From an uncultured Caulobacteraceae bacterium (GTDB taxonomy: Bacteria > Pseudomonadota > Alphaproteobacteria > Caulobacterales > Caulobacteraceae), in NCBI GenBank assembly GCA_937890965.1, contig CALAEG010000374.1, positions 1 through 35,408 of the forward strand: 35,408 nt of DNA, written 5' to 3'. Positions 1-35,408 of the stretch are shown here, one piece after another; positions within the stretch are counted from its first letter, which is position 1; each line of letters opens with the position of its first letter. The translations under genes were made by a program, and so were the position numbers. The notes below the pieces were generated by a model. That model was not told the origin of the DNA and searched no databases. It saw only the letters and a list, made by a program, of their open reading frames with translations.

Positions 1-400
1 GCAGGCCCAGTCCCCCGACGATCAACGCGTCGGGGGGATCGAATGTCCGCGCCAGACACGGATCGATATCGTAGGTGACGTGGGAATAGGCTGGAAAGCG
101 CGCCGGGCCGCGCCGGACCGCGGTCAGGGCGGCCTTCAGGCCCTCGACGTCATAGCTCTCCGGAAACCCCTTGCGCTGGGTCAGGCCCAGGGCCTCCAGC
201 GCCGCGTTGTCCATCAGGAACCCGTCGGTGCAGACGATCTCCGCGCTCGGCCGCTCCGGCCAGGCGGCGATATCGGCGGCGAGTTCGCTGGCGAAGACGC
301 TCTTGCCCGCCGCGACGCTGCCGGTGATGGCGACGACATAGGGCCCGGCGGCCGGCTTGTGGGCGCGCAGCAGGTCACGAACGTCGGCTAAGCTTGGCAT
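1..400 (-). CDS. P-loop kinase, type I pantothenate kinase-like (partial, runs off left edge)
   Basis: Reverse-strand reading from ATG at 398-400 gives MPSLADVRDLLRAHKPAAGPYVVAITGSVAAGKSVFASELAADIAAWPERPSAEIVCTDGFLMDNAALEALGLTQRKGFPESYD..., with Walker A GSVAAGKS and a TDGFL segment typical of PanK/uridine-kinase-like proteins. Not in the ORF track because it is open at the edge. Confidence 0.75.
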   Translation of the reverse strand, partial: MPSLADVRDLLRAHKPAAGPYVVAITGSVAAGKSVFASELAADIAAWPERPSAEIVCTDGFLMDNAALEALGLTQRKGFPESYDVEGLKAALTAVRRGPARFPAYSHVTYDIDPCLARTFDPPDALIVGGLGL

Positions 401-531
401 GGACGGCGTTTCTAGCCGAAATCGCCGCTGCCTGTCGTGCCCCTCGGATTACCGGCGTCGTGGACGGACGCGAAATCCGCACGCATTCTGCCTGGGCGGC
501 GCTCCGCCGATAATTCCAAGAGGCCTTCCCC

Positions 532-2037
532 GTGCCGCCGCTGAATGTGATCTTCATCACCGCAGACCAATGGCGGGGCGATTGCCTCTCGGCCCTGGGC
601 CATCCCATGATCAAGACGCCCAATCTCGACGCCCTGGGCGCCGAGGGGGTGATGTTCACCCGCCACTACGCCAATACCGCGCCCTGTGGGCCGAGCCGCG
701 CCTCGCTGCATACCGGGCTCTATCTGCACAACCACCGTTCGCACGCCAACGGCACGCCGCTTGATGCGCGGCACACCAACTGGGCGCTGGAGGCGGCCAA
801 GCTCGGCTACGACCCGGTGCTGTTCGGCTATACCGACACCAGCACCGATCCTCGCGGCGTGGAGGCGGACGACCCCAGGCTGTTTACCTATGAGGGGCCG
901 CTGCCCGGCATCCGCACGGTCTGCGCCATGGACGGCCATCCCAAGGCCTGGACCGACTGGTTGAACGCCAAGGGCTACGAGACCCCGGCCGATCCCGGGC
1001 GCGCCTATGGCAAGCGGGCCGCGGGGCCGGACTGGGAGGATGGCGCGGCGCACCCCAGGCCCCTGGCCTATCCGGCCGAGGTCGACGACACCGCCTTCCT
1101 GGTCGGCCAGCTGATCGACTATCTGAGGACCGCGCGCGATCCCTTCGTGGCGCATCTATCGATCCTGCGCCCGCATCCGCCTTTCGTGGCGCCGGAGCCT
1201 TACAACGCTCTCTACGATCCGATGGCGGTCGCTGCATTCAAGCGCAAGGCAACGCCCGAGGCCGAAGCGCGTCAGCACCCCTGGCTGGGCTGGCGGCTGG
1301 GCCGGCGGGAGTTTCGCGCCACCGCCAATGAACGGCGCCTGCGCCGGTTGAAGGCGGTCTATTTCGGCCTGATGAGCCGGGTGGATGAGGAGATCGGTGT
1401 GCTGATGGCCTTTCTTCGACAATCGGGACTGATCGACCGTACCTTGATCATCTTCACCTCAGACCACGGGGAGGAGATGGGCGATCATTGGTTGTTGGGT
1501 AAAGGCGGCTATTTCGACGGCTCCTATCGCATCCCGCTGATCATCCGTGATCCCCGCGCCCAGGCCGCCGGCGGGCGCGGCGCCAGGGTCGAGGCCTTCA
1601 CCGAGCATGTCGACATCATGCCGACCCTGCTGGAAGCGATCGGGGCGAATGTCCCGCGCCAGTGCGATGGGGCCAGCCTCGCGCCCTTCCTCGGTGGCGC
1701 CAGCGCGCCCAAGGCCTGGCGCGGCGCGGCGCATTGGGAGTTCGACTTCGGTGACGACGCCGCCTCGGCCCCCAGCGAGCACGACCTGACGCCGGACCAG
1801 TGCGCCATGACCATCCTGCGCGGCGAGCGGTTCAAATACGTCCACTTCACCCGCCTTCCGCCGCTCTTGTTCGACCTGGCGGCGGACCCCGACGAGATGA
1901 CCGACCTGGCCGCCGATCCGGCCTATGCCGGCGACATGATGGCCGGCGCCCAGGATCTGCTCTCCTGGCGCATGGCCTCCGAGGACCGCACGCTCAGCCA
2001 CCTGCGCCTGACCGACGCCGGCGTGGTCTCCGACTAG
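532..2037 (+). CDS. sulfatase / phosphonate monoester hydrolase-like protein (alkaline phosphatase superfamily)
   Basis: N-terminal NVIFITADQWRGD, Cys-type formylglycine motif CGPSRASLHTG, metal-binding TSDHGEEMGDH. GTG start with AGAGG upstream. Confidence 0.9.
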   Translation: MPPLNVIFITADQWRGDCLSALGHPMIKTPNLDALGAEGVMFTRHYANTAPCGPSRASLHTGLYLHNHRSHANGTPLDARHTNWALEAAKLGYDPVLFGYTDTSTDPRGVEADDPRLFTYEGPLPGIRTVCAMDGHPKAWTDWLNAKGYETPADPGRAYGKRAAGPDWEDGAAHPRPLAYPAEVDDTAFLVGQLIDYLRTARDPFVAHLSILRPHPPFVAPEPYNALYDPMAVAAFKRKATPEAEARQHPWLGWRLGRREFRATANERRLRRLKAVYFGLMSRVDEEIGVLMAFLRQSGLIDRTLIIFTSDHGEEMGDHWLLGKGGYFDGSYRIPLIIRDPRAQAAGGRGARVEAFTEHVDIMPTLLEAIGANVPRQCDGASLAPFLGGASAPKAWRGAAHWEFDFGDDAASAPSEHDLTPDQCAMTILRGERFKYVHFTRLPPLLFDLAADPDEMTDLAADPAYAGDMMAGAQDLLSWRMASEDRTLSHLRLTDAGVVSD

Positions 2038-2113
2038 GATCTGCGCCCACAGAATTGATGGCGCCTGTGCAGGGGATGGCGTGGCGACCGGCCGATAAGC
2101 GGACCCTTCGAGC

Positions 2114-2142
2114 GTCCGCTACGGGTGGAGAGCGGACGTTGG
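2114..2142 (+). repeat. degenerate palindromic intergenic repeat (GTCCGCT...AGCGGAC)
   Basis: GTCCGCTACGGGTGGAGAGCGGACGTTGG, 7-bp perfect inverted arms; a further AGCGGAC at 2098-2104 can also pair with GTCCGCT at 2114-2120. Confidence 0.6.
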
Positions 2143-2143
2143 C

Positions 2144-2926
2144 TTAGTCCACAACCGCCGTCCAGAGAAGGCGTCGTTGGCGAAACTCGACCGGACCGTG
2201 GCGGGACAACAGGCGTTCTATGTGCGGCCGGGCCTCCTCCCACGTCGGCGTCTCCGCCTCGAAGCGCATAAAGGTGAGGGCCCGGTAGAGTTCCTCGGGT
2301 TCGGCGAAGACCTCGGGCGCGTCGAAAACCTGACTGTCCTCCAGCTTGAGGTTCGCGCGCGCCAACGACGCTTCGATCTGGGCGGCCAAGGCAGGGCGAG
2401 CGGGGTTCGCCGGGTTCTCCGCCAGCCGCAAAGCCTCGGGCAACTCGACGTTCCAGTGCGGTTGCGGCGCAGGCAGCGGATTCAGCTGGATCAGCCTGGC
2501 CCCGGAGCGGCACACACGTCGGGCGTCCGCGATCCAGTTCGTCGGGCCGCGCCGAGAGATGATCAGATCGAGCGAGGTCTCCGCCGCCGGTATGCGCGCT
2601 GCACCGCCATTGTACTGAGGGCTCGAGTTGCAGAACACCAGTTCCACGTTGACCAGGCCTTGCTCGGAGGCCCTGCGGCGCGCGATGGAAACGAAGCTTT
2701 CGACCGCGTCGTAACCGATGAACCGCAGCGCCTTCGGCGCGAACAAGAGCATGTCGTCGCCGTGTCCGCAGCCGGCGTCCAAGACCACTTTCTGATCGGT
2801 AAGATGTCGTTCGACCGCTTGCGTGTAGGCGTCTTCGCCGTTGTTCTCCCCGAGCGTTGAGCGCCAGGGATAGAAGTATCCGCCCTGCTTCGCCGCCAGC
2901 AGCTCCAGCTGTTCGAAATAGTTCAA
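2144..2926 (-). CDS. class I SAM-dependent methyltransferase
   Basis: VVLDAGCGHGDDMLLFAPKALRFIGYDAVESFV (motif I and acidic motif II) followed by a typical Rossmann MTase layout. Confidence 0.85.
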   Translation of the reverse strand: MNYFEQLELLAAKQGGYFYPWRSTLGENNGEDAYTQAVERHLTDQKVVLDAGCGHGDDMLLFAPKALRFIGYDAVESFVSIARRRASEQGLVNVELVFCNSSPQYNGGAARIPAAETSLDLIISRRGPTNWIADARRVCRSGARLIQLNPLPAPQPHWNVELPEALRLAENPANPARPALAAQIEASLARANLKLEDSQVFDAPEVFAEPEELYRALTFMRFEAETPTWEEARPHIERLLSRHGPVEFRQRRLLWTAVVD

Positions 2927-3040
2927 CCCGCAACCTCCCAGCCCGGTCTTCGTCCGGGACCGTCTCTACCCTTAATGTGAGACAGCTTGCCGCCATCCCT
3001 TAGCCGCGACGGTCATCCGCGTCCACGCGGGTTGATTTCA

Positions 3041-3064
3041 GTTTGGGGTCGAAAGCGGTCATGG
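3041..3064 (+). repeat. second degenerate copy of the GTCCGCTTTGGGTCGAAAGCGGACATTGG-like repeat
   Basis: GTTTGGGGTCGAAAGCGGTCATGG, same orientation as the 2114-2142 copy, on the other side of the methyltransferase. Confidence 0.4.
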
Positions 3065-3100
3065 CTTCTCGTCCGACGACAGATCTTGCGAGCAAACGCC

Positions 3101-4234
3101 CTAGGCCAGCCCCCTTGCCGCCAGCGAGCGCATCAGGGCGCGGACTCCGAAGATCCAGGGTGGGGCGGCATCGGCGGTGGTGACGCGGTTGACCATGCCG
3201 CCCAGCCTGGATGAGCGGATCAGCACCCGGTCGCCCAGCTTATGGGTGAAACCTTCACCGGGAGCGTCGCGATCCTGGGTCGGGGCGAACAGGGTGCCGA
3301 GGAAGAGCATCAGTCCGTCTGGATACTGATGGTTTTCGTTCAGGGTCTGGGCGACCAGGTCGAGCGGGTCGCGGCTGATCTTCGCCATGGAGCTTGCACC
3401 CTCCAGGTGGAAATTGTCGGCGCCCTCGACGGTGAGCGCGACCTCGGCCTCGCGGACGTCATCGAGACTGAAGCTCGCGTCGAACAACCGCACGAAGGGG
3501 CCGATAGCGCAGGAGGCGTTATTGTCCTTGGCCTTGGAGAGCAGGAGCGCGCTGCGACCTTCGAAGTCGCGCAGATTGACGTCGTTGCCCAGGCTGGCGC
3601 CGACGATCTCGCCGCGCGACGAGCAGGCCAGCACGATCTCCGGCTCGGGATTGTTCCACACCGACTTGGGATGCAGGCCGATCTGCGCGCCATAGCCCAC
3701 CGCCGACATCGGCTGGGCCTTGGTGAAGATCTCGGCGTCCGGGCCGATGCCGACCTCGAGATATTGAGACCAGAGGCCCTCGCGCTGCAGCAGCACCTTG
3801 GCCTGGGCGGCTTCGGGCGAGCCGGGTTTCAAGGAGCCGATGTCGCCGAACACGCCCTTCAACTCCTCGCGCACCTTGGCTGCGGCCGCCGGATCGCCCT
3901 TGGCGCGCTCTTCGATCACCCGCTCGACCAGGCTGGCGGCGAAGGTGACACCGGCGGCCTTGATCGCCTGCAGATCGCAGGGCGCGAGCAAATGGCCCGC
4001 GTCGATCGCGGCCTCCAGCGAACAGAGCCGCTCGCCGGCATGCGCCGCCACCCGCGCCGCCGGATCAGGCAGGTCGAAGAGGTCGCTCAAGGTCGGCGCG
4101 AGCGCCGACAGATCGAACAGTCCGTCTTCGCGGAGGACCACGGTGCGGGGTCCTGGCAGAGGACCGTCGACCCAGAGGCGGCCGACCAGTACGCCGGCAT
4201 AACGATCCTCGGGCAGGATCTCGGTGAGGCTCAT
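3101..4234 (-). CDS. fumarylacetoacetate hydrolase-family protein, XylX-like 2-keto-3-deoxy sugar-acid dehydratase
   Basis: YLEVGIGPDAEIFTKAQPMSAVGYGAQIGLHPKSVWNNPEPEIVLACSSRGEIVGASLGNDVNLRDFEGRSALLLSKAKDNNASCAIGPF is strongly reminiscent of Caulobacter XylX. ATG at 4232-4234 overlaps the stop of the upstream gene (ATGA). Confidence 0.85.
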   Translation of the reverse strand: MSLTEILPEDRYAGVLVGRLWVDGPLPGPRTVVLREDGLFDLSALAPTLSDLFDLPDPAARVAAHAGERLCSLEAAIDAGHLLAPCDLQAIKAAGVTFAASLVERVIEERAKGDPAAAAKVREELKGVFGDIGSLKPGSPEAAQAKVLLQREGLWSQYLEVGIGPDAEIFTKAQPMSAVGYGAQIGLHPKSVWNNPEPEIVLACSSRGEIVGASLGNDVNLRDFEGRSALLLSKAKDNNASCAIGPFVRLFDASFSLDDVREAEVALTVEGADNFHLEGASSMAKISRDPLDLVAQTLNENHQYPDGLMLFLGTLFAPTQDRDAPGEGFTHKLGDRVLIRSSRLGGMVNRVTTADAAPPWIFGVRALMRSLAARGLA

Positions 4235-5064
4235 GGGCGGTCCAATCCGTAGAAGACGCTGGCGGTCCCGCCGAAAATGGCCTCGCGTTCGGTGTCGGAC
4301 AGGTCGCCGAGCAGGGTCTCGGCCGCCGACATCCAGGCCGCGTAGCTCCCGTTCAGGTTCAGCACCGGCCAGTCTGAGCCCCACATCAGCCGGTCGGCGC
4401 CAAAAGCCTCGACCAGCACGTCGACGTAGGGCCGCAAGGTCTCGGCCGACCAGCTGGGCCCGGCCTCGGTGACCAGGCCGGACAGTTTGCAGACCAGCCG
4501 GGTCTCGGCGGCCAGCCTGCGGATGTCGCGCGCCCAATCGGCCAGTTCGCCAGCGGCGATGTCCGGCTTGGCTGCATGGTCGATGACGATGTCCAGGGCC
4601 GGGTGGCTGGCGGCGAATTCGCTTAAGATCGGCAGGTGGCGCGGCTTGACCAGGGCGTCGAAGGTCAGGCCCTCGTCGGCCATAGCCTTCAGCGCCGGCT
4701 GAATTGCGTCGCTCAGCATCCAGCGGTCATCGGGCAGGTCCTGGATCATCGGGCGCAGGCCGAGCAGCTTCGGCCGCGCCGCCAGGGCCGCGATCCGGTG
4801 GCCGGCGTCGTGCGCGTCGAAATCGACCCAGCCGACCACGCCGGCGACGAAATCCGTGGTCTCGGCAAGGCGCAGCAGGAAGTCGGTCTCGGCGTCCGTG
4901 GGCGACGCCTGCACCAGCACCGTGCGGTCGATCCCAGCTGACTTCAGCAGGGGCTCCAGGTCGGCGGGCTCATGGTCGCGATAGATCGGCGCGAACTCTG
5001 CGGTCAGCCAACCATAGTCGCCGCGCGCCAAGCGCCAGAAGTGCTGGTGGGAATCGATGCGCAT
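4231..5064 (-). CDS. amidohydrolase-2 family lactonase (L-fuconolactonase / sugar-lactone hydrolase-like)
   Basis: MRIDSHQHFWRLARGDYGWL start, VIDHAAKP, RLMWGSDWPVL; operon context. Confidence 0.85.
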   Translation of the reverse strand: MRIDSHQHFWRLARGDYGWLTAEFAPIYRDHEPADLEPLLKSAGIDRTVLVQASPTDAETDFLLRLAETTDFVAGVVGWVDFDAHDAGHRIAALAARPKLLGLRPMIQDLPDDRWMLSDAIQPALKAMADEGLTFDALVKPRHLPILSEFAASHPALDIVIDHAAKPDIAAGELADWARDIRRLAAETRLVCKLSGLVTEAGPSWSAETLRPYVDVLVEAFGADRLMWGSDWPVLNLNGSYAAWMSAAETLLGDLSDTEREAIFGGTASVFYGLDRP

Positions 5065-5065
5065 G

Positions 5066-5500
5066 TCAGGGGTTCGGCCGCACGACGCCTTTTTTCAGGA
5101 TCAGATTGCCGTAGAGCCGTGTCTCGCCGCTGGCCACGATGGCGAAGGCCTCGCGCGCCCGGGCATAGAAGACCTGGCGTTCCAGCGCCTCGATCGAGCC
5201 GGCGTAGTCGCCATCGGCCAGGGCGCTGGCGAAGGCGGCGGGGATCGGCGGGACCTCGCCCGGCGCATCGACCACCGCCATGCGGAAGGCCGCGGCGGGG
5301 ACGAAGTCGTCCAGCGGCATGAGGGCGGCGATCGCCCTGACCAGCCGCACCGCATCGATCCCGTCGGCGCGGACCAGCCGCCTGGCGTTGGCGGCGGCGG
5401 GAAAGTTGGCGTCGGCCACCACGATCTCGTCGCCGTGACCCATGGCGCGCAAGATTGCCAGCAGATCGGGGCCGAGGACGGGGTCTACGCCTTTGAGCAT
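5066..5500 (-). CDS. RbsD/FucU-family sugar mutarotase
   Basis: MLKGVDPVLGPDLLAILRAMGHGDEIVVADANFPA...; C-terminal ETRLYGNLILKKGVV typical of FucU. Confidence 0.9.
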   Translation of the reverse strand: MLKGVDPVLGPDLLAILRAMGHGDEIVVADANFPAAANARRLVRADGIDAVRLVRAIAALMPLDDFVPAAAFRMAVVDAPGEVPPIPAAFASALADGDYAGSIEALERQVFYARAREAFAIVASGETRLYGNLILKKGVVRPNP

Positions 5501-6546
5501 CAGTCGGTGGTCTCCGGCGTTGGCGCGTCCAGGCTCATCAGCCCGGCCGCCTTCAAATCGCGCCAGAGGGTGTCCGGGATCGGCGCGTTCAGCAAGGCGA
5601 GGTTCTGGACGACCTGATCGGGGGTCTGGCCGCCGGGGATGACCGAGACCACGGCGGGATGGCCAAGCGGGAACTGCAGCGCCGCCTGCGCCAGGGGCGT
5701 CCCGTGCCGCGCGCAGACCGCCTCGATCGCCCCTGTCAGGCGAAGAATCGGCTCGGGGGCCGGTGCGTAGTTGTATATGGCCCCGGCGAGGGGGCCGGTC
5801 GCCAGGATGCCGCTATTGTACGGGCCGCCGACCACGACGCCGATCCCGCGTGCGATGCAGGTCGGCAGCAAGGTCGCCAGCGCCTCCTGCTCCAGCAGCG
5901 TGTAACGCCCGGCAAGCAGGAAGATGTCCGGGTCGGCCAGCTCGATCAGCCGGGCGCAGGGCTCCCATTCATTGACCCCGGCGCCGATGGCCGCAACGTC
6001 GCCGGCGGCGCGCAGCTCATCCAGAGCCCGCCAGCCGCCCTGGTCGATCAGCTCGCGGGTGCGTGCTTCAGCCGCCTCGGCCGAACCGTGGGTCATGGCG
6101 TCGATGTCGTGGACATAGAGGATGTCGACGCGATCCAGGCCCAGCCGCGCCAGGCTGGCCTCGTGCGACCGCATCACCCCATCATAGGAATAGTCGTAGG
6201 CGATCCTGAAGGGCGGGACGCCGAGATAGATGCCGCTGTCCTCCTCGCCGGGCGCGCAGGACTCCAGCAGACGTCCGACCTTGGTCGATAGCAGGAAGCT
6301 GTCTCGCGCCTCGTCACGGAGCGCGCCGCCGACGCGATGTTCCGACAGGCCGTGGCCATAGAGTGGCGCAGTGTCGAAATAGCGCAGGCCCAGCGTCCAG
6401 GCCTGGCGAACGGTCGCCCGGGCTTCGGCCTCGCTGAGCACCCGGTTCATGTTGCCCAGCGGCGCGGCGCCAAAGCCGAGGGCGCTGAAGGCGAGGGTCC
6501 GACCAGCCTGGGTGGTCAGGGTGCGCATGGGCAGGCTGGCGGGCAT
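5500..6546 (-). CDS. aldo/keto reductase, L-fucose dehydrogenase / D-threo-aldose 1-dehydrogenase-like
   Basis: LGFGAAPLGN, RYFDTAPLYGHGLSEHRVG, DILYVHDID; MRTL at 6528 is an alternative start. Stop overlaps the fucU-like start (TGATG). Confidence 0.9.
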   Translation of the reverse strand: MPASLPMRTLTTQAGRTLAFSALGFGAAPLGNMNRVLSEAEARATVRQAWTLGLRYFDTAPLYGHGLSEHRVGGALRDEARDSFLLSTKVGRLLESCAPGEEDSGIYLGVPPFRIAYDYSYDGVMRSHEASLARLGLDRVDILYVHDIDAMTHGSAEAAEARTRELIDQGGWRALDELRAAGDVAAIGAGVNEWEPCARLIELADPDIFLLAGRYTLLEQEALATLLPTCIARGIGVVVGGPYNSGILATGPLAGAIYNYAPAPEPILRLTGAIEAVCARHGTPLAQAALQFPLGHPAVVSVIPGGQTPDQVVQNLALLNAPIPDTLWRDLKAAGLMSLDAPTPETTD

Positions 6547-6584
6547 GGCCGACTTCTAGCGGCGGGCCGATGGGGGTCAACACC

Positions 6585-6609
6585 GATCATTCGCGATCAG
6601 CCCCGATCA
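6585..6609. promoter_or_regulatory. candidate operator: three GATCA sites at exact 10-bp spacing
   Basis: GATCATTCGC GATCAGCCCC GATCA (starts 6585, 6595, 6605) in the divergent AKR/uxaA-like intergenic region. Confidence 0.5.
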
Positions 6610-6670
6610 CCGCGTTGAACTTCCGCCAACCCCGGCCCACACTGGGGGGACGACCAGTGGAGACGGCGCG

Positions 6671-8197
6671 ATGTCGGACGTGGCGACCAAGACGGCGACG
6701 GTGATCCGGCTGCACCCGAACGACAATGTGGTCGTCGCCGCCGCGCGTATTCCCGCCGGCGCACTTGTGGCCAGTGAGACCGTCACCAGCCTGGAGGCCG
6801 TCCCCTTCGGTCACAAGCTCGCCACCCGCTTCATCGCCGCCGGCGAGCCGGTGCTGAAATACGGCCAGGCGATCGGCGCGGCGACGCGGGACATTCCCGC
6901 CGGCGCCCACGTGCATGTGCAGAACCTCGACGTCTCCGACCTGCGGCTGGCGGCCGAGGCGGGGACTTACACGCCGCGCAACGAACCACCGCGCCATTTC
7001 ATGGGCTTCCGCCGCGCCGACGGGCGGGTGGGGACGCGCAACTATGTCGGCGTGCTGACCTCGGTGAACTGCTCGGCCACGGTGGCGCGGCTGATCGCCG
7101 ATGCCGCGGACCGTTCCGGCCTGCTGGACGATTATCCCAATGTCGACGGCGTCATTCCGATCACCCACACCTCGGGCTGCGGCATGGCCGGCGACGGCGA
7201 GGGCTTCGACATGCTGCGCCGGACGCTTTGGGGCACGGCGGCCAATCCGAACTTCGGCGGCATGATGCTGGTCGGGCTCGGCTGCGAGGTGATCCAGACC
7301 GGCCGTTTCGCCAAGGACTATGGCCTGGCCGGCCGCGACGACTTCCAGGCCTTCACCATCCAGGATGTCGGCGGCACGCGAAAGGCGGTCGAGCAGGGAC
7401 TGGAGCGGCTGAGGGAGCTGCTGCCGCTGGCCAACGCCCACCAACGGGTCGAGGTCCCGGCCAGCGAGATCGTGCTCGGCCTGCAGTGCGGCGGTTCGGA
7501 CGGCTGGTCCGGCGTCACCTCCAACCCGGCGCTTGGCGACGCCTGCGACCGGCTGACGGCCCTGGGCGCGACGGTGATCCTGTCGGAGACCCCGGAAATC
7601 TACGGCGCCGAACACCTGCTCTATGCCCGCTCGGTGTCGCCGGAGGTCACGGCCAGGCTGCGCGCGCGGCTGGACTGGTGGGAGCGCTACACCACGATGC
7701 ACGGCGCGGAGATGAACAACAATCCCTCGCCCGGCAACAAGGCCGGCGGCCTGACCACCATCCTGGAAAAGTCGCTGGGCGCGGTGGCCAAGAGCGGATC
7801 ATCGCCGCTGGTCGACGTCATCGAATATGCCGAGCCGCTGCGCACCCGCGGCCTGGTCTTCATGGACAGTCCCGGTTTCGACCCTTGTTCGGCCACAGGC
7901 CAGGTCGCCTCCGGCGCCAATGTGATCGCCTTCACCACCGGTCGCGGCTCGGCCTTCGGCTGCAAGCCGTCGCCCTCGATCAAGCTCTCGTCCAATACCG
8001 AGATCTACGAGCGGATGAGCGAGGACATCGACATCGATTGCGGCGGCATAGCCAATGGCAAGGCGACCATCGCCGGCAAGGGCGAGGAGATCCTGGGCTA
8101 TCTGCTCGACATCGCATCCGGCCGGCAAAGCAAGAGCGAGGCCCTGGGCTATGGCGGCGCCGAGTTCGTGCCGTGGCTGATCGGCGCGGTGATGTAG
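6671..8197 (+). CDS. UxaA-family hydrolase (altronate/galactarate dehydratase-like sugar-acid dehydratase)
   Basis: HFMGFRRADGRVGTRNYVGVLTSVNCSATV, THTSGCGM, GLQCGGSDGWSGVTSNPALG, MDSPGFDPCSATGQVASGANVIAFTTGRGSAFG; full-length UxaA architecture with N-terminal SAF-like domain. Confidence 0.92.
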   Translation: MSDVATKTATVIRLHPNDNVVVAAARIPAGALVASETVTSLEAVPFGHKLATRFIAAGEPVLKYGQAIGAATRDIPAGAHVHVQNLDVSDLRLAAEAGTYTPRNEPPRHFMGFRRADGRVGTRNYVGVLTSVNCSATVARLIADAADRSGLLDDYPNVDGVIPITHTSGCGMAGDGEGFDMLRRTLWGTAANPNFGGMMLVGLGCEVIQTGRFAKDYGLAGRDDFQAFTIQDVGGTRKAVEQGLERLRELLPLANAHQRVEVPASEIVLGLQCGGSDGWSGVTSNPALGDACDRLTALGATVILSETPEIYGAEHLLYARSVSPEVTARLRARLDWWERYTTMHGAEMNNNPSPGNKAGGLTTILEKSLGAVAKSGSSPLVDVIEYAEPLRTRGLVFMDSPGFDPCSATGQVASGANVIAFTTGRGSAFGCKPSPSIKLSSNTEIYERMSEDIDIDCGGIANGKATIAGKGEEILGYLLDIASGRQSKSEALGYGGAEFVPWLIGAVM

Positions 8198-8239
8198 GGG
8201 CTCCAAGGGCCCAATTGACGCTTGATTTGAGCTTCGATT

Positions 8240-8264
8240 GATCACACGAGATCAAAATCGATCA
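8240..8264. promoter_or_regulatory. candidate operator: three GATCA sites at exact 10-bp spacing
   Basis: GATCACACGA GATCAAAATC GATCA (starts 8240, 8250, 8260), 57 bp before the GH78 ATG. Confidence 0.5.
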
Positions 8265-8321
8265 TTTGTTCAAGCCGGCCAGGCGCACCGCCCCAGAGCG
8301 CGCCGCCTCGGGGGAGTTTCC

Positions 8322-10886
8322 ATGACCCAGATGCTGAGGCCTCCCTTCGTCTGGACGCCGCGCCAGGAGATCGATTCCAGCGGCGGGCGGCGCGTCTATC
8401 TGGGTCATGAGGGGCGGCCGTATGAGAAGAACCGCTGGTTCCTGTTCCGCAAGATCGTCGACCTGCCGGCCCAGCCTGACGCGGCGCCGGTCTCGATCAC
8501 CGTCGACGGCCGCTACATCCTCTACGTGAATGGTTCGCGGATCGGGCGGGGGCCGGTGCGGTGCAGCCCGCTCTATCAGCGCTATGACGATTACGATCTG
8601 ACGGGCGTGCTGCACGCCGGGCGCAACGTCGTCGCCGTCCTGGTCCACACCTATGGGACCGACACCGCCTTCTACGAGACGGTCAAGGGCATGTGGCACC
8701 CGACCTTCGGCGACGGCGGCCTCTGGGTCGATGGCGCGGTGGATGTGGGCGGCGAGAGGCTCGCCCTCAATACCGAGACCGGCTGGCGCTGCATCCAGAG
8801 CCAAGCCTGGACCCAGGACGTTCCGCAATCCAACCATTCGCTCGGCTTCATCGAGGATCTGGACGCCGAAAAGTTGGATGACGCGTGGCTGTCGGCGTCG
8901 TTCGATGACAGCGATTGGGATGAAGCGCGGCCGTTGGTGTCGGGCGGCGGAGGCCCGGAGGCCACCTATGGAGGCCTTCTCCAGCGGCCTTTCCCGACCC
9001 TGCTGCCGCGCGGCATCCCCATGCTTGAGGAGCGGCTCGAAGCGGCCAAGCGCATCGTCTGGATCAAGGGCTTGCAACCCGATCCCGAGCTCGACTTCTG
9101 GCGCCGGTCTTACGAAGAGCCGCTGGTCGAGGCGCCGGACAACGCGGTGACGCGGGCGGACGACTTGCTGAAGCTGGAGGGTGGCCAGACGGTGGTGCGC
9201 ACCGCGCCCGGCCGTGACGTCTCCATCCTGCTCGACTTCGGTCGCATCATGACCGGACGGCCGCGCATCGAGATCGAGGCCCGCGGCGGCGAGATCGTCG
9301 AGATCGCCTGCGCCGAGAGCCTGCCCGGCGAGTGGGGCACGGATGGCCCCGCGCCCGACGCCCGGATCAAGCCCAAGCCCTGGCTGGGCTCAGACGCACA
9401 CCTCTGCCGCTATCGCGCCAAGGCGGGCGTGCAGACCTTCGAGCGCTTCGAATGGTGCGCCATCCGCTGGGTGCAGCTCACCATCCGCAATGCGCCCCAA
9501 GGCCTGGTCATCCGCGGCTTTGGCGCCAACCTGGCCAACTATCCGGTGGAAGAGCGCGGGCGCTTCCAGTCCTCGGACGATTTCCTGAACCAGCTCTGGG
9601 CGACCGGCGCCTACACCTTGCGTCAATGCATGCACGACGCCTGGGAGGACTGCCCCAGCCGCGAACAGCGCCAGTGGCTAGGCGATGTGACGGTGGAGAA
9701 CCTGGTCGGCCACGCCGCCTTCGGGCCGTGCGTCGCGCCGCTGAACGCCAAATACCTCGCCCAGGTGGCGGAGAGCCAGCGGCCGGACGGCCTCACCCAG
9801 ATGTTCGCTCCGGGCGACCACCGCACCAACGGCCTTTTGATCCCCGACTGGACCCTGCAGTGGATCCTGACCGCCGGCGACCACCTCGACTATACGGGCG
9901 ACCTGGAGACCGTCGAGGCGGTCTTCCCGTCGATCCTGAAGGCCCTGGCATGGTTCGAGCGGCTGATCGGGCCGTCGGGCCTGGTCGCCGACATGCCCTA
10001 TTGGCACTTCATGGACTGGGCCGGGGTCGGTCGCGAAGGCGAGGCCGGGGCCCTGAACGCCCAACTTGCCGGGTCCTTCCGTGTCGCGGCCAAACTGGCG
10101 CGCGCGCTCGGCTGGGAGCGCGCCGCCGAGCGCTGCGCCGCCAGGGCCCATTCCCTTGCCCGCGCGCTGAACGGGCGGCACTGGGACGACCGTCGTGGCG
10201 CCTATGTCGACATCGTCGATCCGGTCTCCGGCGCCCAGGACCTGCGCATGTCGCAGCACGCCAATGCCGCGATGGCGCTCTGGGGCGAGGCGCCGGCCGA
10301 TCGCATCCGCCGGGCGCTGGACCGCATCAGCGACTCCAGCCGGTTGACCTTCACGCCTGGCCCGCCGATCGCACCGCATGGCCAGACGCTGGAGCCCGAG
10401 GGCGGCGTGGTGCTGGCCAACACCTTCTACAGCCACTTCGTCTATGAGGCCCTTGGCCAGCACGGCCGCTTCGGCGAGGCGCTGCGGCTGATGCACGAGC
10501 GGTTCGGGCCGATGTTGGCGCGCGGCGCGACCACGCTCTGGGAAAGCTTCGAGCCCACCGCCAGCCTGTGCCACGGCTTCTCCGCCTCGCCGACGCACCA
10601 ACTTTCCCGAAGGATGCTTGGCGTCTCGCCGGGCCAGCCGGGTTTCGCCGAGATCAGCGTTGCGCCCGACCTGGCCGGCCTGGATCACGCCGAGGGTGTG
10701 GTTCCAACCGCGCGCGGCGATGTCGAGGTCAGGCTGGAGCGCGACGGCGACGGCTTTGTCGCCCAGGTTCGCACCCCCGCCGGCGTGCCCACCCAACTGC
10801 GCGCCGCGCCCGGGCTGAAGGCGGCCGGAGCGACCAAGGCTACCGGAGTCGGCGCCTGGGAGGCCCGCTTCATTCGCGCCGGTTGA
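8322..10886 (+). CDS. glycoside hydrolase family 78, alpha-L-rhamnosidase
   Basis: MHDAWEDCPSREQRQWLGD catalytic-region motif, YILYVNGSRIGRGPVR and FDDSDWDEARPL N-terminal beta domain, ATTLWESFEP. ATG at 8322 preferred over the 8238 start in the ORF track. Confidence 0.9.
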   Translation: MTQMLRPPFVWTPRQEIDSSGGRRVYLGHEGRPYEKNRWFLFRKIVDLPAQPDAAPVSITVDGRYILYVNGSRIGRGPVRCSPLYQRYDDYDLTGVLHAGRNVVAVLVHTYGTDTAFYETVKGMWHPTFGDGGLWVDGAVDVGGERLALNTETGWRCIQSQAWTQDVPQSNHSLGFIEDLDAEKLDDAWLSASFDDSDWDEARPLVSGGGGPEATYGGLLQRPFPTLLPRGIPMLEERLEAAKRIVWIKGLQPDPELDFWRRSYEEPLVEAPDNAVTRADDLLKLEGGQTVVRTAPGRDVSILLDFGRIMTGRPRIEIEARGGEIVEIACAESLPGEWGTDGPAPDARIKPKPWLGSDAHLCRYRAKAGVQTFERFEWCAIRWVQLTIRNAPQGLVIRGFGANLANYPVEERGRFQSSDDFLNQLWATGAYTLRQCMHDAWEDCPSREQRQWLGDVTVENLVGHAAFGPCVAPLNAKYLAQVAESQRPDGLTQMFAPGDHRTNGLLIPDWTLQWILTAGDHLDYTGDLETVEAVFPSILKALAWFERLIGPSGLVADMPYWHFMDWAGVGREGEAGALNAQLAGSFRVAAKLARALGWERAAERCAARAHSLARALNGRHWDDRRGAYVDIVDPVSGAQDLRMSQHANAAMALWGEAPADRIRRALDRISDSSRLTFTPGPPIAPHGQTLEPEGGVVLANTFYSHFVYEALGQHGRFGEALRLMHERFGPMLARGATTLWESFEPTASLCHGFSASPTHQLSRRMLGVSPGQPGFAEISVAPDLAGLDHAEGVVPTARGDVEVRLERDGDGFVAQVRTPAGVPTQLRAAPGLKAAGATKATGVGAWEARFIRAG

Positions 10887-10947
10887 AACCGCCCCGCCGC
10901 TGGCCCTATCCTAAGGGCCAAAGCGCAGAAAAGCTGGAGGACGTCCC

Positions 10948-12138
10948 GTGGCCTACGTGCAGGACCAGATCGTTCACGACGCCGACTCCCACCTGATGGA
11001 GTTGCCGGACTGCCTCGATCCCTATTTCGCCGCCAAGATGCTGGCGCGCTACCACGCCCTGCCCATCTACAAGCACAAGCTGGGCAAGCCCGGCTGGGCC
11101 GAGGCCGCGCGCCGCCAGCACGAGGACCCGGACTTCCGCGCCGGGGCGGAGGAAAACATCCTGCTGCGCAAGAACCAGGCGGCGCTTGGCGCCTTCCGCT
11201 CCGACGACCGCCCGAAAGCCATCGACTATCTGGGCTTCGCCAGCCAGCTGGTCTTCACCACCTTCTGCCTTGGCAATTTCCAGCTCGAATACGGCGATGA
11301 CGTCGACCTGGCCTATGCCGCCGCCACCGCGCACAACCGGATGATGACCGACTTCTGTTCGGTGGACCGGCGGCTGCTGGCCACCGGCTATGTGCCGCTG
11401 ATGGATTTCGAACGCGCCGCCCAGGCCACGAAAGAGGCCATCGAATTGGGCGCCAAGGCCATCCTGATCGCCTCGCGCTGCCCCAAGGGCCACTCGCCCA
11501 GCCACATCGGCTTCGATCCGGTCTGGGCCCAGGCGCACGAGGCCGGCCTGCCGATCCTGTTCCACGTCGGCGGCGAGGAGAAGCTGAACCCCGACTATTT
11601 CGAAAACGGGCTGCCGCGGGTGAAGGACTTCCACGGCGGCGAGGAGAACTTCACCTCGGTCTCCTTCATGCCCATCCCCAATTCGGTGATGCAGACCCTG
11701 GCCTGCCTGATCATCGACGGGGTGATGGATCGGTTTCCGAAGCTGAAGTTCGGCGCCATCGAGCTGGGCGCCTCCTGGGTGCCGAGCTGGATGCGGTTTA
11801 TGGATTCCTCGCACCAGGCCTTCTTCAAGAACGAGGAGCGGCTGCACCGGCTCTCGGCCGCGCCCAGCGAGATCGTCCGCCGCCAGGTGCGCGTGACCCC
11901 CTATCCGCACGAGGATGCCGGCTGGATCATCGCCAACTCCGGCGACGACATCTGTCTCTTCTCGTCGGATTTTCCGCACGTCGAGGGCGGCCGCAATCCG
12001 CTGAAGCGCTTCAACGATTCGCTGGCCGGCACGCCCCAGCCGGCGGTGGATCGCTTCTACCGCGAAAACTTCATCGACCTGATGGGCCGAGGTCTGGCGG
12101 CCGATCTCCGGCGCCCGGCGCATCTGGTCGCGGCCTGA
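10948..12138 (+). CDS. amidohydrolase-2 family protein
   Basis: HDADSHLMELP start, PILFHVGGEEKLN, DDICLFSSDFPHVEGGRNP. GTG start. Confidence 0.85.
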   Translation: MAYVQDQIVHDADSHLMELPDCLDPYFAAKMLARYHALPIYKHKLGKPGWAEAARRQHEDPDFRAGAEENILLRKNQAALGAFRSDDRPKAIDYLGFASQLVFTTFCLGNFQLEYGDDVDLAYAAATAHNRMMTDFCSVDRRLLATGYVPLMDFERAAQATKEAIELGAKAILIASRCPKGHSPSHIGFDPVWAQAHEAGLPILFHVGGEEKLNPDYFENGLPRVKDFHGGEENFTSVSFMPIPNSVMQTLACLIIDGVMDRFPKLKFGAIELGASWVPSWMRFMDSSHQAFFKNEERLHRLSAAPSEIVRRQVRVTPYPHEDAGWIIANSGDDICLFSSDFPHVEGGRNPLKRFNDSLAGTPQPAVDRFYRENFIDLMGRGLAADLRRPAHLVAA

Positions 12139-12142
12139 AACA

Positions 12143-12291
12143 CCTCTCCTGGAAGGGGAGAGGGAGGGGGCCGCGCCGAAGGCAGCGGGAGGGTGAGGGG
12201 TTACGGCCTCTCAGATTCATCCTGAAACGGCGTACGCCCTCATCCTCCCACGCGCGAGGCGCGTGGGCCCTCCTTCTCCCCACGGGAGAAG
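12143..12291. repeat. REPIN-like doublet: two inverted REP-type palindromic units around a 34-nt spacer
   Basis: Unit A 12143-12200 CCTCTCCTGGAAGGGGAGAGG...GGGAGGGTGAGGGG; unit B 12235-12291, reverse complement CTTCTCCCGTGGGGAGAAGGAGGGCCCACGCGCCTCGCGCGTGGGAGGATGAGGGCG. Confidence 0.75.
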
Positions 12292-12309
12292 TCTGGAGAC
12301 GACCGCCGA

Positions 12310-13914
12310 ATGTCTGCTGACGACTCCTTTGGCGAATACGACTTCATCATTGTTGGCGCCGGCTCGGCGGGGTGCGTGCTGGCCAATCGGTTGAGCGCCG
12401 ATCCGCGCCATCGGGTGCTGCTACTCGAGGCCGGGGGGCATGACCGGCTGTTCTGGGTGCATGTGCCGATCGGCTATCTCTATACCCAAGGCAAGCCGCG
12501 CACCGACTGGTGCTTCTCGACCGTCGAAGAGGCCGGGCTCGGCGGCCGGGCGCTGAAATATCCGCGCGGCAAGCTGCTGGGCGGCTCGTCCTCGATCAAT
12601 GGCATGATCTACATGCGCGGCCAGGCGGCCGATTACGACCATTGGCGCCAGCTCGGCCTGAGCGGCTGGGGCTGGGACGACGTGCTGCCGCTCTTTCGCC
12701 GATCCGAGGACTATTACGGTGGCGAAGACGAGATGCATGGCGCGGGCGGGCCGTTAAAGGTGGCGCGCCAGCGGCTGAGTTGGCCGATCCTCGACGCGTT
12801 CCGCGACGCGGCCGAACAGTGTGGGGTGCCGAAGACCGCCGACTTCAATCGCGGCGACAATTTCGGCAGCGCCCTGTTCGATGTGAACCAGTATGGCGGC
12901 CTGCGCTGGAGCGCGGCGCGCGGATTCCTAAGGCCGGTCATCAAGCGTCCCAATCTGAGGGTTGTGACCGGCGCGCAAGTCGAGTGCGTCCTGCTGGATC
13001 AGGGCAGCGCGCGCGGCGTGCGTTTCCGCCTGAACGGCCGCGTCGTCGAAGCGAGCGCCAAGGCCGAGGTGATCCTGGCCGCCGGCGCGATCGGCTCGCC
13101 GCACCTCCTGCAGCTCAGCGGGATCGGGCCGGGCGCGCTCCTGCAGCGCCATGGCGTCGCGGTTGTGAAGGACGCGCCAGGCGTCGGCGCCAACCTGCAG
13201 GACCATCTGCAGATCCGCACCGTCTACAAGACCTCGGGCGGCACGCTGAACAGCCGCGCCGCCAGCCTGTTCGGCAAGGCGATGATCGGGCTGGAATACG
13301 GTCTTTTCCGCACCGGCCCGATGTCGATGGCGCCGAGCCAGCTTGGCATGTTCGCCTATTCGTCGGACCGGCACGTGACGCCGAACCTGGAATATCACGT
13401 CCAGCCGCTCAGCCTCGACGCCTTCGGCGAGCCCCTGCACACCTTCGACGCCCTGACCGCCTCGGTCTGCAACATCCGGCCGCGTAGCCGAGGCGATGTG
13501 ACCCTGCTCAGCCCCGATGCGCGCGTGGCGCCGGCGATCCGGCCCAACTATCTGGCTAACCCGGCCGACCAGGCCGTGGCCCTGGAGGCCATCGCTCTGA
13601 CCCGCCGCATTTGCGCCGCGCCGGGTCTGATGGATTATCATCCGGATGAATATCGCCCCGGTGCCGCAGTGACCGACCCGGCCGAACTGCTGGCCGCCAT
13701 CGGCCGCATCGCCACCACCATCTTCCATCCGGTCGGCACCTGCCGCATGGGCGTGGACGACGACGCGGTGGTGGACGGCGCGCTGCGGATGCGCGGCTTT
13801 ACGGGCCTGCGCGTCGCCGACGCCTCGGTCATGCCGACCATCACCTCGGGCAACACCAACGCGCCAACGGTCATGATAGCGGAGAAGGCGGCGGAGATGG
13901 TCCTGGCAGTCTGA
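12310..13914 (+). CDS. GMC-family FAD-dependent oxidoreductase (choline dehydrogenase-like)
   Basis: [72 protein letters not shown]-terminal [17 protein letters not shown]. Confidence 0.93.
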
Positions 13915-13987
13915 ACGCCGTTCACATAAAACTTGCGAGCTTCCCGTCCTCGCGGCATCCTCCCAATCTCTTCAAGGAGCGCTCGAG

Positions 13988-15112
13988 ATGGCCGACGGAA
14001 ACATCACCAAGGACAAGATGTATGGCGCGGTGGCGCCGGACGACTTCGAGTCCATGCTGGAGCTGGATCGCTACAACGCGCGCTCGACGGCCTTCGACAA
14101 GATCATCTCGGCCACCCACGACCACTTCTGGGACCCGCTCGACAAGAAGTACATCGACTTCGACGAGCCCTTCGACATGGAAAATGTCGCCATGGTTCCG
14201 GAAGAGCAGAACGGCATATTGAAGCTGCCTTACGTGGCCGAGAAGCTGGCCGATCCGAAGGAAAAGGTCCGCTTCATCAACTACATGCAGCTGTGGAACT
14301 TCTCCTCCATCCTGCATGGCGAACAGGGCGCGCTGAACCTCTCGGCCTCGCTCTGCCACGTGCTGTATGACCAGGGCGCGCAGGAATACGCCGCCAACCA
14401 GACACGCGAAGAGGCCCGCCACGTCACCGCCTTCGCCAAGTATATCAAGTCCCGCTGGGGCCGGCCGGTGCCGTGCGGCGCGGCGTTGAAGCAGCTCCTG
14501 GTCGAGATCATCGAGGCGCCGGAGGTCTATAAGAAGATCATCGGCATGCAGATGCTGGTCGAGGGCCTGGCCATGGGCGCCTTCGCCACCTTCTATCAAA
14601 AGCTGAACGATCCGCTCGGCCGCAAGCTGATGCAGCTGGTGATGACCGACGAGGCCTTCCACCACAAGTTCGGCAAGATCTGGGCCGACCGCACCATTCC
14701 CAAGCTCAGCGAATCCGAGCGCAACATGGTTGAGGACTGGTCGGCCCATTGCGCCCAGAGCCTGTTGTTCAACCAGGGCTCTCCGGTGCAGCAACAGGCG
14801 ATCTTCAGCGAGTTCGATCTCGATCCGGAGCGGGTGATGGCCGACATGGTGGAGCGTCGCAAGCATCGCGATCCGACCATGCGCTTCCGCGGCGAGACCA
14901 ATATCTTCCGGGTGCTGATCAAGACGCTGCTGAACGCGGGCCTGATCACCAATCGGACGATGAGCTTCTATGCGGCCTATGTCGACATGGATGAACTGCG
15001 CGCCGAAGGCGACCGGATGGTCGGCGACGACATCGCCGAGGACGGGATCCGCTATCTGCAGGCGATCAATTTTAAGGACCGCGCCAAGGTCGATCTCGTC
15101 GCCGCCGAGTAG
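13988..15112 (+). CDS. ferritin-like di-iron-carboxylate protein
   Basis: Helical protein with E...ExxH...E...ExxH spacing: LHGEQ, EEARHV, LVEGLAMG, TDEAFHHKF. Confidence 0.75.
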   Translation: MADGNITKDKMYGAVAPDDFESMLELDRYNARSTAFDKIISATHDHFWDPLDKKYIDFDEPFDMENVAMVPEEQNGILKLPYVAEKLADPKEKVRFINYMQLWNFSSILHGEQGALNLSASLCHVLYDQGAQEYAANQTREEARHVTAFAKYIKSRWGRPVPCGAALKQLLVEIIEAPEVYKKIIGMQMLVEGLAMGAFATFYQKLNDPLGRKLMQLVMTDEAFHHKFGKIWADRTIPKLSESERNMVEDWSAHCAQSLLFNQGSPVQQQAIFSEFDLDPERVMADMVERRKHRDPTMRFRGETNIFRVLIKTLLNAGLITNRTMSFYAAYVDMDELRAEGDRMVGDDIAEDGIRYLQAINFKDRAKVDLVAAE

Positions 15113-15125
15113 AGTAATCTAACCG

Positions 15126-16235
15126 ATGAAAACCCGCGCCGCGGTCGCCTTCGAGGCCGCCAAGCCGCTTGAGATCGTCGAACTCGACCTTGACGGCCCG
15201 CGCGCCGGCGAGGTCCTGGTTGAGATCAAGGCCACCGGAATCTGCCACACCGACGACTATACCTTGTCGGGCCTGGATTCGGAGGGCCTGTTTCCCTCCG
15301 TGCTCGGTCATGAGGGCGCCGGCGTGGTGGTCGAAGTCGGCGCTGGCGTTACTTCGGTCAAGCCCGGCGACCACGTCATTCCGCTGTACACACCGGAATG
15401 TCGACAGTGCAAGTCCTGTTTGTCGAGGAAAACCAATCTGTGTACGGCGATACGCGCCACCCAGGGTCGCGGCGTCATGCCGGACGGGACCTCGCGGTTT
15501 TCGTACAAGGGCCAGACCGTCCATCACTATATGGGCTGCTCGACCTTTTCGAACTTCACCGTCCTGCCCGAGATCGCCGTGGCCAAGGTCCGTGACGACG
15601 CTCCCTTCGACAAGATCTGCTACATCGGCTGCGGCGTCACCACCGGCGTCGGCGCGGTGATCAACACCGCCAAGGTCGAGCCTGGCGCCAACGCTGTGGT
15701 CTTCGGCCTGGGCGGCATCGGGCTGAATGTGGTCCAGGGTCTGCGTCTAGCCGGCGCCGACATGATCGTCGGCGTCGATCTGAACCCGGATCGAAGGGCC
15801 TGGGGCGAGCGGTTCGGCATGACCCATTTCGTCAACCCGAAGGACATCGCCGGCGACGTGGTGGCGCATCTGGTCGAGCTGACCGGTGGCGGAGCCGACT
15901 ACACCTTCGACTGCACCGGCAATGTGACGGTGATGCGCCAAGCGCTGGAGGCCTGCCACCGCGGCTGGGGCGAGAGCGTGGTCATCGGGGTCGCGCCCGC
16001 TGGCGCCGAGATCGCCACACGGCCATTCCAGCTGGTCACCGGCCGGGTCTGGCGCGGCACCGCCTTCGGCGGGGCGCGCGGCCGCACCGACGTTCCGAAG
16101 ATCGTCGACTGGTACATGGGCGGCAAGATCGAGATCGACCCGATGATCACCCATACCCTGACGCTGGAGCGCATCAACGAGGCTTTCGAGCTGATGCACA
16201 GCGGCGAGAGCATCCGCTCGGTGGTGGTTTACTAG
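15126..16235 (+). CDS. frmA: class III alcohol dehydrogenase / S-(hydroxymethyl)glutathione dehydrogenase
   Basis: [49 protein letters not shown] zinc loop, [57 protein letters not shown]. Confidence 0.9.
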
Positions 16236-16238
16236 GCT

Positions 16239-16523
16239 CTATTTGTTGGCCGGAGCCGCCGCGGCGGGCGCGGCCGGGGCCGGAGCCCCAGACCGGGCCG
16301 CGCGCGCGGCGATGGCAGCCTTGCAGCCGGTGGAAAGCTGGTCGGCGTGGGTCTTCAAGCAGCTGCGGATTTGGCTGCGATCGACGTCGGCGCAGAACTG
16401 CTGGATGTCCGCCGCACAGGCCGCGCGGATGGACGGACGGCCCGAAGCGCCGCCGCCGCGATGACAGCCCGCGATGCTGACGGCGATGGTCAGAACGGCG
16501 ACGCTGGTGATCAGGGATTTCAT
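16239..16523 (-). CDS. small predicted lipoprotein with a cysteine-rich (GLG1-like) repeat
   Basis: Lipobox SIAGC after a hydrophobic signal; CAADIQQFCADVDRSQIRSCLKTHADQLSTGC; Ala/Pro tail. Confidence 0.75.
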   Translation of the reverse strand: MKSLITSVAVLTIAVSIAGCHRGGGASGRPSIRAACAADIQQFCADVDRSQIRSCLKTHADQLSTGCKAAIAARAARSGAPAPAAPAAAAPANK

Positions 16524-16655
16524 CTCGTTTCCTCGCTCTTATCGGTTTTCAGCTCAGGCCCAAGCGTATCCCAGAGCTCGATCGAGCCCGGCGGCTTTGG
16601 CGGGGGTTCGCACCGAGATCGACCCAATGTGCCGGCGGACTTCAGATCCAGCACA

Positions 16656-17039
16656 CTAGGCGGCGTTGGAGCGGTCGGCGGCCCTGGCCAGGGTCTTGGT
16701 CAGGCGCACGACCGCGCGGCGAACCTCGGGATCGGCGATCTTGGCGAAGGCGTCCAGAAGGTCGAAGGCGCCGGGCATGGCCAGGTGGCGGAACATTGGC
16801 TTTTCGGCCCGCGCCCCGTCTTCGCCGACCAGGGCGGCCACCGAGGTGTCAAGCGCGCCTGCGACCCTGACCAGGGTCGAGGCCGAGACGCGGTTATCGC
16901 CGCGCTCGTACTTCTGCACCTGCTGAAAGGTCAGCCCGAGCGCGGTGGCCAGCTTGGTCTGGCTCAGGCCTAGAAAGACCCGCCTGGCGCGAATGCGCGC
17001 GCCAACGTCGATGTCGATCGGATCCGGCGTCGCGGTCAT
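16656..17039 (-). CDS. XRE-family helix-turn-helix transcriptional regulator
   Basis: [51 protein letters not shown]. Confidence 0.9.
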
Positions 17040-17131
17040 GCGGCCTCGCTCGCGGGTGGAAGCGGCCCGTCCATTGAGACGGACGACTCAACCCTATGCG
17101 GGGCCGGCAAGCTCTGCAACGTGACGCAGCG

Positions 17132-17677
17132 TCAAGCCTGAACCAGCCGCAAACCGCGCCGGTGGTCGATCAACTCGTCGACCCGGCGAATCTGCACGAA
17201 AGGGGCGACCAGGGCGCGGGTGACGGTCTCGATCGCCTCCAGGCCCGAAGCGTTGGCCGCGTCCTGGCGAAAGGTATCTCCAATCAGGGTCACGGCGATG
17301 TCGTGGTCGTAAGCCGACAGCGCTGTGCCCAGCGAGGTCGAGGACAGTGACAGGCTCAGGATCACCAGCTCCAGCTCAGGCCCCTCCTTGATCGAGCGCC
17401 GGAACACGCGGTTGGAAAAGGCCGAGGCGCCGGTGCGGTAATAGACCGGCTCGCTGGGCAGCGGCTCCAGCCCGGTCAGCGGCTTGGTCGATCGGCCGGC
17501 CGTGTGCGGATAGACGTGACTCATCGTCCAGCCGGAGGTGCGGGCGTAGGTCAGCAGGCGGCGGCATCTGTCGATGCGCGTCTGCGTCTCCGCCGGCGGC
17601 GGTTCGGGCTGCTGGACGAGATCGAGGCAGACCAGATGGCGCGCCGCCTGCGCCTGGCCGGATCGGACATGAAACAT
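17132..17677 (-). CDS. isochorismatase-like cysteine hydrolase family protein
   Basis: HLVCLDLVQQP, CRRLLTYARTSGWTMSHVYPHT, VILSLSLSSTSLGTALSAYDHDIAVTLIGDTF fold pattern. Confidence 0.65.
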   Translation of the reverse strand: MFHVRSGQAQAARHLVCLDLVQQPEPPPAETQTRIDRCRRLLTYARTSGWTMSHVYPHTAGRSTKPLTGLEPLPSEPVYYRTGASAFSNRVFRRSIKEGPELELVILSLSLSSTSLGTALSAYDHDIAVTLIGDTFRQDAANASGLEAIETVTRALVAPFVQIRRVDELIDHRRGLRLVQA

Positions 17678-17683
17678 GATGGG

Positions 17684-18304
17684 TTACGCGCAGGCCTGTT
17701 CAGGGGGGCGGATGGCCGATCGATCGAGCACGCCCGGACGGTCCCACTCGCCTTCCGGCCGCAGCAGGACGAACGGATCGGCGTCGATGGTGACGGCGTC
17801 CTTCGGGGGAGTGAGGGTGAACTCCATCTCGACATAGTCGTAGTCGGAGAAGGAGAAGGTCGGGCGGCCGGGACGCACCCAGCCGCCGAAATGGCGCTTC
17901 CAGAACGGCGTCAACCGCATCTGGGCGTGGCCCATCAGCGTGCGATAGCCCTTGGCCTCGGCCAGGTCGAACGCCGCCCGCGCCAGCAGCATCAGGCCCG
18001 GTCCGCCGCGATATTCCTTGCGGATGGCCAGCCGCTCCAGCTTGGCGAAATCGGCGAACCAGCGCATCCGCACCACCCCGACGGGCTCAGTCCCAGCGCG
18101 CAGCATCAGGTGGGTGGCGCCGGCGAAATCGTTGCCGTCGAACTCTTCGTCATACGGACAGACCTGCTCGCCCATATAGACCAGCGCGCGCACCGCCATG
18201 ACCTGGGCCATGTCGTTCAGCGTGCGGGCGACGCTCACCCGCATTGAAGGCGCGGGCGCCCGCGCCGGCCGCTGGGCCAACAGCGGTTTGACCAGGGCGT
18301 TCAT
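17684..18304 (-). CDS. GNAT-fold N-acyltransferase (FeeM/AHL-synthase-like appearance)
   Basis: VMAVRALVYMGEQVCPYDEEFDGNDFAGATHLMLRAGTEPVGVVRMRWFADFAKLERLAIRKEYRGGPGLMLLARAAFDLAEAKGYRTLMGHAQ. Confidence 0.75.
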   Translation of the reverse strand: MNALVKPLLAQRPARAPAPSMRVSVARTLNDMAQVMAVRALVYMGEQVCPYDEEFDGNDFAGATHLMLRAGTEPVGVVRMRWFADFAKLERLAIRKEYRGGPGLMLLARAAFDLAEAKGYRTLMGHAQMRLTPFWKRHFGGWVRPGRPTFSFSDYDYVEMEFTLTPPKDAVTIDADPFVLLRPEGEWDRPGVLDRSAIRPPEQACA

Positions 18305-18891
18305 GCGGCGACGGCCGGCAGGCGCTGATTGAGCGGTTCGATCCAGAGCAGGTCCGAAGTCGAACCGGGCACTGGCTTGAATCCTATCCGCTCGACGACC
18401 AGCCGGCGTCCCGCCTCGGTCGCCACCCTGCCGAAGAAGGCAAGATGGGGAATTGAGTCGCGGACCATGATCCCAAGCGCGTCCATCATTCGCTTGGCCG
18501 CCGGATGGTTGGAGGCGGCGATGCCCCAGGCATAGACGCCCGCCGGCTCATGGTCGCGACGCGCGACGTGGCCGACGGCGGGCTCGAGGGCGTCGAAGTC
18601 ATCGGCGCAAACCGCCTTGAGGCCGCGCTCGCTCAGCAGCACGAGGGCGACCACACCCGTCAGCTCGCCGTTTTCCCGATACACGAACAGTCCCGAACCG
18701 GTCCGGACATGAACCCGGCCAAGCGCGTGAGCAGAGGCTATCTTTCCGCCGATCAATCGCTCGGCAAAGGCATGCGCCTCAACGAGTTCACGGGGTTCGG
18801 CCGGCAAGATTTCGAGTCCGGTGAAGGCGGCGCGAATGGACGCCACGGTCGGCGATAGCTTAGTCTCGGATTTGGGGCCGCTGTGTCGCAT
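18301..18891 (-). CDS. uncharacterised protein, possibly degenerate GNAT fold
   Basis: FVYRENGELTGVVALVLLSERG...GVYAWGIAASNHPAAKRMMDALG...; stop overlaps the next gene's start (TCAT on +). Confidence 0.7.
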   Translation of the reverse strand: MRHSGPKSETKLSPTVASIRAAFTGLEILPAEPRELVEAHAFAERLIGGKIASAHALGRVHVRTGSGLFVYRENGELTGVVALVLLSERGLKAVCADDFDALEPAVGHVARRDHEPAGVYAWGIAASNHPAAKRMMDALGIMVRDSIPHLAFFGRVATEAGRRLVVERIGFKPVPGSTSDLLWIEPLNQRLPAVAA

Positions 18892-18997
18892 CGATCTCGC
18901 TCTTGCTTGCTAGGATCGATCGTTTCGTAGAACTTGTATTGCGGGGACAGGACCCGCGAAGATTGCTAGAGGGTCTTGCGTTTTTGAGAGGTCGACG

Positions 18998-20026
18998 GTG
19001 ATGGCGCAGGTTGTCAGGCAGAAGGCTGACTGGTCGGACGTCAGGGTGTTCTGGGCCGTGGCGGAGCTCGGCAGCTTCGGCGCCGCGGCGCGCGCCCTGA
19101 AGCTGGGTTTGACCACGGTGACACGGACGGTGGATCGGCTCGAAAGCCGGCTCAACGCCAAACTGCTTACACGCGGCCCGCAGGGGGTGACTCTGACCGA
19201 AGCAGGCGCCATGGCCTATGACCGGGCCTTGTCGATGGAGCGGGTGGCCGAACAGCTCGAGCGCGAGATTCTCGATCGCGAGAAGGCCCCTGAAGGTCAG
19301 GTCAAGCTCACCGCTCCGGACGGAATCGCGGGGCTCTTCCTCGCTCCGCTCATGCCCGAATTCATTCGGGCGAACCCGAAGATCAATCTGGTGGTTGACT
19401 GCAATCTCTGGCCGGACCGCCCCTTGCAAGGCGAGGCGGACGTCGCCCTGACCTTTCAGGAGCCGAGCCATCCTGACATGGTCGCCACGCCGCTGGCGCA
19501 CTTCCACTATGCCCTGCTCGCCGCCCGCGACTATCTCGATCTCTATGGAATGCCGAAGTCCGAGTCGGAGCTGCTAGCCCACCCTTATGTGCATCACGTG
19601 GCGCAATCGCACCACAAGGAGACCTGGAAGCCGGCCTATGGCGCCCTTGTCGAGTTGATCCAGAAGCGGATCGAGACCAATTCCAGCGCCGTCTCCTTCG
19701 CGGCGGTGAAGCAGGGCGCGGGCATCGGCCTCATGCCCACAGCGGCCCTGGCGATCGATCCGTCCCTGGTCATGATCGAGACCCCTGACCATCCTGCGCT
19801 GCGGCTTTGGATGGTGCATCACCGGGAGACAGGGCGCTCCGCGCGCGTGCGCCGGGTGATCGACTGGTTGAAGGACGTCTTCAATCCGAAGGTCATGCCC
19901 TGGTACCGCGCCGAGTTCGTCCACCCGCGCGAATTCGCACCCTATCTGGATATCGACGCCACTCAGCCCGCGCCGATCGCGGCCGTGGCGCCGATCCGTC
20001 GTCGGCGTCCCGTCCCGTCGAGTTGA
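18998..20026 (+). CDS. LysR-family transcriptional regulator
   Basis: VRVFWAVAELGSFGAAARALKLGLTTVTRTVDRLESRLNAKLLTRGPQGVTLTEAG HTH; LysR substrate-binding-like domain. Confidence 0.9.
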   Translation: MMAQVVRQKADWSDVRVFWAVAELGSFGAAARALKLGLTTVTRTVDRLESRLNAKLLTRGPQGVTLTEAGAMAYDRALSMERVAEQLEREILDREKAPEGQVKLTAPDGIAGLFLAPLMPEFIRANPKINLVVDCNLWPDRPLQGEADVALTFQEPSHPDMVATPLAHFHYALLAARDYLDLYGMPKSESELLAHPYVHHVAQSHHKETWKPAYGALVELIQKRIETNSSAVSFAAVKQGAGIGLMPTAALAIDPSLVMIETPDHPALRLWMVHHRETGRSARVRRVIDWLKDVFNPKVMPWYRAEFVHPREFAPYLDIDATQPAPIAAVAPIRRRRPVPSS

Positions 20027-20029
20027 CCC

Positions 20030-22729
20030 TCAGCCGCTGTTGCGCAGGCCGGCCGAGACCCCGTTGATCGACATGTGGATGCCGCGGCGCAGGTCGTCAT
20101 CGGCCTCGCCGGCCCGGTGGCGGCGTAAGAGTTCGACCTGCAGCACGTTCAGCGGGTCGATGTAAGGCAACCGCAGCCGGATCGACTGGGCCAGCCGCTC
20201 GTCGTGTTGCAGCAGTTCCGACTGACCGGTGATGGCCAGCACCGCGTCGCGGCAGGCGGTCCATTCGGCTTGCAGGCGCGCGAACACCGACTGGGCCAGG
20301 TCGCGGTCCTTGACCAGGCCGGCATAGCGGTGGGCGATGCCCAGGTTCGACTTGGCCAGCACCATCTCCATGTTGGCGACGGTGGCGCGGAAGAAGGGCG
20401 AGGCGGCGTGCAGGCGCTTCAGGCCGTCGAGGCCGCCGTGCCTGGCCAGCTGGCCGCTGGTCGCCGCCGCGCCGAACCCGTACCAGCCGGGCAGCATGAC
20501 GCGCGATTGCGACCAGGAGAACACCCACGGAATGGCGCGCAGGTCGGCGATGCGGCTGGAGGCCGTGCGCGAGGCCGGCCGCGAGCCGATCTTCAGGTCG
20601 GCGATCTCGCTGACCGGGGTCGACTGGCGGAAATAGTCTTCGAAGCCGGGGGTCTCATAGACGAGACCCCGGTATGCCGTCCGCGCGGCCGCGCTCATGA
20701 CCGCCAGCGCCTCGCCGAATTCGCCGTCGGCGGCATCGGGGGCATGGTCCAGCCCGGCCAGCAGGGTGGCCGCGGCGATGGTCTCCAGGCTGATCAGGCC
20801 GCCCAGCGGGTGGCCGTACTTGCTCGCCACCACCTCGCCCTGTTCGGTGATGCGGATACCGCGCGCCACGGCGCCCTTCGGCAGGGCCTGGATCGCCTCG
20901 AAACTCGATCCGCCGCCGCGCCCCACAGCGCCGCCGCGGCCGTGGAAGAAGCGCAAGCTCACGCCGCGCGCATGGCCAAGCGCAATCAGCCGCCCGATGG
21001 CCGAGCGCGTCTCCCAGTTGGAGGTGACGTAGCCGCCGTCCTTGTTGGAGTCGGAATAGCCGATCATCACCTCTTGCAGATTGTCCTGGGCGGCGATGAT
21101 CGCCCGGGCGATCGGCAGGTCGAGATAGGCCGCCATGGTCGCGTCGCTGGCGTGCAGGTCCTCGATGGTCTCGAACAGCGGCACGATGCGTAAGCCCGAG
21201 GCGGGCGCCTCGCCAGGGGTGAACAGGCCCGCCTCCTTGAGCAGGATGGCCACTTCCAGCATGTCCGACGGGCTGGTCGCCTTGGAGATCACATAGTTGG
21301 CGATCGCGCCCGGCCCGAAGCGCCCGCGCAACCGCGCCGCGGCATCCACCACGCCAAGCTCGCTCGCCGTCTCGGCCGAATAGTCGCGATAGGGCGAGCG
21401 CAGCAGGCGTGGGCTGGCCAGTTCGACGCAAAGCAGCTCGATCCGTTTGGCCTCGCCAAGGCGCGCATAGTCCTGGGCGACGTCCGACTTGGCCAGCAGC
21501 TCTGTGACCACCCGCTCGTGGACGTCGGAATTTTGCCTGAGGTCGACAACGGCCAGGTGAAAGCCGAAGGCCTCGATCGCCTCGCGCACGTCGAGCAACC
21601 GCCCGTCGGCGATGTCGGCGGCGCCGTTGGCCTTCAGCGACTCGGCCACGACCTCGAGGTCGGCAGCCAGCGCGCGGGGGGTCTCGTAGGCGTCCAGGAC
21701 CACGCTTGGCGGTCGCACCGGCCCGCGTCCAAGGATGGCGCTACGCGTCGCCGCCAGCCGGGCGTAGCAGCCGACCAGGGCGCGGCGGTAGGGCTCGTCC
21801 CCGCGTTGCGGATTGTCGTCGCCGCTGGCGGTGGCCAGCGCGGCCAGGTTGTCGCTGACGCCGGTGAATTCGTCGGCCAGCGAAAGCTCGCCGCCGAGGG
21901 CGTGCACCTGCTGCAGATACCAGTCGATCGCCGCCTCGCCCTGGCGGGTGAGCGCATAGTCCAGGGTCTGGGCGCCGACGAATGGATTGCCGTCGCGGTC
22001 GCCGCCGACCCAGGACCCCACCTGCATGCAGGCGCCCGACTCCACGCCGGTCAGCCTGGCCAGCCGGCGTTTCAGGGCTGGGACCTCGGGCAGGAAGGTG
22101 CCGGCGAAGATCGAGACCGCGTTGTCGATCTCGTCGCTGACGTTGATCCTGATCGAGCGCAGCATGCGGGTCTGCCACAGGGTGCGGATCTCGCGTTTGA
22201 TGGCCGCCTCGACCTCGGCGCTTGGTTCGCCGCGGTCGGCGGCCTCCAGCAGGGCGGTGATGGCGGTCTCGCGGTCGAGAATGCTGGTCCGGCGCACCTC
22301 GGTGGGGTGGGCGGTGATCACCGGCGCCAACACCGCGTCCTTCAGGAAGGCCCTGGCGGCGTCCGAGGTCAGATCGAGGCTCTCCCGCACCCGTTCCAGC
22401 GGGCTGGGCTCGGCCAGGGCGCGGCGGCGGACCAGATGGTCGTCGCCGATATTGACCAGTTGGGAGAAGAGGGCGAAGCCGCGGATCAGAAAGAGGGTGT
22501 CGGCCAGCGAAAGCCCCATCAGCTGGTCGCGCAGGCCGGCGTCGGATTCCCCGCTGCGGTGCTCTTCGACGGAGCGGGCGCGGATCTCCTCGATACGGTC
22601 GAAAACCACCTGGCCATGCTGCTCGCGGATCACGTCGCCGAGCAGGCGTCCGAGCAGGCGAACCAGCGTCCGGCTGGCGCGATCGCCGACCGGCGAAGAC
22701 CGTTCTGAAGCGTGGGCTGTCTTGTCCAT
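20030..22729 (-). CDS. ppc: phosphoenolpyruvate carboxylase
   Basis: VITAHPTEVRRTSILDRE, VGSWVGGDRDGNPFV, EVMIGYSDSNKDGGYVTSNWE, RFFHGRGGAVGRGGGSSFEAI, C-terminal SINGVSAGLRNSG. Confidence 0.97.
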   Translation of the reverse strand: MDKTAHASERSSPVGDRASRTLVRLLGRLLGDVIREQHGQVVFDRIEEIRARSVEEHRSGESDAGLRDQLMGLSLADTLFLIRGFALFSQLVNIGDDHLVRRRALAEPSPLERVRESLDLTSDAARAFLKDAVLAPVITAHPTEVRRTSILDRETAITALLEAADRGEPSAEVEAAIKREIRTLWQTRMLRSIRINVSDEIDNAVSIFAGTFLPEVPALKRRLARLTGVESGACMQVGSWVGGDRDGNPFVGAQTLDYALTRQGEAAIDWYLQQVHALGGELSLADEFTGVSDNLAALATASGDDNPQRGDEPYRRALVGCYARLAATRSAILGRGPVRPPSVVLDAYETPRALAADLEVVAESLKANGAADIADGRLLDVREAIEAFGFHLAVVDLRQNSDVHERVVTELLAKSDVAQDYARLGEAKRIELLCVELASPRLLRSPYRDYSAETASELGVVDAAARLRGRFGPGAIANYVISKATSPSDMLEVAILLKEAGLFTPGEAPASGLRIVPLFETIEDLHASDATMAAYLDLPIARAIIAAQDNLQEVMIGYSDSNKDGGYVTSNWETRSAIGRLIALGHARGVSLRFFHGRGGAVGRGGGSSFEAIQALPKGAVARGIRITEQGEVVASKYGHPLGGLISLETIAAATLLAGLDHAPDAADGEFGEALAVMSAAARTAYRGLVYETPGFEDYFRQSTPVSEIADLKIGSRPASRTASSRIADLRAIPWVFSWSQSRVMLPGWYGFGAAATSGQLARHGGLDGLKRLHAASPFFRATVANMEMVLAKSNLGIAHRYAGLVKDRDLAQSVFARLQAEWTACRDAVLAITGQSELLQHDERLAQSIRLRLPYIDPLNVLQVELLRRHRAGEADDDLRRGIHMSINGVSAGLRNSG

Positions 22730-22788
22730 CGGTCGGCTCGTGACGCGGGCGCGGGGCCACGGACAGGACTAGCGCGCCGGCCGGCGTC

Positions 22789-22800
22789 TCGCACGTGCGA
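22789..22800. promoter_or_regulatory. perfect 12-bp palindrome upstream of ppc
   Basis: TCGCACGTGCGA, about 60 bp upstream of the ppc ATG at 22729. Confidence 0.3.
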
Positions 22801-22830
22801 AATGACCGCTCGGCGCGGGCTCGATGCCCG

Positions 22831-23400
22831 TCAGTAGAAGTTGAGCACCACGCTCAGCCGTTCGCCGGCATAGAGCGGCCGGATGCAATGCACCCGGTCG
22901 CCGGCGAAGGTGACCAGGGTGTTGGTTGTCGGCTGGACGACGATGGGGTCCGAGAAGTCCGACCCGCTCTTGGCCACCAGCAGGTCGCCGCCCTCGATGG
23001 CCTGGGTTCTGGCGTAGAAGACATTGGTGCAGATCGGCGGGTTCGGCTGGCTGGCGGAGGAATCCACATGCGGGTCCTGGTAGGCCGGCGTCTCCGCATC
23101 GCCGACCATCCTGACCGGGAAGAGCTGGATCTGCGGCGCGGCGGGGAGCCGGAAGCCGCAGGTCCTGGCCCAGAGTAGCGCGCCCGGCGCGATCGCGTGG
23201 CCGATCTCGTCGATCTGCGCCTGAACGGCGATGTCGGCGGCACGGATCTGGGTGGTCTTGCCTCGGCCAAGCAGCCCTAGCGCCTCGGACGACTCCCAGC
23301 GCGGGGACAGCCGGTCCAGGCCGCCGAGCAGCTTCAGCAGCGCCGACAGCGAGAGGAAATCCCGACGGATGTGGACGCCGTTGGCGAGCGGTTCGGCCAT
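22831..23400 (-). CDS. 2OG-Fe(II) oxygenase family protein
   Basis: DPHVDSS (HxD) ... DRVHCIRPLYAGERLSVVLNFY (distal His and Arg) double-stranded beta-helix signature; ATG at 23398-23400. Confidence 0.8.
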   Translation of the reverse strand: MAEPLANGVHIRRDFLSLSALLKLLGGLDRLSPRWESSEALGLLGRGKTTQIRAADIAVQAQIDEIGHAIAPGALLWARTCGFRLPAAPQIQLFPVRMVGDAETPAYQDPHVDSSASQPNPPICTNVFYARTQAIEGGDLLVAKSGSDFSDPIVVQPTTNTLVTFAGDRVHCIRPLYAGERLSVVLNFY

Positions 23401-23450
23401 GGGTCGTGCTGAAGCGGAAAGCGCAGTCCCGGTCAAGCCGGCGTCGCCTA

Positions 23451-23497
23451 GATCACGATGATTTTGGATTGAAGAATCCAAAATCATAAACGTGATC
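23451..23497. repeat. inverted repeat, first part of a composite palindromic element
   Basis: GATCACGATGATTTTGGATT-gaag-AATCCAAAATCATAAACGTGATC. Confidence 0.85.
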
Positions 23498-23510
23498 GAT
23501 CCCTAAGGAT

Positions 23511-23563
23511 TAGAGCGGGTTGCGGGCGGAAAACCGCTTCGCGCTTTTCCTCAACCCGCTCTA
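23511..23563. repeat. long palindromic repeat abutting the NRAMP stop codon; may also act as terminator
   Basis: TAGAGCGGGTTGCGGGCGGAAAACCGCTTCGCGCTTTTCCTCAACCCGCTCTA, 12-bp outer arms plus GGAAAA/TTTTCC inner arms. Confidence 0.85.
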
Positions 23564-24898
23564 GCCACCCCCGGCCATGGCCATGGTGGCGAACATTCCG
23601 ATGGCGGCGGCGGCCATGACGGCGGTCGCCAGCCAGCCCGCGATCCTCAAGCCAGGCGACAGGATGAAGTCGCCCATGATCTTCCTGTGGCTGGTCATGT
23701 GCATCATCATCACCATCACCGGGACAGCGACCACCCCGTTGATCACCGCGCTCCAGAACAGGGCCTTGATCGGGTCGAGGCCGGAGAAGTTGATCAGACC
23801 GCCGACCAGGGTGGCGACCGCGATCACCGCGTAGAAGCGCTTGGCCTTGTTCCACTTGCGGTCAAGGCCGGTTGTCCAGCCGAGCACCTCGCCGACCGCA
23901 TAGGCCCCCGATCCCGCCAGCACGGGCACGGCCAGGAGCCCGGTGCCGACGATGCCGATCGCGAAGATGAAGAAGACCGGCGGGCCGGCGACCGGCTTGA
24001 GCGCCTCGGCCGCCTGGGAGGAGGTCTGGATATTGGTCACACCGTGAGCGTGAAGGGTCGCCGCCGTCGCGATCACGATGAAGAGGGCCACGGCGTTGGA
24101 CAGCGCCATGCCGAGATAGGTGTCGATGCGGATACGCTTGAACGCCGCCTTCGCCTGGTCAGGCGAGCGCCGCAGAGCCTGGGCCTTGGGATCGTCCTCC
24201 ACCTCCTCGGCCTCCTCGCTGGCCTGCCAGAAGAAGAGGTAGGGACTGATGGTGGTGCCCAGCACCGCGACCACGACGGTCAGCGTGCCGACGTCGAACT
24301 TCATGCTGGGCGCCACGAGATTCCACGCCACGTCGCCCCAGGGCACCTTGACGGCGAAGGCCACGGCGACATAGCTCAGCAGCGACAGCGCCAGCCATTT
24401 CAGGATCGAGGCGTAGCGCTTGTAGCTGACGAAGATCTCCAACGCCGTCGACAGCACGGCGAAGACCCCGATCAGCAGCCACAAGGGCCCGCCAATCAAA
24501 AGCTTGAGCGCCGCGGCCATGGCGCCAAGGTCGGCGCCGAGATTGATGGTATTGGCCACCAGCAAAAGGCCGATCAGGGTGAAGACCAGGCTTCGCGGAT
24601 AGGCGCGCTTCAGATTGCCAGCAATGCCGCGACCGGTCACCCGCCCGATCCGCGCGCTGATCTCCTGGATGGCGCACATCAGCGGCCAACTGAACAGCAG
24701 CGTCCATTCCAGGCCGTAGCCGTACTGGGCGCCGGCCTGGGAATAGGTGGCGATCCCGCTCGGATCGTCGTCGGAGGCTCCGGTGATCAGGCCCGGCCCG
24801 AAAACCCGCAGAAAAGCGAGCGGCCCGCTCCCGGCGGGCGGCTCGTCGTCGGAGTCAAACGGCCCTGGCGCGCCGGATTTTGCAGCGGTTTCGCTCAA
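23561..24898 (-). CDS. NRAMP/SLC11-family metal transporter, atypical metal-site motifs
   Basis: FGPGLITGASDDDPSGIATYSQAGAQYGYG (TM1), LGTTISPYLFFWQASEEAEE (TM6), multiple TM segments. TTG start at 24896-24898 preceded by GGAAGG is favoured over TTG at 24931. Confidence 0.85.
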   Translation of the reverse strand: MSETAAKSGAPGPFDSDDEPPAGSGPLAFLRVFGPGLITGASDDDPSGIATYSQAGAQYGYGLEWTLLFSWPLMCAIQEISARIGRVTGRGIAGNLKRAYPRSLVFTLIGLLLVANTINLGADLGAMAAALKLLIGGPLWLLIGVFAVLSTALEIFVSYKRYASILKWLALSLLSYVAVAFAVKVPWGDVAWNLVAPSMKFDVGTLTVVVAVLGTTISPYLFFWQASEEAEEVEDDPKAQALRRSPDQAKAAFKRIRIDTYLGMALSNAVALFIVIATAATLHAHGVTNIQTSSQAAEALKPVAGPPVFFIFAIGIVGTGLLAVPVLAGSGAYAVGEVLGWTTGLDRKWNKAKRFYAVIAVATLVGGLINFSGLDPIKALFWSAVINGVVAVPVMVMMMHMTSHRKIMGDFILSPGLRIAGWLATAVMAAAAIGMFATMAMAGGG

Positions 24899-25070
24899 GT
24901 CGTGACCTTCCGGCGGGCGCGATTGGACCAAAACAACGTGCTTTCGCCCAGTTTGATCCGAATCGCGGCTTGAGCCCCCCGATATTCGGCAAAGCGTGAC
25001 CAGGACAGGGGTTGCGGCCCCAAACGCGCCATTAATGCAACAGTGTCACGGCTTGTGCCGAATGCGTAGC

Positions 25071-25087
25071 TTATCGGCGTTCACTTA
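25071..25087 (+). promoter_or_regulatory. TTATCGGCGTTCANTTA motif upstream of TonB receptor 1
   Basis: TTATCGGCGTTCACTTA, 189 bp before ATG; matched at 28255. Confidence 0.45.
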
Positions 25088-25259
25088 AGGTTGTTCACAT
25101 TGACACTCAACGGCCGGTATCGGAAGCAGCGCCTGGCGTTGGTGGTGATTCCGGCAACGCTTGAAAATCACATAGCGGCGTTGTTCGGACGCCTTTTTGG
25201 GCAGCAAGCCACGGGTCGATCCCGAAGGGGACGGCGTGTCGGCAGGGAGGGTATTTCGT

Positions 25260-28037
25260 ATGCGTGATACTTCGCAGTTGCGGAGAGTGCTTAGCTTGAG
25301 TGCTTCCGTTATCGTCCTTACCGCCATCGCCGCGCCGGCGTTGGCCCAGGCCGCGGCGCCAGCGGCGCCGGCGCCGGCAGAGCCGGCCACTTCCCAAGAA
25401 GCGGGCGGCGCCGACGTCATCGTCACCGCCGAACACCGTCAGACCAGATTGCAGAAAGTCCCTGTGGCCGTTTCGGTGTTCACCGGCGCCTCCCGCGACC
25501 GGATCGGCATCTCGACGGTGCAGGAAGTGACCAACTTCGCCCCGGGCTTCGTTTATGACCCGGGCAATGTGCACGCCTATATCCGCGGCGTCGGCCGTCA
25601 GTCGATCAACCTCACCGACGACGCCCGCGTCGCCACCTACGAAGACGAATTCTACGTCTATTCGCCCTACGGCCTCGACAAGTCGTCGCTGTTCCTGAGC
25701 CAGGAGCAGATCGAGCGCGGGCCGCAGAACGTCGGTGGCCGCGAGGCCGCCGCCGGTTCGATCGACTCGATCGACATTCGCCCGACCGACACGCCCTATG
25801 CGGAAGTCCGCGGCACGGTCAGCAACTACGAGCACTATGAAGTCGAAGGCGCGGTCTCCGGTCAGGTGCTTCCGGGCCTCGACCTGCGTCTGGCTGGTTA
25901 CGACAACAATCAGAACCGCGGCTACCAGAAGAACCTCTACGGCAATCTGCCCACCGAAGATGGCGAGATCCACGAGTGGTATATCGAAGGCCAGGCCGAC
26001 CTGAAGATCGGCTCCAACGCCGACCTCTGGGGTCGCGTCTTCGTCTCCAACTGGAACAACCGCGGCGACGCCGGCGCCCGAAACGGCATCGTGCCCGGCA
26101 GCTGGGACGAGACAAACCTCACCGACTCCAACCTCTATCCCGGCGCCAGCCTGTTCGTGAACTCCAACTATGGCTACACCGCCCTCTCGCCGGCAGCGGC
26201 GGCGGGCCGTGCGCCCGGCGATCCGCAGGCGATCAGCGCTACGCTGGGCACGCCGGGGATCTTTAACAATCCGACCCAGCGGACCCCGGCGACCAACTTC
26301 GCCAACCCCATCCCGCGCGTAAACACGCTGCGGGACTACGACAACGCCAACTACATCTTCACCTACCACTTCCCGAACATGGACTTCAAATATATCGGGG
26401 GATATCAGCAGTATAACTATACGCTGAACTATGGCGACGAAGACTCGAATGTCTCGAGGTTCACCCTGCCGGGCAGTGGGCCGACCAATCGGCTGGTCAT
26501 CAACCCGACGGTCGATCTGAACTATGTCGAGAACGACGCCTTCGGCAGCCAGGAAGTCTCGCTGCAGTCGACAGACTCCAATCCGCTGCAGTGGACCATC
26601 GGCGGCTTCTACTTCCGCCAGCATTACAGCAACCCGATCAACACGAGGGCGCTGGGCCAGTCTCAGTTGGCCAATCCCATCACGCTGAACAGCCTGGCGG
26701 CGGCGGGCTTCAACCCACTGGGCGCGACAGCGGCTGCGCCGAACCCGCTGCGCAACCTGTTCGTCCAGAACTACACCTTCAACTCGCAGGACGAGTCGGG
26801 CTACGCACAGGTCTCCTACAAGCTCACCGATGACTTCAAGATCGTCGGCAACGTCCGCTATACGGCGGACCAGAAGTGGGGGACCGAGGCGGACCGCGAT
26901 GTCGCGTTCAACTCGACCTTCATCGACCTCTATCAGGGCGCGTTCGGCGCCTTCACGCCGTCCGTGGACGAAACGACCGCCGCGACCTGCCTGAGCGGCA
27001 ACGCCCAAAACTGTAATGGCGGCCCGCTTGCCAAGGGCGTCAAAACCATGGGCGTGATCAGCCCGGTCACCGGCCTCGCCACCCGCTCGCTGTCTGGGTC
27101 TTCGGACGCGGTCACCGGCGGCGCCGGCCTCGAATGGACACCGACCAGGGACATCTTCGTCTATGCCCGTTACGGTCACGGCTACGAAGGCGTGTCCTTC
27201 AACGCCGGTCCGGTGAGCAGCGGACCCGAAGTGGCGCCGGAGTACATCAACTCCTACGAAGTCGGCTACAAGCAGAGCTTCGGGCACACCTTCTCGATCG
27301 ATATCGCCGCGTTCTACTATGACTACGACGCCATCCAGCTGCCGATCACCGTCTCGGTGAACGGCATTCTCGAAGGTCAGTTCATCAACGCCCCCAAGGC
27401 GGAATCGACCGGCGTCGAACTTGAAGGCGTCTGGAACCCGATCCGCGACCTGCTGATCACTGGCACCTACTCGTACGACTACACCGCTATCCTGACCGGC
27501 TGCTCGGTGGCCGCGGCGCACCAGGCGGCCTCGACCGGCATCACGCCGGCGGGCAATCTCTGCCTTGTCGATACCCAGGATCCGGCCGCCATCGCGCGCG
27601 GCGCGCGTCCGATTGGGGGAACCACCCTGCAAAGCGTGAGCGGCAATCCGCTGCCCAATGCGCCGCGGAACAAGCTCGCCGTCGACGTCGCCTACACCTG
27701 GCACTTCGATCCGGGTAATCTGACCCTTGGCGGTTCCTACGTCTGGCGCGATACCCAGGTCGGCAACGTGTTCAACCGCTTCTACAACATCGCGCCGTCC
27801 TGGGATGACGTCGATTTCCGGGCGACCTGGAGCGGCGACCACGACCGGTACGAGGTCATCGGCTTCGTGAAGAACGCCTTCAACTCGCTGCAATATAACG
27901 TGGGCGCGGCCGGCCAAGGCCTTCTGGGCAATGCCACCTCGCACACCAGCAACGCGGCGGGCCTGGACTATGTCAGCGGCTATGAGCTGGCGCCGCCGCG
28001 CACTTTCGGCGTGGAAGTGCGCTACAAGTTCTTCTAG
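25260..28037 (+). CDS. TonB-dependent outer-membrane receptor (copy 1)
   Basis: Signal peptide ending APALAQA, TonB box-like ADVIVTAEHRQ, plug AYIRGVGRQSINLTDDARVATYEDEFYVYSP...IERGPQNVGGREAAAGSID, C-terminal APPRTFGVEVRYKFF. Confidence 0.95.
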   Translation: MRDTSQLRRVLSLSASVIVLTAIAAPALAQAAAPAAPAPAEPATSQEAGGADVIVTAEHRQTRLQKVPVAVSVFTGASRDRIGISTVQEVTNFAPGFVYDPGNVHAYIRGVGRQSINLTDDARVATYEDEFYVYSPYGLDKSSLFLSQEQIERGPQNVGGREAAAGSIDSIDIRPTDTPYAEVRGTVSNYEHYEVEGAVSGQVLPGLDLRLAGYDNNQNRGYQKNLYGNLPTEDGEIHEWYIEGQADLKIGSNADLWGRVFVSNWNNRGDAGARNGIVPGSWDETNLTDSNLYPGASLFVNSNYGYTALSPAAAAGRAPGDPQAISATLGTPGIFNNPTQRTPATNFANPIPRVNTLRDYDNANYIFTYHFPNMDFKYIGGYQQYNYTLNYGDEDSNVSRFTLPGSGPTNRLVINPTVDLNYVENDAFGSQEVSLQSTDSNPLQWTIGGFYFRQHYSNPINTRALGQSQLANPITLNSLAAAGFNPLGATAAAPNPLRNLFVQNYTFNSQDESGYAQVSYKLTDDFKIVGNVRYTADQKWGTEADRDVAFNSTFIDLYQGAFGAFTPSVDETTAATCLSGNAQNCNGGPLAKGVKTMGVISPVTGLATRSLSGSSDAVTGGAGLEWTPTRDIFVYARYGHGYEGVSFNAGPVSSGPEVAPEYINSYEVGYKQSFGHTFSIDIAAFYYDYDAIQLPITVSVNGILEGQFINAPKAESTGVELEGVWNPIRDLLITGTYSYDYTAILTGCSVAAAHQAASTGITPAGNLCLVDTQDPAAIARGARPIGGTTLQSVSGNPLPNAPRNKLAVDVAYTWHFDPGNLTLGGSYVWRDTQVGNVFNRFYNIAPSWDDVDFRATWSGDHDRYEVIGFVKNAFNSLQYNVGAAGQGLLGNATSHTSNAAGLDYVSGYELAPPRTFGVEVRYKFF

Positions 28038-28065
28038 CCTTCGGGCCGGAAGCCAAGTCTCCTGG

Positions 28066-28099
28066 AAGGGCGCGCCTTGACCGGCGCGCCCTTTTCTTT
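28066..28099 (+). terminator. intrinsic terminator downstream of TonB receptor 1
   Basis: AAGGGCGCGCC-ttgacc-GGCGCGCCCTTTTCTTT. Confidence 0.9.
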
Positions 28100-28254
28100 G
28101 CGCTGAGAGACGAGGGACGCGCCCATGCCCGCCCGGGCTGGGGCCGCCATTCGGCCAGACCGGCGAACGGCGAACAGCGAGGCTTGTCAAGCCGCGACAA
28201 CCCTGACGGCGCAAAACCATTGCGCCAAAGACACAGTCCACAGAAAAGCTCACA

Positions 28255-28271
28255 TTATCGGCGTTCAGTTA
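28255..28271 (+). promoter_or_regulatory. TTATCGGCGTTCANTTA motif upstream of TonB receptor 2
   Basis: TTATCGGCGTTCAGTTA, 180 bp before ATG. Confidence 0.45.
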
Positions 28272-28434
28272 CAGATGCCCGGTTTACGTTGCGACCCTGT
28301 AATGAAACCGTCACCCCAACGTTGGTGGAGTTCCACTAACTCGCGTTTCACGGCGTTGTTCGGGCGTCGTGGGGGCAGCAAGCCGCCGGCCGATCCCATA
28401 CGGGAAGGTCTGCCGCCAGGGGAGGAAATACCGT

Positions 28435-31182
28435 ATGTCTGACACTTCGCATTTGCGGAGCGTGCTCATTATGGGCGCTTCCGTCGTCGCGCTAGCCGCT
28501 ACCGCCGCGCCAGCTCTGGCGCAGACGGCGGCCCCCGCCGCGCCGGCCGCCAGTTCGGAAGGGTCGGGTGGGGCTGACGTTATCGTCACCGCCGAACACC
28601 GCCAGACCCGCCTGCAAAAGGTCCCGGTTGCCGTCTCGGTGTTCACCAGCGCGTCCCGCGACCGGATCGGCATCTCGACCGTGCAGGACGTCACCAACTT
28701 CGCGCCAGGCTTCGTCTATGATCCGGGCAACGTGCACGCCTATATCCGCGGCGTCGGACGCCAGTCGATCAGCGTCACCGACGATTCGCGCGTGACCGCC
28801 TACGAAGACGAATTCTTCGTCTATTCGCCCTATCAGCTCGACAAATCGTCGCTGTTCCTGTCGCAGGAGCAGATCGAGCGCGGTCCCCAGAATGTTGGCG
28901 GACGTAACGCCGCCGGCGGCTCCATCGACATGATCTCGGTGCGTCCGACCGACACGCCCTACGCCGAGGTGCGCGGCACGGTCGGCAATTACGGGGTCCT
29001 GAACGTCGAAGCGGCGGCCTCCGGACCGGTTCTGCCGGGCCTGGACGTGCGCGTCTCCGGCTATGACCACAATCAGAGCATTGGCTATTACAAGAACCTG
29101 GCCGGCCCGACAGAGGGCAACGAGCTCCATGAGTATTACATCGAGGGCCAGGCCGATCTGAAGATCGGCGCCAACGCCGATCTATTCGTGCGTGGCTTCT
29201 ACTCGGGCTGGAACGACCGCGGCGACGCCGGCGCCCGCGGAGGCTATGTGAACGGGCACTACGACGAGACCAACCTGACGGACGCCAACGGCTTCCCCGG
29301 CGCCGGGCTGTTCGTGAACCCGAACTACGGCTATTCGAATCCGGCGCTTGGGCTGCCAGCGGCGGCCGGCCGCAATCCCGGCGATATCGCGCCGATCAAC
29401 ACCACCTTCGCGGTTCCCGGCATCTTCGATAATCCGGCGATCGCCAACGGCAATCCCAGTCCGAAGTTCGTCGCCATTCTGCCGCGAACCGTGCATCTGG
29501 GCGGGTACAACGGCATCCAGGCCAACTTCATCTACCACTTCCCGACCTTCGACTTTAAGAACATCGTCGGCGAACAGGGTTACAACTACTCGCTGAACTT
29601 CTCGGAGCCGGACACCGACGTCACCTCGTTCACCCTTCCCGGAACCGGGCCAACGAACCGGCTTGTCATCAATCCATTGGTCGACCTGATGTATCAGGAA
29701 TACGACCACTGGGGTTCGGACGAGTTCTCGTTCCAGTCGACCACCGCCAGCCCGTTCCAATGGACGGCGGGCGCCTTCTTCTATCACCAGCAATACGGCA
29801 ACCCGATTTCGGCCGCGGCGCCCTTCCAGCCTCAGTTCGGCCATCCGATCCTGAGCCTCGCGACCTTTGCGCCCGCCGCCGCCAACCCGCACAACTATCT
29901 GTTCTATCAGGGCTACAAGATCAGCGATGACAGCGAGGCGGGCTACGCGCAGGTCTCCTACAAGATCAATGACCAGCTCAAGGTCAGCGGCAACATCCGC
30001 TACACGAACGACCACAAGTACGGCAATGAATCAGCCCGCTACGTCGCCTTCAGCAGCGGCCTCATCGATGGATTCTCACCGTTCTTCGGCGCCGCGACGC
30101 CGTCCCTGGACGTGACGACTTCTCTGACCTGCCCGACCGGCAATCCGGCGTCCTGCTTCGCCGGGCCTCTCGCCAAGGGCGTCACCAGCATCGGCGTCAC
30201 GCACGCCAACGGGATCGTCTACCGCAACCTGGGTGACAGTTCGAACGCCGTGACCGGCGGCGCGGGGATCGAGTGGACCCCGACCAACGACATCTTCGTC
30301 TATGCCCGCTACGGCCGTGGGTACGAGGATCTGACGTTCAACGCCGGCTACGTCAGCGCAAGTCCCGAAGTGGGGCCCGAGTTCCTCAACTCCTACGAAA
30401 TCGGCTACAAGCAGAGCTTCGGTCGTACGATCTCGATCGACACGGCGCTCTTCTACTATGACTACCAGAACTTCCAGCTGCCGATCTCCGTCGCCAACGG
30501 CGGCGTTACCCAGTCGACCTTCGTCAACGTGCCGAAAGCGCAATCGACCGGGTTTGAGTTCGAGGGCACCTGGACCCCGGTCCAAGACCTGCTCTTCAGC
30601 CTGAGCTATTCCTTGGACTACACGCAGGTGCTGACCAATTGCACCGGAACCTTTGTTGGTGCCAATTTCATTCCAAGCAAGGGCGCGTTCTGCGAGGTCG
30701 ATACCAACGATCCGAATGCGGTGCAGCCGGGCGCCAGGCCGTTCCCTGGGCAGAGCCCGTTGGGCACGCGCGACCAGAGCGTCAAGGGCGACGCCTTGCC
30801 CAATGCGCCGCGTAACAAGGTGGCCGTCAGCGGCGCCTACACCTGGCACTTCGATCCCGGCAATCTGACCCTCGCGGGATCCTACTCTTGGCGCGATGTG
30901 CAATACGGGACGGTGTTCCGGCGCAACTACGACGCCGCCCCAGCCTGGGATGACTTCGACATCCGCGGGACCTGGTCGGGCGATCACGACAAGTATGAAG
31001 TCATCGCCTATGTCAGGAACGTTTTCAACACCGCCCAATACACCAACGGCAGCGGCGGCGCGGGCCTGTTGGGCACCAACAGCACGCACACGACAGTCGC
31101 GGCCGGACTCAACGAGGTCAACGTCTACGAACTCGTCGCGCCGCGCACCTTCGGTGTCGAAGTGCGCTACAAGTTCTTCTAG
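28435..31182 (+). CDS. TonB-dependent outer-membrane receptor (copy 2, tandem paralogue)
   Basis: Extensive colinear similarity to the 25260-28037 protein, same signal peptide, plug and C-terminal APRTFGVEVRYKFF. Confidence 0.95.
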   Translation: MSDTSHLRSVLIMGASVVALAATAAPALAQTAAPAAPAASSEGSGGADVIVTAEHRQTRLQKVPVAVSVFTSASRDRIGISTVQDVTNFAPGFVYDPGNVHAYIRGVGRQSISVTDDSRVTAYEDEFFVYSPYQLDKSSLFLSQEQIERGPQNVGGRNAAGGSIDMISVRPTDTPYAEVRGTVGNYGVLNVEAAASGPVLPGLDVRVSGYDHNQSIGYYKNLAGPTEGNELHEYYIEGQADLKIGANADLFVRGFYSGWNDRGDAGARGGYVNGHYDETNLTDANGFPGAGLFVNPNYGYSNPALGLPAAAGRNPGDIAPINTTFAVPGIFDNPAIANGNPSPKFVAILPRTVHLGGYNGIQANFIYHFPTFDFKNIVGEQGYNYSLNFSEPDTDVTSFTLPGTGPTNRLVINPLVDLMYQEYDHWGSDEFSFQSTTASPFQWTAGAFFYHQQYGNPISAAAPFQPQFGHPILSLATFAPAAANPHNYLFYQGYKISDDSEAGYAQVSYKINDQLKVSGNIRYTNDHKYGNESARYVAFSSGLIDGFSPFFGAATPSLDVTTSLTCPTGNPASCFAGPLAKGVTSIGVTHANGIVYRNLGDSSNAVTGGAGIEWTPTNDIFVYARYGRGYEDLTFNAGYVSASPEVGPEFLNSYEIGYKQSFGRTISIDTALFYYDYQNFQLPISVANGGVTQSTFVNVPKAQSTGFEFEGTWTPVQDLLFSLSYSLDYTQVLTNCTGTFVGANFIPSKGAFCEVDTNDPNAVQPGARPFPGQSPLGTRDQSVKGDALPNAPRNKVAVSGAYTWHFDPGNLTLAGSYSWRDVQYGTVFRRNYDAAPAWDDFDIRGTWSGDHDKYEVIAYVRNVFNTAQYTNGSGGAGLLGTNSTHTTVAAGLNEVNVYELVAPRTFGVEVRYKFF

Positions 31183-31206
31183 CCTTCGGGCCGGAAGCCA
31201 AATCTC

Positions 31207-31240
31207 AAGGGCGCGCCTTAACCGGCGCGCCCTTTTTCTT
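31207..31240 (+). terminator. intrinsic terminator downstream of TonB receptor 2
   Basis: AAGGGCGCGCC-ttaacc-GGCGCGCCCTTTTTCTT, near-identical to the 28066 terminator. Confidence 0.9.
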
Positions 31241-31244
31241 TGCG

Positions 31245-32642
31245 CTAGTCGAACAGGGTCGCGTAGCGCCCCCTCAGGGCCGCCTTCTCCACCTTGCCCA
31301 TGGCGTTGCGGGGCAGGTCGTCGACAAACATCACCCGCTTGGGCGTCTTGAATGCGGCCAGCCGCTCGCGGCAGGCGCCGATGATGTCCGTCTCGTCGCC
31401 CGCGCCGGCGATCACCGCGACCACCGCCTCGCCGAAATCCGCATGCGGAACGCCGATGACGGCGCTTTCGGTCACGCCGGCAAGCTCGTCGAGCACCAGC
31501 TCGATCTCCTTGGGATAGACGTTCAGCCCGCCGGAAATGATCAGGTCGTTGGCGCGGCCGGACAGCCACAGCCGCCCCTCCGCATCCAGCCGGCCGACAT
31601 CGCCGGTGATGAAAAAGCCGTCGGCGGTAAAGGCCTGGGCGGTCTTTTCCGCGTTGCGCCAATAGCCGGATGTGACGCTGGGGCCGGTGATCTCGACCAC
31701 GCCGGTCCGGGCGCCGCCAGCGATGCGCAAGGCCACGCCAGGCAGGGGAAAACCGACGCTGCCGGCCAGACGCTCGCCCTGAAGCGGGTTGGTGGTGATC
31801 ATCTGAGCCTCGCTCATGCCGTAGCGCTCGAGGATGCGTTGGCCGGTGCGCGCCTCGAAAGGGTCGAATGGGCTCTCAAGAAGCGGCGCGGAACCGGAGA
31901 TGAACAGGCGCATATGCGCGGCCGCCTCGGCCGTAAAGCGTGGGTCGGCGAGCAGGCGGCCGTAAAAGGTCGGCACCCCCATCATTACCGTGGCCCTGGG
32001 CAGGGCGGTCAGGACCGCGTCCTCCTCGAAGCGGGGCAGCCACAACATCGGCGCGCCGCTGAGCAACGCGCAATGGATGGCGACGAACAGTCCGTGCACG
32101 TGGAATATCGGCAGAGCATGCAGAAGCACGTCGCCGCCGGAAAAGCCCCAGGCGGTCTGCAGGGCCAGCGCGTTGGACGCCAGGTTGTGATGGCTGAGCA
32201 TGGCGCCCTTGGCGCGCCCGGTCGTGCCGCTGGTATAGACCAGGGCGGCAAGGGCGCCTGGCTGGCTGTCGTGAATGATGGTTCGTGGGCTGAACGCCTC
32301 GGCTTCGCGCGCCAGTTCGCCCGCCTCGGTGACGAAGAGCGCCGGTTCGGCGTCCTGGCGAAAATAGGCGATCTCCGACGCCGTATAGGCGGGGTTGAGC
32401 GGCAGGAAGACCGCCCCGATCTGTAAGCTCGCCAGATAGAGCATCAGGCCTTGCGGGCTTTTGGCCGTCTGGGCGGCCACCCGGTCGCCGACGCCGACCC
32501 CCTTGGCCAGGAGCAGCGCCGCCAGCCGCCCAACTCCGTCCTCAAGCGCGCCATAGCTGAGATCGTCGCCATCCGGCAGCAACAGGCAAGGCGCCGACCG
32601 GTCGGCTGGAAAGCGAGACTGGAGAAGAGCGTAGAGGTTCAT
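31245..32642 (-). CDS. AMP-forming acyl-CoA synthetase, malonyl-CoA synthetase (MatB)-like
   Basis: AALVYTSGTTGRAKGAMLSHHNLASNA, ERYGMSEAQMITTNPLQGERLAGSVGFPLPGV, GDVGRLDAEGRLWLSGRANDLIISGGLNVYPKEIE, LPRNAMGKVEK. ATG at 32640-32642 chosen over the upstream ORF start. Confidence 0.9.
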   Translation of the reverse strand: MNLYALLQSRFPADRSAPCLLLPDGDDLSYGALEDGVGRLAALLLAKGVGVGDRVAAQTAKSPQGLMLYLASLQIGAVFLPLNPAYTASEIAYFRQDAEPALFVTEAGELAREAEAFSPRTIIHDSQPGALAALVYTSGTTGRAKGAMLSHHNLASNALALQTAWGFSGGDVLLHALPIFHVHGLFVAIHCALLSGAPMLWLPRFEEDAVLTALPRATVMMGVPTFYGRLLADPRFTAEAAAHMRLFISGSAPLLESPFDPFEARTGQRILERYGMSEAQMITTNPLQGERLAGSVGFPLPGVALRIAGGARTGVVEITGPSVTSGYWRNAEKTAQAFTADGFFITGDVGRLDAEGRLWLSGRANDLIISGGLNVYPKEIELVLDELAGVTESAVIGVPHADFGEAVVAVIAGAGDETDIIGACRERLAAFKTPKRVMFVDDLPRNAMGKVEKAALRGRYATLFD

Positions 32643-32643
32643 A

Positions 32644-33033
32644 CTAAGACCCTCGCCCCGCATCTTGCGGGGAGAGGGAAGGGTGAGGGGCTTCGCCGCC
32701 GCAGGCGGTGAAGATGGCGTCACAGACGCCATCCAAGCTCTCCGTCACCTCGCGATTGGGAAATCGAAGCACCGTCAGACCAAGCCTCTCAAGGTAATGC
32801 GTGCGTGTATCGTCGTAGGCTACCGAGCCGAGATGCACACCGCCATCCAGTTCGACCACCAATCCGGCATCCGCGCAGAGGAAGTCGACGATATATGAGC
32901 CGCGCGGAACCTGCCGTTTCCACTTCCAACCGCCAAGCTTGCGGTTTCTCAGCCGCGCCCAGAGTTGCGCTTCGACGCGGGTCTGATCGACTCGCAGGGC
33001 CCGCGCCCGGTCTGTCAACTCACTGCGCGGCAT
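32644..33033 (-). CDS. DUF559-family protein (Vsr/PD-(D/E)xK-like endonuclease fold)
   Basis: RVEAQLWARLRNRKLGGWKWKRQVPRGSYIVDFLCADAGLVVELDGGVHLGSVAYDDTRTHYLERLGLTVLRFPNREV; catalytic-type D and E-x-D present. ATG at 33031-33033. The C-terminal PHPSLSPQDAGRGS is encoded by the repeat. Confidence 0.88.
   Translation of the reverse strand: MPRSELTDRARALRVDQTRVEAQLWARLRNRKLGGWKWKRQVPRGSYIVDFLCADAGLVVELDGGVHLGSVAYDDTRTHYLERLGLTVLRFPNREVTESLDGVCDAIFTACGGEAPHPSLSPQDAGRGS
32650..32690 (+). repeat. REP-like palindromic repeat (left flank of the DUF559 gene)
   Basis: CCCTCGCCCCGCATCTTGCGGGGAGAGGGAAGGGTGAGGGG. Confidence 0.85.
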
Positions 33034-33040
33034 CGACGTC

Positions 33041-33083
33041 CCCCTCACCCTCCCCTCTCCCCCGCGAACAGCGGGGGAGAGGG
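33041..33083 (-). repeat. REP-like palindromic repeat (right flank, inverted orientation)
   Basis: Reverse complement CCCTCTCCCCCGCTGTTCGCGGGGGAGAGGGGAGGGTGAGGGG aligns to the 32650 copy. Confidence 0.88.
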
Positions 33084-33087
33084 TTCC

Positions 33088-33684
33088 CTATCCGCGGACG
33101 ATCAGCCAGACGATGGCGGCCGACACCAAGACCGCCACCGCCAGCCGCCACATCGGCGCCGGCCGCATCGGCGCGGCGTCGCCGGCGTGGCGTTTGGCGC
33201 CGGTGAGCATGGGGCCGATCAGGTTGTCGCGCTTGACGACGGCATGGAAGGCGATGGCGGCCAGGTGCAGGCCGATCAGGGCGAGCAGGCCATTGAACAC
33301 CCATTGGTGCCATTGGGCGACCGTGCGGCCCTGGTCGTAGCTGATCAACCTGGCCAGCGGCCCCGGCTGGTCGCCGTCGATGTCCACGGTAAAGAGGCCG
33401 AGCGTCAGTTCCGCCGCCAGCAGCGCCAGCATGGCCGCGACGCTCCATCCGCCGAGCGGATTATGGCCGATGACGGAGCGGTCTATCCGTCCACGGATCA
33501 GATCGGTCGCATAGGCGCCGATCGCCCTTGGGCCGTGCAGAAAGTCGGAGAATCTCGCGGTCGAGCCGCCGACAACGCCCCAGATCAGGCGGAAGATGAC
33601 CATGCCCAGGAGGATGAAACCGGCGTCGCGATGCAGGTCCAACTGCTCGGTCTCGCCCGTCCACCACAGCGCGGCGAACAGCAC
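33088..33684 (-). CDS. cytochrome b561-type di-heme membrane protein (cytochrome b/b6 domain); N-terminus extends upstream of listed ORF
   Basis: LDLHRDAGFILLGMVIFRLIWGVVG, HNPLGGWSVAAMLALLAAELTLG, QWHQWVFNGLLALIGLHLAAIAFH; in-frame upstream sequence encodes VRIWDGPTRLSHWLIV, typical of the family N-terminus. Confidence 0.85.
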   Translation of the reverse strand: MLFAALWWTGETEQLDLHRDAGFILLGMVIFRLIWGVVGGSTARFSDFLHGPRAIGAYATDLIRGRIDRSVIGHNPLGGWSVAAMLALLAAELTLGLFTVDIDGDQPGPLARLISYDQGRTVAQWHQWVFNGLLALIGLHLAAIAFHAVVKRDNLIGPMLTGAKRHAGDAAPMRPAPMWRLAVAVLVSAAIVWLIVRG

Positions 33685-33767
33685 GACGATCAGCCAATGG
33701 CTGAGACGCGTCGGTCCGTCCCAGATCCTGACCCGCGCCTTGTCTGCCTCCGGGGCCGAAATGCGGC

Positions 33768-34235
33768 CTACCCCGGTGCCTTGGCGCGGAACTGGGTGTG
33801 GCAGCTGCCGCAGGCCTTGGTCAGAGTCGGGTATTCCGCGCGGATGGCGCCGATATCGCCGCCGGCCGCGGTGGCGGCGAAATGGTGCGCCGCGACCGCG
33901 AAGCTATCGGCGGCGGTCTTGAAGGCGGCCGGCTGGCTCCAGATCTCGGCCTTGGCCTTGGTTTTCACCCCGGCCTCCGGCCCGCTGCCGACCGGGAACC
34001 AGGACGGGATCTGCGGCGCCAGCGTATCGAGCTGATGTGCATAGCCCTGGATGACCGAGGCCTGGGGCGTCGGCTTGTTCAGCTCGTCATAGATGCCCTT
34101 GGAGGCCGCGCCGATCGCCTTGTAGTGGGTCTGGCGGGCCTGGATGACACCGGCCATGTCGGCGGCCAGCGCCGCGCCCGCCGCGCCGAGCGCCAGGGCC
34201 ACGGCGGCTGCGGTCAGTGTCGCCTTCGTTCGCAT
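33768..34235 (-). CDS. cytochrome c' (periplasmic)
   Basis: Signal peptide MRTKATLTAAAVALALGAAGAALA, C-terminal ACGSCHTQFRAK CxxCH heme site. ATG at 34233-34235. Confidence 0.9.
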   Translation of the reverse strand: MRTKATLTAAAVALALGAAGAALAADMAGVIQARQTHYKAIGAASKGIYDELNKPTPQASVIQGYAHQLDTLAPQIPSWFPVGSGPEAGVKTKAKAEIWSQPAAFKTAADSFAVAAHHFAATAAGGDIGAIRAEYPTLTKACGSCHTQFRAKAPG

Positions 34236-34279
34236 CGCCGTCTCCGCAGGTGCCAAGTCTTGTTCTTACCGCCGCGATA

Positions 34280-35408
34280 TCACCACGCGTCGATCCAGCG
34301 AAGCTTCTTTTCGGCCCTCGGCGTCGGCGGCGGCATGGCGCGCAACGCGCCCATGATCCAGGCGCGGGTCTCGGCGGGGTCGATCACGTCGTCTATGCCA
34401 TAGGTGGTGGCGCGGTTCAGCGCCTTGCCGCCGGCATAGGCGCGGGCGACCATCTCGTCGAAACGGGCGCGCCGCTCGGTCGGGTCGGCGATGGCCGCCA
34501 GCTCGTTGCGGTAGCCCAGCTTGACCGAGCCCTCCAGCCCCATGCCGCCGAACTCGCCGGTGGGCCAGGAGACGGCGAACATCGAGGCCTGATAGGACCC
34601 GCCGGTCATGGCGATGGCGCCGAGGCCATAGCTTTTGCGCAGGATGACGCTGAGCAGCGGCACGGTCAGGTTCGCCCCGATGATGAACAGGCGCGAACAG
34701 TGGCGCACCAGGGCGGTCTTCTCGATCTCCGGCCCGACCATCATGCCCGGCGTGTCCGACAGCGACAGAACCGGGATGTCGTAGGCCTCGCAGACCTGCA
34801 GGAAGCGCGCGGCCTTGTCGGAGCCGTCGGAATCAATCGCGCCGCCCAGCACCTTGGGATTGTTGGCCATGACGCCCACGGCACGGCCCTCGATGCGGAT
34901 CAGCGCCGTCACCATGGTCTGGCCGAACTTCGGGCGGATCTCCAGCACCGAGCCCTCGTCGGCGAGAATGCCGATCAGCTCGCGGATATCGTAGACGCGC
35001 AGGCGGTTCTCCGGGATCACGCCCCGCAGGCGGCGCTGGTCGGGCGCGGTCCAGTCGGCCAGCGGCCCTTGGAAATAGGACAGGTATTGCTTGGCGATGC
35101 GCACCGCGTCGGCCTCGTCCTCGGCGACGATGTCGATGACGCCGTTCGGCTCCTGGATCGAGACCGGACCGATCTCCTCGGGGCGGAAAATCCCCAAGCC
35201 CCCGCCCTCGATCATCGCCGGGCCGCCCATGCCGATGGTCGAATCCCTGGTGGCGATGATGACGTCGCAGCAGCCCAGCACCGAGGCGTTGCCGGCGAAG
35301 CAGCGGCCGGAGGTGATGCCGATCAGCGGCGCGACCCCGGACATCCGGCCCCAGAACTCGAAACCGCGGATGAAGCCGCCGCCCTCGGTGTCGCCGGGCC
35401 GGCCGCCG
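34280..35408 (-). CDS. acyl-CoA carboxylase carboxyltransferase subunit (partial, open at right edge)
   Basis: GITSGRCFAGNASVLGCCDVIIATRDSTIGMGGPAMIEGGGLG, PVLSLSDTPGMMVGPEIEKTALVRH, LRKSYGLGAIAMTGGS. Confidence 0.9.
   Translation of the reverse strand, partial: GGRPGDTEGGGFIRGFEFWGRMSGVAPLIGITSGRCFAGNASVLGCCDVIIATRDSTIGMGGPAMIEGGGLGIFRPEEIGPVSIQEPNGVIDIVAEDEADAVRIAKQYLSYFQGPLADWTAPDQRRLRGVIPENRLRVYDIRELIGILADEGSVLEIRPKFGQTMVTALIRIEGRAVGVMANNPKVLGGAIDSDGSDKAARFLQVCEAYDIPVLSLSDTPGMMVGPEIEKTALVRHCSRLFIIGANLTVPLLSVILRKSYGLGAIAMTGGSYQASMFAVSWPTGEFGGMGLEGSVKLGYRNELAAIADPTERRARFDEMVARAYAGGKALNRATTYGIDDVIDPAETRAWIMGALRAMPPPTPRAEKKLRWIDAW

Follow-up and report, generated by a model that had tools for sequence, protein, structure and literature searches.

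A small gene coding for a predicted DUF559 nuclease, located on a 35,408-nt contig of an uncultured Caulobacteraceae bacterium (CALAEG010000374.1, assembly GCA_937890965.1; the whole stretch is referred to as the window), lies between two copies of a palindromic repeat in inverted orientation. This raises the question of whether gene and repeats form one mobile unit, and whether the nuclease could be the enzyme that spreads the repeat, as RAYT (TnpA-REP) transposases do for REP sequences. Such a role had been suggested by the first-pass annotation, which was based on the sequence alone. Re-examination of the sequence confirmed the arrangement, which comprises the following features:

31245–32642, minus strand: flanking acyl-CoA synthetase-like gene, the start codon of which (ATG at 32640–32642) directly abuts the element
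32644–33033, minus strand: DUF559 gene (EDxHD/Vsr-like nuclease by predicted fold), likely ATG at 33033, stop codon at 32644–32646 beyond the 3' repeat
32649–33086, no strand assigned: inferred mobile unit, from outer repeat end to outer repeat end (about 440 bp)
32650–32678, plus strand: outer hairpin of the left (3') repeat unit, CCCTCGCCCCGC-ATCTT-GCGGGGAGAGGG, with one mismatch
32681–32690, plus strand: G-rich head GGGTGAGGGG of the left unit, facing the gene
32701–33021, minus strand: PF04480 domain proper
33041–33050, minus strand: G-rich head of the right (5') unit, facing the gene (CCCCTCACCC on the plus strand)
33053–33083, minus strand: outer hairpin of the right (5') unit, with a perfect 13-bp stem
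33088–33684, minus strand: flanking cytochrome b561 gene, the stop codon of which (33088–33090) directly abuts the element

The core pair of the two units was detected as an inverted repeat of 22 nt (95%), and the right hairpin as a 13/13 repeat. The DUF559 domain is full length (PF04480, E 8.9e-36, profile positions 2–108 of 109). The stop codon (reverse complement TAG) lies just outside the left hairpin, so the annotated C-terminus reads through the 3' repeat. The longer, GTG-started open reading frame begins at 33048, but an in-frame ATG at 33033 is the likelier start. The acyl-CoA synthetase reading frame is open through the left repeat (31245–32732, minus strand; 495 aa from an ATG inside the DUF559 gene region), so the insertion may supply an alternative start or leave the gene with its own ATG directly at the element edge. 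As single DNA strands, the left and right units fold with dG values of -15.2 and -18.5, i.e. 4.1 and 5.7 sd below shuffled sequences. The core motif of the window's repeat, termed family A, has only 8 copies (≤2 mismatches) in the 3.93-Mb, 499-contig assembly, two of which bracket this gene; for one given gene, two facing copies within 200 bp would be a roughly 4e-8 event under random placement. Others form head-to-head pairs without a gene, on contigs C180, C349, and C461. Interestingly, the other two DUF559 genes of the genome, on contigs C198 and C123, are bracketed by a different repeat, family B (CCCCTCATCCG-hairpin-CCTTCTCCC hairpin), the outer hairpin of which occurs 71 times; at C198 the two copies are in direct orientation. 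By DUF559, the closest named relatives are Phenylobacterium/Caulobacteraceae.

To find out whether the arrangement is general, the 300 bp before each DUF559 domain were locally aligned with the reverse complement of the 300 bp after it, a test that is blind to the identity of the repeat. In related genomes, 67 of 93 DUF559 domains scored ≥40, as compared to 0 of 1603 windows of the same size from the same loci. In the extended set, 93 of 132 DUF559 loci had inverted repeats on both sides (median element size 508 bp), against 6 of 669 neighboring genes and 0 of 161 small far genes; 11 more loci had direct copies. A phylum-wide sample of the 30 best loci gave 15 inverted and 2 direct cases. An independent scan of GTDB genomes with a query from the family A clade returned alpha-, beta-, and gammaproteobacteria, Geobacteraceae, Syntrophales, Planctomycetes, Gastranaerophilales, Rokubacteria, and others, with 53 of 76 loci inverted and 4 direct, against 4 of 211 control genes. 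In that sample the repeats are mostly CCCTCTCCC-type hairpins with a G-rich head, often GGGTGAGGG, in many of these groups. Since the loci are related by descent, the counts are not independent draws, and about 20–30% of DUF559 loci have no recognizable repeat pair. Locus L186 (genome G292) carries nearly identical long inverted repeats of about 110 bp on each side of the gene (score 197), suggesting a very recent insertion. In Neisseria gonorrhoeae (L209, record CP119142, labelled a 2.17-Mb plasmid but apparently chromosome-sized), a DUF559 gene lies beside a repeat resembling the triplex motif of E. coli discussed below, and a directly repeated flank (score 160).

The gene-facing head of the repeats falls into types (GGATGAGG, GGGTGAGG, GGAGGGGG, GGGTGGGG, and GGGATGGGG). 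On the DUF559 tree, which was built from few columns for many rows, these types require 17 changes, against 41.3 for shuffled labels (0 of 200 as low), indicating that repeat type follows the DUF559 clade; the GGGTGGGG type, however, fits the tree only weakly (27 of 500 shuffles as low). Protein and repeat similarity correlate across genomes and also within genomes that hold three or more loci (r 0.88, 19 of 5000 permutations). The inner hairpin of family B varies with matching changes: own halves pair over 4.61 bp on average, whereas dealt halves pair over 3.06 bp (0 of 2000). The structure of the repeat thus appears to be under selection.

Recent copies reveal the extent of the moving unit. 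Locus pairs L095/L130 (one genome; 589 bp, 83%), L042/L156 (one genome; 556 bp, 88%), and L069/L126 (sister species; 571 bp, 92%) are homologous from outer repeat end to outer repeat end, while their flanks are unrelated. The joined flanks of L021, L125, and L038 match contiguous DNA in the sister genome (87%, 87%, and 85%, respectively), i.e. empty sites without repeat or gene; a fourth case is weaker (75%). No target-site duplication was recognized, but the intergenic empty sites are too diverged to fix single bases. Orthologous intergenic sites can also be occupied by different DUF559 types with different repeats (L069 in genome G028 and L128 in genome G007), which could mean conversion of one element into another or repeated use of a site. 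For the window locus itself, a strict empty allele could not be shown: the cytochrome c–cytochrome b561 arrangement is conserved in most of the relatives found, but none has the acyl-CoA synthetase gene or DUF559 beside it.

Repeat abundance tracks DUF559 rather than HUH transposases. In 100 relatives, the count of the family B hairpin correlates with the DUF559 count (rho 0.54, p 6e-9) and not with that of Y1_Tnp genes (rho 0.14, p 0.16), and all 18 genomes with 20 or more copies have DUF559. Genus means keep the DUF559 signal (rho 0.53), with a weaker one for Y1_Tnp (rho 0.36), although the relatives give no informative within-genus contrast of DUF559-positive and DUF559-negative genomes for the B repeat. 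In 249 Pseudomonadota, the family A pattern occurs in 48, of which 40 have DUF559 (36 strongly), against 46 (26) of 201 without it, corresponding to an odds ratio of 17–20. Orientation statistics of gene-less pairs, obtained with a single regular expression, were too sparse to use. Some genomes (G130, G147, G236, and G294) contain 10–121 family A repeats but no DUF559 gene was found in them; another source of the repeats, loss of the gene, or missed genes must explain these exceptions.

The family A repeat turned out to be the BoxC/PIT/intrastrand triplex motif (TM_ECO) of E. coli. Holder et al. (PMC4666352) listed 23 copies in strain MG1655 and noted inverted pairs of type A and type B, but found no associated mobility gene. 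The window's units have the layout of this motif, CCCTCNCCC-loop-GGGNGAGGG followed by a GGGTGAGGG third strand, albeit with a shorter second loop (one or two bases instead of the 3-nt loop of TM_ECO) and a longer stem; triplex formation has been shown in vitro for TM_ECO only. Copy no. 9 of the published table lies between fabI and ycjD, and ycjD is annotated as DUF559; a second, degenerate copy overlaps its 3' end. Of the Enterobacteriaceae examined, 13 of 15 repeat-rich genomes carry DUF559, as compared to 6 of 134 others. In 14 of 17 enterobacterial DUF559 loci, one to three such repeats, commonly two, lie 3' of the gene, the first usually 20–24 nt after the domain, and none lies 5', which looks like a half-domesticated form. 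A Klebsiella pneumoniae locus (L213, record CP129740) contains a DUF559 relict with stop codons, ending in a read-through of a repeat, with a full triplex motif just downstream. The ycjD region is at least 80% covered in 3363 of 5426 E. coli genomes. However, strains lacking ycjD that were inspected (ATCC 25922 and O157:H7) carry genes for a TetR regulator and RND efflux next to fabI and do not represent a clean empty site. The repeats had no match in Rfam at E ≤1. They also differ from the CGTC-tagged REPs of alphaproteobacteria (PMC3733652), which likewise form head-to-head dimers and have no known transposase, but belong to a different sequence family with a CGTC tag and 8–9 bp stems beginning with complementary A/T residues. 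No paper joining DUF559 or ycjD with REP, BoxC, or PIT repeats was found in the open-access literature, a search which leaves out most subscription journals and bioRxiv, so that novelty is not proven.

Residues corresponding to E20, D49, E60, D62, H66, and R76 are invariant over diverse members, and D73 is invariant or nearly so. The AlphaFold2 model (pLDDT 90.5) matched 3HRL, a gonococcal DUF559-like protein (Foldseek E 9e-8), then the EDxHD homing endonuclease I-Bth0305I (3r3p, E 1.6e-3; TM 0.74 on the target), and more weakly Vsr (1cw0/1vsr, E 0.12–0.18). A DUF559 protein has been assigned to the EDxHD family before (PMC9403480). In contrast to I-Bth0305I, the DUF559 protein is not encoded in an intron or intein and has no extra DNA-binding region, and its gene carries its own terminal palindromes, of which gene-less copies exist; Vsr differs in that DUF559 genes are repeat-flanked and multi-copy (1–11 per genome). 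A DUF559 protein of Caulobacter causes the SOS response in vivo (PMC12907096), so a damaging activity is plausible, although the published interpretation of this protein is VSP-type repair and not mobility.

The proposal that DUF559 plays a role analogous to that of RAYT enzymes is supported. Like RAYTs with REP/REPIN elements, DUF559 is a small nuclease gene flanked by copies of its own dispersed palindromic repeat, gene-less inverted pairs of which occur in the same genome; repeat and enzyme co-vary, the elements are intergenic, and domesticated forms possibly exist. However, RAYTs are HUH (Y1) enzymes with GTAG-type repeats, whereas the DUF559 protein matches PF04480 and not PF01797, and its repeats have other heads (GGGTGAGGGG, GGATGAGGGG, GGAGGGGG, and others). 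The unit, for which we suggest the name DUF559 palindrome element, is most likely an autonomous mobile element consisting of one nuclease gene between two inverted copies of the palindromic repeat that this nuclease recognizes. We infer that DUF559 binds the G-rich head plus hairpin and cuts there, and that host double-strand-break repair or a strand-transfer step then copies the unit, or a gene-less pair in trans, to a new intergenic place, or converts an existing repeat pair into a full element. It would thus work like RAYT-REP/REPIN, but with an EDxHD/Vsr-like restriction-fold enzyme and possibly homing-like chemistry. Since neither cleavage nor transposition has been demonstrated biochemically, this role of the enzyme is probable rather than established.

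Other readings were weighed against this one. Strict homing, in which DUF559 cuts existing repeats and is copied into them by gene conversion but plays no part in spreading repeats to new sites, is possible though doubtful; it is suggested by the similarity of the predicted fold to I-Bth0305I, by the assignment of DUF559 to the EDxHD family, and by the occupation of orthologous sites by different types. However, the empty sites show no residual repeat and gene-less pairs are numerous, so something inserts repeats at repeat-free places, and repeat number tracks DUF559. It appears unlikely that DUF559 is a host repair or defense nuclease which binds or processes the structured repeats without moving them, the repeats clustering at its gene through autoregulation or as mRNA 3' ends. 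The interpretation of Caulobacter VsrA as a VSP repair protein, the resemblance of the predicted fold to Vsr, the possibility that the hairpins are terminators, and the 3' position of the repeats in Enterobacteriaceae would agree with this view, but the repeats bracket the gene on both sides, gene and repeats are absent together at empty sites and recur as one unit between unrelated flanks, and the genome-wide repeat number follows DUF559.

Mobilization of the repeats by a RAYT or another transposase, with DUF559 as a passenger, is also improbable. A gene between two mobile repeats can move as a composite element, a minority of the relatives carry Y1_Tnp genes, and Legionella has segments with a transposase next to DUF559 (PMC12308824). 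However, no Y1_Tnp gene was found in the genome under study, 21 of 28 relatives rich in B repeats lack it while 26 of 28 have DUF559, and a passenger would not co-vary with repeat type across phyla. Moreover, the Y1_Tnp genes of the same bacterial family and order (L102–L113) have unrelated termini, several of them inverted and GGGGACAGGT-like, suggestive of a different REP-like system.

A farther-reading interpretation, which we consider somewhat more likely than not, is that DUF559 elements are a distinct, phylum-spanning class of autonomous bacterial mobile element driven by a restriction-fold (EDxHD/Vsr-like) nuclease alone, and the source of the BoxC/PIT/triplex repeats of E. coli and of related G-rich palindromes of other bacteria, for which no mobilizer has been named. 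BoxC/PIT/triplex repeats have been described in E. coli and over 260 genomes, whereas DUF559 is a widespread family of unknown function. Linking the two names a candidate enzyme for a widespread bacterial repeat type, gives DUF559 a likely role, and adds a second, chemically different solution to the RAYT-REP arrangement.
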